A stretch of DNA of 64,000 nucleotides from Leuconostoc lactis (lineage in GTDB: Bacteria > Bacillota > Bacilli > Lactobacillales > Lactobacillaceae): assembly GCF_007954625.1 (NCBI RefSeq), contig NZ_CP042420.1, positions 535,001 to 599,000 of the forward strand, read 5' to 3'. The notes beneath the pieces are model-generated. The model made no database searches, had not been told where the DNA came from, and saw nothing but the letters and a program-made list of their open reading frames with translations. Made by a program: the position numbers and the translations under genes. Shown piece after piece: positions 1 to 64,000 of this stretch; positions within the stretch are counted from its first letter, which is position 1, and each line of letters begins with the position of its first letter.

Positions 1-363
1 CCCTCTATAGCCAAGCTTCCCAGCTTGTTCTGCTATAAAACACTTTTGTAACTCCTATATATCAGTCCTACAACCCCAGAGTGCAAGCACTCTGGTTTGG
101 GCTCTTCCCTTTTCGCTCGCCGCTACTTAGGGAATCGATTTTTCTTTCTTCTCCTGCTGCTAATGAGATGTTTCAGTTCACAGCGTGTTCCGTCATTATC
201 CTATGTATTCAGATAATGACAACTCTCTTCGAGTTGGGTTTCCCCATTCGGAAATCTCTGGGTCATAGCGTACTTACCGCTCACCAAAGCTTATCGTAGT
301 TAGTCACGTCCTTCATCGGCTCCTAGTGCCAAGGCATCCACCACGCGCCCTTATTAACTTAAC
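1..363 (-). rRNA. 23S ribosomal RNA, 5' part only
   Basis: The reverse complement of about 305-363 reads as the conserved start of bacterial 23S rRNA (GGTTAAGTTAATAAGGGCGC, followed by the stretch ending in GAAGGACGTG). The gene runs off the left edge, so only about the first 360 bases are present. It is the last gene visible of an rrn operon transcribed leftward, after 16S and tRNA-Ala. Apparent open reading frames here are meaningless. Confidence 0.95.
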
Positions 364-552
364 CTATACAACCGAAGTTGTGGTTTAAGTTTATGAGTTG
401 GTCATTTTTCAGACCTGCGATTAAACCGTTCTTTATTAAAGAACTTTTTTGTGTTGTTTCTCGGTTCAATTTAATTAATTTTTCAATTATTTAAAAGAAT
501 TTGTTACTATTCAGTTTTCAATGTACAACCGCGACAACCTTTCGGCTGTCTA
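364..552 (-). other. 16S-23S spacer, part next to 23S
   Basis: AT-rich spacer between tRNA-Ala and 23S with no gene. The copy of CATTGAAAACTGAA (reverse complement near 512-525) is the kind of sequence that forms the RNase III stem flanking 23S; its partner would lie beyond the window. Confidence 0.7.
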
Positions 553-624
553 TGGAGAATAGCGGGATCGAACCGCTGACCCCTGCTTGCAAAGCAGGTG
601 CTCTCCCAGCTGAGCTAATTCCCC
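553..624 (-). tRNA. tRNA-Ala (anticodon TGC)
   Basis: The reverse complement folds as a tRNA: acceptor GGGGAAT pairs with ATTCTCC, the D arm contains GCTCAGCTGGGAGAGC, the anticodon loop carries TGC, and the T arm contains GGTTCGATCC. The acceptor contains a G3-T70 wobble, the identity element for alanyl-tRNA synthetase. CCA is not encoded. It lies in the 16S-23S spacer; no tRNA-Ile accompanies it. Confidence 0.97.
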
Positions 625-664
625 ATAGGATCATTTTTGACCATGATACCTATTACAGTACCAC

Positions 665-690
665 ACTCAAAACTAAACAAAACTTTGAAC
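665..690 (-). repeat. 16S processing stem, 3' arm
   Basis: This stretch is the inverted copy of 2441-2466. In the leftward pre-rRNA the two arms, one upstream and one downstream of 16S, can pair over about 24 bases with two or three mismatches, giving the long helix that RNase III cuts to release pre-16S. Confidence 0.7.
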
Positions 691-728
691 TGCCAAATTT
701 ACAATCTAATGTACTGTCACTTTCCGAT

Positions 729-2289
<1,561 letters not shown>

Positions 2290-2440
2290 TGAATTAAATT
2301 CATCGTTTGAAGATGTACTCTTCGATTAAACTGACTAATTGCTATATCTCTATAACGACTATCCGTTTATTGTTTGTTACGAATTGACTTCGCAAATTTG
2401 TTTCAGTTATTACTGCTAATAACTAGTAACAGATTCGTTT

Positions 2441-2466
2441 GTTCAAAGTTTTGTTCAGTTTTCAAT
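2441..2466 (-). repeat. 16S processing stem, 5' arm
   Basis: Leader sequence upstream of 16S that is the inverted partner of 665-690; see that entry. It lies between the rrn promoters and the 16S start. Confidence 0.7.
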
Positions 2467-2498
2467 GTGCTACTTGTTGTCGCTGAGACAACTATATT

Positions 2499-2527
2499 AT
2501 CTTATCACGCGGTTGATTACTTGTCAA
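2499..2527 (-). promoter_or_regulatory. rrn promoter, proximal to 16S
   Basis: Reading leftward: TTGACA at 2527-2522, 17-base spacer, TAAGAT at 2504-2499. This is the nearest of three tandem promoters to the rRNA genes. Confidence 0.85.
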
Positions 2528-2595
2528 CACCTTTTTCAAAATGTTTTTTCGTAATCATCCCCGCTGCGCTTTCGCACCGCTAAGACAACTTTATT

Positions 2596-2624
2596 ATTCT
2601 ACTACGTCGCGTTTCGCTTGTCAA
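2596..2624 (-). promoter_or_regulatory. rrn promoter, middle
   Basis: Reading leftward: TTGACA at 2624-2619, 17-base spacer, TAGAAT at 2601-2596. Tandem with the promoters at 2499-2527 and 2701-2729. Confidence 0.85.
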
Positions 2625-2700
2625 CTACTTCTTTCGAAATTTCTTTCAGAAATCTCTCACTGTAACCGCTTGCTTATCCGTCGCCGTTAGAACATATACT

Positions 2701-2729
2701 AATATACCGCCTTTCTCACCTCTCGTCAA
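2701..2729 (-). promoter_or_regulatory. rrn promoter, distal
   Basis: Reading leftward: TTGACG at 2729-2724, 17-base spacer, TATATT at 2706-2701. The spacing equals that of the other two rrn promoters. It starts just past the terminator of the upstream aminotransferase gene. Confidence 0.75.
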
Positions 2730-2751
2730 CCCCTTTTTTCATGATTTTAAA

Positions 2752-2787
2752 ATTACAGGCCAATCCGTGTCCGGATTGGCCTGTAAT
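2752..2787 (-). terminator. terminator of the aminotransferase operon
   Basis: Perfect 16-bp stem (ATTACAGGCCAATCCG at 2752-2767 with its complement at 2772-2787) and a 4-base loop, directly after the gene ending at 2796 and followed, leftward, by a short T run. It insulates the rrn promoters from upstream transcription. Confidence 0.9.
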
Positions 2788-2795
2788 GCTATCGT

Positions 2796-3983
2796 TTAGT
2801 GCGTTTTAAATACTGGTAATTCACCAATTCGACGTGCAGCTTCAACTAACCGTGTTACGTCAGTCGTTAGACTGACCCTCACGTACCCCGCTCCTGCATC
2901 CCCGAACCCTGACGCATCGGCCACTGCCACATTTGCTTCTTCTAAGAGTAAATCTGCAAAGCTTGCAGACGTATAACCCGCTGGTACTGGCATTAACACA
3001 TAAAATGCCCCCTTAGGGACATACGGTTCCCAATTATAGGCGCGAACAGCTTGGACAAAAGCATCACGCCGTTGTTGATAGACTTGCACCAAGTTTGCAA
3101 CCGCACTATTTTGATCATGATAGTGTGCTAATGCCGCAATGGCTGCATCTTGAACAGCCGGAAATAGCGAAACAAACAAATGATCTTGAATGACATTAAT
3201 CGCTTCAATCATGTCAGCATTTCCAACGGCAAAACCGACACGCCACCCAGCCATATTAAATGTTTTTGAGAAGGTATAGGTTTCAATACCAACAGTCTTT
3301 GCGCCCGGTGTTTGCATAAAGGATCGTGGTTGATGCCCATCAAACCCAATGGCCCCATAAGCAAAGTCCGATATAATTCCGACTTGATTTTGCTTCGCAA
3401 AGGCTACTGTTTGCTCATAAAAGTCGGCTGTTGCCACAGCCCCCGTTGGATTATTAGGATAATTCATATAAAGAAGTTTTGCGCGTTGTGCCATATCAGC
3501 CGGAATGTCATCGTAGTCAATTAAGAAGTCGTTATCTCTTTTCAATTCAACTTGTTCAACCGCAACACGACCTAACGCTGCCCCCGACCAATAATCAGGA
3601 TAACCAGGATTTGGTAACAACAAGGTTTCGCCTGGATTCATTAAGGCCAAAGGCAATTCAACTAAGCCAATTTTACTTCCTGCTAACACGGCAACTTCTG
3701 TTGCAGGATCCAAAACCACGCCATAAGTATCAAAATAAAATTGCGCAATGGCTGTCTTAAACCGCATCTCACCACGAAACGCAGAATATTGATGATCGGC
3801 CGCCACGGCTGTTGCCTGTTGCATCGCCTGGACGATGTAATCTGGCGTGGGTAAATCCGGGTTCCCTTGCCCAAGATTAATCACGTCAGCACCAGCTGCA
3901 ATTTTAGCGTTTACTCGACTCACCAATGAGGCGAAAAATTGTTTTGGCAGTGTTTTAAGTAAATCTGATTGTTGAAAATGCAT
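2796..3983 (-). CDS. mtnE: class I/II PLP-dependent aminotransferase, MtnE-like
   Basis: A 395-residue fold-type I aminotransferase. Visible are the N-terminal NLGQGNPDLP substrate loop, the NPNNPTG motif, ISDFAYG for the cofactor-binding Asp/Tyr, and the ETYTFSKTFNMAGWR segment with the Schiff-base lysine. It is the size of B. subtilis MtnE (YkrV), a glutamine-dependent transaminase of the methionine salvage pathway. The gene starts 8 bases after the nitrilase-family gene mtnU, with ribosome site AGGAGAG overlapping that gap, so the two form one operon ending at the 2752 terminator. Other methionine salvage genes are not in the window, so the true amino acceptor may be a general 2-oxo acid. 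Family assignment is firm; the exact substrate is inferred from the pairing. Confidence 0.85.
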   Translation of the reverse strand: MHFQQSDLLKTLPKQFFASLVSRVNAKIAAGADVINLGQGNPDLPTPDYIVQAMQQATAVAADHQYSAFRGEMRFKTAIAQFYFDTYGVVLDPATEVAVLAGSKIGLVELPLALMNPGETLLLPNPGYPDYWSGAALGRVAVEQVELKRDNDFLIDYDDIPADMAQRAKLLYMNYPNNPTGAVATADFYEQTVAFAKQNQVGIISDFAYGAIGFDGHQPRSFMQTPGAKTVGIETYTFSKTFNMAGWRVGFAVGNADMIEAINVIQDHLFVSLFPAVQDAAIAALAHYHDQNSAVANLVQVYQQRRDAFVQAVRAYNWEPYVPKGAFYVLMPVPAGYTSASFADLLLEEANVAVADASGFGDAGAGYVRVSLTTDVTRLVEAARRIGELPVFKTH

Positions 3984-3991
3984 AATCTCTC

Positions 3992-4783
3992 CTAATAATA
4001 CAATTCAGGGCGCCGATCATGAAACACCGGAATTTGGCCACGTACTGTCTTTTCGTCGGCTATATCAATTGTCACAACAAGTAGGGCTTCATCCGTATCA
4101 CTCGCTTGTGCCACAATTTGACCCAGTGGATCAATCACCAGCGATCGACCACCAAATTGATTGTCTGCGTCACGCCCAACCCGGTTGGCAGCAACCACAA
4201 AGGCCTGATTTTCAATGGCACGTGCTTGCAATAAAATCTGCCACTGGTCAATGCGTTGAATTGGCCACTCAGCTGCGACGTAGAGAATTTGTTGTGGGCC
4301 CTCGGCCATCATGGCCCGTAGCCATTCTGGAAACCGAATATCATAACAAATCACCCCAGCAGCTGACACACCCGCTAATTCAAAGGTATTTTTTTGATCA
4401 CCCGCAGCAATGTATTGCTCCTCAGCCATTAATCCAAAAAGATGCGCCTTATGATAGGTACTGACAAGCTGGCCCATTTGGTCCACCACATACATCGTGT
4501 TATAAAACCGTTCCCCTTGTTGTGTGGCAACAGAACCGCCCACAATATTCAAATGATATTTTTTAGTGAGCTGTGCTAATAATTGCTGCGTGCTTGCACC
4601 TGCACGATCAGCTAACGTTGGCAACTGATCTAACGCATATCCTGTTTGCCACATTTCTGGATAAACAAGGACATCAACGCCAGCAGCAGCGGCCCGTTGG
4701 GCATACTGCGCCACCGTCACTTGATTTATCTCCGGTTGTCCTAAAGCAATGTCCATTTGGGCAATAGCAATTTTTAACGTCAT
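3992..4783 (-). CDS. mtnU: carbon-nitrogen hydrolase, omega-amidase type (MtnU-like)
   Basis: A 263-residue nitrilase-superfamily enzyme. The catalytic triad is visible: Glu in VYPEMWQTGY, Lys in YHKAHLFG and Cys in GVICYDIRFPEW. Omega-amidases remove ammonia from 2-oxoglutaramate or 2-oxosuccinamate made by glutamine or asparagine transaminases, which makes the transamination irreversible. It lies directly upstream of the MtnE-like aminotransferase, the same pairing as ykrU-ykrV in Bacillus. Other members of the superfamily hydrolyse different amides, so the substrate rests on the neighbour. Confidence 0.85.
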   Translation of the reverse strand: MTLKIAIAQMDIALGQPEINQVTVAQYAQRAAAAGVDVLVYPEMWQTGYALDQLPTLADRAGASTQQLLAQLTKKYHLNIVGGSVATQQGERFYNTMYVVDQMGQLVSTYHKAHLFGLMAEEQYIAAGDQKNTFELAGVSAAGVICYDIRFPEWLRAMMAEGPQQILYVAAEWPIQRIDQWQILLQARAIENQAFVVAANRVGRDADNQFGGRSLVIDPLGQIVAQASDTDEALLVVTIDIADEKTVRGQIPVFHDRRPELYY

Positions 4784-4905
4784 GATTGATCCTTTTATCT
4801 GTTATTGTGCATTATATGAGATTTTTTGTCAAATAATTTTCATCTAAAACTCATATTTAACAATCAAAATACACGGTTGCCAGCTTTTTAACAACTTTAA
4901 CGCGC

Positions 4906-4938
4906 AAAAAAACACCACGACTCATCGTGGTGTTTTTT
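4906..4938. terminator. bidirectional terminator between menB and mtnU
   Basis: A 12-bp stem (AAAACACCACGA, loop CTCA, complement) with A runs on the left and T runs on the right. It lies downstream of menB (which reads leftward). Confidence 0.9.
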
Positions 4939-4974
4939 CGTAACAGGCAAACCTGCTGGGTTCGCCATTATGAT

Positions 4975-5808
4975 TTATGGAAACTTTGGGTATTGATCAA
5001 AGTTTGGTGTTCGCTTTTCTTTAAAGGCATCACGGCCTTCTTTGGCTTCGTCAGACGTATAATACAGCAGTGTGGCATCACCAGCAAATTGTTGCAAGCC
5101 AGCCAAACCGTCAGTATCCGCGTTCATGGCCGCTTTAATAAAGCGCAAAGCAGTTGGCGATTTAGTGAGCAGTTCGTCAGCCCAGACCATTGTGGCATCT
5201 TCGACTTCAGCAAGTGGCACCACTTTATTAATCCAATTCATGTCATAGGCTTCTTGTGCTGTATAGAAATGGTTTAAGAACCAAACTTCCTTGGCACGCT
5301 TGTGCCCAATTACACGGGCAAGATAACCTGAGCCATAACCCGCATCAAAAGACCCAACCATGGGACCAGTTTGGCCAAACTTGGCGTTGTCAGCCGCCAC
5401 GGTTAAATCAGCCACCAGTTGCAAAACGTTTCCGCCACCAACTGACCAGCCTTTGACCATGGCAATGATTGGCTTTGGAATAATCCGCATTAAGCGTTGC
5501 AAATCTAAGACATTCAAACGTGGAATGCCGTCGCCACCAACGTAACCACCATTACCACGTACCTTCTGGTTCCCACCAGAAGAAAAGGCTTCATCCCCTG
5601 CACCAGTCAGGATAATCACCCCGATGCGTGCATCGTCACGCGCAATCGTGAAAGCATCGATCATTTCAGCCACCATGCCAGGGGTAAAGGCATTATGTGT
5701 GCTAACATCGTTCATCGTGATTTTTGCAACCTGCCCAGGATTTTTCCCGTCAGCATTCGTTTCAAATAAAATTTCGTTGTACGCTTTTACGGCGTGCCAA
5801 GTTGTCAT
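4975..5808 (-). CDS. menB: 1,4-dihydroxy-2-naphthoyl-CoA synthase MenB
   Basis: A 277-residue crotonase-fold protein with MenB hallmarks: the N-terminal [16 protein letters not shown], the SGGNQKVRG loop, the [31 protein letters not shown] oxyanion-hole block and the C-terminal F-K-E-K-R-P/T-F tail. It closes the second ring of the menaquinone precursor from o-succinylbenzoyl-CoA. Start has ribosome site TGGAG. A divergent hotdog thioesterase starts only 36 bases away and is the likely next step. No other men genes are in the window, so they must sit elsewhere if the pathway is complete. Confidence 0.95.
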
Positions 5809-5812
5809 ATGT

Positions 5813-5856
5813 TATACTCCATTCAGAAAGGGGATTTTAGTCCTATGAACATTATA
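5813..5856. promoter_or_regulatory. overlapping divergent promoters of menB and the thioesterase gene
   Basis: Start codons are 36 bases apart. Rightward, TGTTATACT (5810-5818) is an extended -10 about 27 bases before the thioesterase ATG. Leftward, TATAAT (5856-5851) lies inside codons 3-4 of the thioesterase gene, about 43 bases before the menB ATG. Good -35 boxes are not evident for either, so both assignments are tentative. Confidence 0.45.
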
Positions 5857-6219
5857 GAACTTTTAGGCTTAAAAACCACATTATTATCAGCAGAAAAAAC
5901 AATCGTTACCGTCAACGTGACCGCACAACTGATGCAACCTTACGGCCTTGTGCACGGTGGCGTGAATGCCCTTTTGGCCGAAACGGCCGCTTCACTAGGG
6001 GCCAATGCCACGCTCCCTGAAGGGCAAGTCGCTGTTGGTGTTGATTTAACTACTCATCACCTTGCCCCTGTATCTCAAGGCACCCTGGTGGCCACCGCCA
6101 CGCCAATTAGCGTTGGCCATCGCTTACAAGTTTGGCAGGTCACCATTCATGAAGCCCAGACGAACACGCTCACAAGTACGAGCACCGTTACCCTGACAAC
6201 CAAAACACTAACTATTTAA
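5845..6219 (+). CDS. hotdog-fold thioesterase, probable DHNA-CoA thioesterase
   Basis: A 124-residue PaaI/YdiI-type hotdog protein. VHGGVNALLAETAAS fits the HGG...LAE...S active-site helix, with the catalytic Glu in LAET, seen in DHNA-CoA thioesterases. The start at 5845 is preceded by AGAAAGGGG; an upstream in-frame ATG would overlap menB and lacks a ribosome site. Being divergent from menB supports hydrolysis of the MenB product to release DHNA. A general acyl-CoA thioesterase remains possible. Confidence 0.8.
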   Translation: MNIIELLGLKTTLLSAEKTIVTVNVTAQLMQPYGLVHGGVNALLAETAASLGANATLPEGQVAVGVDLTTHHLAPVSQGTLVATATPISVGHRLQVWQVTIHEAQTNTLTSTSTVTLTTKTLTI

Positions 6220-6255
6220 CACGCCAAGCAATTTGGCGTGTTATTTTTTATTTTT
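6218..6255. terminator. terminator between thioesterase gene and asp3
   Basis: Stem AACACGCCAA (6218-6227) pairs with TTGGCGTGTT (6233-6242), followed rightward by a T-rich run. The last codons of asp3 (stop at 6241) lie within the T run, so the same DNA serves coding and termination. Confidence 0.8.
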
Positions 6256-7275
6256 GGTAAAAAATTGCGTCAAACCACGTTTCTTAGGATGTGCCGCATC
6301 ATACGCTGCTTGACGGCGCACCTCTTCTGGGGTTGGCGTGTCATAATGCAGTGCATCTAATCGTTCATACGCTGGGTGCGATAATAACACCGGCGTATCC
6401 AAATTGGGCGCAATGGGGTGTCCCAAATAACTTACCCGCGTGACCGTCCGCGCCATCTTAAGTGCTGGCGTTGGTGCCAAATTGACATCGTCACTAATAA
6501 CTGCCGCACTGCCTTTAATCTGACTTTGATAGTAGAGCGCCGCATAACTCGAAATTGGTCCATAGCCGACAAACTCAATGTGACGGGCGCGGACTTTGCG
6601 ACGGGCCGCTTTCACACTCGCAATTATTTCGGCTTCATGTTGTCGATAAAACGCTGCCTGCGGCAAACTGCTGGCAATGTATTGGACCGCTTGTTGCGTT
6701 GTTTTAATCCAACGCGACATGTAATCGGTCACACCATGCTCAGGTTCTGAAAAAATGACCCGTAGTGTTTTAGACGTGACAACTTTTGGAATATGCACAT
6801 CACTATAAAAACGTGGAGCAATCTCCATGTCACTGTCGCGTAAGATGCCATTTATCTTTGGGCGAATCAAAATATCATGAAAAGTAAAATGCCCAGCCCC
6901 GGCGGCATGCAATCCAATCGTGTAAAAATCATAATTCTCTGGCACCGTCACGGTGATTTCATCTTGGTTTTGACTATTGTTCAGTAAAACTTGATGTTGC
7001 TGATCATAAAAAGTGACGACTAAATAAGCAAACATTCGCTCACTATTTTCAATGTGTCGTGTGATCGTATACGTTTCACCGGGCACTAGTTGTGGCAAAT
7101 CAGCTAATTGCTGCTGCTTGTCATAGGCTTGTTTTGAATGCCAGGTCACCACGGCTTGCCCACTCGGCAAGAAGTAGTGTTCATAAAACACCGTGTCCAA
7201 AGCACGAAAATCAACGGTTGCCCCTTGTAATTCTAACAAGTGCGTTTGTGGCGTCCAATAAATTTGATATTGCAT
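6241..7275 (-). CDS. asp3: accessory Sec system protein Asp3, with a C-terminal extension
   Basis: A 344-residue protein. The first 140 or so residues carry the Asp3 pattern: YEHYFLPSGQAVVTWHSKQ, a LPQLVPGETYTI strand, Y-L-V-V-T-F-Y-D-Q-Q and a final GHFTFHDILIRP strand. Residues after about 150 form a second region that I do not recognise, with a Lys/Arg-rich tail. In streptococci, Asp1-3 form a complex that helps SecA2 export and O-acetylate serine-rich glycoproteins. The gene follows asp2 by 5 bases. SecA2, SecY2, glycosyltransferases and a serine-rich adhesin are all absent here. Confidence 0.85.
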   Translation of the reverse strand: MQYQIYWTPQTHLLELQGATVDFRALDTVFYEHYFLPSGQAVVTWHSKQAYDKQQQLADLPQLVPGETYTITRHIENSERMFAYLVVTFYDQQHQVLLNNSQNQDEITVTVPENYDFYTIGLHAAGAGHFTFHDILIRPKINGILRDSDMEIAPRFYSDVHIPKVVTSKTLRVIFSEPEHGVTDYMSRWIKTTQQAVQYIASSLPQAAFYRQHEAEIIASVKAARRKVRARHIEFVGYGPISSYAALYYQSQIKGSAAVISDDVNLAPTPALKMARTVTRVSYLGHPIAPNLDTPVLLSHPAYERLDALHYDTPTPEEVRRQAAYDAAHPKKRGLTQFFTKNKK

Positions 7276-7280
7276 AAGTC

Positions 7281-8807
7281 TTATTGTGCCTCCTGTCGGA
7301 TGATATCACGCCACTTGGCTAGCGCTGCCGTCATAAATTGCACCATTTCGGGAATTTTAGCCGTATGTGTCCCAACTTCTTGTTGATGTGTTAATGGTGT
7401 ATCGCGTGACTGAAAGAAAGCCAATAATTCCGGCAAACTCTGCCCGTCATATTCATCATCTGTCATGGTTAACAGATCTACCGCAATTTTTGACCAATCG
7501 ACATTTTGAATATGTTCCCAAAAAATCTGATTCAACGGTTCTGTATCTTCCGGATCCATTCGACCAGCTAAATAACGCCGAACATCCAACGTCCAATCTT
7601 GATTATAGCCGTGAGGGAAATCAGAATTAGCAGTAAATGTCCCCAGATTAATAATGGGTTTGGCAATCACGACGGCACGCGGCTTAATATCAGCCGCGTA
7701 ATACATCGCTGGGAAGCTCCCCATTGAATAACCCGTTAAAATAACGTCTTCTGGTTTTAAATTCAGCGTCGCCATTGCCCGTTTAATCGTTTCAATTACG
7801 GTTTTTTCATATAATTCGGTCCCAATATCAAACGCACCACCTTGCATCCGCGTATCCGTAAAGAGCAAATACGGTGTCCCAAGTTCACGCAGTGGCCCGC
7901 GCATTTCAAAGCCATCCACATGCAAGCGAATACCAGAAAAATTCACAATTAATGGTGCCTGACGGTCACCTGGGTCGAAATAACTTAAAATTTCCTCGTT
8001 TTCAGCCGTTAATTGCCAATCATCCCCTGGCATCAACACCCCTACGCCGTGGCGTGACCGCCGTTGGTGTAGCACATGCAAATCCAAGACACCGTGTCCC
8101 CGTGCTAAAACAATAATTTGATAATTATCGTAGTCCTGCAAACCACCAACCGTTGTTAACTGACGTAATTGGTCCCCAGTAACGGTCTGGCGTAATTGAA
8201 TATGCCCATCACGAAAGAAAACAAACTGCAACTGAACTTCCGCCGTGCCACTTTGTTCATAATCTAACCACACCACGTTCTCTGTTGTCGCTGCAAAATC
8301 GGCAGCAAATGTTTTTAACGCGCCAATTTGTTGCCATGCATCCCCAAAATCACCACTGAAACGCGCTGAAAAACGTCCTTGACGTTCAAAGTGCGTTGTT
8401 TCTGATGGCATCGGGATAAACTGCGTTTCACTAAATCGGGTTGAAAACCCGATTTGTTCAAATTGAAAATCGCTTAAAATCCGTTCAGCTACTGCACGTG
8501 GCGTTTTTTCAGCAATACGAAAAGCCTGACGTTCATCTAAAATTGCTTGAAATTCTGGGGTGATTTGTTGTGCAAAATATAAAACGCGTCGCGCTGGCCA
8601 GTCGTTGATTTGACTAGATAACAACGTACTCTCAAGCGTCTCATCGGTTAGCACAACATAGGTTTGTTCTAAAACATACGGATCCTTTTGCAAGGCCAGT
8701 CGGGTGGGTAAATCTAAAATTGTGGTATATTGCCAATCAATTTTGGCTGTTTTAATTTGTGGTGTCCAATTCTCGGCACCTATTTGAAGTACTGAAATTT
8801 CTGCCAT
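7281..8807 (-). CDS. asp2: accessory Sec system protein Asp2 (acetyltransferase-like)
   Basis: A 508-residue protein with an alpha/beta-hydrolase C-terminal half. The nucleophile motif is GYSMGS with Ser361; TMTDDEYDG places an acid at 450-452 and GTHTAKIPEM a His at 481. These positions agree closely with the Ser362/Glu452/His482 triad I recall for streptococcal Asp2, which O-acetylates GlcNAc on the adhesin and aids its export. The N-terminal half is beta-rich and specific to Asp2. It sits between asp1 and asp3 in one operon. All catalytic residues appear intact, so the protein is probably active. Confidence 0.9.
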   Translation of the reverse strand: MAEISVLQIGAENWTPQIKTAKIDWQYTTILDLPTRLALQKDPYVLEQTYVVLTDETLESTLLSSQINDWPARRVLYFAQQITPEFQAILDERQAFRIAEKTPRAVAERILSDFQFEQIGFSTRFSETQFIPMPSETTHFERQGRFSARFSGDFGDAWQQIGALKTFAADFAATTENVVWLDYEQSGTAEVQLQFVFFRDGHIQLRQTVTGDQLRQLTTVGGLQDYDNYQIIVLARGHGVLDLHVLHQRRSRHGVGVLMPGDDWQLTAENEEILSYFDPGDRQAPLIVNFSGIRLHVDGFEMRGPLRELGTPYLLFTDTRMQGGAFDIGTELYEKTVIETIKRAMATLNLKPEDVILTGYSMGSFPAMYYAADIKPRAVVIAKPIINLGTFTANSDFPHGYNQDWTLDVRRYLAGRMDPEDTEPLNQIFWEHIQNVDWSKIAVDLLTMTDDEYDGQSLPELLAFFQSRDTPLTHQQEVGTHTAKIPEMVQFMTAALAKWRDIIRQEAQ

Positions 8808-8838
8808 TTATCCTACCTTGCACGATGCCACATCGTCG

Positions 8839-10323
8839 TCATGATGACTGACGCTGCTGCTTGATTTTATTAAAGACTTGTTGCCACTTAATCCATAGAT
8901 ACTCATCACTCATCGTTTGGCCTAATTCTCGAGCCGTTTCTTTCACGACTTGATCACGTTGTGACGCTGTTAAGTAGCCTTGTAATGCCGCTACTAATTC
9001 CGCTTGGTTTGTCACAATTTGCCCATTTTTTTCTGGCAAAACATACTCAGTGACCGTGCGGTTAATTTGCGGCACGGCATAAGCAAGCGCGGCTGTTTGC
9101 ATAAACTGATCAGGGGTCTCACCGAGATCAAGCAAAACCCGTGCATTTGACATATATTGTAAACGCTGCGCTTCATCTTGTGGTGGTATAAACTGGAAAC
9201 GGCCTTGATAAGCCGCTTGACTGGCTTCATCAACTAATCCATGCGCATTCGTTGCGGTTTGACTCGCAATTTTAATTAACGCATCAAATTCGGTATGCGG
9301 TTGCGCCGTTTCAATGAACACAATGGCCTCTGGTTGCAGCGTCATGGCGATACGAACTGCTTCAAAATCGGCCTGATTCAAATCATCGGCCACCCAATAG
9401 ATAATTGCAATTGGCAATTGTAGGTTGGGCAGTTCCGCTGTTTGCACCGGAAATGGTGGAATAATTGCCAATTGCTCTGGATTCGCCAATTGGGCCACAA
9501 TCTTATCATATTGGGCTTGGGTATCCGTCACGGCGTGTGACACGATACCAGTGATTTGTAATAACAAGGCTTGCGCTAACTGCGGGTTCGTTCGTTGTGC
9601 TTGATAACTCAATATCACCGGCTGCTTGGGTGAGATTTGACTAATTAAAAACATTGATCGTTGACTCTGGGCGATGATCAAGTTCTCTTCCGCAGGGACG
9701 TTATCTAAATGATGTGCCAATGCTGCCACCACGAGTTCCGCCATATTTTTAAATTGGGTTTGCGCAGTCCAGTTCTGCTGCGTGGTCACCGCCCCAGAGA
9801 CACAATCCTCTTGCACAGCAACTGCACCACTAGGGGTTAAGTAATCTTGGCGTATTTTGTCACCTTGCGCATTAAACGTCGTGACCCGTGAGACAAAACC
9901 ACGGTAATCAATCAGCAGTTGTTGGGTGCGTTTATCGTCGGTCCACAAATCGATCGCCACGATGCGCGTACGCCATGCTTGATCTAACCACACCGTTGCA
10001 TAAAGTTGATCATCAACTTGCACTAAAATACGATCCGGCAAATAAATAAATTGTGCCTGCGCTGGCCAGGTAAAATCAGTGACCGCCACTGGGCGATCGG
10101 CAGTAAGTCTTACCCGCTGCAACACATCATGTACCGCCCAAATTTTGGTTTCAGTCAATGCCGTATGCAATAAAATTTGATTTAAATGTGGCAAAAAATC
10201 AATCACAATCAACTCGACTGCTTGACCTTGCGACAGAAAAAGTTGTGCTTGGTGCACACTATCATTGAATTCAGGTAAACGTCTGGCGTAATCTTGCCAA
10301 TCCGGAATAATATGTATTGTCAC
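8839..10323 (-). CDS. asp1: accessory Sec system protein Asp1
   Basis: A 494-residue Asp1 family protein: N-terminal TIHIIPDWQDY, as Asp1 proteins begin with a short ..IPSWY-like strand, and a GT-B-like C-terminal half (SNARVLLDLGETPDQFMQTAALAYAVPQIN) that resembles a degenerate glycosyltransferase. The GTG at 10323 is chosen because AGAAAGGAG lies 6 bases before it and because upstream in-frame ATGs would run into the preceding terminator. It is first in asp1-asp2-asp3. It probably works with the other two in the Asp complex at the membrane. Confidence 0.85.
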   Translation of the reverse strand: MTIHIIPDWQDYARRLPEFNDSVHQAQLFLSQGQAVELIVIDFLPHLNQILLHTALTETKIWAVHDVLQRVRLTADRPVAVTDFTWPAQAQFIYLPDRILVQVDDQLYATVWLDQAWRTRIVAIDLWTDDKRTQQLLIDYRGFVSRVTTFNAQGDKIRQDYLTPSGAVAVQEDCVSGAVTTQQNWTAQTQFKNMAELVVAALAHHLDNVPAEENLIIAQSQRSMFLISQISPKQPVILSYQAQRTNPQLAQALLLQITGIVSHAVTDTQAQYDKIVAQLANPEQLAIIPPFPVQTAELPNLQLPIAIIYWVADDLNQADFEAVRIAMTLQPEAIVFIETAQPHTEFDALIKIASQTATNAHGLVDEASQAAYQGRFQFIPPQDEAQRLQYMSNARVLLDLGETPDQFMQTAALAYAVPQINRTVTEYVLPEKNGQIVTNQAELVAALQGYLTASQRDQVVKETARELGQTMSDEYLWIKWQQVFNKIKQQRQSS

Positions 10324-10401
10324 GGGGCTCTCCTTTCTCATGACCAGTACGACGTGTTTCATCAATCTATCGGCCGTCATAAGAAAATTATCATTGTTCC
10401 T

Positions 10402-10431
10402 ATTATACCAATTAACCCGAGACATTAACAA
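10402..10431 (-). promoter_or_regulatory. promoter of the asp operon
   Basis: Reading leftward: TTGTTA at 10431-10426, 18-base spacer, TATAAT at 10407-10402, about 80 bases before the asp1 GTG. The -35 box overlaps the left arm of the upstream terminator. Confidence 0.7.
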
Positions 10432-10468
10432 AACAGACACGTTGCAAAATAGCGACGTGTCTGTTTTG
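10429..10468 (-). terminator. terminator of the GNAT gene
   Basis: A 14-bp perfect stem (CAAAACAGACACGT at 10429-10442 with its complement at 10455-10468), immediately after the GNAT gene that ends at 10478 and reads leftward. Confidence 0.8.
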
Positions 10469-10477
10469 TGAAGTCGT

Positions 10478-11107
10478 TTAAACTTGTCGGACCAACGCCC
10501 AAGACTTGACTTGGGTTGTTTGAAAAGCGAGTACGCGCTCATCGATCACTTGAAAAGCATTTTTCTGGTAAAAAGCCACGTTGCGTGCCGTATTGGTAAT
10601 TAATGATACCTGTTGGCCACCGTGCTTTTTAACATATGGTAAAACAAATTGGGTTAATGTTTTTGATCCAATTTGCTGGCCTTGATGTGCTGGATTGACT
10701 GCTAATAAATTAACATGCCAATTGGCCTGCTGATCTTGTTGTGGGACTTTTTCGGCATCATCTAACATCTGTAAAAATCGGCCCAATTGATGGGTCAAGA
10801 CGTACGGCAGTAATTTTAAACCGCCATATTTCAAATACTGCCAAATACTGGCGGTGGGTAATTGCGGCGAATCTAAAATGACCACCGACACAATTTGTTG
10901 CTGCTCTTCAACAACAAACGCTTTTTTAAGGTGAACGTTGACGGCAACATGTACCGCATGTAATTGCTGAATAAAGCGCTGATAGTCTGCCTTTTTTGTA
11001 AAAGTTTGTCCAATCGTTTGTTGGTATAACGCATAATGCTGAAAGGCATCGGCAACTAACGTCGATAAATAATTAATTTCTGGCACAACTGCTAATCTAA
11101 AATGCAT
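10478..11107 (-). CDS. GNAT family N-acetyltransferase
   Basis: A 209-residue protein with a GNAT core in its second half: NWHVNLLAVNPAHQGQQIGSKTL is strand beta-4 plus the acetyl-CoA pyrophosphate loop (Q-G-x-x-I-G), then SLITNTARNVAFYQKNAF for strand 5 and helix 4. The N-terminal 100 residues resemble the long N-terminal region of YitI-like acetyltransferases. Substrate unknown. It is divergent from a TetR gene 136 bases away that is the natural candidate regulator. It has its own terminator at 10429. Confidence 0.85.
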   Translation of the reverse strand: MHFRLAVVPEINYLSTLVADAFQHYALYQQTIGQTFTKKADYQRFIQQLHAVHVAVNVHLKKAFVVEEQQQIVSVVILDSPQLPTASIWQYLKYGGLKLLPYVLTHQLGRFLQMLDDAEKVPQQDQQANWHVNLLAVNPAHQGQQIGSKTLTQFVLPYVKKHGGQQVSLITNTARNVAFYQKNAFQVIDERVLAFQTTQVKSWALVRQV

Positions 11108-11170
11108 GGCTTGCTCCTTTAACCGCGGTTTGAAAACTTAGCTTATCCCCAGTCTATCGCGCTGAATGGC

Positions 11171-11201
11171 ATGTTACAATAAACACATCTCGTTGATGTG
11201 T
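11171..11201 (+). promoter_or_regulatory. possible promoter and operator between GNAT and TetR genes
   Basis: TACAAT at 11175-11180 can serve as a rightward -10, followed by a perfect inverted repeat ACACATC-TCGTT-GATGTGT (11183-11201). A further CACACATC copy lies at 11211-11218. Position and symmetry fit a TetR operator controlling the divergent pair. No clear -35 is seen. Confidence 0.45.
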
Positions 11202-11243
11202 CGCTTATCGCACACATCTCAGCCAATTGAGGAACAACAGGTC

Positions 11244-11789
11244 ATGGATCGCAGACAAATTAAAACGCAAGCGCAAATTAAACAGGTCTTTATTCAGTTA
11301 TTGGCCGAACAGCCCCTTGATAAAATTACCGTGGCGCAATTAGCCGATACCGCCGATATTAACCGCGGTACTTTTTATCGCTATTACCGCGATATGTATG
11401 ATCTACACGATCACCTTGTGGCGAGTTTAATCAGCGATATCACCCAAATTTTCAGTCAAAATTATCCGACAACAGCAGAAAACCATGCGATTCTCAAAAC
11501 ATTAAGTCACCAGCTTGTGGCCTACATTGGCAGCCACCAAGACACAGTGGCCGTTTTGTTACGTCAGCCAACCATTGGCGCCGCTGTTTTCCAGCAAGTG
11601 AAAGTTGCCTTTATTCAAAAAGCTTGTGCGCTCGAAGCCACTTTACCCAACAATATCCCCGATACGGTTGAAATCAATTTTATTGTGTCCGGCATCATGG
11701 GCCTGGTGATGGACTTTGTGACACAAGACTTAGCCATTTCAGCTACAACACTTGATCAACATATCTATGCCTTACTCCGTAAATTTTAA
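11244..11789 (+). CDS. TetR/AcrR family transcriptional regulator
   Basis: A 181-residue protein with an N-terminal TetR helix-turn-helix: KITVAQLADTADINRGTFYRYYRDMYDLHDHL (residues about 28-60), and a helical C-terminal ligand domain. The start at 11244 gives a normal TetR N-terminus (MDRRQIKTQAQIKQVF); an earlier in-frame ATG at 11166 lies before the putative operator and is unlikely. Divergent from a GNAT gene, which it may control together with itself. Its ligand cannot be told. Confidence 0.85.
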   Translation: MDRRQIKTQAQIKQVFIQLLAEQPLDKITVAQLADTADINRGTFYRYYRDMYDLHDHLVASLISDITQIFSQNYPTTAENHAILKTLSHQLVAYIGSHQDTVAVLLRQPTIGAAVFQQVKVAFIQKACALEATLPNNIPDTVEINFIVSGIMGLVMDFVTQDLAISATTLDQHIYALLRKF

Positions 11790-11831
11790 TCATGCGGCCT
11801 CACACAGACACATCCCCTCTTCTTTATTCAC

Positions 11832-11863
11832 AAAAAGCGCAGCGGTTAACCACTGCGCTTTTT
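11832..11863. terminator. bidirectional terminator between TetR gene and xpt
   Basis: Stem AAAAAGCGCAG (11832-11842) with CTGCGCTTTTT (11853-11863) between the convergent TetR gene and xpt. The parS site begins 2 bases further on. Confidence 0.85.
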
Positions 11864-11864
11864 G

Positions 11865-11880
11865 TGTTTCACGTGAAACA
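11865..11880. promoter_or_regulatory. parS site (ParB/Spo0J binding), perfect
   Basis: TGTTTCACGTGAAACA, the exact 16-bp palindromic parS consensus of Firmicutes. It lies in the gap after the terminator and 3 bases before the xpt stop codon, about 6 kb left of dnaA. Confidence 0.93.
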
Positions 11881-11883
11881 TGT

Positions 11884-12456
11884 TTATGAATCGAATTCAA
11901 CTTGCCCATCGCGAAATGCTTTAATCCGCGCTAAACTAACCACCGGCAAACCACGGTCATCTAACAATTGCCGACCCTTTTGGAATGACTTTTCAATCAC
12001 AATCCCAGCACCTACCGCAACCGCTTGTGCTTGATCAACAATATCAAGTAACCCAGCCACTGCTTGCCCATTCGCCAAGAAATCATCAATAATCAACACG
12101 CGTTCTCCGGCACCAAGAAAGCGCTGGTCAATCATCACGTGATTAGTTGTCTGCTTCGTATACGAATAAACGTCAGCTGTCCAAACCCCGTCGGGTAACG
12201 TCAACGACTTGTTTTTGCGTGCAAAAACTACCGGCACGTGCAGGGCCAAACCGGTAAAGACAGCCGGTGCAATGCCTGATGACTCCACCGTCAAAATTTT
12301 ATCGATCTGGTCATTTTGAAAATGTTGCGCAAAAGCTGACCCAATCGCCTGCATCAATTCAGGGTCAATTTGATGGTTCAAAAAAGCATCGACCTTCAAA
12401 ATATCGTTGCCAAGCACTCGACCTTCTTGTTTAATCCGTTCTTCTAACTGTTTCAT
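11884..12456 (-). CDS. xpt: xanthine phosphoribosyltransferase
   Basis: A 190-residue type I phosphoribosyltransferase of the Xpt family, which makes XMP from xanthine and [22 protein letters not shown] is the pyrophosphate loop region, ARKNKSLTL is the Xpt-specific stretch, and [18 protein letters not shown] is the PRPP-binding motif. In Bacillus xpt is followed by pbuX and led by a purine riboswitch; here it follows the CorA-type gene by 9 bases, with RBS AAGGA, and no riboswitch is seen. Confidence 0.93.
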
Positions 12457-12465
12457 GCGTTATCC

Positions 12466-13389
12466 TTACTTTCTGAAAAAGCCGTTCAGTGCTAACAACA
12501 GACTCACAAGTCCCATTAACAGCACCGTAATCAAGATAGAAATCCACCAACTGTTTTGCATATCGGCGAACGGTAACCATTTGACATTTTCACCATAAAA
12601 ACCACTCACAATCGTTGGCACCGTCAAGACAATTGAATAGACTGTGAGGACTTTCATGGTCCAGTCCAAATCGCGACTACTCAAGTTACCATAGGCGTCA
12701 ACAACAGAATTAATCACCGCCACTGCTAAATCAGCCATGTGCTCAGCTTGACTAATTTCAACGCGCACATCATCAATATGCTCAATCTCAAAATTAGACA
12801 GCTTATCCTTAAAATCGTGCTTAAAAGTATCTAACATCACATGATTATTAGCTAATGAATTTTGAATGTAAATCATTTGCGTCTGCAAACGTAACAAATC
12901 GTTCATTTGCTTTGTTGTGCGTTTTTGATGTCCCAATTGCGATTGAATCACCCGCCGCTTGCGGTTAATTTCAGTAATTTGTTCGACATAGCGCATCATC
13001 AGTGTATATAAGCCCGTCATCACAAAATCAATGGCCGTAATATCCGTATCAGCGACCCGTCCTTGCCGATTTTCCGGCGCTAACAGTACCGCTTGCACAT
13101 AATCAGTCACGGTGTGTGAAAAGGTATATAAATCGCCATGGGCAAATAAAATTCCAATCGGCCGTGTTTCCACCACATCATCATGATACGAAATCACGTC
13201 AATCACCATTAACGCTTCTTCAGCCGCCGCGTCATATTCCATCCGAACAGCTTCATTATGATCGATAGCATACCCAATCATTTCATCAGTTAATTCGTGA
13301 TCTGCTACCAAGACCTTAGTATCTTCAGGGGTCAAATTCGATATATGATGCCACGTAAAGCGGCTAAATTTTTTAACTGTTTCGATCAT
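12466..13389 (-). CDS. corA: CorA-family divalent cation transporter with altered GMN motif
   Basis: A 307-residue CorA-type protein: cytoplasmic N-terminal domain, a long helix with coiled character (about 130-235), then two C-terminal membrane helices (about 243-265 and 280-303). The conserved pore motif YGMN reads YGEN here (GFYGENVKWLP). In CorA the GMN triplet selects hydrated magnesium, so Glu at the Met position could change selectivity or it may be a subfamily trait. The start overlaps the end of the upstream GNAT gene by 17 bases. Probably cotranscribed with that gene and xpt. Confidence 0.85.
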   Translation of the reverse strand: MIETVKKFSRFTWHHISNLTPEDTKVLVADHELTDEMIGYAIDHNEAVRMEYDAAAEEALMVIDVISYHDDVVETRPIGILFAHGDLYTFSHTVTDYVQAVLLAPENRQGRVADTDITAIDFVMTGLYTLMMRYVEQITEINRKRRVIQSQLGHQKRTTKQMNDLLRLQTQMIYIQNSLANNHVMLDTFKHDFKDKLSNFEIEHIDDVRVEISQAEHMADLAVAVINSVVDAYGNLSSRDLDWTMKVLTVYSIVLTVPTIVSGFYGENVKWLPFADMQNSWWISILITVLLMGLVSLLLALNGFFRK

Positions 13390-13831
13390 CTCTATACGTC
13401 ACATTGCTTGGTTGCGCAAAATTATCGCGGGCGACAATACGAAAACCTTCACGTTCATAAAAGCGTTGTGCTGCCACATTAGCCTGCACAACTTTCAGTT
13501 CTAATGGCCGTTGCACTTGCTGCCGCGCCCAATTCAGTAAGGCTTTGCCCACACCTTGTTGCTGCCAACCAATCTTCACAAAAAGTAAATGCAAAAAACT
13601 ATCCCATTCAGATAAGGCTGCAAAGCCGACAATTTCATCAGCCACAACAGCGACTTGCACCAATTCACCCACACTCACCCGCTCAAAATCCGCATACTGT
13701 GGCTTTTTTACCCATGGAAAATAGGCCTGCCGGCTAGTGAGATAAATCTTGGCCACACTAGGCACATCTTGTGGCCGCATTGGCCGTAAGTGTACCGTAT
13801 GATCTGGAGAAGTTGTTGCATCTTGTGCCAT
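13373..13831 (-). CDS. GNAT family N-acetyltransferase
   Basis: A 152-residue single-domain GNAT protein: VHLRPMRPQDVPSVAKIY opening, DSFLHLLFVKIGWQQQGVGKALLNWA with the Q-x-x-G-V-G-K acetyl-CoA loop, and VVQANVAAQRFYEREGFRIV for the last strand-helix pair. Its 3' end overlaps corA by 17 bases. The substrate is unknown. Confidence 0.88.
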   Translation of the reverse strand: MAQDATTSPDHTVHLRPMRPQDVPSVAKIYLTSRQAYFPWVKKPQYADFERVSVGELVQVAVVADEIVGFAALSEWDSFLHLLFVKIGWQQQGVGKALLNWARQQVQRPLELKVVQANVAAQRFYEREGFRIVARDNFAQPSNVTYRDDRNS

Positions 13832-13950
13832 TCAATGTTTGACTACTTTCATTAAAATTCAACGCCTAACCATTACGATAATAATCGCTAGCGCATAACA
13901 GCATTTATTATAACAGTTTTTCTGTGTGACTGTAACCGCCTCTAAAGACA

Positions 13951-13986
13951 CAAAAAAAGAACAACTTTCTATTAGAAAGTTGTTCT
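13951..13986 (-). terminator. terminator of the rnpA-yidC operon
   Basis: AGAACAACTTTCT (13958-13970) pairs with AGAAAGTTGTTCT (13974-13986). Leftward it is followed by seven T residues. It lies directly after yidC. Confidence 0.9.
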
Positions 13987-14000
13987 GCTGTAAGCATTGT

Positions 14001-14840
14001 TTATCGGCGCGTTCCGCGCTTTGCTTTTTTAATTTTACGTTGCAATTCACGTTCTTTTTGCTTGAGTAATTCGCGTTCACGACGAATCTTAAACGGATTT
14101 TGCAAGAAGAATGTTTGAATTGTCTGGAAGACGTTACCAACAACCCAGTAAAGTGACAAAGCACTTGGTACCGCAATGGCTGAAAAGAAGATCACCACGG
14201 GGAAAATATAAGGCATCGCCTTTGTCATCCCGTTTTGTTCTGGCGTTGACTGCATTGACAACCATGATGAGGCAAACGTAAAGACTGCCGCTAAGATTGG
14301 CAAAACATAGTAAGGATCATGACTACCCAATTGCAACCACAAGAACTTACCTGACTTCAACACAGGTGATGTGTAAATGGCTTGGTACAAAGCAATCAAA
14401 ACTGGCATTTGTACAATTAATGGTAACAATGACGCAAATGGGTTAACCCCAGCTTCTTTATACAAAGCTTGTTGCTCTGCCATCATTAATTGACGGCTTT
14501 CAGTATCCTTACCTGGATACTTTGCTTGCAACGCTTTCAAGGCTGGTTGCACCCCTTGCATTTTCATCATTGAATGGACTTGATAAACCATCAATGGCAA
14601 AATCAAGAAACGAATCAAAATGGTGAAAATAATGATACCCATGCCGTAGTTGTTGCCAAACCAAGCGGCTGACCCCAAAATAGCTGATGTAAAGGCCGCA
14701 ACAATTGCGCCCCACAGCCCATTAGAAGCAACATGCCCGTGAAAAGAGGCACTGGCAATGACAATAATCACTAACGCCACGGCTGCTAGGATAAGGGGTA
14801 ACGGGCCAATCTTTTTTAGAATATTTTCAAAACGTTTCAT
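14001..14840 (-). CDS. yidC: membrane protein insertase YidC
   Basis: A 279-residue YidC/OxaA insertase of the Gram-positive type. An N-terminal hydrophobic segment (about 13-33) is followed by the five-helix core; the conserved hydrophilic-groove Arg is in ILIRFLILPLMV, and the C1 helical hairpin follows it. The Lys/Arg-rich tail (from about 250) can bind ribosomes. Most Gram-positive homologues are lipoproteins with a Cys after the first hydrophobic stretch; this one has no Cys. The ATG overlaps the rnpA stop (ATGA). Order rpmH-rnpA-yidC is standard near oriC. Confidence 0.95.
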   Translation of the reverse strand: MKRFENILKKIGPLPLILAAVALVIIVIASASFHGHVASNGLWGAIVAAFTSAILGSAAWFGNNYGMGIIIFTILIRFLILPLMVYQVHSMMKMQGVQPALKALQAKYPGKDTESRQLMMAEQQALYKEAGVNPFASLLPLIVQMPVLIALYQAIYTSPVLKSGKFLWLQLGSHDPYYVLPILAAVFTFASSWLSMQSTPEQNGMTKAMPYIFPVVIFFSAIAVPSALSLYWVVGNVFQTIQTFFLQNPFKIRRERELLKQKERELQRKIKKAKRGTRR

Positions 14841-15187
14841 CGGTCTTCTACTTTCAAAATATTAGCTAATTTTAGCACATGTGTGATTTGTTCTTTGATG
14901 AATTTTTGGCTTTTTTTGGCAACAGCTGGGCGCGCAATAATTAATAAGTCCAACTCTTGCGGTAATTGTGGTTTCAGTTCTAAAATACTTTGTCTAATGC
15001 GCCGCTTGACCCAAACACGATCATGCGCCTTCCCAACCTTCTTACTCACTGACAAACCCAAACGAAAATGCTTTTGCTCAGGCTTTTGGAGCTGGTAAAG
15101 AATAAAATATTTATTTGCGACAGACTGATGCTTATTAAAAACGATTTGAAATTCAGCCGGTTTTTTTATTCGGAAAGTTTTTCTCAT
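14837..15187 (-). CDS. rnpA: ribonuclease P protein component
   Basis: A 116-residue RnpA. The RNR-like signature reads KKVGKAHDRVWVKRRIRQS, followed by DLLIIARPAVAKKS. It binds the RNase P RNA and helps cut 5' leaders from pre-tRNAs. Overlaps yidC by 4 bases and lies downstream of rpmH, from which it is separated by a terminator-like hairpin. Confidence 0.95.
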   Translation of the reverse strand: MRKTFRIKKPAEFQIVFNKHQSVANKYFILYQLQKPEQKHFRLGLSVSKKVGKAHDRVWVKRRIRQSILELKPQLPQELDLLIIARPAVAKKSQKFIKEQITHVLKLANILKVEDR

Positions 15188-15267
15188 TAGATTTAGTCTC
15201 TCTTGAGGGATATGTACGCGGTTTTGGCCGCATCGCGATGCCGGCCTACCCTAGCAGTCCTCACGCT

Positions 15268-15303
15268 TTTAAAAAAATAAAAAAGCCACTGCATAGCAGC
15301 GAC
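15268..15303 (-). terminator. terminator or attenuator after rpmH
   Basis: Reading leftward after the rpmH stop: GTCGCTGC, loop TAT, GCAGTGGC (8 pairs including two wobbles) and then six T, an A and seven T. Partial termination here would give more L34 than RnpA. Confidence 0.7.
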
Positions 15304-15307
15304 CTTG

Positions 15308-15442
15308 TTAGGCTGATAGAACCTTGCGGCCCTTTGCACGACGGCGAGCCAAAACTTTACGACCGTTGCTCGTGCTCATACGCTTACGGAATCCGTGTAC
15401 GCGTTCACGATGGCGCTTCTTTGGTTGGTATGTACGCTTCAT
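15308..15442 (-). CDS. rpmH: ribosomal protein L34
   Basis: A 44-residue protein beginning [18 protein letters not shown] and ending KGRKVLSA, a clear bL34 with its Arg/Lys-rich sequence. It lies upstream of rnpA, and the strong GGAGGTGAACACAC ribosome site precedes the ATG at 15442. It is a component of the 50S subunit. Confidence 0.97.
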
Positions 15443-15608
15443 GTGTGTTCACCTCCATTCGCGATTTTTACCTGCAAAAACTTTGCAATTCGATTTTAAT
15501 CATATCATGGATCACATCTATAAGCAAGCGTATCCGTGTAAATCAATCGCTGACTCATGTGTGACTCAATCCAATATGACCATTGTACGCTATCTCAGCA
15601 TTTTGAAC

Positions 15609-15641
15609 AACAAAAAAAGCCATCGACTGATGGCTTTTTCA
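15609..15641 (-). terminator. terminator of yebC
   Basis: AAAAAGCCATC (15614-15624), loop GACT, GATGGCTTTTT (15629-15639), just downstream of yebC reading leftward. Confidence 0.88.
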
Positions 15642-15649
15642 TCCCCTGC

Positions 15650-16366
15650 TTAGAGTGCAACGTTATGATGTACCTTTTGGACATCATCATCGGCTTCAAG
15701 GGCATCCACGAGCTTTTCAAATGTTGCCAAGTCTTCTCCTTCAAGCGTGACTTCGGCTTGTGGTAGCATCGTAATTTCTGTCGTTGAAAATTCTGACACA
15801 CCGTTTTGACGAAGGGCCTCAATTGCCTTATGCAAATCAGCTGGTTCGGTATAAACGACCACTTGATCGTCTTGTTGTTCCGCATCACGGACATCAACTT
15901 CGGCTTCTAACAACGTTTCCAATACGGCATCCGCATCGTCACCTTCAAAGACAACAACGCCAGTTTCATCAAATAAGTAGCTGACAGAACCAGCGGCACC
16001 GTAAGTCCCACCGTTCTTGTTAAAGGCTGTGCGGACATTCGTAGCTGTGCGGTTAACGTTAGATGTCAACGTATCAACAATCAATAATGACCCATTTGGT
16101 CCAAAGCCTTCATAGCGCCCTTCGATAAAGGTTTCATCCCCTGAACCCTTGGCCTTTTCTAACGCACGTTCGATAACATGCTTTGGCACTTGTGCTTGCT
16201 TGGCACGTTCAATGACGAACTTTAACGTTGAGTTTGCTTCTGGATCAACACTGTTGCCTTGCTTGGCAGCCGCGTAGATTTCGATCCCATACTTACTGTT
16301 GACTTTGGCGGCAGCCCCATCGGTCTGCGCCTTTTTCATCTTAATGTTTTCCCACTTACGTCCCAT
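15650..16366 (-). CDS. yebC: YebC/PmpR family protein
   Basis: A 238-residue YebC-family protein: [28 protein letters not shown]-terminus, [30 protein letters not shown], and three alpha/beta domains in the usual order. The family was long annotated as a transcription regulator; recent work ties it to translation of difficult proline-rich stretches. The N-terminus resembles the YeeN-type subgroup. Monocistronic, start preceded by GAGGTGAG, own terminator at 15609. Confidence 0.9.
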
Positions 16367-16448
16367 GGTCTCACCTCATCTGTTTTTGTTTATCTCTTCA
16401 ATATTATCACGGTTACATCGTATTTTGTACGATAAAATACGCGCTGCT

Positions 16449-16982
16449 TCATTTAATCACGCGATATTCACCTGGCTTCAAGTCAGCCAAATGATAGTCC
16501 CCAATGTGCGTCCGGATCAAACGCAAAGTTGGCAGCCCTACCGCAGCAGTCATCCGACGTACTTGCCGATTACGGCCTTCCTTAATTTTAAGTTGAATAA
16601 AACTTGTGGGTTGGTTTTTGCGCACACGAATCGGATTCTCTCGTGGCCATAGCCATTTTGGATACGGGATGCGCTTAGCTTTTGCCGGCAGTGTCCAGCC
16701 ATCCTTTAATTCAACCCCATTTTCGAGTTGCTTTAATTGCGCCTTGGTTGGCACGCCCTCAACTTGTACTACATATGTTTTATACGCCTTATTCTCCGGA
16801 TCAGTCAAAGCATGGTTCAACTTGCCACTGTCGGTTAACAGCAACAAGCCTTCACTATCCATATCCAAGCGACCAGCCGCATAAACACGTGGGATATCAA
16901 TATAATCTGCTAGCGTTGGCCGACCATCAGCATCTGTGAACTTCGTCAACACATTATAGGGTTTGTTAAAAAGTACGATCAT
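16449..16982 (-). CDS. rRNA pseudouridine synthase, RsuA/RluE type
   Basis: A 177-residue protein without the usual N-terminal S4 domain: MIVLFNKPYNVLTKF opening, catalytic Asp in AAGRLDMDSEGLLLLT, and KIKEGRNRQVRRMTAAVGLPTLRLIR at the end. Length and lack of S4 are like RluE, which modifies 23S rRNA. The start is uncertain: ATG 16982 lies only 7 bases after TATAAT, which would make the mRNA leaderless; ATG 17003 would add 7 residues but has no ribosome site. Confidence 0.85.
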   Translation of the reverse strand: MIVLFNKPYNVLTKFTDADGRPTLADYIDIPRVYAAGRLDMDSEGLLLLTDSGKLNHALTDPENKAYKTYVVQVEGVPTKAQLKQLENGVELKDGWTLPAKAKRIPYPKWLWPRENPIRVRKNQPTSFIQLKIKEGRNRQVRRMTAAVGLPTLRLIRTHIGDYHLADLKPGEYRVIK

Positions 16983-17127
16983 ACGCTTAATTATAGCAAA
17001 CATCCTAGGTAAAAACAGGCGTTTTTTTGAAGGCCTTAAACTTTTCTTTAGAATTCACAAAGTTGTCCAAAACAAGTTACCAGCCTGTGAAGGATCAACG
17101 TTTCTGGAAACATTAATCACAGGGGTG

Positions 17128-17345
17128 TTCACAAGTTATCCACATATCCACAGGTTGTGGTTGCAAAATTGTGGATAATGTTTATAACAAACCTCAAATA
17201 TTGTCCTTACACACTTTTACATGTGTACAACATTGTTTGTTTGTGGATAACTCGTACATTTGTTCGTTCTAGTATCCACATCACCTCATTTCTTTTGTCC
17301 ACATCTGTTGAAAGGTCGTAAAATTGTCTTTTGCTTGTGGAAAAC
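17128..17345 (+). promoter_or_regulatory. oriC, DnaA-box cluster upstream of dnaA
   Basis: Perfect DnaA boxes: TTATCCACA at 17136-17144 and, inverted, TGTGGATAA at 17170-17178 and 17242-17250. One-mismatch copies lie at 17144-17152, 17272-17280, 17295-17303 and, inverted, 17336-17344. The stretch from 17004 to 17475 has no gene. Together with the boxes and AT-rich tract after dnaA this makes a bipartite origin. Confidence 0.9.
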
Positions 17346-17366
17346 TCAATTTCTTACTGTTATAAT
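17336..17366 (+). promoter_or_regulatory. dnaA promoter
   Basis: Extended -10 TGTTATAAT (17358-17366). The region where a -35 box would lie is occupied by the inverted DnaA-box-like TGTGGAAAA (17336-17344), which suggests autorepression by DnaA. Confidence 0.6.
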
Positions 17367-17475
17367 TAGTTTTGCTACTTCTTCTTTAAATACAGAAAAG
17401 TTGATCGGCACATCACGGCAAATGGACTATTTGTCGTTATTTTGGCATTGTGTCGAATATATAGGAGAGATTTTC

Positions 17476-18822
17476 GTGACAAAACCCATTACAAAAGAGG
17501 AATTATGGAATCAGGTCAAAGCTAAGTTCTATCAAGAAATTGGTCCTGTTTCATTTGATACCTATATCGAACCCTTAACACCCATTACCTTAACTGAATC
17601 ACGGATTGTTTTGGAAGTGCCGGCAGAAGAAAGTGCCGACATTATTGACAACTGGAATAAATCTTATGCCATGAGTTTTGTGCAATATGCCATGGAAATT
17701 GCCGAAGGCTTTATTAAACCAGAACTCCGCGTGGCTGAAAGTCTACCAAAGTCAACGCCAATTCAAACGGAAAACCTCACATTTACCCGCGAATCCGATC
17801 TCAATGAAAACTTCACGTTTGATAAATTTGTTGTCGGCGCTGGTAATGAGAATGCTTACGCGATTGCGCGCGCTGTCGCTGAAGATCCCGGCCGTGTTTA
17901 TAATCCGTACTTGATTTACGGTGGGGTTGGTTTGGGCAAAACCCATTTGATGCAAGCCATCGGGAATGCCTATTCCAAAACAACGCCATCAGCCCGGATT
18001 AAGTACGCCACGGCGGAAGACTTTTTGAATGATTTCACTGAATCATTGCGGGCAGGTGAAGGGGCGACGGCAGCCTTCAAAAAAGAATACCGGACTGTTG
18101 ATCTCTTATTAATTGATGATATTCAGTTCTGGTCAGGCAAAGAAAAGGTGCAGGAAGAATTCTTTAACACCTTTAATGTCTTAACCAAAACTGGCAAGCA
18201 AATCATTATGACCTCCGATAAGCTGCCAACAGAAATCGTGGATTTGCAATCACGTCTGACGTCACGCTTTGAAGCGGGGATCTCAATGGATATTCAAAAG
18301 CCTGATTTACCAACGCGAGTGGCCATTCTCAAGAACCTTGCAGAAACCGATAATTTAACCATTCCAAATGACGTGTTGGAATTAATCGCTGACAAAATTG
18401 ATTCTAATATTCGAACACTAGAGGGGACATTCCACCGTTTTGAGGCGATGTTGCGTTTCCGTAATAAGCCCGCAACGAAAGAAACCGCCCAACAAATTTT
18501 AGGCGATTTAAATATTAATCAAGGGTTTAAAATCACTGTCGAACGCATTCAACAAGTGGTGGCCGATTATTACATGCAAACAATTGATGATCTGAAGAGT
18601 ACCAGTCGGAAAAAAGATTTAGTGACTGCCCGGCACGTCGCGATGTATCTCACCCGGACACTCACCAACGAAAGTTTGCCTGATATTGGCCGTGCTTTTG
18701 GCGGACGGGATCACTCATCGGTCTTGCATGCGACTAACAAGATTACCGAGAAGGCTGAGTCTGATGCACGCACAAAAGAAATGCTTGATGCCTTAACAGA
18801 TGAGATTAAAAACGGGAAATAA
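17476..18822 (+). CDS. dnaA: chromosomal replication initiator DnaA
   Basis: A 448-residue DnaA. N-terminal domain I (LWNQVKAKFYQEIGPVSFDTYI), AAA+ domain with Walker A GGVGLGKT (149-156) and Walker B LLLIDDIQF, arginine-finger region SRLTSRFEAG, and domain IV helix-turn-helix with GRAFGGRDHSSVLHA, which reads the DnaA box. GTG at 17476 is chosen because TAGGAGAG lies 6 bases before it and the protein then begins like other DnaAs; an in-frame upstream ATG would add 72 unrelated residues. It is flanked on both sides by DnaA boxes. Confidence 0.98.
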   Translation: MTKPITKEELWNQVKAKFYQEIGPVSFDTYIEPLTPITLTESRIVLEVPAEESADIIDNWNKSYAMSFVQYAMEIAEGFIKPELRVAESLPKSTPIQTENLTFTRESDLNENFTFDKFVVGAGNENAYAIARAVAEDPGRVYNPYLIYGGVGLGKTHLMQAIGNAYSKTTPSARIKYATAEDFLNDFTESLRAGEGATAAFKKEYRTVDLLLIDDIQFWSGKEKVQEEFFNTFNVLTKTGKQIIMTSDKLPTEIVDLQSRLTSRFEAGISMDIQKPDLPTRVAILKNLAETDNLTIPNDVLELIADKIDSNIRTLEGTFHRFEAMLRFRNKPATKETAQQILGDLNINQGFKITVERIQQVVADYYMQTIDDLKSTSRKKDLVTARHVAMYLTRTLTNESLPDIGRAFGGRDHSSVLHATNKITEKAESDARTKEMLDALTDEIKNGK

Positions 18823-18826
18823 CGTG

Positions 18827-18972
18827 TGTGGATAACATGGGATAACCAGCGTGGTTTTCCCACAACGTTGTGAACAACTGTTTACTAGTCAGCAGTTACC
18901 CACATGGTGTTTTCCACAACTTAAACACCCCTTATTATTACTACTAGATATCTTTATTTAAATTATTTAAAA
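18827..18972 (+). promoter_or_regulatory. oriC, DnaA boxes, DnaA-trio-like element and unwinding region
   Basis: Between dnaA and dnaN: inverted box TGTGGATAA (18827-18835), TTTCCCACA (18856-18864), TTACCCACA (18896-18904) and TTTTCCACA (18910-18918). After a C-rich spacer comes TTATTATTACTACTA (18932-18946), five trinucleotides matching the DnaA-trio layout of B. subtilis, then an AT-only-like tract to 18972. This is the probable strand-opening site. Confidence 0.8.
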
Positions 18973-19011
18973 AGCTACCCAGCTAAGGGCCAAAAATAGA
19001 GGAGCATAATT

Positions 19012-20145
19012 ATGCAATTTTCAATTAATCGCCAAGTGTTTATTAAGTCACTTAATGATGTCTCACGTGCGATTTCATCACGCACAACGATTCCTATTTT
19101 GACCAACATCAAAATTGTCTTGTCGCAAGATGAATTGATTTTGACGGGATCAAACAGTGATATTTCAATTGAAACGCGAATTGAACAATCTGATATGTCT
19201 GCACAATTAGTTATTGGCTCAACGGGTGGGATTACCTTACCAGCAACTTTTTTTGCCAATATCGTTAAAAATCTGCCAGCTGATGATTTAACGTTGGCCG
19301 TTGATGGGTTACGGGCAAGTATCACGTCTGGTGCTTCAGCCTTTACAATTAATGGGCAAGATGTGCGGAACTATCCACAATTGCCAGAATTAGACGATGT
19401 GCAAAGTTTGAGTGTTTCCGCAGCGCAATTGGTCGATATCATTTCACAAACTAAAATCTCTGCCTCAACACAAGAAAGTCGACCAATCTTAACAGGGATT
19501 CATTTGGCCTTAAATGGTAATGATGTGAAGGCCGTGACAACAGATTCACATCGTTTGTCACAACGCATTGTGACGTTGACGGGGACTGATGCACAAGTGA
19601 ACGCGGATGTGATTATGCCAGCAAAGTCTTTCAATGAGTTGCAAAGTCTCTTAGAAGGGCAAGACCGCGTGGACATTAAGTTGGCCAAAAACCAAGCAGT
19701 CTTTGATCTGGGTCACACAACGTTTTATTCACGCCTGTTGGAAGGAAACTATCCAGAAACGGATCGATTAATTCCAACTGAAAGTACGACGCAGTTAACC
19801 ATTGATGCGGGAACCTTACTTGGGGCCATCAACCGTGCGAGTCTGTTGAGTCACGAAAGCCGTAATAACGTAGTCCAATTGACCATGACCGATGGTGTCG
19901 TTACCCTAACTGGGACATCACAAGAAGTGGGGCAAGTGCAAGAAGAGTTACAAACAACGTCAGTTGAGGGTGAGAATCTAGAAATCTCATTTAACCCCGA
20001 TTATGTCCGTGATGCGCTCCGTGTCTTTAACGGTAAGTTAGTTGATTTGAAATTTACCACGAATTTGCGACCATTCACGGTCACGCCGGCTGGAGAAGTG
20101 GATAATAAGCAGTTGCAACTCATTACACCAGTGCGAACGTTTTAA
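19012..20145 (+). CDS. dnaN: DNA polymerase III sliding clamp, beta subunit
   Basis: A 377-residue beta clamp: MQFSINRQVFIKSLNDVSRAISSRTTIPILTNI start, three repeated clamp folds, and the C-terminal LRPFTVTPAGEVDNKQLQLITPVRTF. It rings DNA and tethers polymerases and repair enzymes. Start has AGAGGAGC upstream. Standard second gene after dnaA. Confidence 0.98.
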   Translation: MQFSINRQVFIKSLNDVSRAISSRTTIPILTNIKIVLSQDELILTGSNSDISIETRIEQSDMSAQLVIGSTGGITLPATFFANIVKNLPADDLTLAVDGLRASITSGASAFTINGQDVRNYPQLPELDDVQSLSVSAAQLVDIISQTKISASTQESRPILTGIHLALNGNDVKAVTTDSHRLSQRIVTLTGTDAQVNADVIMPAKSFNELQSLLEGQDRVDIKLAKNQAVFDLGHTTFYSRLLEGNYPETDRLIPTESTTQLTIDAGTLLGAINRASLLSHESRNNVVQLTMTDGVVTLTGTSQEVGQVQEELQTTSVEGENLEISFNPDYVRDALRVFNGKLVDLKFTTNLRPFTVTPAGEVDNKQLQLITPVRTF

Positions 20146-20196
20146 TTCGTGATACGCGTTTTAAATAAAATTAAGTCAAAGTAAACCATTACCCTT

Positions 20197-20241
20197 AAAA
20201 CGACCTAAAATCGCTTAAAGCTGATTTTAGGCCGTTTTTTT
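20197..20241 (+). terminator. terminator of dnaN
   Basis: AAAACG-A-CCTAAAATC (20197-20212) pairs with GATTTTAGG-C-CGTTTT (20223-20238), followed by T residues. Confidence 0.85.
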
Positions 20242-20261
20242 AAGAATTAGCGGTGAAAAAA

Positions 20262-20273
20262 TGGTATAATACA
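20262..20273 (+). promoter_or_regulatory. promoter of yaaA-recF-gyrB
   Basis: Extended -10 TGGTATAAT just upstream of the yaaA start. No clear -35 box. It follows the dnaN terminator, so yaaA and the downstream genes do not rely on dnaA-dnaN transcription. Confidence 0.6.
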
Positions 20274-20285
20274 AAGGTAACCGAT

Positions 20286-20728
20286 ATGACGAAAACGATA
20301 GAAATTACAACTGAATACATCACACTCACACAACTTCTAAAAGAAGAAAATATTATTTCTTCAGGTGGTCAAGCAAAATATTATCTGATGGATTTTCCTG
20401 TCTTACTCAATGGTGAACCGGAAAATCGTCGGGGGAAAAAGCTGTACGACCATGATGAAATCATCGTTGATGGCGAAACCTATATTATTTCGTTAGCTGA
20501 AAATGCTGATGAACTAATTGCTCAGGCACAACAAGAAAAGGATGAACGTGCCCTGGCCGCCAAGAAAACAGTCCGCGATGATCGCATCAAAGCGCAAAAA
20601 GCAGCGGTGGCAAAGGCGCGTAAAGAGGCACGCTTTGCTGAGTTGCGTAAACAAAACAGCTCACGTGCTGGTGGTTTTGGGCGACCAAAGCCAGGGCGTC
20701 GCAGTAACGGGCCAAAAGGACCGGGTTC

Positions 20729-20747
<19 letters not shown>
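20286..20747 (+). CDS. yaaA: S4-domain RNA-binding protein YaaA with basic C-terminal extension
   Basis: A 153-residue protein. The first 75 residues are the usual whole Yaa[24 protein letters not shown] is the S4 RNA-binding helix pair. After that come about 75 extra residues: a Glu/Lys/Ala-rich helix and a Gly/Arg/Lys/Pro-rich tail likely to bind nucleic acid. ATG 20286 is chosen because AAAGG and a -10 lie directly upstream. It overlaps recF by 19 bases. Confidence 0.85.
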
Positions 20748-23891
<3,144 letters not shown>

Positions 23892-23986
23892 TTAATGCGT
23901 ATTTGGCGGTCATAACAGCTTAAAACGCTATGGCTGCTTTTTTGCAGCATCATGCTATCGCAGAAGAACTTTACAAGGAGTAAACA

Positions 23987-26509
23987 ATGTCTGAACAAAA
24001 TGACGCGCGTATTCGTAATGCGAATTTGTCAGAACAAATGAAAACATCATTCTTGTCATACGCTATGTCAGTAATTGTGGCGCGTGCCTTGCCTGATGTC
24101 CGTGATGGTATGAAGCCAGTTCATCGTCGTATTTTGTATTCAATGATTGAACAAGGTAACACACCCGATAAGCCGCATAAAAAATCAGCGCGTATTGTCG
24201 GGGATGTCATGGGTAAATATCATCCGCACGGTGATTCAGCGATCTATGAATCAATGGTGCGGATGGCGCAACCATTCTCATACCGACACATGCTAGTCGA
24301 CGGTCACGGTAACTTTGGCTCTGTCGATGGCGATGGTGCTGCGGCGATGCGTTATACCGAAGCCCGTTTGTCAAAAGTGGCGATGGAGATGGTCCGTGAT
24401 TTAAATAAAGATACGGTCAACTTCGTTCCCAACTATGATGGTGAAGAACGTGAGCCAGAAGTCTTACCAGCTCGGTTCCCAAACCTGTTGGTTAACGGGG
24501 CAACCGGTATTGCGGTTGGGATGGCAACCAATATTCCAACCCATAATTTAGGGGAAGTAATTTCAGCTATTCACGTCTTAATGAATAATCCTACGGCCAC
24601 GACGTCAGATTTGATGGAAGCTTTACCAGGCCCAGATTTCCCTACTGGTGGGATTGTGATGGGTAAGTCTGGTATTCGTCGGGCCTATGAAACTGGCCGT
24701 GGGCGGGTAACCGTTCGTGCCAAAGTGGATATTGAGCAGACAAAGACTGGTAAAGAACAGATTATCGTGACGGAATTACCTTATGCCGTCAATAAAGCCC
24801 GTTTAATTGAACGAATTTCCGAATTGGCACGTGATAAGCGCATTGAAGGCATTACAGGTATCCGTGATGAATCAGATCGTGACGGTTTGCGAATCTCAAT
24901 TGATGTGCGTCGTGATGCGTCAGCCAGTGTTATTTTGAATAACTTGTATAAGGAAACGTTGCTGCAAACGAACTTTAGCTTCAACATGTTGGCGATTAAT
25001 GGTGGTAAGCCACAAACCATGAGTTTGAAGGCTATTTTGGAAGCCTACCTGACGCACCAACGTGAAGTCATTCGTCGTCGAACAGCCTTTGACTTACAAA
25101 AGGCCCAAGCACGCGCCCACATTTTAGAAGGGTTACGTATTGCCTTAGACCATATCGACGCCATCATCACGATCATTCGGTCATCGGCGACTTCTGAAGA
25201 AGCCAAGACCCGTTTGATTGATGGCTATGCTTTATCAGATAAGCAAGCGCAAGCGATTTTGGATATGCGTTTGGTCCGTTTGACCGGTTTGGAACGTGAC
25301 AAGATCGAAGATGAGTATCAAAAGTTAGTCGAATTGATTGCTGATTTGAAGGACATTTTGGCCCATCAAGAGCGTGTCGATCAATTGATTTACGATGAAT
25401 TACTCGAAATCCAAACGAAATTTGGTGATGAACGTCGTACAGAGCTTCAAGTTGGGGATGTGACAACCCTGGAAGATGAAGATCTGATCGAAGAAGAAGA
25501 TGTGATTATCACGTTGACGCGTAATGGTTACATTAAGCGTGTCCCACAAGCGGAATTTAAGGCACAAAACCGTGGTGGCCGTGGTGTGCAAGGCATGAAT
25601 GTCAATGATGAAGACTTTGTGGACCAAATGGTTGCCACATCAACGCATGATACGTTGCTTTTCTTCACTAATAAGGGCAAAGTATACCGGATGAAGGGGT
25701 ATGAAGTGCCAGAATATGGCCGTCAAGCCAAGGGAATTCCTGTTGTAAACCTATTGCATTTTGAAGGCGATGAAAAGATCCAAACAGTCATCAATGTGCG
25801 TGGGGAAGCAACAGACAGTCATGATTACTTGTTCTTCGTGACGCGTCTAGGCGTCGTTAAGCGGACAGCGGTCAGTGAATTTGCCAATATTCGAACGAAC
25901 GGTTTGAAGGCCTTAACGTTGCATGACGATGATGAAGTTTTGTCTGTTCAAATTACGGATGGGACACAAAGTGTGTTAATTGCAACAAAGGACGGTTATT
26001 CTGTGCGCTTTGTTGAAGCAGATGTCCGAATCATGGGTCGTGCTGCTGCCGGTGTGCGTGGAATTCGTTTGCGCGAGAATGACTTAGTCATTGGCGCAGA
26101 CGTCGTGGACGACACCGAGAACGTGCTGGTCATCACGGAAAAAGGTTACGGGAAGCAAACACCAGCTACTGAGTATCCAATCAAGGGTCGTGGCGGTAAA
26201 GGTATCAAAACAGCGAATATTACTGATAAAAACGGTGTGTTAGCTGGGATGACGATCGTCCGCGGTGATGAGGATATTATGGTGACAACGACACAAGGCG
26301 TGATGATTCGCTTTGTCGTGGCATCCGTGAGCCAAACTGGTCGTGCAACCCTGGGTGTGCGTTTGATTCGCTTAGAAGATGGTGCCAAAGTGGCAACATT
26401 AGCAAAGGTTGAACACGAAACAACGGAAGATGTTTCACGTGAAACAGAAGAAGTGATTGAACAAACGACTCAAATCGTTGAACAATTAACGGATGATTTA
26501 GAAGATTAA
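23987..26509 (+). CDS. gyrA: DNA gyrase subunit A
   Basis: An 840-residue Gyr[13 protein letters not shown], the [17 protein letters not shown] region with Ser and Glu at the quinolone-contact positions (wild type), active-site Tyr in [11 protein letters not shown], and a C-terminal beta-pinwheel whose GyrA box reads QNRGGRG. The last 35 or so residues are acidic. A perfect parS (26431-26446) is encoded within this tail. Confidence 0.98.
26431..26446. promoter_or_regulatory. parS site within the gyrA 3' end, perfect
   Basis: TGTTTCACGTGAAACA, all 16 bases of the consensus, read as the codons for Val-Ser-Arg-Glu-Thr in the acidic GyrA tail. Confidence 0.92.
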
Positions 26510-26528
26510 TCAAGCATCATCCAGACAT

Positions 26529-26566
26529 ACAAAAAGCCCGCTGATGATCATCAGCGGGCTTTTTGT
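26529..26566. terminator. bidirectional terminator after gyrA
   Basis: A perfect 38-base palindrome, AAAAAGCCCGCTGATGA joined to its complement, flanked by ACA and TGT. Confidence 0.92.
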
Positions 26567-26642
26567 GCGCTATAAACAGTGTTTATGCGCTTGCTAACGG
26601 GATACTAAATGATACGAGGCAATGACTGTTTACACACACCAA

Positions 26643-26897
26643 TTATTCATCATCTGGTGTAACGTCACGCCGTGCCCCTGTTTCATAAGTATGATAGGTG
26701 GTTTGACGTGGTTCATCGGGGATGATAATCCAAGCCAAAAGATAGAAAATAATGCCTGGAAAGGCCATTAGAGAGATAATCACGTAAATAATACGGGTTA
26801 AGGTCACATCCCAACCGAAATATTCGGCAATCCCACCTAGAACGCCGCCGAGAATACGGTTTGAACGAGAACGTGTTAAATGCTTCTTTTTTGACAT
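26643..26897 (-). CDS. PspC domain envelope-stress protein
   Basis: An 84-residue PspC protein: RSRSNRILGGVLGGIAEYFGWDVTLTRIIYVIISL, one membrane helix, then a short polar tail. The family takes part in membrane-stress sensing with PspA or LiaFSR systems. It lies downstream of a HAAS/DUF4097 gene and a PadR gene on the same strand, a common grouping in lactic acid bacteria. Confidence 0.9.
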   Translation of the reverse strand: MSKKKHLTRSRSNRILGGVLGGIAEYFGWDVTLTRIIYVIISLMAFPGIIFYLLAWIIIPDEPRQTTYHTYETGARRDVTPDDE

Positions 26898-26954
26898 GAT
26901 AGGTCTCCTTTTATTGAATGAAAAATTGTATGGTGACAGTGATAATGTGCAGCG

Positions 26955-28295
26955 TTAGTAGACTTTGATGGTACCCAAATCCACTGAGGCCGCAATGGTA
27001 AATTCTGGCATTTGACCAGTAAACCCACGCTTTTCCTGCGGCGTATTGTGGTTAAAATGCCTATCAGGTCGGTTAGGCATGGTCACATTGCCTGATTGTG
27101 ACGAGAGATCAAAATAGTAATCTTGCGTATCAGGCGTCGTTAGACGAATGTCACCGCTTAGAGCTTGTAATTGCAAGTCGTGCGTGAGTGTCTGAATTTT
27201 GAGGCGCAGAGTACCAGATGTCGTGTTAAATTGCCCACCGCCGATAAAGTGATCAACTTTAATTGTGCCAGATGTTACGTTGATTTGACTGTGTGGTAAC
27301 GTCACATGGTCAAGTTGGATGCGACCAGCTTGATTGGTCATCTTAGCGTGATCAATGGTGATATCTCGGCCGTTGACGTCACTGGCTTTGAAATCCCAAT
27401 TGGCTTCGTGGACTTGAAGATGCTTGACGTGGAAGCTACCTGCCGTCAGGGTTAAATTAAAGGTTTTCAGGGTGAGGTTTTTTGCGGTCACTTGACCGGC
27501 GTGATTTGTAACCGTCAGATGGCCATCGGAAAAGTTTTGTGGCAAACCGATATTCACGTGGACTTTCACTTGAAAGAGTCGTGGCGTGTCACCTTGGGTG
27601 ACCACCACTTGATCCGGCGTTTCGGATACTGATGCAAAATAGCGCTGATTATCGCGACTGAAAAATTCATCAATGGTTACGAGATCCGTCTTATCGTTAC
27701 GATAAAAATTTAAGGTAGCATTTTTATAATTTAAAACGAGTGCTTGATCGGTAACGGGCAGCTGAATACTGTGATGTGCAGCAGTCCAATGTGGGGAATT
27801 GGTTGATTCCTGCTCGGTAAAAGTTGCGGTATCGTCAGTGGTATCAAAGGCGTAGAATTTACGACCGACCCGTGCACCAGCGCGGTCGACATGAAGCCAA
27901 TCACCAAATTGCACTTTATTATTTTTACCATCAAGGATAATATCGTCACCTAAGCGGACACCTTGACCATTAATGTGCAGATTACCAAGGCGCAAGCCAT
28001 CATCTGACAAATCAAAGAAGCGGGCTGTCGCATCTTGCGTTGTCTCATCATCAGACGCAGTTTGTTGGGTATGTGAATCACTCATTTCTTGTAAAATAGT
28101 GTCAATATCTCCTAACTGCGCAAAGGTGTCATCGAGTGCTTCTTCATGTGATTTGTCTTGTTGGGCAAAATCTTGATAGGCATCTAGCAAATCAGCCACG
28201 AGTTCTTCTTTAAATTCAGTAAGTTGCGGATTAGGCGTATATTTTGAAAAAATAACGTCTAGGCGAGTACGTATCGCGAGTTCAATTGAGGTCAT
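26955..28295 (-). CDS. HAAS-domain plus DUF4097 beta-repeat protein
   Basis: A 446-residue protein. Residues about 1-75 form a helical HAAS-like domain (LTEFKEELVADLLDAYQDF ... ALDDTFAQLGDIDTILQEM), normally the partner of PadR regulators. Residues about 240-440 are a DUF4097-type right-handed beta repeat with recurring ...NVTSGTIKVDH..., ...NTTSGTLRLKI... and ...ALSGDIRLTT... turns. No signal peptide or membrane helix is seen, so it may stay in the cytoplasm or bind partners. The ATG overlaps the padR stop (TAATG). Confidence 0.8.
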   Translation of the reverse strand: MTSIELAIRTRLDVIFSKYTPNPQLTEFKEELVADLLDAYQDFAQQDKSHEEALDDTFAQLGDIDTILQEMSDSHTQQTASDDETTQDATARFFDLSDDGLRLGNLHINGQGVRLGDDIILDGKNNKVQFGDWLHVDRAGARVGRKFYAFDTTDDTATFTEQESTNSPHWTAAHHSIQLPVTDQALVLNYKNATLNFYRNDKTDLVTIDEFFSRDNQRYFASVSETPDQVVVTQGDTPRLFQVKVHVNIGLPQNFSDGHLTVTNHAGQVTAKNLTLKTFNLTLTAGSFHVKHLQVHEANWDFKASDVNGRDITIDHAKMTNQAGRIQLDHVTLPHSQINVTSGTIKVDHFIGGGQFNTTSGTLRLKIQTLTHDLQLQALSGDIRLTTPDTQDYYFDLSSQSGNVTMPNRPDRHFNHNTPQEKRGFTGQMPEFTIAASVDLGTIKVY

Positions 28296-28642
28296 TATTT
28301 GTCTCCTTCTGCAATCGTGCCAGTGATGAGCTGGCTAATCACATCTTTTGCAAATTGCCAGTCAACAATCGCTTGTTGGAGGTGTTGTTGGCCAGTAGCA
28401 GTAATTTTATAGTATTTCCGGCGAGCCCCTTGGGTTTCATCGCCCCAATAACTGGTAATATCACCACTTTTTTCTAAACGCCGAAAAGCCGTGTATAAAG
28501 TTGCTTCGTTCAGTTCATATTGTTGCTGGCTGAGTAAGCGAACTGATTTGGCGACTTGATAACCATAAGAATCCTGTTGTTGGAGAATATTGAGAATCAT
28601 GGTATCAATGTGACCACGAATAAGGTCTTTAGAAATTGACAT
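28295..28642 (-). CDS. PadR family transcriptional regulator
   Basis: A 115-residue PadR: LIRGHIDTMILNILQQQDSYGYQVAKSV, then winged helix ELNEATLYTAFRRLEKSGDITSYW and the YYKITATGQQHL helix. ATG 28642 is chosen, 8 bases after GTGGAGG. It is first gene of the PadR - HAAS/DUF4097 - PspC set. Its promoter carries an inverted repeat overlapping the -35 box, probably for autorepression. Confidence 0.9.
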   Translation of the reverse strand: MSISKDLIRGHIDTMILNILQQQDSYGYQVAKSVRLLSQQQYELNEATLYTAFRRLEKSGDITSYWGDETQGARRKYYKITATGQQHLQQAIVDWQFAKDVISQLITGTIAEGDK

Positions 28643-28671
28643 CTTATTGTCCTCCACTTAATCTTGCGTTT

Positions 28672-28709
28672 ATTATAGGAAAAATTACTGTGTTTGTCAA
28701 AGTAATTTG
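28672..28709 (-). promoter_or_regulatory. padR promoter with operator-like inverted repeat
   Basis: Reading leftward: TTGACA at 28701-28696, 18-base spacer, TATAAT at 28677-28672. AAATTACT (28683-28690) and AGTAATTT (28702-28709) form a perfect 8-bp inverted repeat with an 11-base spacer containing the -35 box, like known PadR operators (ATGT/ATTAC dyads). Confidence 0.75.
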
Positions 28710-28721
28710 TTAAACAGAGTA

Positions 28722-28755
28722 AAAAAGACAACCAAGCAATGGTTGTCTTTTTTTA
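28722..28755. terminator. terminator of the first two-HTH regulator
   Basis: AAAAAAGACAACCA (28722-28735), loop AGCAA, TGGTTGTCTTTTTT (28741-28754), overlapping the stop of the gene at 28753. Confidence 0.88.
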
Positions 28756-29499
28756 ACCTAGGGTATGCCATATGGCGAGTGGTTGGCTTGTCAAAACACG
28801 TAACCGTTTTTGATAATCAGTTAAGGGTTCCGGCTTTTTTTGGCTCATCCAAACCGAGATAAGGCCAGTTAAGGTTTCGATGTAGTATTCCGTACCCAGG
28901 ACATCTTGCGCCGCCCGTGGTTGATATTTAATCAAAAGGGACTTATATTTGGCTTTCAAAAATTGTACCCACACCCCACGAATATAGGGTCGCGTATATA
29001 AGATATGGAGAACTTTGTGTTCTTGATAAAGTAAGGGCGTCATATCATTGATAAAAACCGTTAAAATATCAGGTTCAACGGCTAAGCGCGACTCGATTTT
29101 GGTTTTAATGTTATCATCGACAGCATTAATAGTGGCATAAGCTAAATCATCGAACGTTGGGAAATAAGCCATGACACGTTCAATGGATAGGCCAGCCAAT
29201 TTGGCAATGGTTGCCATTGTCGGGATTTTATCAGCACTCGCGCGCATACTTTTAATGAAAGCGGCTAAAATGAGTTGTTCGTCATCGAGATCTTGACTGT
29301 TTTGGTCGCTGGGCATAAAAAAATTCAGTGGTAAATGAAACGTTTCAATGATTGTGAGCATCATTTCAGCGGTAGGGTGGCTTTTAGCCCGTTCCCAATT
29401 GGAAACGGATTGATAGGAAATAAACAGTTTGTCAGCAAATGTTTGTTGGGTCAAGCCAAGTGATTTTCGTAGCGCTTTAATTTGGTTACCAATCGCCAT
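28753..29499 (-). CDS. regulator with XRE and TetR-like DNA-binding domains
   Basis: A 248-residue protein. Residues about 5-60 are an XRE helix-turn-helix (IKALRKSLGLTQQTFADKLFISYQSVSNWE). Residues about 75-125 look like a TetR helix-turn-helix (PTMATIAKLAGLSIERVMAYFPTFDDLAYATI) and the rest like a TetR-type helical domain. It is thus two DNA-binding modules in one chain. The gene at 32861-33589 is a paralogue with the same arrangement. No clear target; it sits between the PadR module and pdxR and has its own terminator. Confidence 0.8.
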   Translation of the reverse strand: MAIGNQIKALRKSLGLTQQTFADKLFISYQSVSNWERAKSHPTAEMMLTIIETFHLPLNFFMPSDQNSQDLDDEQLILAAFIKSMRASADKIPTMATIAKLAGLSIERVMAYFPTFDDLAYATINAVDDNIKTKIESRLAVEPDILTVFINDMTPLLYQEHKVLHILYTRPYIRGVWVQFLKAKYKSLLIKYQPRAAQDVLGTEYYIETLTGLISVWMSQKKPEPLTDYQKRLRVLTSQPLAIWHTLG

Positions 29500-29588
29500 T
29501 ATTTTTCCTCAAATGTTATCTTTTAAATGATGCAGGGCATGTACTAAACACGTTCATCATACACTAACTGGTTTAAAAAACCTAGTTG

Positions 29589-31025
29589 TCAATCGATTAA
29601 TTGTGCCATTACGGCCTGTAGACGTTGCTTTAATAGGGTATCATCCGCGGGGAGTTGCGAATAACTTAAACGGACATGGTTACTGTGACGACCAAATAAG
29701 AAATCTGGTAAAACCAGCAGTTGCTGATCGAGAAACACTTGATAATCAGCGCGGGTCATTGTCGATTTGGTTAAAATATGGAGCCACAGCGTATTGCCTA
29801 AAGTCGGGATTTTATAGGCCAATTGGCCTTGTGATACAAAGGGTGCGAGCAGGTGTAATAGCCGTTGACGGGAGTGCGCTAATTGGTGTTGCTGCTGGGC
29901 GACCAAGTCGGCCAAGTTGGGTTGGCTTAAGAGTTGGGTCGCCAGATACTGGGAAAAAATACTGATGCCGGATTCCATTTCTTGGCGAATTTCTGATAAG
30001 CGCGAGACGATGGCTGGTGGGGCAATCAACCAACCAATTCGGGTGTCAGCACCACTAAACTCGGAAAGAGAGCCGATATAGATCACATTATTGGGATCCA
30101 ATTGTTTAAGCGTGGGGATACTTTGCTGACTAAGCGCGAGCGTGAAGCCAAAAGGATCGTCTTCAACAATGGGTAAATTGAGTTGCCGGCACCGCGCAAT
30201 CAGGGCGTGCCGCTCGACTAATGGCATGGTTTGAGTCGTGGGGTTTTGATTGGTTGGATTGACAAAGACGAATTTTAAATGGTGTTGGTAATATAAATGC
30301 TGCAAATCGTCGAGGGATAACCCGCCATTTTTTGTGCGTGGCACGCCAAAAACCCGAATACCGGCGACTTGAAATAAGGCAAGTTGGTACAAATAAGACG
30401 GCGATTCAATGGCAATGGCATCACCATAGGATAATAATCCTTGGGCAATTAAGAAAAAGGCTTGCTGGGCGCCAGCAGTAATCAGGAGTTGCTCATCTGG
30501 CAGGGGTTGGTTGAGATAGGGGTGCAAGTGTCGTCTGATTTGTGCTTTTAATGCGGGACTACCACTCATTGCGTTGGCAGTATTTTGTTGCAGTAGCGTG
30601 GCCATGGCGATACTTGGGAGTGCTAGCTGACGTAAAGGTGCATTTTCGGTCTGACTGTCGGCTAAATTTAAAACTTCCGGCTGTTGGCGCAAGTGTTTGA
30701 GCTGTACCATAAAGCTTTCCGGATCACTTAAACAATCCGTTGTAAAATAGTTTCGCCAGTTGACATGTGCTGATAAAACACCCCATTTGCCCGAGTTAAC
30801 CCAAGTGCCACTCCCTTGTTGCCGGAGTAAAATGCCTTGGCTGACTAATTCATTGAGTGCGTGTTGAACGGTCGAGCGATTAATTCCTAAGTCTTGTGCG
30901 AGGCGGCGTTCTGGCGGCAGTTGTTCACCTGGTAGTAAGGCGCCTTGTTCAATCCCTTGTAAAATGACATTAATCAGCTGCAAATAGACGGCCTTTTTGT
31001 CGTGTGATGGTAGTTGCCAGCGCAA
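29589..31025 (-). CDS. pdxR: MocR/PdxR-type regulator (GntR HTH plus aminotransferase domain)
   Basis: A 478-residue MocR protein. The N-terminal 70 residues are a GntR winged helix (LLPGEQLPPERRLAQDLGINRSTVQHALNEL), the rest a fold-type I aminotransferase domain with AYGDAIAIESPSYLYQL, FVNPTNQNPTT and GSLSEFSGADTRIGW. The usual SFSK cofactor Lys position is not obvious in SLSEFSGADTRIG, so it may bind PLP differently or not covalently. Divergent from pdxST, the standard setting for PdxR, which activates pdxST when PLP is low. Confidence 0.9.
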   Translation of the reverse strand: MRWQLPSHDKKAVYLQLINVILQGIEQGALLPGEQLPPERRLAQDLGINRSTVQHALNELVSQGILLRQQGSGTWVNSGKWGVLSAHVNWRNYFTTDCLSDPESFMVQLKHLRQQPEVLNLADSQTENAPLRQLALPSIAMATLLQQNTANAMSGSPALKAQIRRHLHPYLNQPLPDEQLLITAGAQQAFFLIAQGLLSYGDAIAIESPSYLYQLALFQVAGIRVFGVPRTKNGGLSLDDLQHLYYQHHLKFVFVNPTNQNPTTQTMPLVERHALIARCRQLNLPIVEDDPFGFTLALSQQSIPTLKQLDPNNVIYIGSLSEFSGADTRIGWLIAPPAIVSRLSEIRQEMESGISIFSQYLATQLLSQPNLADLVAQQQHQLAHSRQRLLHLLAPFVSQGQLAYKIPTLGNTLWLHILTKSTMTRADYQVFLDQQLLVLPDFLFGRHSNHVRLSYSQLPADDTLLKQRLQAVMAQLID

Positions 31026-31042
31026 GATCGGTGCTCCTTTTA

Positions 31043-31110
31043 AATTGGTTGGTCAAAAATTAAACCAATTGGTTGTTCTCAGTCAATTCAGCATAACTTA
31101 AAATAGAATG
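31043..31110 (+). promoter_or_regulatory. pdxR-pdxS intergenic operator and pdxS promoter
   Basis: Direct repeats AATTGGTTGGTC (31043-31054) and AATTGGTTGTTC (31067-31078), 24 bases apart, plus a palindrome AACCAATTGGTT (31063-31074). This is the layout of MocR operators, where the dimer binds repeats. A weak -10 TAAAAT near 31097-31103 and no good -35 suit an activated promoter. Confidence 0.7.
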
Positions 31111-31145
31111 AAATTCAAATCACAAACATTAGAGGAGTATGAATC

Positions 31146-32027
31146 ATGGAAAAAGGCACCACATTGGTTAAGCGCGGGATGGCACAAATGCAAAAAGGCG
31201 GCGTGATTATGGACGTTGCCAACGTCGAACAAGCAAAAATTGCTGAAGCAGCTGGTGCGGTGGCTGTCATGGCCTTAGAACGTGTCCCATCTGATATCCG
31301 AGCTGCTGGCGGTGTCGCACGCATGTCTGATCCAGCCATGGTCGAACAAATTATGGCCGCCGTGACGATTCCGGTGATGGCAAAAGCACGCATTGGGCAT
31401 TTTGTTGAAGCCCGTGTGTTAGAAGCGGTTGGCGTGGATTACATTGATGAAAGTGAAGTGCTAACCCCAGCAGATGACACCTATCACATTGATAAAACGG
31501 ACTTTGAAGTGCCGTTTGTGTGTGGCTGCCGTGATCTTGGCGAGGCCTTACGCCGGATTGGTGAAGGGGCTTCAATGCTACGGACCAAAGGCGAACCAGG
31601 GACAGGCAATATTATTGAAGCGGTTCGCCACATGGAAAAAGTTAATGAACAAATTGCGCAAGTGCAAGCGGCCAACCCGAATCAATTAATGACGATTGCC
31701 CGTGATTTGCGGGCACCGTATGATTTGGTGACCTACGTTCATGAACATGGTAAGTTACCAGTCATTAATTTTGCCGCGGGCGGTGTGTCTACACCAGCAG
31801 ATGCTGCATTGATGATGAACCTTGGCGCTGATGGGGTGTTTGTGGGTTCAGGTATTTTCCACTCAGAAAATCCCGAAAAATTTGCCAAAGCCATTGTGGC
31901 TGCAACGGCGAATCCTACCGATTACGATTTGATTGCCGAAGTGTCAAAAAATATTGGTAAGCCTATGAAGGGGATTGAAATAGCCACGCTCTCAGAAGAC
32001 CAAAAAATGGCTAGTCGTGGCATCTAA
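31146..32027 (+). CDS. pdxS: pyridoxal 5'-phosphate synthase subunit PdxS
   Basis: A 293-residue (beta/alpha)8 barrel: [56 protein letters not shown] with a catalytic Lys, [15 protein letters not shown] with the second Lys, and [12 protein letters not shown]. It makes PLP from ribose 5-phosphate, glyceraldehyde 3-phosphate and ammonia supplied by PdxT. RBS GAGGAG. The two genes are 6 bases apart. Confidence 0.98.
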
Positions 32028-32033
32028 GGGAGA

Positions 32034-32594
32034 ATGGGAATGATTGTTGGCGTATTGGATTTACAAGGGGCAGTCAGTGAACATGTTGACATGTTGGTAC
32101 AGTGCCAAGTTGAAGTGCAGTTAATCAAAAAAGTGGCGGATTTAACGGGTATTGATGGGGTGATTATTCCTGGTGGGGAGAGTACAGTGATTTACAAATT
32201 GCTCGTACAAGAACACCTACTTGAGCCGTTAAGACAGCTGATTCAGACTGGCTTACCAGTTTTTGGCACCTGTGCCGGAATGGTGCTTTTAACCCAATCC
32301 AAGGCATTTGGCGCGTTACCAGCAACGGTGGTGCGTAATGGCTTTGGTCGGCAAAAAGATAGTTTTGAGCAAGCCATTTCGGTGGTTGGATTTGATGAAC
32401 CGTTTCATGGTGTGTTCATTCGGGCGCCGTATCTGACAGCTGTTAATGAATCGGTGACTGTTTTGGCCACAATTGATGACGAAAAGGTGATCGCGGCACA
32501 ATATGCGCATATTTTAGTGACCGCTTTTCATCCAGAATTGACAGCTGATACACGTTTTCATGAAAAATTTATTCAGTTAATTGCGAATAAATGA
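32034..32594 (+). CDS. pdxT: pyridoxal 5'-phosphate synthase glutaminase subunit PdxT
   Basis: A 186-residue class I glutaminase. VIIPGGESTVIYKLL is the PGGEST loop, GTCAGMVLL carries the catalytic Cys, and the His-Glu pair is in TAFHPELTAD. It delivers ammonia to PdxS. A 11-bp hairpin (32592-32625) follows, without a good T run. Confidence 0.97.
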   Translation: MGMIVGVLDLQGAVSEHVDMLVQCQVEVQLIKKVADLTGIDGVIIPGGESTVIYKLLVQEHLLEPLRQLIQTGLPVFGTCAGMVLLTQSKAFGALPATVVRNGFGRQKDSFEQAISVVGFDEPFHGVFIRAPYLTAVNESVTVLATIDDEKVIAAQYAHILVTAFHPELTADTRFHEKFIQLIANK

Positions 32595-32625
32595 CTTTTT
32601 ATAACACAATTGTCATAAAAAGTCA
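32592..32625 (+). terminator. hairpin after pdxT, weak terminator
   Basis: TGACTTTTTAT (32592-32602) pairs with ATAAAAAGTCA (32615-32625). It is downstream of pdxT but lacks a T run after the stem, so termination is uncertain. Confidence 0.45.
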
Positions 32626-32686
32626 CGCATATATTTTACGTCAAAAAATAGCGTTACAAATTGAATTTTTTAAGCCGACAATTTGA

Positions 32687-32863
32687 TAGAATACTAGGTG
32701 AGGCTGTTACATATTGAAACAGAGTTCTCAAACTAGGGGTACCTATGCTAAACATTTACCTTAAGACAGACTTTGGGTCAGGGTAGTGATGAGTGGTGTA
32801 GGTTTTTTATTGTCTAAAATTAAAAAACCCCAGGCACCGCTACACGCGGTGCCTGGGGTTTTA
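32687..32863 (+). ncRNA. orphan structured leader-like transcript with a 13-codon ORF
   Basis: TGATAGAAT (32684-32692) resembles an extended -10. AGGTGAGGCT follows (32696-32705), the opening of M-box magnesium riboswitches. A short stem CTGTT/AACAG (from 32704), and a hairpin around 32754-32787, are seen. A 13-codon ORF (32745-32786, MLNIYLKTDFGSG) has AGGGG 5 bases before its ATG. A 17-bp terminator stem follows and no rightward gene lies directly beyond. The TSS predicted from this -10 would cut into AGGTGAGGCT, so identity as M-box is doubtful. Confidence 0.35.
32824..32862. terminator. strong bidirectional terminator
   Basis: AAAACCCCAGGCACCGC (32824-32840), loop TACAC, perfect complement (32846-32862). 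The right arm overlaps the stop of the leftward regulator gene; on the left it would end the leader transcript. Confidence 0.92.
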
Positions 32864-33589
32864 CTGTGGCCAAGATTGTATAGGGATGCGGGTAAGATGC
32901 TGAATACGCCGTTGAAAAGCTGCCAATGGTTCGGGGTGTATGGCACTCAACCACACAGAAATGAACGTAATGAGCACGTCAAGCAAGTAGGTAGCGTCGA
33001 TGGCTTTTGGTTGCCATTGTTGGATGAGCTGTTTGTAGCGTCCTTTAATAAAACGTAACCAAGTGTCTTTCAAGTAGGGGCGGGTGTATAACAGGTGCAA
33101 TTTCTCACGTTCGGCATACAAGCGTGGCGCCATATAGGTTGAAAAAATTGTGATCAAATCTTCGTGTGCGATAAGATGCATTTCAACGGTGGGTTTAATT
33201 TGGTCGTCAACGGTGACCATAAACTGATTAACGAGTGCCTCATAATTTGGAAAGTGTTGGCAAATTTGCGCGATTGAGAGATTCGCAAACTGGGCAATTG
33301 TGGCATAACTTGGCGGTTTACTGGCACAATACATGAGACTCTCCAAAAAACCACGTAAGATTTGTTCTTTTTCTTGCGTGCATTGTTGTTGTTTTGATTG
33401 TGTGATGAAAAAGTCATGTGGTAAGTGATATTTTTCAAGGATGGCAAGCAACATATCAGCGGTGGGCTGACTTTGATGGCGCTCCCAATTGGAGACAGCT
33501 TGATAGGAAATATAAAGCGTATCTGCCAAATCGCGTTGGGTGAGCCCTTTTGACTGTCTTAGCAATTTAATCTGGTGACCAATTGTCAT
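32861..33589 (-). CDS. second regulator with XRE and TetR-like DNA-binding domains
   Basis: A 242-residue paralogue of the protein at 28753-29499. XRE domain about 5-60 (IKLLRQSKGLTQRDLADTLYISYQAVSNWE), TetR-like segment about 75-125 (PSYATIAQFANLSIAQICQHFPNYEALVNQF), then helices including LHLLYTRPYLKDTW, which matches LHILYTRPYIRGVW in the first copy. ATG 33589 is chosen because GGAGAAAATT precedes it; a further 43 upstream codons are in frame without a ribosome site. It is divergent from the double-glycine XRE gene at 33689 and may control it. Confidence 0.8.
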   Translation of the reverse strand: MTIGHQIKLLRQSKGLTQRDLADTLYISYQAVSNWERHQSQPTADMLLAILEKYHLPHDFFITQSKQQQCTQEKEQILRGFLESLMYCASKPPSYATIAQFANLSIAQICQHFPNYEALVNQFMVTVDDQIKPTVEMHLIAHEDLITIFSTYMAPRLYAEREKLHLLYTRPYLKDTWLRFIKGRYKQLIQQWQPKAIDATYLLDVLITFISVWLSAIHPEPLAAFQRRIQHLTRIPIQSWPQ

Positions 33590-33632
33590 AATTTTCTCCA
33601 AGCGTTTTGATGCGATCTTCGTACAATGATAG

Positions 33633-33651
33633 TATTGGCAGAAACCCAATA
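33633..33651. promoter_or_regulatory. inverted repeat between the divergent regulator genes
   Basis: TATTGG (33633-33638), 7-base spacer, CCAATA (33646-33651), in the 99-base gap between the two-HTH regulator and the XRE gene. Also flanked by GTAC on each side (33621 and 33652). Likely operator for one or both. Confidence 0.5.
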
Positions 33652-33688
33652 GTACATGTCGTGGTAGGCAGACGAAAATAAGGAGAAA

Positions 33689-33946
33689 ATGATGTTGAAT
33701 CAGACACGTTATCAGCAAATGACCATTGCACAGTTAAAGCAAGTTACTGGCGGCCATCAATTACCTCAAAATTTAACAGCACTTAGAACAGGGGCTCGAC
33801 TTAGCCGTCGGGATTTGGCGGAAAAGTTAAATGTTTGTACCTCAACCATTGCGCGCTATGAAGAAGGTAAGCGAGTACCAGATGTTGATTTAATTATTCA
33901 AATGGCGGAGCTATTTAACACGACTTGTGACCGCATGTTGAAATAA
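33689..33946 (+). CDS. small XRE regulator with a double-glycine leader
   Basis: An 85-residue protein. From about residue 28 to the end it is a complete single-domain XRE repressor (NLTALRTGARLSRRDLAEKLNVCTSTIARYEEGKRVPD). The first 22 residues are an addition whose segment 11-22, MTIAQLKQVTGG, fits the double-glycine leader consensus LSxxELxxIxGG at -12, -11, -7, -4, -2 and -1. AAGGAG lies 4 bases before the ATG, so the leader is translated. A C39 peptidase gene, whose family cuts after Gly-Gly in such leaders, follows 81 bases later. Processing is inferred, not shown. Confidence 0.8.
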   Translation: MMLNQTRYQQMTIAQLKQVTGGHQLPQNLTALRTGARLSRRDLAEKLNVCTSTIARYEEGKRVPDVDLIIQMAELFNTTCDRMLK

Positions 33947-34027
33947 CGACCATGACTAATCTAAAACCTATTATAAACGGATAAAGTGATAAGCAGCATG
34001 CCGATATGGTATTTGCTGAAACATAAG

Positions 34028-34465
34028 ATGACACAACAAAACTTCCAATATATCGCACAAGAAGATGAAATGGCATGTGGGCTGGCAGCCCTAGCCATGG
34101 TTATGGCTCATTATGGGACATCGCCAGCGCTGTCACGGCTACGCCAATTGACGCAGACTAATGCGTTAGGCACAACAGCCTATGGGTTAATGTCAGCAGC
34201 ACAAATGCTTCATTTTGACACGTTGGCTCTGCAAGCAGATCAGACGTTATTAACCCAACCTGATTTACTGTTGCCATTTATTGCCCATGTCCGACAACCT
34301 ACTGGCGACTATCATTATGTCGTGGTTTACAGGCGAGCTGGGCAGGACTTATGCATTGCAGATCCAGATCCTGCAGTTGGGAAAATTAAGCTGTCGTTGC
34401 CAGCATTTAGTCGTATGTGGACTGGGGTTGCTTTGTTCATCACACCACCGTCGGCAAGCATCTAA
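34028..34465 (+). CDS. stand-alone C39 (double-glycine) peptidase
   Basis: A 145-residue protein equal to the peptidase domain of ComA/LagD-type ABC exporters, without membrane or ATPase domains. YIAQEDEMACGLAALAMVMAHYG gives Gln11 and catalytic Cys17; GDYHYVVVYR gives His96; IADPDPAVGKIKLS gives Asp112, followed by FSRMWTGVALF. All catalytic residues are present. In-frame starts exist at 33986 (GTG) and 33998 (ATG); none has a good ribosome site, and 34028 gives the most family-like N-terminus. The only double-glycine leader nearby is in the XRE gene upstream. Confidence 0.85.
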   Translation: MTQQNFQYIAQEDEMACGLAALAMVMAHYGTSPALSRLRQLTQTNALGTTAYGLMSAAQMLHFDTLALQADQTLLTQPDLLLPFIAHVRQPTGDYHYVVVYRRAGQDLCIADPDPAVGKIKLSLPAFSRMWTGVALFITPPSASI

Positions 34466-34471
34466 TGGCAC

Positions 34472-34504
34472 AAAAAAACTGCCAAAAGACAGGCAGCTTG
34501 TTTT
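34472..34504. terminator. weak terminator between the peptidase and DMT genes
   Basis: CTGCC (34479-34483) with GGCAG (34492-34496), with A run on the left and TTGTTTT on the right. Short stem. Confidence 0.5.
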
Positions 34505-34513
34505 CGGATGGGC

Positions 34514-35452
34514 TTATTCACGAATCGCCAGCATAATAATACCGCCTACCATCAACGTCAACCCTAACAGTTGGCTTGGCGTGGGGAGCGCATGTCCAAG
34601 AAACATGAGGCTGAGGAGCACGGAAAACACCACTTCCATGGATTGTGTCGCTTCAACGGCGGCTAATTCTCGCATATTATGCGCAGCAAGTTGAGTGGCT
34701 TTAAAAAAGAGTACGGTTGCAATAACGCCAGAAGATAAGGCGACGACAAAGGTATTGATGACTTGACCCATATGCGGCAAACCGACCTGATGATAGGAAA
34801 GTCCGGCAATTAAAAGCCATACAGGATAAGAACAAATTAACATCGCCAGCACTTTTTCGGTTGCCGTCATGCTCGGATCAACCACTGCCATAATTTTACG
34901 ATTACCCAGCGGATAAGCGACGGCCCCAAGCATGATGGCCCCAATCGCCAGCAGCATTGGCGTGATATGTTGTAAGTGGTAGAGAAAAGCGGCGACAGTT
35001 AGCAAAACACCTAGTAAAATGACTAACATCCACGGCAGCGATGCCAGTGGGATTTTTAACGCTTGCCGTTGCCCGTTTGGTCGTGTGACTTTAACTAATG
35101 GGGTGGTTAACACCCCAAAGATAATCGTGAGTTGCCAAGTTGCTGAAATCAGCCAACCAGGGAGATAATCAACTGCCCAACTCAGGGGTACATAAAACAA
35201 CACAAAGCATACTTGTGACCAGATGAGCCACGCTATTAAGTTTTGTTTGATGAAGGCTAGGATGCGTGCCAAATTGGAACCTAAATAACGATTCACAATC
35301 AGCATTAAGGGGAGCATCCAAAGATAACGTAGGGCAGCAGTATAGCCCCAGTAACCTTTGGCATTGGCCATGACTTCGTTAACGATAAATGTGATCGAAA
35401 AGAAAAAAGCGGCCACAATACCGATACTAATGGCTTTTAAACGGTTTGACAT
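34514..35452 (-). CDS. DMT-superfamily transporter, multidrug efflux type
   Basis: A 312-residue membrane protein with about ten hydrophobic helices and the EmrE-like/DMT layout (LKAISIGIVAAFFFSITFIVNEVMA opening; AALRYLWMLPLML). The C-terminal repeat ends with MEVVFSVLLSLMFLGHALPTPSQLLGLTLMVGGIIML, as DMT transporters do. ATG 35452 is chosen because GGAGG lies 5 bases upstream; 35 extra codons further up have no support. Substrate unknown. Confidence 0.82.
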   Translation of the reverse strand: MSNRLKAISIGIVAAFFFSITFIVNEVMANAKGYWGYTAALRYLWMLPLMLIVNRYLGSNLARILAFIKQNLIAWLIWSQVCFVLFYVPLSWAVDYLPGWLISATWQLTIIFGVLTTPLVKVTRPNGQRQALKIPLASLPWMLVILLGVLLTVAAFLYHLQHITPMLLAIGAIMLGAVAYPLGNRKIMAVVDPSMTATEKVLAMLICSYPVWLLIAGLSYHQVGLPHMGQVINTFVVALSSGVIATVLFFKATQLAAHNMRELAAVEATQSMEVVFSVLLSLMFLGHALPTPSQLLGLTLMVGGIIMLAIRE

Positions 35453-35600
35453 CGCAACCTCCAAAAAGTAATTTAGGCGATATAAGGCCATTCTACCAGA
35501 GAAAACGGGGATGACTAGAAATAATGTGAGTGTTGCTGTCATGGACGAAGCATTCATGCCGTAATTCTGATAAAAATCACATATTGATCAGATTATCTGA

Positions 35601-35820
35601 TATAATAAAAACATCATCAGTTGATAAAGACACAGATTGGCGCGTCAAAGAAAGTTAGTGGGTGCTGTGAACTAGCCCGCCGCTGTGCTCGAGTTACACA
35701 ACATTAAGTAGTATGACGTCTGCCGCGATAAGGCGTAATAAGTGGTAGGTCCGATGACTTACAATTTAGGTGGTACCACGGTTAAAACCGTCCTATAGTT
35801 ATTATAGGACGGTTTTTGCT
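35601..35820 (+). promoter_or_regulatory. T-box leader of tyrS
   Basis: Extended -10 TGATATAAT ends at 35606. The leader then shows Stem I-like sequence, the T-box AGGTGGTACCACGG (35768-35781) and a terminator stem AAAACCGTCCTATA (35784-35797) with its complement to 35816, plus T run. The T-box can pair with the left terminator arm to form the antiterminator. A TAC in GAGTTACACAAC near 35690-35700 could be the tyrosine specifier. Uncharged tRNA-Tyr would raise tyrS expression. Confidence 0.9.
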
Positions 35821-35847
35821 ATTTTAACGACAACAAAGGAGAGACAG

Positions 35848-37095
35848 ATGAATTTTATTGAAGATCTAAAATGGCGTGGCGCGTTAAATCAGGTCACAGA
35901 CGAAGCAGGGTTATTAGAAGCAATGGCCGATGGCAAGATTGGTGCTTACGTTGGGACAGACCCGACTGCTGATTCTTTGCATCTTGGCCACTTGATTCCC
36001 TTTATGGTGTTAAAGCGTTTCCAAAACGCTGGTGGTAAGGCAGTGATTATTGTTGGTGGGGCGACAGGTGCCATTGGCGACCCACGGCCCACGACAGAAC
36101 GTCAACTTTTGACACCTGAACAATTAGCTGAAAACGAAAAGGGCATCACAGCGCAAGTGACAAAGCTCTTTGGTGATGATGACACCCGTATTGTGAATAA
36201 CAATGATTGGCTAGGCAAGCTAACATTGACAGACTTTTTGCGTGATTATGGGAAGTTGTTCTCAATTAACGTGATGTTGAAAAAGGATGTCGTGGCGTCA
36301 CGTTTGGAAACAGGGATTTCATTTACTGAATTTACTTACCAAGTGCTACAAGGGATTGATTTCCATGAATTGTGGCGTCGCGAAGACGTTAAGTTGCAAA
36401 TTGGTGGTTCTGATCAATGGGGTAACATCACGTCTGGGATTGATTTGATTCATTCACTTGAAGGCAATGATGCGAAGGCCTTTGGGCTCACCATTCCTTT
36501 GATGACAGATTCAACTGGTAAGAAGTTTGGTAAATCTGAAGGGAACGCTATCTGGTTGGATCCAAAGAAGACCTCACCTTATACTTTCTACCAATTCTGG
36601 TTGAATCAAAGTGATGCTGACGTGGTGAAGTACTTGAAGTATTTCACTTTCTTAAGCGTGGATGAAATTGAGGCGTTGGCGAAGGCCGTTGAAACCAACC
36701 CAGGTGACCGTTTGGCACAACGTCGTTTGGCACAAGAAGTGACGAAGTTTGTCCATGGTCAAGCAGCTGTTGAAGACGCAGAAAAGTTATCAGCTGCTCT
36801 CTTTAGTGGGGATGTGGCAACGCTTTCGGCTGCGCAAATTGGTGATGCCTTTGGTGGCGTACCAAGCTTTGACACACCTAATGAAATCAAGAATGTGGTT
36901 GACTTCTTGGTTGATGGTGGTGTGGAACCATCAAAGCGTCAAGCACGAGAAGACGTGACGAACGGCGCTATTACAATCAATGGTGAAAAAGTGACCGATG
37001 TCGCAGCTGAAGTAGACCCTTCAACACACTACGATGGGCAATTTGTATTGGTCCGTCGTGGGAAAAAGAAGTATTTCCTCGGCAAAGTAAAATAA
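35848..37095 (+). CDS. tyrS: tyrosyl-tRNA synthetase
   Basis: A 415-residue class I synthetase: YVGTDPTADSLHLGHLIP (HIGH form HLGH), QIGGSDQWGN, KFGKSEGN for KMSKS, and a C-terminal S4 domain (PSKRQAREDVTNGAITINGEKV). ATG 35848 has AAAGGAG 7 bases upstream; an in-frame upstream start lies inside the T-box and can be dismissed. Own terminator at 37098. Confidence 0.98.
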   Translation: MNFIEDLKWRGALNQVTDEAGLLEAMADGKIGAYVGTDPTADSLHLGHLIPFMVLKRFQNAGGKAVIIVGGATGAIGDPRPTTERQLLTPEQLAENEKGITAQVTKLFGDDDTRIVNNNDWLGKLTLTDFLRDYGKLFSINVMLKKDVVASRLETGISFTEFTYQVLQGIDFHELWRREDVKLQIGGSDQWGNITSGIDLIHSLEGNDAKAFGLTIPLMTDSTGKKFGKSEGNAIWLDPKKTSPYTFYQFWLNQSDADVVKYLKYFTFLSVDEIEALAKAVETNPGDRLAQRRLAQEVTKFVHGQAAVEDAEKLSAALFSGDVATLSAAQIGDAFGGVPSFDTPNEIKNVVDFLVDGGVEPSKRQAREDVTNGAITINGEKVTDVAAEVDPSTHYDGQFVLVRRGKKKYFLGKVK

Positions 37096-37097
37096 TC

Positions 37098-37123
37098 AAA
37101 AAGCACGCTTTTAGCGTGCTTTT
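37098..37123 (+). terminator. terminator of tyrS
   Basis: AAAAAGCACGCT, loop TTT, AGCGTGCTTTT. Confidence 0.88.
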
Positions 37124-37168
37124 CGTTTACAATAAATATGAGTATCATAAGAGAAAGGTGAGCAAAAT

Positions 37169-38158
37169 ATGAAAATACTCATGTACAATACAGTTGCCGA
37201 AGAACACCCTTTTGTGACCGCTTGGATGGCCAAAACAGGGCACGAGGTGGTCACATTATCCGAACCGTTAACGGTTGACAATGCGGGACAAGCCGCGGGC
37301 TTTGATGCGGTCAGCACGCAACAGACAACGGCAATGCCAGCGCCAGTGTATCAGATACTCGCTGAGAACGGGATTAAACAAATTGCCTTGCGCCAAGTTG
37401 GCTATGATGTTTTTGATGTACCCGCGGCCTTTGGTCAAAAAATTCGACTTTCTAATGTTGCGGCCTATTCACCACGGGCAATTGCCGAATATACCTTAAC
37501 CCAGTTATTTAATATTTTACGGCATAACAAGCAGTTTGAGCGCGCCATGGCAACCGGCGATTACACATGGGCAGCTGGTGGCCAAGCACGAGAAATTTAT
37601 CAGTTAACAGTTGCTATTATTGGCGTTGGTCGCATTGGCTCAGCTTTTGCGCAAATGTTGCATGCTTTGGGAGCCAAAGTGTTAGGCGTTGACCCAGTTT
37701 ATCGTGCGCAGAACGAAGCTTTTGTCGAATACACAACATTAGATGATGCTTTGGCACGCGCCAATGTGATTAGTTTTCATACCCCTTTAAATGAGGAAAC
37801 GCGCAACTTAGCGGATCAAGCTTTTTTTGACAAAATCCAACCAGGTACCATCCTATTAAACATGGCACGTGGGGAAATTGTCGATATGGCAGCTTTAGAA
37901 ACTAGTTTGAATACCGGTCAATTATACGGTGCAGCGGTTGATGTGACGCCCAATGAAAATGCGTTTATGAACCAAAAGCAGGCAGTGACGGATTTACCAG
38001 AAAATATTCAGCGACTAACGCAATTGGATAATTTTTATTTATCGCCACACATTGCTTTTTATACGAATACAGCCATTAAAAATATGGTTGAAATGGCGTT
38101 AAACGATGCAGTGGCCCTTGCTAATGGTGGGTATACGGATAATGAAATTCTACGGTAG
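37169..38158 (+). CDS. D-lactate dehydrogenase / D-2-hydroxyacid dehydrogenase
   Basis: A 329-residue NAD-dependent D-2-hydroxyacid dehydrogenase: LRQVGYDVFD, ALEYT-like SPRAIAEYTLTQ, the nucleotide loop VAIIGVGRIGSAFAQ, catalytic Arg in NMARGEIVD, Glu in PNENAF and His in SPHIAFYT. Length and motifs fit fermentative D-LDH, which reduces pyruvate to D-lactate, the main lactate isomer in leuconostocs. RBS AAAGGTGAG. Single gene between two terminators. Confidence 0.9.
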   Translation: MKILMYNTVAEEHPFVTAWMAKTGHEVVTLSEPLTVDNAGQAAGFDAVSTQQTTAMPAPVYQILAENGIKQIALRQVGYDVFDVPAAFGQKIRLSNVAAYSPRAIAEYTLTQLFNILRHNKQFERAMATGDYTWAAGGQAREIYQLTVAIIGVGRIGSAFAQMLHALGAKVLGVDPVYRAQNEAFVEYTTLDDALARANVISFHTPLNEETRNLADQAFFDKIQPGTILLNMARGEIVDMAALETSLNTGQLYGAAVDVTPNENAFMNQKQAVTDLPENIQRLTQLDNFYLSPHIAFYTNTAIKNMVEMALNDAVALANGGYTDNEILR

Positions 38159-38224
38159 ATTGGATAATTTATCGGACGGGTGTTACAAAGAAAAATATTA
38201 GAAAAAAATCAGGCAAATTTTCTG

Positions 38225-38257
38225 AAAAAACAACCAAATGACGGTTGTTTTTTTTTA
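38225..38257 (+). terminator. terminator of the D-lactate dehydrogenase gene
   Basis: AAAAAACAACC (38225-38235) with GGTTGTTTTTT (38243-38253) and further T residues. Confidence 0.88.
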
Positions 38258-38331
38258 GGGTCTGATTGATAATAAAGGTTATGTAATAACTATGTTGGCA
38301 ATCGTATGGCAATTGTTGAGGGAGAAGCAAT

Positions 38332-39201
38332 ATGAAGATTGGCTTTGTTGGAACGGGCGTCATGGGCACTGGCATGATTAATAATTTATTAGCCGCCAAG
38401 CACGACGTGATCGTGTATAACCGAACACGTGAGAAGGCGGACGATGTGATTGCCAATGGCGCACGTTGGGCAGATTCGCCAGCTGCAGTTGCTCAGGCTG
38501 CTGACATAACATTTACCATGGTTGGCTATCCAAAAGACGTGGAAGCGGTGTGGACTGGTCAAGACGGGCTATTTTCTGGCGCCAAGTCTGGTGATATTTT
38601 GGTTGATATGACGACCTCTACACCTAAATTAGCTGAAAAGCTTGCCGCAATGGGGCAAGCTCTTGGGATTGGTGTGCTTGATGCACCGGTTTCAGGTGGT
38701 GATATTGGCGCTAAAAATGGCACCCTATCCATCATGGTTGGTGGTGAATTGGCCACGTATGACCAAGTGTTGCCCATTTTTCAAGTCATGGGGCAAAATA
38801 TTGTACTTGCTGGTGATGCCGGTAAGGGTCAGCACATGAAAATGAGCAACAATATTGGGGTTGCTGCAACAGTTATTGGGATGGCAGAGTCGATGGCCTA
38901 TGCTAAGGCGGCGGGCCTAAATCTTGACGCTGCTTACAATATCTGGCGGAATGGTGCAGCAGGTTCATGGTCAGTCACAAATTATATGCCACGAATTATG
39001 GCAGATGATTTTTCGGCTGGTTTTTATGTAAAACATCTATTGAAAGATTTGCGCATTGCATTAGATGCAGCTGCTGAGATGGACATTGATCTACCAGGCA
39101 CAGCACTGGCAGAACAATTGTTTGCTAAACTCAATACAGCTCATGGCGATGAGGGTGTGCAAGCCATTGTCAAGTTATGGGCGTCATTTGCGTCAGCATA
39201 A
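38332..39201 (+). CDS. beta-hydroxyacid dehydrogenase (3-hydroxyisobutyrate dehydrogenase family)
   Basis: A 289-residue NAD(P)-dependent enzyme. GFVGTGVMGTGMINNLL is the dinucleotide loop, DAPVSGGDIGAKNGTLSIMVGG is the substrate loop and GKGQHMKMSNN carries the catalytic Lys. The family includes tartronate semialdehyde, 3-hydroxyisobutyrate and succinic semialdehyde reductases; nothing nearby tells which. A parS-like site lies 5 bases after its stop. Confidence 0.88.
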   Translation: MKIGFVGTGVMGTGMINNLLAAKHDVIVYNRTREKADDVIANGARWADSPAAVAQAADITFTMVGYPKDVEAVWTGQDGLFSGAKSGDILVDMTTSTPKLAEKLAAMGQALGIGVLDAPVSGGDIGAKNGTLSIMVGGELATYDQVLPIFQVMGQNIVLAGDAGKGQHMKMSNNIGVAATVIGMAESMAYAKAAGLNLDAAYNIWRNGAAGSWSVTNYMPRIMADDFSAGFYVKHLLKDLRIALDAAAEMDIDLPGTALAEQLFAKLNTAHGDEGVQAIVKLWASFASA

Positions 39202-39206
39202 TAGCA

Positions 39207-39222
39207 TGTTTCACGTGAAACG
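39207..39222. promoter_or_regulatory. parS site, one mismatch
   Basis: TGTTTCACGTGAAACG, differing from the consensus only in the last base. It sits in the 72-base gap between two rightward genes. Confidence 0.82.
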
Positions 39223-39273
39223 TCGTTTGGGGAGCAACTTAGAATTCAATTTTGATTGTGAGGGAGAGAATGT

Positions 39274-40263
39274 ATGGCAATTAAAAGGAATATGATTTTA
39301 GGGATCGTGGCCACATTTATTGTGTCAGTTATTGCAAAATATTTAGCTGTCTGGTTACCTTTTCTAGGGGGCGAGGCGATTGCGATGCTGATTGGTATTG
39401 TCCTCGGTAATACCATCTTGCGTCACGAAAAATTTGCCCCTGGTATGAAGTGGGCGGAAAAGTATCCAATTGAAATCGGCATTGCGTTGATGGGGCTAAC
39501 GGTTACGTTGAGAACTATTGAAAATCTTGGTTTAAACGGGATTGCGTTCATCTTAATTCAAATGGCCTTAACAATTGTTGTTGTCCTTTGGATGGGTGGT
39601 CGCTTGTTCAAAGTGTCTGATAAGTCAGCGATGTTAATGGGCGCTGGAAACGCCGTCTGTGGTTCAAGTGCGATTGCTTCTGTCGCCCCAGCTATTGGGG
39701 CCAATGATGACCAACGCCGGACTGCCGTGGCCACGGTTAGTTTGACTGGTGTTGTGTTATTGCTTTTGTTACCAGTTATTGGACCGGATTTGGTTGGTAA
39801 TAACAATCTCTTGTTGGGTGCCTTAGTCGGTGGTACTTTGCAGTCAGTTGGTCAAGTAGTCGGAACAGCCACTTTGATTAACCAATCAGTTGTCACATAC
39901 GCCACATTGTTCAAGATGCTACGTGTCATTCTGTTAACTGTTGTGGTAGTGATCTTTGCCAAAATGGCACAACGCAGTGATAAGAGCATCGAAGCAGCGG
40001 CTAAAGGCGTTTCTGTCCCTTGGTTTGTCATCGCGTTCTTGGCATTCTTGCTCTTGGCTAGTTTTGTGAAGTTACCGGACGTTGTGACGCACTCAGCCCA
40101 TGAAACGGCTAGTTTCTTCGGTGTTGTTAACTTGGCCGGTATTGGTCTGAACCTTAAGTTTGAAACCATTAAAAATTCTGGTGGTAAGTTCTTGTCTTAT
40201 GGCTTACTCACCGGTGTCATGCAGGTTATCTTAGCTGTGGCCTTGATTAAGGTACTATTTTAA
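39274..40263 (+). CDS. YeiH/UPF0324 family membrane protein, putative exporter
   Basis: A 329-residue polytopic membrane protein with about ten helices. EIGIALMGLTVTL, GAGNAVCGSSAIASVAPAI and GVVNLAGIGLNLKFE mark the UPF0324 (YeiH) family, often called putative sulfate exporter on thin evidence. RBS GAGGGAGAG. No sulfur gene is beside it, so substrate is unknown. Confidence 0.88.
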   Translation: MAIKRNMILGIVATFIVSVIAKYLAVWLPFLGGEAIAMLIGIVLGNTILRHEKFAPGMKWAEKYPIEIGIALMGLTVTLRTIENLGLNGIAFILIQMALTIVVVLWMGGRLFKVSDKSAMLMGAGNAVCGSSAIASVAPAIGANDDQRRTAVATVSLTGVVLLLLLPVIGPDLVGNNNLLLGALVGGTLQSVGQVVGTATLINQSVVTYATLFKMLRVILLTVVVVIFAKMAQRSDKSIEAAAKGVSVPWFVIAFLAFLLLASFVKLPDVVTHSAHETASFFGVVNLAGIGLNLKFETIKNSGGKFLSYGLLTGVMQVILAVALIKVLF

Positions 40264-40294
40264 TTAAGTTGTCGTGTTTAGAGCGTACACATCA

Positions 40295-40330
40295 AAAATA
40301 CGCGACCGATTGTGGTCGCGTATTTTTTTT
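40295..40330 (+). terminator. terminator of the YeiH-like gene
   Basis: AAAATACGCGACC (40295-40307), loop GATTGT, complement (40314-40326) and T run. Beyond it, 40330-40549 holds the upstream region of the kinase gene; I see no gene there with good support. Confidence 0.9.
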
Positions 40331-40549
40331 GATCAACTATTTATGATTATTGACAGTCATTAGGCAACAATAAGGATTGATTTGCGTTAGTACCCGTTTT
40401 GTTTTATTATTATAGTTGTTATAAAATGATGAAGATGACATCAACGTGAGAAAAATGATATTTTGCCAGAAGTTGGCGAAGACAGAGTTTAAGCGTGATA
40501 AGTCACCACTGATCATGACGCGTATCAAGGTGACGCACGGAGGAGTGCC

Positions 40550-41860
40550 ATGCTAACAATTTTGTCATATATTAATTTGCTGATGCAGCCGTTGACATCG
40601 ACCATTGCGGCAGTTGTTTGGTTTGGTCTATTATTGGGGCAACCTCAGATAGCACGTCGGACGATATGGCAACTTTTAGGCTGGTTATTCATCGTGACAG
40701 CGATAAGTCGTTGGTTGGTGCCAACAGCTTATCAGATAAGTGTGACGTCAACGCTACTCATTGTGAGTTTAGTTTATGTTGGTCGACGAACACAGCGGGC
40801 GACACCGCTTGGTGTGTTGTTACTTGACGCCATTGTGAGCTCGTTACTGGCTGCTTGGGTGTACAATGTCGCATTGGCCATATTATCATTCTTGGCGGTT
40901 CCCTTAGCCATTCAGTTACTGGGCTATTTAATTGCTGGGGTTGTGACGATTGTGGTCGCGATTTTACCGTATTTGTATCGTTTTAAATGGTTAACCACTA
41001 GCTTTTTTCAACGTCATCCCCGGCAACTCGGCGTTTTTTTAATGATTGGGCTTGGCATGCGTGGTTTAAACGATTATTTAGCTTATTTGTGGCATGATAC
41101 AGCCTACCAAGGATCAGTGATGTGGGAAATATTATCGCTGGTTGGGGTGCTGATGCTTATCTTGCTGCCCACATTGCGACATCAATATGACCTATTAACG
41201 TGCAAATTACAGCAACGTGATCGCATGTTAGTTGCCACACAGCAGTATACGAATCAGCTGGAAAAGCAATATTTGGCGTATCGCACATTTCGACATGATT
41301 ATAAAAATATCTTAGCGAGTTTGGCTTATGGTATCCAAAATGGCAATATGGCAGACGTGCAATACGCTTATGAATCCGTGATTGAAACGAGCCAGCAGGC
41401 CTTACCGGAGACGCCAATACTAGCGCTGCATTTAATTGCTGACGTTAATTTACGCAGTATGCTATTAGTTAAATATCAACAGGCATTACGGCAAAGTGTA
41501 CAGTTTGCAGTTGATATTCAGCAAGTTTTTCAACCGGTCGCCCTTAAAATGGATGTTGATTTTTATCGTGTTTTTGGTATTTTACTCGACAATGCGATTG
41601 AAGCAGCCATTGAAACACCAGAAAAGTTGGTGACGATTGTTTTTGTTGGTTCAGAACAAGTGGCGATCATCAATAGCTGTTTACACCGATTAGACACGGC
41701 CACGTCTAAACAGGTTGGCTATTCATCAAAGCATGGCCATGCGGGAGTTGGTTTGTATTTTGTACATCAATTTTTGATGCAACGGCAAGATATTGAACTG
41801 GTGACGGTGACCGAAAGCCGTCGTGTCAGGCAAGAGTTAACGTTTGGGGGCGCAATTTGA
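40550..41860 (+). CDS. AgrC-like sensor histidine kinase (HPK10, GHKL type)
   Basis: A 436-residue kinase. About six membrane helices fill residues 1-210. The phospho-acceptor His is in FRHDYKNILAS, the N box is GILLDNAIEAA and the G box is GHAGVGLYFVHQ. Such kinases usually sense secreted peptides (AgrD, CSF, bacteriocin inducers). The ATG has GGAGGAG upstream. Followed with overlap by its LytTR regulator. No peptide precursor, AgrB-like protease or exporter is adjacent. Confidence 0.88.
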   Translation: MLTILSYINLLMQPLTSTIAAVVWFGLLLGQPQIARRTIWQLLGWLFIVTAISRWLVPTAYQISVTSTLLIVSLVYVGRRTQRATPLGVLLLDAIVSSLLAAWVYNVALAILSFLAVPLAIQLLGYLIAGVVTIVVAILPYLYRFKWLTTSFFQRHPRQLGVFLMIGLGMRGLNDYLAYLWHDTAYQGSVMWEILSLVGVLMLILLPTLRHQYDLLTCKLQQRDRMLVATQQYTNQLEKQYLAYRTFRHDYKNILASLAYGIQNGNMADVQYAYESVIETSQQALPETPILALHLIADVNLRSMLLVKYQQALRQSVQFAVDIQQVFQPVALKMDVDFYRVFGILLDNAIEAAIETPEKLVTIVFVGSEQVAIINSCLHRLDTATSKQVGYSSKHGHAGVGLYFVHQFLMQRQDIELVTVTESRRVRQELTFGGAI

Positions 41861-42582
41861 CCCATTATTATGTCTTAGAAGACCAACCACCACAACAAAA
41901 GCGGTTACAGCAAATTATTGGGACGTGTCAGTTATTTGATCAACCAGCACCGTTATTAGCCGCGTTACAAGCAGACCGACAGCCAAAAGTCATTTTGATT
42001 GATTTAGCGCTGCATCATGTCGTACATGCTGGACTCAATGTCGCCCAGGCCATTCGTAGCTTTGATAGTTTATCGCCGATTATTATTGTTAGTACGCATA
42101 CTGAATTACTAGCTATGAGTTATCAATATCAAATCGGGGCGCTAGATTTTGTCGATAAGTCATTGTGTGAAGCGAAATTTAAGCAACGCATTCGCTCAGC
42201 TATCCGTGTTGCCAATCACCATTTGGCGCTACAAACGCAACAAACACCCGAAATTGTGACTTTGCCAAGTAGCCATCAGCGGGAAATTATTGATGTGAAT
42301 GACATGATTTATATTGCCAGTAATGTGATGGCCAGTCATCGGGCGACGATTTATTGTGAGCAACGTCAAATTGACTTACGCGCGACCATGAAAACGTTGG
42401 CTGATTTGAGTGACAAGTTAATTCAAATCCATGCGGCTTATGTGATTAATCGTGATAAAATTTGTTATTTAGATCGGCATAATCATACCGTGATATTAGA
42501 TACTTGTGTGGCATTACCTTATTCAAAGCGGCATTTTAAACAGCTACAAACGTTGTTAAAGTCGTCTATTGACAAAATGTAA
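41857..42582 (+). CDS. AgrA/ComE-like response regulator with LytTR domain
   Basis: A 241-residue regulator: receiver domain with Asp49 in VILIDLAL, Thr/Ser in IIIVSTHTEL and Lys in FVDKSL; LytTR DNA-binding domain from about residue 140 (EIIDVNDMIYIASNV ... IQIHAAYVINRDKICYLDRHNHTVIL). It starts with TTG at 41857, overlapping the kinase stop, with GGGGG 6 bases before it. A peptide-signalling two-component system is likely; the regulon is unknown. Confidence 0.87.
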   Translation: MTHYYVLEDQPPQQKRLQQIIGTCQLFDQPAPLLAALQADRQPKVILIDLALHHVVHAGLNVAQAIRSFDSLSPIIIVSTHTELLAMSYQYQIGALDFVDKSLCEAKFKQRIRSAIRVANHHLALQTQQTPEIVTLPSSHQREIIDVNDMIYIASNVMASHRATIYCEQRQIDLRATMKTLADLSDKLIQIHAAYVINRDKICYLDRHNHTVILDTCVALPYSKRHFKQLQTLLKSSIDKM

Positions 42583-42683
42583 GTTAAGTTTTTGAAAACA
42601 AGGTTAAAACCGACTATAATGGAAACTAGTTTACAAAATAATGGATAAGACGTTTTTATTAACGCTTTGGAGAATATAGATAC

Positions 42684-44540
42684 ATGCAAGTTGCAATTAT
42701 TGGTGCTGGACCTCGTGGTCTGGCTGTCGCAGAGCGGCTTATCAATCTCGCTGAGGATGATACTAAGCTCGATATTCAAATTTTTGATCCCTATGCAATT
42801 GGTGGCCGTGTCTGGGATCCATTCATATCACAAAATCAGCAGTTTTTAATGAACACTGTGATTGATCAAATTACTTTATTTAACGATGACTCCATCGAAA
42901 ATGGTGGTAAGCCATTACCAGGGCCAAACCTACGACAATGGCTTGCAGGACAAGCGGCAACGTTTTTAGCAGCTCATCCCGAATTTGACTCATTTTACCA
43001 GCAAGAAGTTGCCCGATTAAAGCAACCAGGTGACTTTGCTTCGCGGGGCATGATGGGCGTTTATGCAGCTTGGTTCTTTGAATGGTTAACGCAACGTGTG
43101 CGTCAAAACCAAACGCTGACATTTACGCAACAAGCCGTCACCCAGGTGACACCGATTGGTCAGAAATTCCAATTGACGTTAGCTGATGGCATGCAAATTT
43201 TATCAGATCAAGTGGTGATGGCGTTAGGGCATTCGGATGATTATTTGTCAGAAGAAGAGGCTGGCTTTAAAACATTTGCTGCGGAAAATCAACTTAAGTA
43301 TGTTGCGCCAATGCACCCAGCGGAAGCGGATTTGTCAGCATTTGATGAAAACGATACCATTATTGTTCGCGGTCTCGGCTTGAGCTTTTTTGATTATTTA
43401 TCCGCCTTAACCGTGGGTAAAGGGGGGCAATTTGTCCGAAATGCTGCCGGTGAACTAGACTATATCCCTTCGGGTCATGAGCCGCATGTTATTGCGGGTT
43501 CGCGTGGTGGTTTCCCACTACACGCACGTGGTGTCAACGAAAAGGATACGAGTGAATTATACGTGCCAAAGTTTTTCACGTTACCCGCTTTAGACGCTTT
43601 GCGGGCAGCGGGTGGCGGCCATTTACAGTATGACGATTTTGAAAAATTAGTGGTAAAAGAGCTCACTTACAAATACATTTTAAATCAACTGGCGATTATG
43701 CCTAATCGTTTGCCTTATGATCAAGCTGAAGCCTTACGACAAGCCTTGTTAACCAGTGATGATTTAACGGCGACAGCAAAAGCATTTGGCCTAGATGACA
43801 TCCCAGTATTTGATATTGACTTAATTCGTAATCCGGCTCGTGATTTAGATGCTGCAGTTGACTATGCAACGTGGTTTAAAACGTATTTACGGGCAGACAT
43901 TGCCGATGCCAAGCTAGGTAATAAGCACGCGCCTTTTGCCGGAACCTTTGATATTATGCGTGATATACGTGATCGGATTCGATATGTGATTGAACATGAG
44001 TATTTTGACGCAGACGAGTATGAAAAATTTTTGCGTCAATTTAAACCGTTCGATGTGTCAGTATCAGTTGGCCCACCGCTTGAACGGATTGAACAATTAC
44101 TGGCTTTGATAGAAGCAGGGATTTTTGAAGTAACAGCACCACAAATTCATGTTGACACTGAGGGGCAACAATTTGTTGCCCGCGACGTACGCCAGCAAGA
44201 ATTCCGTGGGAATGCTTTAATTGAAGCACGCTTAGGGGCAACAGATATTGCTATCTCAAGAAACCCTGTCATTGAAAACTTGCGTCAACAAGGCCTGCTC
44301 GTGCAACCAACTCGAACACGCGCAGACGGGTCAACTTATCAGATAGGCGCTGCGACATTTGATCGCCAAACTTTTGAAGTCATTGACCAAAATGGTAATA
44401 AAGTGCCACATTTGTATATTTATGGCATTACGCTTGAAGGTCTTAAGTGGTTTGGAACGGTGATTCCACGTCCTGGCGTCAACACGGTCATTTTACGTGA
44501 GGCTGCTTGGATTGCCCAACGGATTCTAGCGTATGCGTAA
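42684..44540 (+). CDS. FAD/NAD(P)-binding protein
   Basis: A 618-residue flavoprotein-like protein of the NAD_binding_9 group. VAIIGAGPRGLAVAERL is the FAD loop, then IFDPYAIGGRVWDP; FIDYLSALTVGKGG-like region around 250 and a C-terminal stretch YIYGITLEGLKWFGTVIPRPGVNT. Members occur in lactobacilli without an assigned reaction. The gene stands alone; RBS TTTGGAGA. Confidence 0.8.
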   Translation: MQVAIIGAGPRGLAVAERLINLAEDDTKLDIQIFDPYAIGGRVWDPFISQNQQFLMNTVIDQITLFNDDSIENGGKPLPGPNLRQWLAGQAATFLAAHPEFDSFYQQEVARLKQPGDFASRGMMGVYAAWFFEWLTQRVRQNQTLTFTQQAVTQVTPIGQKFQLTLADGMQILSDQVVMALGHSDDYLSEEEAGFKTFAAENQLKYVAPMHPAEADLSAFDENDTIIVRGLGLSFFDYLSALTVGKGGQFVRNAAGELDYIPSGHEPHVIAGSRGGFPLHARGVNEKDTSELYVPKFFTLPALDALRAAGGGHLQYDDFEKLVVKELTYKYILNQLAIMPNRLPYDQAEALRQALLTSDDLTATAKAFGLDDIPVFDIDLIRNPARDLDAAVDYATWFKTYLRADIADAKLGNKHAPFAGTFDIMRDIRDRIRYVIEHEYFDADEYEKFLRQFKPFDVSVSVGPPLERIEQLLALIEAGIFEVTAPQIHVDTEGQQFVARDVRQQEFRGNALIEARLGATDIAISRNPVIENLRQQGLLVQPTRTRADGSTYQIGAATFDRQTFEVIDQNGNKVPHLYIYGITLEGLKWFGTVIPRPGVNTVILREAAWIAQRILAYA

Positions 44541-44638
44541 GTGCTCAGTCACATTTGTCATGGTATAAATGTGGTAAACTAAAAATAGACATAGACGACT
44601 GCTAGAGAGCGAAAAAATAGAAGCGGAATACACGACTC

Positions 44639-45457
44639 ATGGCAAATATTCAGCTGATTGCAACAGATTTAGACGGGACATTCTTAGCGGATGATAAGAC
44701 GTTTGATCATGCGTTATTTCGGACTGTCCTCACTCAACTTAAAGCCCAGCATATTGCCTTTGCGATTGCTACCGGTGTCCATCAGACACGCATTAATCGC
44801 ATCATGGCCGGTTTTTTAAATGACGGCATTAATTTTGTATCCAACAATGGTGCGCGGGTTGTGACCGGTGATGGGCAGGTGTTATATGAACGAGCGATTC
44901 CGCGCGCAACGTTAGCGCAAATTGCGGCCTTAATTACCAACTTTGAACCAAAACCAGACCAAGGGGTAGTTTATTCAACAGATGATACGGCCTATATCCC
45001 ACGTGAATTTGCGACGACTGTGATGGATAAGCACCTAAAATATTTTCAACATATTGTCATTTTTGACAATGTTGCCGATATTGCGGAGCCAATCTTTAAA
45101 GTCACTATGAATTGGCGTGACTTTGATGAATTACAGTTTTATACCGCGGCTAAGCAAACATTGGGGCATGCTGTCCATGTGACCGAAACCGGTACAGGGG
45201 CAATTGATATTGTGCCTGCTGGTGTGAATAAGGCAGTGGGGTTGCAAGTATTAGCGGATCACTTAGGGATTGAGATGGCCCATGTTGCTGCGTTTGGTGA
45301 CGGTGGTAATGATGTTGAGATGTTAACGCATGTGGGTTATCCCTTCATCATGCCAAAAACGACTTTAGTGGGGGACTTTTTACCGGTTGTGGCTGATAAT
45401 AACCATGACGGTGTCTCGCGCACAATTTTACAATTATTAGCAAAAAACGACGCCTAG
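44639..45457 (+). CDS. Cof-type HAD-superfamily hydrolase
   Basis: A 272-residue HAD phosphatase of the Cof/YidA class: ATDLDGTFLADDK with the nucleophile Asp, IATGVHQTRI, SNNGARVV, KAVGLQVLADHLGI with Lys, and AFGDGGNDVEML for the Mg-binding Asps. It probably acts on sugar phosphates, nucleotide or cofactor phosphates. Its last four bases overlap the convergent esterase gene. Confidence 0.9.
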   Translation: MANIQLIATDLDGTFLADDKTFDHALFRTVLTQLKAQHIAFAIATGVHQTRINRIMAGFLNDGINFVSNNGARVVTGDGQVLYERAIPRATLAQIAALITNFEPKPDQGVVYSTDDTAYIPREFATTVMDKHLKYFQHIVIFDNVADIAEPIFKVTMNWRDFDELQFYTAAKQTLGHAVHVTETGTGAIDIVPAGVNKAVGLQVLADHLGIEMAHVAAFGDGGNDVEMLTHVGYPFIMPKTTLVGDFLPVVADNNHDGVSRTILQLLAKNDA

Positions 45458-45476
45458 TATGGGGCGTCGTTTTTTG
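45442..45476. terminator. bidirectional terminator formed by two overlapping gene ends
   Basis: AAAAAACGACGCC (45442-45454), 8-base loop containing CTAG, GGCGTCGTTTTTT (45463-45475). The left arm encodes the last codons of the HAD gene and the right arm those of the esterase. Confidence 0.88.
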
Positions 45477-46365
45477 GTGTTTCTGTGATAAAGGCGTATT
45501 TTTGTTGATAGATGGCATCGGTATCATAATCGGCTGGGCCATGGACACCGTCTGGCACCCACAATGTTTTGGCTGGGCGCAACGTGGCGGTTTGGTAACG
45601 TTGCGCGAGATCGACACTCTGTAAATAAGGGACGACGGGATCTTTAGTGCCGGCAATTAAGAAAAGTGGTGGCATTTTTGGTGTCAAATAGGTAGCGGGA
45701 TTGGCCTGTTTAACACGATCTGGTACAGTTTCTGGTGCGTGGTGATCTAACATAATGCCTTCAAAGGCATCAGCTGTACCGGTCTCTGGGAACTGAGGCG
45801 TAATACCGAGCTGTTGGAACTGTTGCGTCATTTGGTCGACTTGATAAGGGCCATATAGACCAATGACGCGCTTGATTTCCGGTAAGGTCGCAATATCTGC
45901 TGGTGATAGGGGACCTAGTGGCACACCGGCTGAAAAACTGGCAGCAGCAAGCACGGCTAATTGGGCGCCGCTGGATTCACCAATGAGCGTGAGGTGCGTC
46001 ATATTCAATTGATAATCCGTTGCATGTTGGGCCAAGAAATGAATGGCAGCACTAATGTCGGCAATTTGTGCGGGGAACTGATTATGGGTGGCGGTGTTGA
46101 GGCGATAATCCATGCTAACCACCGCAAAACCAGCTGCTAAAAAGCGTAAACTGGGGTTGAGTTTAAAAGAGGATTTTTGTCCGCGGAGTAAGCCACCACC
46201 GTATAAATCAAGAATGACTGGGAAAGATTGCTGACCAGCAGGTAAGTAGATGTCTAAATATTGTCGCGAATCGGGGCCATAAGCCACGTCGCGAATAACG
46301 GTATGCGCTGACTCGGGCACTGTTGCGGGGATGAAATGGTAAGGTTTATCTTTGAATTGCATCAT
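45454..46365 (-). CDS. alpha/beta hydrolase, BD-FAE/carboxylesterase-like
   Basis: A 303-residue esterase-like protein: VILDLYGGGLLRGQ is the oxyanion-hole region, LTLIGESSGAQLAVLAA carries the nucleophile Ser, GTKDPVVPY the Asp and PDGVHGPADY the His. The family acts on short acyl esters; substrate unknown. RBS AGAGGTG; two adjacent ATGs. No signal peptide. Confidence 0.85.
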   Translation of the reverse strand: MMQFKDKPYHFIPATVPESAHTVIRDVAYGPDSRQYLDIYLPAGQQSFPVILDLYGGGLLRGQKSSFKLNPSLRFLAAGFAVVSMDYRLNTATHNQFPAQIADISAAIHFLAQHATDYQLNMTHLTLIGESSGAQLAVLAAASFSAGVPLGPLSPADIATLPEIKRVIGLYGPYQVDQMTQQFQQLGITPQFPETGTADAFEGIMLDHHAPETVPDRVKQANPATYLTPKMPPLFLIAGTKDPVVPYLQSVDLAQRYQTATLRPAKTLWVPDGVHGPADYDTDAIYQQKYAFITETPKNDAPY

Positions 46366-46447
46366 ACACCTCTAGCGTTTAGTTGTTACGCTCATTATAC
46401 AGAATGCGTCTATTGCACGACAAGATAAACGCATTGTTGAGGATAAT

Positions 46448-46475
46448 AAAAAAAGACCCAATTGGGTCTTTTTTA
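46448..46475. terminator. terminator after the DoxX-like gene
   Basis: Palindrome AAAAGACCCAATTGGGTCTTTT with A and T runs, between two leftward genes, placed downstream of the DoxX gene. Confidence 0.85.
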
Positions 46476-46489
46476 AATTGGTTAAAGCG

Positions 46490-47005
46490 CTAATTGACTT
46501 TAATATCATTATTGAGGAAAGGAAACTTTGAACGGAGGAATGGTGTTACCCAGCGATCCAAGCCAATCTTACCCGCATTGTAACCAGAAACCAAGAGCAA
46601 GCTGCCGATGAAAATATAAGTTGGGTTGACTGAAACAACACCAGCACCAAGATATGAGAAGTTCATAACAAGTGCAAAGAAGCTAGCAGCGATTGTCAAT
46701 GTCCCGAAAATAAGACCAAGACCCACTAATAGTTCACCCCAAGCAACCAAAAATGAAAAGAATGCTGTGTTGTGACCGTTATTAGTGAATGTTGACAAGA
46801 ACCAGTCATACCAAGGAAAGGCCTTTGCACCACTTGGATCTGTTACTGGGTGCTTAATGGCACTCATAATCAAGCCTGATGCATCGAAAGGCTTAGGGCC
46901 AGTAAGCTTTTCAAACCCATCTTTTGCCCAACCAAAACCAAGGTAGATACGTAGTATCGTTAATCCCCACATAGCCACTTTTGAGTGACGTAACCAATAA
47001 ATCAT
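46490..47005 (-). CDS. DoxX family membrane protein
   Basis: A 171-residue protein with four hydrophobic helices (about 14-27, 76-95, 100-117, 125-141). LTILRIYLGFGWAKDGFEKLTG is typical of DoxX/DoxD relatives, as is AFFSFLVAWGELLVGLGLIFG. The biochemical role in bacteria is unclear (thiol oxidant response in some). Monocistronic. Confidence 0.85.
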   Translation of the reverse strand: MIYWLRHSKVAMWGLTILRIYLGFGWAKDGFEKLTGPKPFDASGLIMSAIKHPVTDPSGAKAFPWYDWFLSTFTNNGHNTAFFSFLVAWGELLVGLGLIFGTLTIAASFFALVMNFSYLGAGVVSVNPTYIFIGSLLLVSGYNAGKIGLDRWVTPFLRSKFPFLNNDIKVN

Positions 47006-47175
47006 AATTCTTCTCTCCCTTATTGTGTCACGAGTATTCGTGATGTTTATTACAATAAGTAAGTATATACGCTTGTTTGTGAAAAGTAAAACAAGTAAAT
47101 CGCATTGTTAAAAATAGTATTAACCAGATAGAAAAAATTTAAAAAATAAACTGAGGCAAGTTTATTGGTTGCGTT

Positions 47176-47204
47176 GATAAAAAATTACTGGTATGATAGT
47201 TGAC
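47176..47204 (+). promoter_or_regulatory. promoter of the BMP-family gene
   Basis: TTGCGT, 17-base spacer, extended -10 TGGTATGAT ending near 47198. The leader also has a hairpin, CTATATAT/ATATATAG (about 47243-47266), just before the ribosome site GGAGG. The rest of 47006-47175 shows nothing else. Confidence 0.55.
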
Positions 47205-47282
47205 GGTGTATTTAAGCCGAGTTTGGCAAAACACAAATAATTTCTATATATACAGAGAGATATATAGTCGGAGGAAAATTAA

Positions 47283-48344
47283 ATGAAGCGTTCAACATTG
47301 ATTGGTGGCCTAGTCGCCGCTGTTGCAGTTATTGGTATTGGCACATCTGTTGCCATGAATTCAGGGGCAAAGAAGAAAGATGTTTATTCTGTTGCCTTAG
47401 TGACAAGTACTGGCGGTGTCGACGATAAGTCGTTTAACCAATCAGCCTGGACTGGTATCAAGCGTTATGGTGAAAAGAACGGCTTAAAGCAAGGGGCAAA
47501 CGGTTATACTTATTTTGTCTCAAATGATAATTCTGAAATCAAGTCAAACTTGCAACAAGCCGTGAAAGCGAACTATAAGTTGGTTGTCGGGATTTCATTC
47601 ATGGGTGGTCCTGCGATGAATCAAGTGGCTAAGGCTAACCCGAAGACTAACTTTGCGATGGTTGAAGCCAAAGTACCAACTAAGAATGCCGTTTCAATTA
47701 TGTTCCATTCAGAACAATCATCTTATCTTGCAGGTGTTGCCGCAGCGACTGTGTCAAAGACGGGTAAGATTGGTTTCGTTGGTGGTGTGAAGGGTGAAGT
47801 TGTTGAACAATTCGAAGCTGGCTTTAAAGCTGGTGTGTTAGCAACAAATCCAAAGGCAACATTCGTGTCACAATATGCCAATACCTTTACTGATGCAGCT
47901 AAGGGTAAGACAATTGCCGCAGCCATGTATGCCAGTGGTGTTGATGTGATTTTCCAAGCTGCCGGGGCAACTGGTAACGGGGTCTTTGCTGAGGCGAAGG
48001 CTATCAATGAAAACACCACGGCAGACAATAAAGTCTGGGTCATCGGTGTTGACATGGATCAAAAGCAAGATGGTAACTATACAACTAAGGATGGCAAAAA
48101 GGCTAACTTCACGTTGGCATCTGCCATTAAGCGGGTTGACAACGCCATCGAATTGGTCGCCGAAGACGGTAAAAAGGGGAAGTTCCCTGGTGGCCAAACT
48201 GTAACGTATGGCTTGAAGCAAAAGGGTGTTGATATTGCCCGTGATTCAATGCCAGAAAATGCTTGGGCAGCAACGCAAGCAGCTAAACAAGAAATTTTAG
48301 ATGGTAAAATTACCGTCCCAACAAAGTTAAGTGAAGTTAAATAA
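47283..48344 (+). CDS. BMP/PnrA-family nucleoside-binding protein of an ABC transporter
   Basis: A 353-residue substrate-binding protein: VALVTSTGGVDDKSFNQSAWTGIKRYG, KLVVGISFMGG, GKIGFVGGVKGEVVEQFEAGFKAG and VDVIFQAAGATGNGVFAEAK are the PnrA/Med family blocks that bind purine nucleosides. The N-terminus has a hydrophobic stretch (about 6-25) but no Cys at a lipobox, unlike the lipoproteins of this family; it may be held by an uncleaved anchor. ATPase and permeases are not in the window, so they are elsewhere. Confidence 0.88.
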   Translation: MKRSTLIGGLVAAVAVIGIGTSVAMNSGAKKKDVYSVALVTSTGGVDDKSFNQSAWTGIKRYGEKNGLKQGANGYTYFVSNDNSEIKSNLQQAVKANYKLVVGISFMGGPAMNQVAKANPKTNFAMVEAKVPTKNAVSIMFHSEQSSYLAGVAAATVSKTGKIGFVGGVKGEVVEQFEAGFKAGVLATNPKATFVSQYANTFTDAAKGKTIAAAMYASGVDVIFQAAGATGNGVFAEAKAINENTTADNKVWVIGVDMDQKQDGNYTTKDGKKANFTLASAIKRVDNAIELVAEDGKKGKFPGGQTVTYGLKQKGVDIARDSMPENAWAATQAAKQEILDGKITVPTKLSEVK

Positions 48345-48350
48345 AAAATG

Positions 48351-48390
48351 AAACGTCGCAAACTAGTCTGACTAGTTTGCGACGTTTTTT
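48351..48390 (+). terminator. terminator of the BMP-family gene
   Basis: AAACGTCGCAAACTAGT (48351-48367), loop CTG, perfect complement (48371-48387), T run. Confidence 0.93.
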
Positions 48391-48476
48391 AGTCATAACG
48401 TGCCTGGTTGTGACATTTTAAAGCATTTAAGTCAGTTATTTTCAGCTATTTTAAACTAAATTTAATCTTAGGTCTT

Positions 48477-48642
48477 TATAATAAAGTTATTGATAAGCAA
48501 CAAGAAACTTATTAATTAAGAACGAAACCCTGTAAATACTGGTGGATTTTCATTTTATTCTCTCTCCTAAAAAATCTCTTCTCTTCTCACTCTTAAAGAT
48601 ATAAAATCCCCCGTATTGTAAGCAGATACGGGGTTTCGTTTG
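48477..48642 (+). ncRNA. candidate small regulatory RNA with pyrimidine-rich centre
   Basis: Gap of 483 bases between genes. TATAAT at 48477-48482 could start a transcript near 48489. CGAAACCCTGTA (48523-48534) can pair with TACGGGGTTTCG (48627-48638) over 12 bases, enclosing a C/T-rich loop with TCTCTCTCCT and TCTCTTCTCTTCTC (48560-48588) that is complementary to Shine-Dalgarno-like sequences. CCCCGTAT (48609-48616) with ATACGGGG (48626-48633) and TTTCGTTT makes an intrinsic terminator, which excludes the first helix. No good -35 is seen. Confidence 0.45.
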
Positions 48643-48644
48643 TT

Positions 48645-48682
48645 AAAAAAGCACCGCAACATGACTGTTGCGGTGCTTTTTT
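48645..48682. terminator. strong second terminator upstream of the GntR operon
   Basis: AAAAAAGCACCGCAACA (48645-48661), loop TGAC, perfect complement (48666-48682). It lies 5 bases after the candidate RNA's own terminator and 38 before the GntR promoter. Confidence 0.93.
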
Positions 48683-48719
48683 GCGTTATTGATGATGCCA
48701 CAGAGGGGATTGCCACGTG

Positions 48720-48768
48720 TTGACACGACCAACTGTACTATGTACAATAGTACACGTGGTACAGTTGG
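48720..48768 (+). promoter_or_regulatory. promoter and operator of the GntR-ABC operon
   Basis: TTGACA (48720-48725), 17-base spacer, TACAAT (48743-48748). A 10-bp perfect inverted repeat, CCAACTGTAC (48729-48738) and GTACAGTTGG (48759-48768), surrounds an inner dyad around the -10, with GTAC at 48735, 48742, 48750 and 48759. This is the expected target of the GntR gene downstream. Confidence 0.88.
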
Positions 48769-48827
48769 TTGGGTATGGCATGACAAAAATGCGTTTATCG
48801 TAAGTCAGATAAAAAGAGGTGACATGA

Positions 48828-49217
48828 ATGGGACAAATTCAGAGGCATCAGCCATTGTACGAACAGCTGATGTGGCGGATTAAATCACAAATCGCATCTG
48901 GCGCGTTGCGTCAGGGCGATAAGCTACCATCTGTTAGAGAAATGGCCCTAATTGAGGGACTCAATCCTAACACAGTGGCAAAAGCTTATAAGGCCCTAGA
49001 ACAGCAACAAGTGATTGAAACGATTGCTGGTAAGGGGGCATTTGTTTTGGGACATGAAGCAACGGCCACAGATGAGCGTTTGCTGGCAAGTATTCAACAG
49101 CGATTGGATGAAGTCATCATTGAGGCCAAGCGGGCTGCGATTCCGCGGGCGCAGTTGCAGCGCTGGATTGATTTGGGTTACGGTGTACAAGGGGAAGAAC
49201 ACGAGGAGGAAGCATGA
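48828..49217 (+). CDS. GntR family regulator, YtrA type
   Basis: A 129-residue short GntR protein of the YtrA class: PLYEQLMWRIKSQIASGALRQGDKLPSVREMALIEGLNPNTVAKAYKALEQQQVIETIAGKGAFV is the winged helix, followed by a short helical dimerisation tail. Such regulators usually repress the ABC genes they precede until cell-wall antibiotics are present. RBS AAGAGGTG. It overlaps the next gene by 4 bases. Confidence 0.93.
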   Translation: MGQIQRHQPLYEQLMWRIKSQIASGALRQGDKLPSVREMALIEGLNPNTVAKAYKALEQQQVIETIAGKGAFVLGHEATATDERLLASIQQRLDEVIIEAKRAAIPRAQLQRWIDLGYGVQGEEHEEEA

Positions 49218-50119
49218 CGTTAGTGGTTGAAAACATCTCGAAGAAAATTCAAAAACAAGATGTTTTAAAAAATGTGAGCTTTGAGTTACATCAGGGCGAA
49301 ATTGTGGGATTAGTTGGGCGAAATGGTTCTGGGAAAACCACGTTGTTTGATACGATTTCAGGTGAATTATTGCCAGACTTTGGGCGAATTGGCTTAGATG
49401 GCTTGGATTATATGAAAACAATTGATTTGCATGATCAATTGTTTTACGTGGATATGCCTGAAAATTGGTTGAGTTATTATTCCCCTAAAAAAGTGAAAGC
49501 CATTTTGAAAGTGGCGTATCGTCACTTTGATGAAGCTTGGTATGATGCCGAAATTAAACGTTTTGGCCTTAATAATAGTAAACGTATTCGGACTTATTCA
49601 AAGGGTATGCGGGCGTTATTTGTGATTATTGCGAGTTTTGCGAGTCGGGCGCGCTATGTTTTATTGGATGAGCCGTTAGATGGGCTTGATGTGTTGATTC
49701 GTGATCAAGTGAAACAACTCATTGTCGATCAAGTGACGGCGCATCAAACAACCGTATTGATTGCCTCCCATAATTTAGTGGATTTAGATACTCTAGTTGA
49801 TCGTGTTTTGCTCCTCAAAAACCATACGATTGATCGGACTTTTGCCATTGAAGAAAATAAAAATATTAGAAAATATCAATTAGCTTTTGCTGGTGATGAA
49901 CTGCCAAGCTTCTTACGGGAGAGTGGCACGATTATTGCGCAAACTGGGCATATTGTGACAATTGTTTTCAATGATTTCACGGAAGAAATCGGGATTAGAT
50001 TAGCAGGACAAGATTTCAAATTTGTGGAAGAGCTACCAGTGGGGAGTGAAGATGTCTTTCGGGCGAGTTTTGCGGAAGAAGCCTATGCTTGGCAGCAAGA
50101 ATTGGAGGTGGCAGAATGA
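49214..50119 (+). CDS. ABC transporter ATP-binding protein, YtrB-like
   Basis: A 301-residue ATPase: Walker A GRNGSGKTT, Walker B YVLLDEPLDGLD, H-loop IASHN. The signature is TYSKGM in place of LSGGQ, as in YtrB-type ATPases. The C-terminal 80 residues are a family-specific extension. It is paired by ATGA overlap with the permease that follows. Confidence 0.9.
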   Translation: MTLVVENISKKIQKQDVLKNVSFELHQGEIVGLVGRNGSGKTTLFDTISGELLPDFGRIGLDGLDYMKTIDLHDQLFYVDMPENWLSYYSPKKVKAILKVAYRHFDEAWYDAEIKRFGLNNSKRIRTYSKGMRALFVIIASFASRARYVLLDEPLDGLDVLIRDQVKQLIVDQVTAHQTTVLIASHNLVDLDTLVDRVLLLKNHTIDRTFAIEENKNIRKYQLAFAGDELPSFLRESGTIIAQTGHIVTIVFNDFTEEIGIRLAGQDFKFVEELPVGSEDVFRASFAEEAYAWQQELEVAE

Positions 50120-50937
50120 AGCAAGCATTACAGCTATATGCACACATTAAAAAGGATCAAATGATGTTAGCATTCATCTTGGGTTTGGGACTCTTGGGAC
50201 TGCAAGTCGGCTCATCTCTTTGGCAACATCAATTGTCGGCCATCGCTGAAAGTGGCATCTTACTCACCGGTGGCTGGCTAGTCGTGGGGTTCCTCTCATT
50301 ATTGTTAGATCAATCACGCCGGTTGGATGTGTGGTTATATACGCAGCGTGTTTCACGTGGGCAATTGTTTATCTCGCGGGTACTCTTATTAGTTGTTTTG
50401 CCAATTGTCATCGGCTTTTTGGTGACTATTGGTATGTTGTTCGTGATACAACCGGTTAATATGACAGGCTTGATGACAACGAGTTTGGATTTTGCCTTTG
50501 GCTATTTCTTTTTTGCCAGTATTGCCGCCATTATCTATACCGTGATCGGCCCTAACTGGATGAAGGTTGTGGGTGTGGTATTTACGGTGGCCGTGATGGG
50601 GCAACCACTCAGTACCATTGCCTCTTATTGGCAAAATAATATGTTGTTGGACTTGACGATCATGTTTATGGCCGGTTTGGCGTTATTCAGTATTGGGTAT
50701 ATGTTGGCGAAAAAAATTAGTAGTGAAACTACCGAAGAAGCTGTTCGGATACGTTATTTGCGTTGGCCAATCGTTATTTTCGTTTTTGCAGCAACGGAAT
50801 TGACGACATTGATGAGCCATGTTGGCGCCATTGATGCGCAGGTGGTCATCGGCACCATGATTATACCGGTCATTTTGGCAGGCATCACGTTTGCGTTTGT
50901 CTTTAAGCCAAGATTTAAAATGACTTGGGATCGCTAA
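50116..50937 (+). CDS. ABC transporter permease, partner of the YtrB-like ATPase
   Basis: A 273-residue membrane protein with six hydrophobic helices. Start at 50116 has GGAGG 7 bases upstream and overlaps the ATPase stop (ATGA). I recognise no detailed family beyond ABC-2-like permease. Contains a degenerate half of a parS-like sequence at 50349, probably chance. Confidence 0.82.
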   Translation: MKQALQLYAHIKKDQMMLAFILGLGLLGLQVGSSLWQHQLSAIAESGILLTGGWLVVGFLSLLLDQSRRLDVWLYTQRVSRGQLFISRVLLLVVLPIVIGFLVTIGMLFVIQPVNMTGLMTTSLDFAFGYFFFASIAAIIYTVIGPNWMKVVGVVFTVAVMGQPLSTIASYWQNNMLLDLTIMFMAGLALFSIGYMLAKKISSETTEEAVRIRYLRWPIVIFVFAATELTTLMSHVGAIDAQVVIGTMIIPVILAGITFAFVFKPRFKMTWDR

Positions 50938-50962
50938 TTGGGTACAGTATTAAGGGGGAAAA

Positions 50963-51868
50963 ATGGCATTATTAGAGGTTAAAAATATTAACAAACGTTA
51001 TGGCAAAAAAATGGCCATGACGGACGTCAGCTTTCAGGTAGAAGCTGGGCGAATTGTCGGTTTAATTGGGCCAAACGGTGCCGGTAAATCAACAACGATG
51101 CGTGCGATTACTGGTTTGATGCGCTATGATTCAGGCAGTGTTATGTTTGATGGGCAACCTATTACGTTTAGTCATCATCAAGCCTTGGATAAAATGGGGA
51201 ACTTAATTGAATATCCCGCTATTTATCCTAATTTGACGGCCTTAGAGCACTTAAAGCTCTATGCTATGGATACCAAAACACCGGCAGATTTCCAGACATT
51301 GATGCGGAAAACACAAATTGACGGGCCTAATTTTGGTAAAAGAAAAGCTAAGCAATTTTCTTTGGGGATGAAGCAACGCTTGGGTATCGCAATTGCGCTC
51401 ATTCGTAACCCAAAGTTGGTCATTTTAGATGAACCCATGAATGGTTTGGATCCCCAATCAGTCCATGATTTACGGATTCTGATTCGCACATTGGCAGACG
51501 AGGGTGTCGCCTTCTTGATTTCCAGTCACTTGTTAGATGAACTCCAAAAGCTAGTGGATGATGTGGTCATTATTAACAACGGTAAAATCATTGAAACAGC
51601 CACAATCACGGCATTTTTCAACCAAGACCAAACACGCTGGTTATTTGATACCTCAGATAACCGTGCTACGGCTGATTTGGCTGTGTCACATGGCTGGACT
51701 GCGACAACTGCTGAGGGGCAAGTTGAAATTGCGGGGGCTGAGACATTACAGCAAATCATTACAGCAGTCAATCAAGCTGGTATTAGTATTACAGCGATTA
51801 AAACCGTAACGGGCAATTTGGAACGCACCTTACTGGATAAATTGGCGCATGACGAGCAGGGGGAATAA
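50963..51868 (+). CDS. ABC transporter ATP-binding protein, BcrA-like
   Basis: A 301-residue ATPase: Walker A GPNGAGKST, signature FSLGMKQRLGIA, Walker B LVILDEPMNGLDP, H-loop ISSHLLDEL. The C-terminal region resembles that of BcrA/NatA peptide and antibiotic exporters. It pairs with the permease 3 bases later. Second ATPase in the GntR operon, RBS AAGGGGG. Confidence 0.9.
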   Translation: MALLEVKNINKRYGKKMAMTDVSFQVEAGRIVGLIGPNGAGKSTTMRAITGLMRYDSGSVMFDGQPITFSHHQALDKMGNLIEYPAIYPNLTALEHLKLYAMDTKTPADFQTLMRKTQIDGPNFGKRKAKQFSLGMKQRLGIAIALIRNPKLVILDEPMNGLDPQSVHDLRILIRTLADEGVAFLISSHLLDELQKLVDDVVIINNGKIIETATITAFFNQDQTRWLFDTSDNRATADLAVSHGWTATTAEGQVEIAGAETLQQIITAVNQAGISITAIKTVTGNLERTLLDKLAHDEQGE

Positions 51869-51871
51869 GCT

Positions 51872-52636
51872 ATGTTGACATTAATGAAACAAGAGTATTA
51901 TAAGGCGTTTAAACAGAATCGTCTGTATATTTGGTTAGCTTTAAGTTTTCTTTTCCCGTTGGCAGTCATGGCCATTTTTAAAACACAACGTTCCGGTGAA
52001 GTTGTCGTGAATTTCGGGCAAGCGACGTTGTATATTGTCTTTGCTGGGATTATTATCACGGCTTTAAGCGTGTCACAAGAGTTTGGCTTTGGGACAATTC
52101 GACCATTGCTCTCACGGCGTTTTAGCCGCGGGCAGATCTTTGCCAGCAAACTATTGTTAAATCTCAGTGTTTATTTGGCGTTGTTTGTCACAGCGTTTCT
52201 AGGGACGATGCTAGCGAAAGTTATTTTCGTTCCTAAAGTGAACTTGCAGGCCAAGTTAAACGACATGGGAACCGGTTGGCAAGTGATGGGGCAGACATTT
52301 GTTATCACGATGCTACAAATCATATTTATTGCGGCCTTAGTGTTACTCATTACAAACTTGGTGAAAAGCTCTGGGGCCGCGATTGGCTTGGGTGTGGTCA
52401 TGATTGTTGGGACACCGATTTTGACGAGTTTATCGGCGTTGTTGATTGAAATGGCGCCAATCATGAAGTGGAATCCGTTTAATATTTATCTCGGTATTGC
52501 GATGCTTGAATTGCCAAAGACGGCCTTCAAAGACCTCGTGCATTTGTCACAAACAACAGTACTTTGGGTTTATTTGCTTGATATTGTGCTGATGTATGGT
52601 GTGGCGTACTGGATTTTTAAAAAGCGTTCAGTTTAA
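51872..52636 (+). CDS. ABC-2 type permease, BcrB-like
   Basis: A 254-residue membrane protein with about six helices, with ATLYIVFAGIIITALSVSQEFGFGTIRPLLSRRFSRGQIFASKL matching the ABC-2 permease pattern (EF..GT...LL.R..SR). Final gene of the GntR operon, ending in the terminator at 52648. Likely exports or senses a cell-wall-active peptide; target unknown. Confidence 0.87.
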   Translation: MLTLMKQEYYKAFKQNRLYIWLALSFLFPLAVMAIFKTQRSGEVVVNFGQATLYIVFAGIIITALSVSQEFGFGTIRPLLSRRFSRGQIFASKLLLNLSVYLALFVTAFLGTMLAKVIFVPKVNLQAKLNDMGTGWQVMGQTFVITMLQIIFIAALVLLITNLVKSSGAAIGLGVVMIVGTPILTSLSALLIEMAPIMKWNPFNIYLGIAMLELPKTAFKDLVHLSQTTVLWVYLLDIVLMYGVAYWIFKKRSV

Positions 52637-52647
52637 TAACAGCTTAT

Positions 52648-52684
52648 AAAAAGGCGGACGACCTATTGGTCGTCCGCCTTTTGA
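52648..52684. terminator. terminator of the GntR-ABC operon
   Basis: AAAAGGCGGACGACC (52649-52663), loop TATT, complement (52668-52682). The parS site starts 5 bases later. Confidence 0.92.
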
Positions 52685-52686
52685 GT

Positions 52687-52702
52687 TGTTTCACGTGAAA
52701 CA
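52687..52702. promoter_or_regulatory. parS site, perfect
   Basis: TGTTTCACGTGAAACA in the gap between two converging genes, extended by one more matching base on each side. About 35 kb right of dnaA. Confidence 0.93.
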
Positions 52703-52718
52703 ACTGTTTGTTAATCGG

Positions 52719-53579
52719 TTAAAAATCTGCTGTATCAGGTTCTGTGTGAGCGCCACCAACACCCTGTAAGGCATCTAATGTTGCCATGTCTTCTGGGGTG
52801 AGACTAAAATCAAACACGTCTAAGTTGGCTTGAATATAGGCTTGGTGTGTTGATTTTGGTAAGGGCAAGAAGCCTTTTTCCAATGACCAACGAATCAAGA
52901 TTTGTGGGACGGATTTACCATACTTAGCTGCCAAATCAGCAACTTGTGGCAAATGTACCAGCTTACCAGTACCTAATGGTGAGTAAGCTTCGTCTAAGAT
53001 ATTATGCGCTTTATCATAAGCGACCAATTCAGCTTGTTCATCAGAAGGGTTCAAGAAGCTTTGGTTCACCATTGGCGCGATCTTTTGCGTTTTCGCTAGT
53101 GCTTCCAAATGATGAATTTGAAAGTTGGATACGCCAATTGCGCGAACTTGTCCGTCAGCGTAGGCTTCTTCCATGGCGCGCCAAGTATCCGCATTGGCTT
53201 GTTCCCAAGCTTGCGGCCCTTGTTCTTGCACCGCGGCTGGATTAGGCCAGTGAATCAGATACAAATCAACATAATCCAAACCAAGGGTTTCTAATGATGT
53301 GGCCAAAGCGGCTTTGGCTGCCGTGTAACTATGGGCATCGTTCCAAAGTTTTGTCGTGACAAACAGTTCGTCACGTGCAATCCCAGAATCCTTGATCGCA
53401 CGGCCAACGGAAGCTTCGTTGCCGTAAATTGCGGCGGTATCAATATGTCGATAACCAGCTTCCAGTGCCCATTTAACTGCGTCGTAGGCGACATCACCGT
53501 CCGCTGATTGCCAGGTACCAAAACCAATAACTGGGATTTGAACCCCATTAGCCAATGTATAAGTCTCTGTCAGTGCCAT
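52719..53579 (-). CDS. aldo/keto reductase
   Basis: A 286-residue NADPH-dependent aldo/keto reductase of the 2,5-diketo-gluconate reductase type. GYRHIDTAAIYGNEASVG contains the catalytic Asp and Tyr, TTKLWN the Lys, and YLIHWPNP the His; the NADPH site is RAIGVSNF and later LPKSTHQAYIQAN. ATG 53579 is chosen, 8 bases after GGAGG. Substrate probably small aldehydes or keto sugars. Confidence 0.92.
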   Translation of the reverse strand: MALTETYTLANGVQIPVIGFGTWQSADGDVAYDAVKWALEAGYRHIDTAAIYGNEASVGRAIKDSGIARDELFVTTKLWNDAHSYTAAKAALATSLETLGLDYVDLYLIHWPNPAAVQEQGPQAWEQANADTWRAMEEAYADGQVRAIGVSNFQIHHLEALAKTQKIAPMVNQSFLNPSDEQAELVAYDKAHNILDEAYSPLGTGKLVHLPQVADLAAKYGKSVPQILIRWSLEKGFLPLPKSTHQAYIQANLDVFDFSLTPEDMATLDALQGVGGAHTEPDTADF

Positions 53580-53724
53580 AAACATTACCTCCATGCATAG
53601 CTGCTACCAAACCACGTCAAATTCGTACCAAATGACGGGACTATTTTGCAAAAGTTAGCAAAGCTTTTGCACTCAATGGTAGTATAACACTTTTTGAACA
53701 GCTGTTCGTATCACGGTTGTGATG

Positions 53725-54609
53725 TTATTTCATGATGGCTTGAATTTGTTTGAGTTCCGCTAATTTCCAACTGACATAGTGCTCACCATTTGGAATGGTT
53801 TCTGTGACGTTGACAACTGGAATATGGTTAGCCTTGGCGAGATTGATGATGTTTGTCACGGTTGAGCTGGTCGTTTGTTTGTTATTGACAATGAAGGCGA
53901 TTTTATGTGATGTAATCGCTGTTTTCAAAGCAGATAAGGTTGCTGGTGAGGGATCGTTACCTTCTTCAATCGCTTCAGAAAAATCATTATCCATGACGTG
54001 ATAACCGAGCGCATCTAACATGTATTCAAAGACTGGTTCAGTTTGGGCGACGTCTTGCTGATTGGACTTGGCTTTCAGTTGTGCCACTAAATCAGTGATG
54101 GGCTGTAAGCTGGCAATATATTTCTTGGCGTTTGCTTGATAGTCTGACTTATGGGCGGGATCTTTTTTAGATAAAAGATCTGCTAAATAGTGAGCTGATT
54201 GAATCATCGTGTTGGGATCATTCCATAAATGGGGATTTTGACCCATTTTGTCATGTAAAACATCTTCACCAACTTCTACGAGTTGCGACTTTTGGGATGA
54301 TTTGGCTAATTTTGTGAGCCAAGCATCGTACCCTAAGCCGTTAGCAATCACAATGTCAGTCCCGTTGACTTTTTTGGCAACGGCTGTTGTGGGTTCATAG
54401 TCTTCAGGGGAAATATTATCGTGCTTGATAATGGCCGTTGCTGTGCCGTGATCACCGACAACGGTTTGCGCAAGTTCGGCGTAAAAATCAGTTGACGTGA
54501 TAATGCTAATTTTATTCGTGGCCTTTTGAGGGGTTTCGCTACCTTTAAAGGCAGCGAAACCAACAATGGCAATGACGATAATTGCCAACACGGCAATGAG
54601 TTTTTTCAT
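53725..54609 (-). CDS. adcA: zinc/manganese ABC transporter substrate-binding protein, AdcA/ZnuA-like
   Basis: A 294-residue cluster A-I metal-binding protein: IITSTDFYAELAQTVVGD, DYEPTTAVAKKV, NPHLWNDPNTM with the His ligand, and GYHVMDNDFSEAIEEGNDPSP. One usual His position reads DYEP, so the metal site may differ. A hydrophobic N-terminal helix (3-22) ends in FAAFKGS with no lipobox Cys. It overlaps the adcR stop by 4 bases. Membrane and ATPase subunits are not in the window. Confidence 0.87.
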   Translation of the reverse strand: MKKLIAVLAIIVIAIVGFAAFKGSETPQKATNKISIITSTDFYAELAQTVVGDHGTATAIIKHDNISPEDYEPTTAVAKKVNGTDIVIANGLGYDAWLTKLAKSSQKSQLVEVGEDVLHDKMGQNPHLWNDPNTMIQSAHYLADLLSKKDPAHKSDYQANAKKYIASLQPITDLVAQLKAKSNQQDVAQTEPVFEYMLDALGYHVMDNDFSEAIEEGNDPSPATLSALKTAITSHKIAFIVNNKQTTSSTVTNIINLAKANHIPVVNVTETIPNGEHYVSWKLAELKQIQAIMK

Positions 54610-55046
54610 GATCGGGTATCCTCTAGTTGATTAATTTGTTTGAGAAAGTGAATAATGGTGGCTTGTTGTTCGGGTGTAAAAGTCGCAATCGTGGCATCAA
54701 TGTCTTCGTGTAAGGCTTGATGCGACTGTTCATGTTGGCGCGCCAGCTTGATACCAGCAGGAGTTAAAGCGTAATTCACACTGCGCTTATCGCTGGCATC
54801 TTGTGATGAAATGACGTAGCCGTGGGCAATCAAATTTTTAACGGCCTTTGTGATGGCTGGTTTAGATAAGTTCATCTTATGAGCCAGATTGGCATTGGTT
54901 GCATTTTCTTCTTGCAATAGCATCAGCAGATGGGCTTGTGTGGCGTTGATTTTCTGGGCAGTCGTCGTTTTGATAAATTCAGAACGCGCGGCGTAGGTTT
55001 GCACAAAAGTATTGAGTTCATGAATAATTGTATTGGATTCAGACAT
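54606..55046 (-). CDS. adcR: MarR-family regulator, AdcR-like (zinc)
   Basis: A 146-residue winged helix MarR protein: LLQEENATNANLAHKMNLSKPAITKAVKNLIAHGYV, and the C-terminal LARQHEQSHQALHEDIDAT, rich in His, matching zinc-sensing AdcR. Its promoter holds two AdcR-box-like sequences side by side. Cotranscribed with adcA. Confidence 0.88.
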   Translation of the reverse strand: MSESNTIIHELNTFVQTYAARSEFIKTTTAQKINATQAHLLMLLQEENATNANLAHKMNLSKPAITKAVKNLIAHGYVISSQDASDKRSVNYALTPAGIKLARQHEQSHQALHEDIDATIATFTPEQQATIIHFLKQINQLEDTRS

Positions 55047-55061
55047 CTGTCACCTCGATAG

Positions 55062-55113
55062 TTTACTAGTTAATTAACCAGTAAACTATATCAAGAAAAC
55101 GATAGCCTGTCAA
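55062..55113 (-). promoter_or_regulatory. adcR promoter with tandem AdcR boxes
   Basis: Reading leftward: TTGACA at 55113-55108, 17-base spacer, TATAGT at 55090-55085. TTTACTAGTTAA (55062-55073) and TTAACCAGTAAA (55074-55085) each match the AdcR consensus TTAACYRGTTAA in 11 of 12 bases, back to back at the start of transcription. Zinc-bound AdcR would repress. The remaining part of 55114-55369 holds AT-rich upstream sequence of the opp operon. Confidence 0.85.
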
Positions 55114-55252
55114 GCTATCTGAGGGGTCGACCAAACCATATCCTTAGTTATAAAGTTCTCATTTATCTAAAAATGTAGGTTTTTTATCGAAGGCGACAAC
55201 CTGATATGTCATAGCGTTTTTAACCAATTTATAATAATTTGTATCATTTAAA

Positions 55253-55280
55253 CCTCACAAAACATTAGCATTTTATAATA
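55253..55280 (+). promoter_or_regulatory. possible promoter of the opp operon
   Basis: TATAAT at about 55275-55280 with a poor CTCACA or TCACAA about 16 bases before it. A second TATAAT lies near 55229. The assignment is tentative; 90 bases separate it from oppD. Confidence 0.4.
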
Positions 55281-55369
55281 AAAAGATGTATGATTATTAT
55301 CAACGCGACAATCTATCATTAAAATGAGATGATTATAATTTAATTGATGTTTGAGGAGAAACTGTCTTT

Positions 55370-56383
55370 ATGGGGAATTTGTTGTTAGATGCAAAAGATG
55401 TATCTGTCCAATTTAAAATTGCTGGCGATTATCAAACAGCCCTACACCGCGTTAATTTATCGATTGCACGTGGTGAAGTGTTGGCGCTCGTCGGCGAGTC
55501 TGGTTCAGGGAAGTCAACCTTTGCGATGAGTGTCATGGGGTTGCATAACCCAGATCAAACACAGGCCACGGGGTCGATTCGCTTACTCGGTGATGAATTG
55601 ATTGGATTATCTGAACGGCAGTTTGATACGTACCGTGGGGTATCGGTAGGAATGATCTTCCAAGATCCATTATCGAGCTTAAATCCACTGATGAAAATTG
55701 GCGACCAAATTGCTGAAGCCATTACCGTGCATGATAAACACGCTAAGGTCGTGACAACACGGGTTCAAAAGTTATTAACGGACGTTGGGATTACGGATAC
55801 TAAACGGGTGGCACAACAATATCCGCATGAGCTGTCTGGTGGGATGCGGCAACGTGTGATGATTGCGATTGCATTAGCCAATGAACCAGATTTGATTATT
55901 GCGGATGAACCAACAACTGCGTTAGATGCGACTATTCAAGCACAAATCCTAGACTTAATTAAAGAAATTCAACTCAAAAAGAATGCCGGTATCTTACTCA
56001 TTACCCATGACTTAGGTGTTGTGGCGGCGATGGCCGATAAAGTGGCCGTGATGTATGCTGGGCAAATTGTTGAAGAAGCGCCGGTTAATGACTTATTTAC
56101 GCACCCAACGCACCCTTACACACGCTCGCTGTTACGGGCGGACCCGGCAGATGTTGCCCCTGGGCAGGCGTTGTATGCAATTCCGGGTACCGTACCAGCT
56201 TTGAAGGACATGGATCATAGTAAAGACTTGTTCCTACAACGTTTGCCGTGGCTTGATGACGACGTCGTCAATGCACCCGTGGCTGACACGTTGCATGAAG
56301 TCGGGCCCAATCATTTTGTTCGGGGGACGGCTTGGCGAACATTTGAATTTACGGATGATTTTAACAAGGTAGGTGAGGTATGA
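55370..56383 (+). CDS. oppD: oligopeptide ABC transporter ATP-binding protein OppD
   Basis: A 337-residue ATPase: Walker [11 protein letters not shown]-loop [12 protein letters not shown], signature ELSGGMRQR, Walker [14 protein letters not shown]-loop THDLG, and the OppD C-terminal extension ([15 protein letters not shown]). Opp imports peptides that lactic acid bacteria need as nitrogen source. GAGGAG upstream of the ATG. It overlaps oppF by 4 bases. Confidence 0.96.
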
Positions 56384-57369
56384 GTGAGCTGGTTAAAATT
56401 GAGCATTTGAAAGTTTACTATCCGATTCGCTCAGGTTTTTTTAATCGGGTAACAGGTAACATTAAGGCGGTAGATGACGTTTCTTTTACCATTGAAGCCG
56501 GGAAAACGTATGGCTTGGTTGGTGAATCTGGTTCGGGGAAGACGACGATTGGCAAGGCGATTGTTGGGCTAGAAAATCCAACCAGTGGCAAAATTTTATT
56601 TGATGGCCAAGATGTGACAACGATTAAGCAAAAAAAGCATCTGCATTACAACAAAGATGTACAAATGGTGTTTCAAGACAGTCAATCTAGTCTGAATCCG
56701 CGTAAAACAATCGGTGAAATTATTGCGGAGCCGTTAAAAAACTTTGGTGTGCCGCAGACGATTGGCGCTGGGGCGAACGGTGAACGACTCTTTACGCAAG
56801 AAGCGATTGATGCGCGTGTTTTAGAATTATTGGCCATTGTTGGCCTGCCAGAACGGACAGTGACGCAATATCCGTTCCAGTTTTCTGGTGGTCAACGGCA
56901 ACGGATTGGGGTTGCGCGGGCCTTGGCGACAAATCCACGCTTGATTGTGGCTGATGAACCGGTATCGGCGTTGGATTTGTCGGTGCAAGCGCAAGTGTTG
57001 AATTTTATGAAGAAAATTCAGCGTGAATTTGGGATTAGTTTTTTGTTTATTTCCCATGATTTAGGCGTGGTGAAATATATGACAGACTATATTGCCATTA
57101 TGCACCAAGGGCGCTTTGTCGAAATGGGTACAACGGCCGATATTTTTGAGCATCCGCAGCATATTTATACAAAACGCTTACTCTCAGCTATTCCGAGCTT
57201 GGATGTCAGTCAACGCGATGCCAACCGCGCACGGCGTAAGGCGCTTGAAGCGGAGTTTGAGGAAAGCAAGTTGGATTATTACCGCGAACAAGGGCAATTA
57301 TTGCGCGCCTTTGATTTGCAGGCTATCACAGATACCCACTTTGCTGCTGTGAAAAAGGAGGCACGATAA
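56380..57369 (+). CDS. oppF: oligopeptide ABC transporter ATP-binding protein OppF
   Basis: A 329-residue ATPase: Walker A GESGSGKTT, Q-loop MVFQDSQSSLNP, signature FSGGQRQR, Walker B LIVADEPVSALD, H-loop SHDLG. The other ATPase of the OppDF pair. Its stop lies 3 bases before the OppB ATG. Confidence 0.96.
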   Translation: MSELVKIEHLKVYYPIRSGFFNRVTGNIKAVDDVSFTIEAGKTYGLVGESGSGKTTIGKAIVGLENPTSGKILFDGQDVTTIKQKKHLHYNKDVQMVFQDSQSSLNPRKTIGEIIAEPLKNFGVPQTIGAGANGERLFTQEAIDARVLELLAIVGLPERTVTQYPFQFSGGQRQRIGVARALATNPRLIVADEPVSALDLSVQAQVLNFMKKIQREFGISFLFISHDLGVVKYMTDYIAIMHQGRFVEMGTTADIFEHPQHIYTKRLLSAIPSLDVSQRDANRARRKALEAEFEESKLDYYREQGQLLRAFDLQAITDTHFAAVKKEAR

Positions 57370-57371
57370 TT

Positions 57372-58337
57372 ATGCTACAAACAATACTACGCCGTGTCTT
57401 GATTATGATTCCGCAGATGATTTTGGTGTCAATTTTGATTTTTATGTTGGCACAATTGATGCCGGGGGATCCGTTTTACGGGAACCTAAACCCCAATTCG
57501 GATCCAGCGACAATTGAACGGATGCGGCACGCAGCCGGGCTTGATTTACCTTGGTATGAGCAATATATCCGTTGGGTCGACCATGTTTTGCATGGTGATT
57601 TAGGCACTTCTTATACGGTTAATAAGGGCTGGTCAGTCACGCGCTTGATTGAACAGCGCCTTTGGCCAACCTTATCGATGGGGATTTTAGCGACAATTCT
57701 CACGTATTTATTAGCGATTACGCAAGCGCTGCTCGCTGCCCGTCACGAAAACAAATTGATTGATCGGGCGTTAATTGTTTGGAATACATTGACGTCAGCG
57801 GTGCCGTCCTTTGTGTTCTACTTCATCATGATGATTTTATTTGTGTATATTATTCCGATTTTCCCAAGTTCAGGGACAGGAATTGATGACACTAAGAATT
57901 TTGCGGTGAATTTTTTCAGTAACTTACGTTATGCCTTTTTGCCTGGCTTTACGATTGCCCTCTTTAGTACGAACGGGGTATTTCAATATCTACGGTCTAA
58001 TTTGTTAGATCAGCAAGCCCAGGACTATGTGCGGACAGCACGTGCCAAAGGGGTCCAAATTAAAGATGTTTTCCGCAAGCACATTTTAAGAAATGCCTTT
58101 TTGCCAATTGCTTCCGGTATTGGTTATGCCATTACGGGTGTGTTAGCTGGGGCGATGTTTGCGGAAACCGTCTTTGGTTATCCTGGGATTGGGGCCTTAT
58201 TCGTGCAAGCGTTGAGTGGTCGTGACTATACGGTGATCACCGCATTGATGCTGTTACAAGGCTTCTTAGCACTCTTAGGCGGGTTGCTATCTGACATCAT
58301 TTCTGCGTGGGTTGATCCGCGTATTCGTGTGAAATAA
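57372..58337 (+). CDS. oppB: oligopeptide ABC transporter permease OppB
   Basis: A 321-residue permease with six helices. MLQTILRRVLIMIPQMILVSILIFMLAQLMPGDP opens like OppB, and the EAA loop reads VRTARAKGVQIKDVFRKHILRNAFLPI. Forms the channel with OppC. Confidence 0.95.
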   Translation: MLQTILRRVLIMIPQMILVSILIFMLAQLMPGDPFYGNLNPNSDPATIERMRHAAGLDLPWYEQYIRWVDHVLHGDLGTSYTVNKGWSVTRLIEQRLWPTLSMGILATILTYLLAITQALLAARHENKLIDRALIVWNTLTSAVPSFVFYFIMMILFVYIIPIFPSSGTGIDDTKNFAVNFFSNLRYAFLPGFTIALFSTNGVFQYLRSNLLDQQAQDYVRTARAKGVQIKDVFRKHILRNAFLPIASGIGYAITGVLAGAMFAETVFGYPGIGALFVQALSGRDYTVITALMLLQGFLALLGGLLSDIISAWVDPRIRVK

Positions 58338-58346
58338 GGAGGCGCT

Positions 58347-59234
58347 ATGGCAACGAAAAAAAGTCGTTTTGGCGAAAAATTTTTGAAAAATTTTTGGCGT
58401 GAATTAGAACGTGATGGATTGGGCTTGACTGCTCTAATTTTACTCATTGCGTTATTCTTATTTATTTTTATCGGGCAGTTTTTTGTACCAAGTGATATTG
58501 GGACAATGAGTAGCATTTTAAATGCGAACTTACCACCGTTAACCAATGGGCATATTCTTGGGACCACGGATTCTGGGGCTGATTTTATTTTGACGTTAAT
58601 TGCCTCAGCGAAGAATTCCATCATTATTGGGTTCGGGGTAGCCACGTTGATTTCCCTGATTTCAATTGTTTTTGGGATGATGATTGGTTATTTTGGCGGT
58701 TGGGTCGACTGGATTGCAATGCGTGTGATTGATTTTTGGTTGATTATGCCAATCATCATGGTGTTGGCGATTATCTTTGCCACGGCTAAAGGGGTTTCCA
58801 TTTGGAGCCTGATTATGATTTTGTCGGTTATTAGTTGGCCAGCTAACGTCCGCTTGGTACGGACGTTAACGTTGTCGGAAGTGAATCGTGATTACGTTGA
58901 AGCGGCCAAAATTTCAGGAACACCTTGGTATAAAATTTTATTTTCGGGTATTTTGCCCAATATTTCATCAACCATTATTTCGGATTATGCTTTGACGCTG
59001 GCGGGGTCAATCGGGATTGAAACTGGATTGACATTCTTGGGCTTTGGTTTGAAGCAAGGGACCAGTTCGCTAGGGTCGATGTTGATGGTATTGAATGGGT
59101 CTGCTTCAACGATTTATGTGCGTTGGTGGTTATGGGTGCCGGTAACACTTATCCTCATCATACTCACACTTTGTTTTGTGGTTTTGGGACAAGTTGCGCG
59201 TCGCGCAATGGATCAAAGACAAGCGTTGAATTAA
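58347..59234 (+). CDS. oppC: oligopeptide ABC transporter permease OppC
   Basis: A 295-residue permease with a cytoplasmic Lys/Arg-rich N-terminus and six helices; EAA loop YVEAAKISGTPWYKILFSGILPN. The order oppD-F-B-C-A is that of Lactococcus. RBS AGGAGG. Confidence 0.95.
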   Translation: MATKKSRFGEKFLKNFWRELERDGLGLTALILLIALFLFIFIGQFFVPSDIGTMSSILNANLPPLTNGHILGTTDSGADFILTLIASAKNSIIIGFGVATLISLISIVFGMMIGYFGGWVDWIAMRVIDFWLIMPIIMVLAIIFATAKGVSIWSLIMILSVISWPANVRLVRTLTLSEVNRDYVEAAKISGTPWYKILFSGILPNISSTIISDYALTLAGSIGIETGLTFLGFGLKQGTSSLGSMLMVLNGSASTIYVRWWLWVPVTLILIILTLCFVVLGQVARRAMDQRQALN

Positions 59235-59254
59235 AATATAATTAAAATAAAGTG

Positions 59255-59282
59255 TTGACAATATGAAAAACAGTGATATATT
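59255..59282 (+). promoter_or_regulatory. promoter in front of oppA
   Basis: TTGACA (59255-59260), 16-base spacer, TATATT (59277-59282). It lets the binding protein be made in excess over the other subunits. A further TATAAT lies 2 bases after it. Confidence 0.7.
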
Positions 59283-59342
59283 TATAATAATTGTGACACG
59301 AAACATCTTGTTAACGGTCTAAAAATGAATGAGGAGAGAGAT

Positions 59343-61202
59343 ATGGTAAGTACAGGAAAAAAAGTCGCCTTTGGTGTCGGTGGTCTTGTTGTTGTTGCGG
59401 GAGCCGGCTTTGCTATTCTAGCCAGCCAGTCAAATCAAAGCGCTACGACGAGTAAAGCCGTCAGTGTTGGGTCGTTTAAAGGGGATTATAAGAACCCGAA
59501 GTCACCCATTAAGGGTGGCAATATCTCAGTAACGGTACCAGGAAATGCGGCATCACCGGCTAGCTTTGCAGGATATATAGAATTTTCACAATGGGCGCAA
59601 ACATCACAGCAGTTACAGCCAGCAGGCCAAAATATGCTGAATTATTCTGATAAACATGGCAAATTTATCGATGGTGGACCAGCTAACTATAAGTTTGATA
59701 AGCAGAATAAAACGGTAACAATCACACTGCGTGACAACCTAAAATGGTCGGATGGCAAGCCTGTAACGGCACAAGATGTGTTATTCTCATTGGAAACTAT
59801 TGCGACAAACGAAGTTGCTTCTGCAGGGCAATTTACTGAATCTTACCTAAAAATTAAGGGGATGTCAGATTACCAAAATGGTAAAGCTAAAACTATCTCT
59901 GGTGTGAAGTTAAATGATGGCGCAGATGGGAAGAAAGTGACAGTAAGCTATACTGATTTGCCAGCTGCGGCTGAATGGGGAGACGGTGTGCCAGCTTATG
60001 CCCTACCATATCATGATTTGAAGGATGTCAGTTCAAAGGATCTTTCAACATCAACTAAGGTAACGAAACATCCATTATCTTTTGGACCATTTAAAGTACA
60101 GTCTGTATCATCTGATTCAACAGTCAAATATGTTCGAAATAATGACTATTGGGGTAAGCCAGCGCGCCTTGACACTGTGACTTATTACATTAACCAAGAT
60201 AAGTCCAAGTTGGAAAATGATTTGTCTAAACAGAAATTTGATATTGTCACAACTGTCCCAACGTCACTATGGAAAGATGGAGACAAAGATCAATTGGCTA
60301 AGTACAATAATGCGAAGGGGTATGCTGCAACTGGGGCATATGCTTCAGGTTATTGGGAACTTTACTTTAACTTAGGCCATTTTGACAAGAAAGACAGTAC
60401 TAACGTCCAAGACCGACAAACACCTCTGCAAGATGTCAATGTGCGTAAAGCAGTTGGTTATGCGATGAACGTCGGGGATGTTGCGGACAAGTATAGCAAT
60501 GGCTTTGATCAACCAGCTAAAACGTTGGTGTCTAAAGATCCAGCGAAGGAAGAATTCTACAACAATTCAATCAAGAGTTATCACGATAAATCTGGTGGTG
60601 ATCCGAAGAAGGCTGGTGAGTATCTTGAAAAGGCTGGTTATAAGAAGGGTGCTGACGGTTACTACGCTAAGGATGGCAAGCATTTGACGCTAACTTACTT
60701 GGCCCGTTCTGGTAGCACGAATGCTGAAGCAGAAGCAAAGGCCTACATTGCTGCTTGGAAGGCTGCCGGTATTGATGTGAAGTTGTATCAGGATAAGCTA
60801 GTTGATTCTGCTACTTGGCAATCAATTATCTTATCTGGTACCAATAATGATTGGGATTTGACAGACGGTGGCTGGTCAGAAGGTACGATACCAACATTTG
60901 ACCAACTTTGGGCTAAGTCAGCACAATATAACTTCGGTCACGTTGTGTCAGATGCTTTGACTAAGAACTTGACGGAGACGCAAGATTCAAAGTCAGCAGC
61001 GGAATTGGCTAAGAACATTAAAGCTTTCCAAAAGTTGGTGGTTGAAGATCAAGCTTATACTATTCCAACAACTGTTAGTATCGCTGCACAATTTGTGAAT
61101 GGCCGTGTGACGGGTTGGACAACAGCACCAACGAATGATTTGTATGCACAACTTGGTGTTTCTCAAGATAAGCCAGTGACATCTGGTAATCCAAGAAAGT
61201 AA
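59343..61202 (+). CDS. oppA: oligopeptide-binding protein OppA
   Basis: A 619-residue SBP_bac_5 protein: GGNISVTVPGNAASPASF, LRDNLKWSDGKPVTAQDVLFSLE, FGPFKVQSVSSDSTVKYVRNNDYWG, and NVRKAVGYAMNVGDVADKY. ATG 59343 follows GAGGAGAG. The N-terminus has a hydrophobic stretch (about 10-27) but no Cys at all, so the lipid anchor normal for OppA is missing; the uncleaved helix may tether it. Large size matches lactococcal OppA. Confidence 0.93.
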   Translation: MVSTGKKVAFGVGGLVVVAGAGFAILASQSNQSATTSKAVSVGSFKGDYKNPKSPIKGGNISVTVPGNAASPASFAGYIEFSQWAQTSQQLQPAGQNMLNYSDKHGKFIDGGPANYKFDKQNKTVTITLRDNLKWSDGKPVTAQDVLFSLETIATNEVASAGQFTESYLKIKGMSDYQNGKAKTISGVKLNDGADGKKVTVSYTDLPAAAEWGDGVPAYALPYHDLKDVSSKDLSTSTKVTKHPLSFGPFKVQSVSSDSTVKYVRNNDYWGKPARLDTVTYYINQDKSKLENDLSKQKFDIVTTVPTSLWKDGDKDQLAKYNNAKGYAATGAYASGYWELYFNLGHFDKKDSTNVQDRQTPLQDVNVRKAVGYAMNVGDVADKYSNGFDQPAKTLVSKDPAKEEFYNNSIKSYHDKSGGDPKKAGEYLEKAGYKKGADGYYAKDGKHLTLTYLARSGSTNAEAEAKAYIAAWKAAGIDVKLYQDKLVDSATWQSIILSGTNNDWDLTDGGWSEGTIPTFDQLWAKSAQYNFGHVVSDALTKNLTETQDSKSAAELAKNIKAFQKLVVEDQAYTIPTTVSIAAQFVNGRVTGWTTAPTNDLYAQLGVSQDKPVTSGNPRK

Positions 61203-61276
61203 GTTCGTGCTCGTGCAACGGAAGTCTGAGTAGCAGTATCCTCCCAATACCATGTCTCAATAGTTCGTTGCACTAT

Positions 61277-61325
61277 AAAACCCGATGCGATCAGCTGACC
61301 ACTGATTACATCGGGTTTTGATTTT
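61277..61325 (+). terminator. terminator of the opp operon
   Basis: AAAACCCGATG (61277-61287) with CATCGGGTTTT (61309-61319), 21-base loop that itself contains ATCAG/CTGAT. T-rich sequence follows. Confidence 0.8.
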
Positions 61326-61347
61326 AGGCCACAGTATCATGATAAAC

Positions 61348-61381
61348 AAAAAAGGTTGACGCAACTGCGTCAACCTTTTTA
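61348..61381. terminator. terminator of zwf
   Basis: AAAAAGGTTGACGCA (61349-61363) with TGCGTCAACCTTTTT (61366-61380) just downstream of zwf, which reads leftward. Confidence 0.9.
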
Positions 61382-61396
61382 GATGTGAATTAACTT

Positions 61397-62857
61397 TTAG
61401 CCCTTAAAAACCCAAGCATCACCGTTATTTGCCAACAACTTGTCAGCGGCTGCTGGTCCCATTGAACCAGACTTGTAAGTTTCAAGTGGTGCCTTATCAG
61501 CAGCGTAAACAGCTGAAATCGCATCAACGAACTTCCAAGCAATGGCAACACCGTTCCAATCGGCGAAGTTTGAACCATCACCGTTCATGGTGTCATGAAT
61601 CATACGTTCGTATGGTTCAGGTGTGTTAAGCTTGTCTTCTGCTGACACTTGCCAATCAAGACCGATGAGACGTGTGTTAAAGTCATCTTCAACTGACTTT
61701 GAGTTGATCTTGAATTCGATACCACCTGTTGGATCAACCAAAATTGACAAGATAGCTTCTTGGGCTTCTTGCGCAGCACCAAATTGGAAAGTACCGGCCT
61801 TGAAGACGATATCAATACGTGTTTGCTTAGCAGCTAGGCGCTTACCTGAACGCACGTAGAATGGCACACCTTCCCAACGTGGCAAATCAAATTGTAATTC
61901 ACCTGCGATGTACGTGTTGTTCTTTGAGTCAGCTGGCACGTCCATTTCTTCAAGATATGGCTTGAATTCGGCAGAATCACCACCTGTATATTGTCCACGC
62001 ACGAAGTACTTGTTAACTTCTTCTTCGTTGTAAATCTTCAAAGCGTTGAAGGCAGCGTTCTTAGCGGCACGGATATCCTTGTCAGTGAATGAGTCAGGCT
62101 TTTCCATGGCCAACCAACCGACGATTTGCATCGTGTGGTTTTGAATCATGTCGAGCAAAGCACCGGCTGTGTCATAGTAACCGGCACGTTCTTCAACACC
62201 CAAGACTTCTGACAATGTCACTTGCACGTTCTTGATGTAGTCCTTATTCCAGGCTGCATCAAAGATTGGGTTACCAAAACGCAAAGCCGCAATATTTTGG
62301 ACCATTTCCTTACCAAGGTAGTGGTCAATACGGAACAATTGGTCATCATCAAAGGCGTTTTCCAATTCATTTTGCAACTTTTCAGCTGTTTCATATGATG
62401 TCCCAAATGGCTTTTCGATCATCAAACGGTTATAACCAGTTGTGGCCAACAAACCTTCTGACTTCAAATACTTTGCAATCGTCCCAAAGAAACGTGGAGC
62501 AACAGACATATAGAAAATACGGTTACCATCAATGCCAAACTTGTCAGAAGCTTCTTCGATTGCTGACTTCAAAACGCTGTATGACGCCGCATCCGTAACG
62601 TCATGGGCACGATATGAGAAGTGTTCAATGAATGCTTCGGCTTGTGCCTTGTCGTCTGCCGCGTCAGCGATTGAGTCGCGCACAAGTTGCTTGAATTCAT
62701 CTTCAGTCAAGTCTTGACGGGCTGTTCCAACAATGGCGAAATGTTCTTGCAAATAACCTTTCTTGAAGAGGTTAAAAACTGATGGGTAAAGCTTACGCTT
62801 TGCCAAATCACCAGTAGCACCGAAAAATGTGACTAACGTCTTGAGTTCTGAAACCAT
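61397..62857 (-). CDS. zwf: glucose-6-phosphate 1-dehydrogenase
   Basis: A 486-residue G6PD: FFGATGDLAKRKLYPSVFNLF is the NADP/NAD loop, IEKPFGTSYETA, and RIDHYLGKE is the active-site signature with the catalytic His. The enzyme opens the phosphoketolase route used by heterofermenters. L. mesenteroides G6PD uses both NAD and NADP and is 485-486 residues long, a good fit. ATG 62857 follows AAGGGG; an upstream in-frame ATG (62896) lacks a ribosome site. 62858-63094 has no gene. Confidence 0.97.
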   Translation of the reverse strand: MVSELKTLVTFFGATGDLAKRKLYPSVFNLFKKGYLQEHFAIVGTARQDLTEDEFKQLVRDSIADAADDKAQAEAFIEHFSYRAHDVTDAASYSVLKSAIEEASDKFGIDGNRIFYMSVAPRFFGTIAKYLKSEGLLATTGYNRLMIEKPFGTSYETAEKLQNELENAFDDDQLFRIDHYLGKEMVQNIAALRFGNPIFDAAWNKDYIKNVQVTLSEVLGVEERAGYYDTAGALLDMIQNHTMQIVGWLAMEKPDSFTDKDIRAAKNAAFNALKIYNEEEVNKYFVRGQYTGGDSAEFKPYLEEMDVPADSKNNTYIAGELQFDLPRWEGVPFYVRSGKRLAAKQTRIDIVFKAGTFQFGAAQEAQEAILSILVDPTGGIEFKINSKSVEDDFNTRLIGLDWQVSAEDKLNTPEPYERMIHDTMNGDGSNFADWNGVAIAWKFVDAISAVYAADKAPLETYKSGSMGPAAADKLLANNGDAWVFKG

Positions 62858-63052
62858 GATGTTCCCCTTAATATTATAATTAAATTCATCTACCATTATA
62901 ACGCAAAACGGGGTGAAAAGTACCTATTTCACAAACAGATTCATTGCGTGATGCATCATTTCAGACGTTGCAACTCGTTGATATGTGGTACGGAAAAGGT
63001 TAATCGATACAACATGCTATACCAAGTTGGCTAGCAATCAGTAGGCATCATT

Positions 63053-63086
63053 AAAAACGCTTCTGGCATTGCCAGAAGCGTTTTTT
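63053..63086. terminator. terminator of the last esterase gene
   Basis: AAAAACGCTTCTGGCA (63053-63068) with its complement (63070-63085), after the gene ending at 63095 and reading leftward. Confidence 0.9.
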
Positions 63087-63094
63087 GTCGTGTA

Positions 63095-63973
63095 TTAGGC
63101 GAGTAAGTCATGTACAAAATCGGCAAAGGATTGTTCACCAATCGGCGTTTTTACCACGGTAAATCCGTGGTAGGACGCTGGATAACGCGCGACGGTGACG
63201 CGCACATAAGCAGCCACGAGATGTTGGGCAAAGTTTTCCGCTTCATCGCGTAGGCTATCAAATTCGGCCGTGTGGATAATGGTTGGTGGAAAGCCCATGA
63301 GTTCCGCTTTGGTCGCAACAATGGGCGACACGAGCGGATTGTGTCGCGTTTTTCCGGTATCATCTTGGAGATAAAACTGATTCATCAGACGGGATTCGTC
63401 AATAGCAATCCCTTGGCCGTCGGGATAATTTTTATCTTCAGGATCTGTATCTAAATCAAGTACCGGAAAGTCAAGCATCAGCTTATCGGCTAATTTTAAA
63501 CCGTGAGCTTTGGCTTGTAGTTGGGTCGTAACAGCTAAATTACCGCCTGCGCTATGTCCCATCACAATCAAAGGATGACCAAGCGGAGCAAAACTACTGA
63601 AGTGCTCTAATACATAAATGTAGGCACCAAATGCCGCGTTAACCGCTGCTGGAAAGGGATGTTCAGGTGCGACGGGATAGTCGACATCAACCACGGTGTA
63701 ATTGGTGGCAAAGACCAACGATTTGGCAAAGGCAAAATCACCTTGTGTCCAAGGATACATAAAGCCAGAGCCACGGAAGTTTAAAATGACCCCTTGACTG
63801 GGTAAGTAACTCGGTGCATAAATATACAATTTAACAGGCGCTTGGTCAGCAACGTCAATGGTGAGCGTTGATTGATGCAGGCCGGTCTGGCGTGATTCGG
63901 GCAAAGGCACATCATAAGCCTCACTGCGTTTGCGTAAAACTTGGGCTTGGGCGAGCAAATCATCTTGTGTCAT
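63095..63973 (-). CDS. alpha/beta hydrolase of the hormone-sensitive-lipase type
   Basis: A 292-residue esterase-like protein. GHSAGGNLAVTTQL carries the nucleophile Ser, AEFDSLRDEA the Asp and ASYHGF the His. The oxyanion motif HGGGF of this family reads FRGSGF here, so the His before the glycines is lost. The gene has RBS GAAGGATAATGATACG upstream. Function unknown beyond ester hydrolysis. Confidence 0.82.
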   Translation of the reverse strand: MTQDDLLAQAQVLRKRSEAYDVPLPESRQTGLHQSTLTIDVADQAPVKLYIYAPSYLPSQGVILNFRGSGFMYPWTQGDFAFAKSLVFATNYTVVDVDYPVAPEHPFPAAVNAAFGAYIYVLEHFSSFAPLGHPLIVMGHSAGGNLAVTTQLQAKAHGLKLADKLMLDFPVLDLDTDPEDKNYPDGQGIAIDESRLMNQFYLQDDTGKTRHNPLVSPIVATKAELMGFPPTIIHTAEFDSLRDEAENFAQHLVAAYVRVTVARYPASYHGFTVVKTPIGEQSFADFVHDLLA

Positions 63974-64000
63974 CGTATCATTATCCTTCCGTCATGGTGA

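Follow-up and report, generated by a model that had tools for sequence, protein, structure and literature searches.

The window analyzed here, a 64-kb stretch of the Leuconostoc lactis genome, harbors a small XRE transcription regulator that begins with a double-glycine leader and, downstream on the same strand, a C39 leader peptidase encoded as a gene of its own. Judged from sequence, the regulator is very probably a C39 substrate. This reading is based on several points: the leader has the recognition signature; three species keep both the leader and the gene pair; the two genes are under selection; the genome has a sole leader over the model cut-off and a sole C39 domain; and homologues are linked to C39 exporters and to double-glycine peptides. 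We think it fairly probable that the neighboring peptidase cuts the leader after Gly-Gly as a maturation or switch step. The features of the locus are as follows, the window genome being termed G000, L. lactis KCTC 3528 G008, and L. holzapfelii G002.

32861..33589, minus strand: divergent 242-residue XRE regulator, a type of divergent neighbor that leader-XRE genes have in several other Leuconostoc as well
33590..33688, no strand: intergenic region that separates the divergent regulator genes and is conserved in both G008 and G002
33630..33654, no strand: imperfect inverted repeat TAGTATTGG-7-CCAATAGTA, a candidate operator, found in G000 and G008 and not kept in G002
33680..33685, plus strand: Shine-Dalgarno sequence AAGGAG
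33689..33946, plus strand: whole XRE open reading frame, 85 residues from the first ATG, with the start at 33692 preferred
33692..33754, plus strand: double-glycine leader of the XRE protein (Y-15, M-12, L-7, V-4, G-2, G-1), with the predicted cut after base 33754
33755..33943, plus strand: XRE/HTH_3 core of 63 residues that would remain after the predicted cut
34028..34465, plus strand: stand-alone C39 peptidase of 145 residues, with in-frame alternative starts at 33998 (ATG) and 33986 (GTG)

The second ATG of the regulator gene, at 33692, gives a protein of 84 residues, is better spaced from the AAGGAG, and yields an N-terminus that agrees with those of relatives; we therefore use the 84-residue numbering, in which the leader spans residues 1–21 and the core residues 22–84. 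The leader is translated, as had been proposed: AAGGAG precedes it, and no ATG, GTG, or TTG lies between the internal ATG of the leader (33719) and the HTH domain, which rules out an internal start bypassing the leader. The full leader reads YQQMTIAQLKQVTGG, with Gly-Gly at residues 20–21 (21–22 in the 85-residue form). The stretch first described as a double-glycine leader, MTIAQLKQVTGG, is present, with the correction that residue −8 is Gln, not Glu. In PMC10885120, a ComA recognition motif is given as Phe(−15), Ile(−12), Leu(−7), and Ile(−4) followed by the double glycine, and LahT150 is described as failing to remove leaders without hydrophobic residues at −4, −7, and −12. The window leader, with Tyr, Met, Leu, and Val at −15, −12, −7, and −4, bears a ComA-type recognition signature; it is hydrophobic at −12, −7, and −4 (and at −15, as for ComA) and ends in GG, the sequence pattern of a double-glycine substrate.

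These positions were tabulated for 30 leader-XRE proteins gathered by homology; entries that are truncated or have a short start (P0004, P0005, and P0020) had been excluded, along with near-duplicates. Positions −12, −7, and −4 are hydrophobic in all 30, and position −15 in 27 (Phe or Tyr in 24). Gly is found at −1 in every protein and at −2 in 27, the other three leaders ending in AG or CG. The original prediction proposed comparing conservation of the leader with that of the HTH domain; across homologues the Gly-Gly column is among the best-conserved, with a constancy equal to that of the HTH core. In the short database entries P0004 and P0020 the leader is partly or wholly missing, apparently through the choice of start codon; in L. 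fallax the frame of P0020 extends upstream to include the leader.

In a plain scan with the NCBIfam leader model TIGR01847 (cut-off 15.7 bits), the window XRE protein scored 14.1 bits. The model was among the families listed for five of nine leader-XRE proteins (window, P0002, P0012, P0019, and P0024), only P0019 (17.5) exceeding the cut-off, and was among those listed for none of ten control HTH proteins; each list covered up to 25 families, a number that one control reached. In a six-frame scan the leader exceeded the cut-off together with neighbors in G000 (15.9) and G008 (16.5), and alone in G002 (16.8). The window genome contains two TIGR01847 matches, of which the XRE leader is the better, the other being weak and within a 700-residue frame; one match lies over the cut-off in this genome and one in G008. 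Within the window, among open reading frames of at least 30 residues with script-called starts, the XRE gene is the only one to show a strict leader pattern in its first 40 residues, and no further double-glycine frame was found in the 64 kb. A profile search of genome contigs found no leader in 28 XRE proteins from other lineages (0/28).

What follows the leader is a complete single-domain XRE regulator, as originally described. The HTH_3 match (E=1.1e-10, 41.9 bits against a Pfam cut-off of 23) covers residues 31–80 of the 85-residue form, and the helices of the AF2 model, together with PDB matches, indicate a five-helix fold. The core is thus a whole HTH_3 domain rather than a short antimicrobial peptide of the class II bacteriocin kind. 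Foldseek matches in the PDB (3op9, ImmR, DdrO, SinR, and CylR2) belong to small repressors or to domains of these. In the AF2 model (22 sequences, mean pLDDT 80.9), a low-confidence leader helix at residues 12–19 precedes a complete HTH from residue 21, so a cut after Gly21 is predicted to spare the whole domain, in agreement with the original proposal.

The C39 gene lies 81 bp downstream of the XRE gene and is followed, on the opposite strand, by an EmrE-type transporter gene. The stretch between the two genes (33944–34040) is likewise well conserved, and the place of the upstream in-frame C39 start found in G000 (MPIWYL...) is taken in G002 by a mini-ORF of its own, with a TGA that overlaps the start of the C39 gene. 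The product matches PF03412 over residues 6–141 of 145 (E=5.7e-35, 120.5 bits, cut-off 22), and its best PDB matches are the ComA peptidase domains 3k8u (E=2e-31) and 5xe8 (E=9e-31). Both earlier statements about this protein, namely that Gln11, Cys17, His96, and Asp112 are intact and that ABC domains are lacking, were verified: the four residues are all present, and the frame (145–155 residues, depending on the start) stops at 34465 with no transmembrane or ATPase domain, unlike a peptidase-containing transporter (PCAT). The solo C39 proteins of G000, G008, and G002 group with P0041 and P0046, two database proteins classed as solo from their sequence, in one clade with support 1.00, separate from exporter C39 domains.

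A leader of this kind might be bound and never cut. The uncut leader would then hold the regulator at an exporter, or inhibit the peptidase, until bacteriocin precursors displaced the XRE protein. The recognition positions are the same as in true substrates, and leaders ending in AG or CG may be poorly cut. However, a mere binding tag would need no Gly-Gly, and this cutting signal is kept in 27 of the 30 leaders; moreover, the solo C39 of G000 has its catalytic residues, and these were also seen by eye in G008, G002, P0041, and P0046. We consider such a tether or decoy role improbable.

Gene order in G008 and G002 is as in the window: the divergent 242-residue regulator, the leader-XRE gene, the C39-only gene, and the EmrE-type gene. 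Both genomes keep the pair and the Gly-Gly, contrary to the absence of conservation that would have spoken against the original prediction. Three pairwise comparisons among G000, G008, and G002 gave dN/dS values of 0.10, 0.055, and 0.085 for the XRE gene and 0.23, 0.21, and 0.18 for the C39 gene, with a dS to G002 of 1.2–1.8. Both genes are thus under purifying selection, and the dN/dS values rule out a pseudogene reading. G002 additionally contains a weak C39 fragment and, on another contig (L164 1526-1672), a lantibiotic-like 48-residue double-glycine peptide near ABC transporter genes.

In both L. lactis genomes, G000 and G008, the solo peptidase is the only PF03412 match. The bacteriocin accessory gene model TIGR01000 found nothing in either, and searches with PF03412, TIGR01847, and TIGR01000 found no full C39-exporter or bacteriocin elsewhere in these genomes. 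With one C39 protein and one leader over the cut-off, each genome offers a single evident candidate substrate for the peptidase, its neighbor. The pair could instead be the decaying remainder of a lost bacteriocin locus, the leader having no present role; exporter body, accessory gene, and bacteriocins are all missing from the finds in G000 and G008, and broken C39 copies exist in the family. Against this, each gene combines a high dS with a dN/dS well below 1, and five distinct solo C39 sequences form one clade; we regard decay as very unlikely. By the gene content found, the L. lactis group has rather lost the exporter and retained its peptidase domain as a separate gene. Retention of the peptidase domain where no exporter or accessory gene was found suggests that in this group the regulator would need cutting, not export.

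Leader-XRE genes are widespread in the genus. Among 19 Leuconostoc genomes, 13 contain leader-XREs (17 genes), 13 contain PF03412, and 11 contain both. Eight other Leuconostoc genomes encode the C39 as the N-terminal domain of a full exporter (frames of 717–726 residues), with 46–50% identity to the solo C39. Linkage was counted over 68 XRE matches, after removal of 10 of 65 leader matches, weak ones that lay within long frames or scored at the floor. Another leader match lies within 5 kb of 11 of the 17 leader-XREs and of none of the 51 other XREs (Fisher p 8e-9), and a C39 lies within 20 kb of 11/17 compared with 1/51 (p 9e-8). Two control XREs had matches extending towards the leader region, and re-reading showed no leader in either. 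An XRE family in which this N-terminus is common without any C39 neighbor had been named as evidence against the original prediction. This is borne out in part: for six of the 17 Leuconostoc genes the assembly shows no C39 up to 20 kb away, but the genomes of four of these six contain a whole or truncated C39 at another place.

The leader could in principle be an ordinary N-terminal extension that resembles a leader by chance, a reading to which the plain-scan TIGR01847 score, slightly below the cut-off, lends some color. It is contradicted by the conservation of the leader, the residues at its recognition positions, the linkage statistics, and the recurrence in several genera described below, and is hardly credible. 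Conservation together with linkage to leader peptides and C39 rules out a chance leader.

Outside the L. lactis group, leader-XREs are found within bacteriocin exporter operons. In L. gelidum (L071), the exporter, accessory, and leader-XRE genes are followed by two double-glycine peptides, and in this locus and in L120 the start of the leader-XRE gene overlaps the stop of the accessory gene. The L. mesenteroides plasmid NZ_CP088903 contains an accessory gene and an overlapping XRE gene with a leader ending in AG; its exporter is interrupted. On the Latilactobacillus curvatus plasmid AP018701, a leader-XRE annotated as "hypothetical protein" (L119 7971-8234) lies among bacteriocin, C39 exporter, accessory, and two-component genes, a cluster that we take from its peptide sequence to be of the sakacin A/curvacin A type. 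Genera g4 and g32 contain exporter, accessory, and leader-XRE genes in five loci (L185–L189; the accessory frame of L186 is interrupted), and in all of these except L188 the next open reading frame is a double-glycine peptide, pediocin-like in L189. In g33 (L166), the leader-XRE is upstream of the exporter. A 78-residue frame in L076 (10225-10461) joins the first part of an exporter C39 domain to the end of a leader-XRE; it can be read as a footprint of the exporter-to-leader-XRE gene order and the trace of an internal deletion.

In such operons the leader might instead serve to route the repressor out of the cell, in a FlgM-like manner, so that repression would end only with a working exporter; the window pair would then be a derived form that only cuts. 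Consistent with removal by export are the position of leader-XRE genes within exporter operons, with overlapping starts in L071 and L120, and the length of the proteins, 82–104 residues, which is within the size range of exporter substrates. However, a folded HTH would need unfolding, and G000 and G008 lack a detectable accessory gene or full C39-exporter, yet their leader and peptidase are under selection. Export remains the best rival explanation for the exporter-bearing relatives, and we hold it to be unlikely.

The module is not a universal part of exporter operons, a possibility ruled out by the finding that a small XRE directly follows only seven of 56 Lactobacillaceae accessory genes, six of the seven having a leader. 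The 56 genes were hand-picked, fragmentary and many weaker matches being left out, and three of them have less than 620 bases downstream. Across 395 genomes of the order, with E up to 1e-17, matches outside Leuconostoc were found in g4 and g32 only; these begin at model position 10 or later, with no leader as far as read. A broader alignment query recovered leader-bearing members in g4, g32, and g33. A plasmid search for relatives of the G297 leader-XRE gave one record, matched over the HTH part only, and in the other C39 exporter plasmids inspected no annotated small HTH gene comes immediately behind the accessory gene. On a tree of the HTH core (69 columns, long branches), the leader requires eight label changes, but a single origin is not rejected (p-AU 0.195), and repeated capture of the leader by unrelated XREs is compatible with the tree as well. 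Given the 7/56 count, the module is optional; its distribution is patchy and, within the range of the searches, restricted to the Lactobacillaceae. The earlier framing around a C39-only pair now looks too narrow, since the pair resembles a cut-down version of a larger family of bacteriocin operons that have the peptidase inside the exporter.

Several members bear on the proposed dependence on C39. The C39 is frameshifted before the catalytic His region in P0048 and in P0045, the representative of a cluster of 15 contigs, and has an internal deletion in P0042, indicating that an intact C39 is missing from some strains. G012 and G018 lack a C39, and their leader-XRE has a tail that looks frameshifted relative to P0026; an altered regulator in genomes without C39 fits dependence on the peptidase. 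G006, in which two intact leader-XREs were found and yet only a 97-residue C39 fragment, does not fit. In addition, not every XRE in these contexts has a leader: in G144 a small one without a leader follows the accessory gene, with a second, leader-bearing XRE in the same locus; in G632 a small leaderless one adjoins double-glycine peptides; and in G689 a 189-residue XRE without a leader follows the accessory gene.

Under the cutting model, the C39 peptidase would act between bases 33754 and 33755, freeing the pre-regulator of its leader tag and leaving an HTH regulator of 63 residues. The cut may alter the activity, stability, or location of the regulator, whose targets would be the divergent promoter region (33590–33688) and its own operon. 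In exporter-bearing relatives, the enzyme would be the C39 domain of the exporter itself, so that processing of the regulator could report the presence and free capacity of the peptidase or exporter and feed back on transcription. The region 33590–33688 is likely an operator/promoter region; a conserved palindromic operator common to all members was not found. Elsewhere in the window, 28753–29499 (minus strand) encodes a second regulator like that of 32861–33589, with an XRE head and weak BetI/HapR-like matches in its C-terminal part, and 40550–42582 (plus strand) encodes a GHKL sensor kinase and a LytTR response regulator of the kind known from bacteriocin quorum sensing. On contig C4 of G000, XRE matches recur at spacings of 12,022 and 51,113 bases, pointing to long duplications or a concatenated plasmid in that contig.

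We tentatively propose that leader-tagged XRE repressors could be a new substrate class of bacteriocin-type C39 peptidases, in which cutting (and perhaps export) of the repressor by the exporter signals a working exporter and releases bacteriocin transcription, and that the L. lactis group has been reduced to an exporter-free, two-gene peptidase-regulator switch. If so, bacteriocin leader peptidases would process transcription regulators in addition to secreted peptides, and gene expression would be coupled directly to the state of the exporter. This would explain the small XRE genes in bacteriocin operons of lactic acid bacteria, including the "hypothetical" one in the sakacin A-like cluster, give the stand-alone C39 peptidase a function, and describe a compact protease-controlled regulator.

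A literature search by title and abstract opening, with subscription journals thinly covered and therefore weak as evidence of absence, returned no transcription regulator with a double-glycine leader and no cutting of one by a C39 peptidase. Partial precedents exist. The activity of the FlgM anti-sigma factor is set by its own export, and that of the Bacillus sporulation pro-sigma factors by removal of an N-terminal pro-sequence; these differ from the XRE regulator in having other folds, other proteases or exporters, and no double-glycine leader. The window C39 belongs to the same family as the C39 domains of the PCATs ComA and LahT and has the same catalytic residues, and the excised LahT150 domain is described in PMC10885120 as a functional soluble enzyme. 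Unlike those domains, the window C39 is a natural separate gene without an exporter, and the substrate proposed for it is a transcription regulator rather than a secreted peptide. HetC of Nostoc is a C39 exporter needed for cell differentiation, for which PMC10986499 gives no substrate and reports no leader-bearing gene near hetC. It resembles the window system in that a C39 exporter is tied to gene regulation and differentiation. The AP018701 cluster has a leader-XRE as in the window, but with a full exporter and bacteriocins present. Among repressors, a comparison can be made with CylR2, the cytolysin repressor of Enterococcus faecalis, which controls a peptide toxin operon with a C39 exporter. 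Like the window protein, CylR2 is a small single-domain XRE regulator (Foldseek matches 1utx and 2xiu); unlike the window protein of 84–85 residues, it has about 66 residues and no leader, and is close in length to the predicted 63-residue product.
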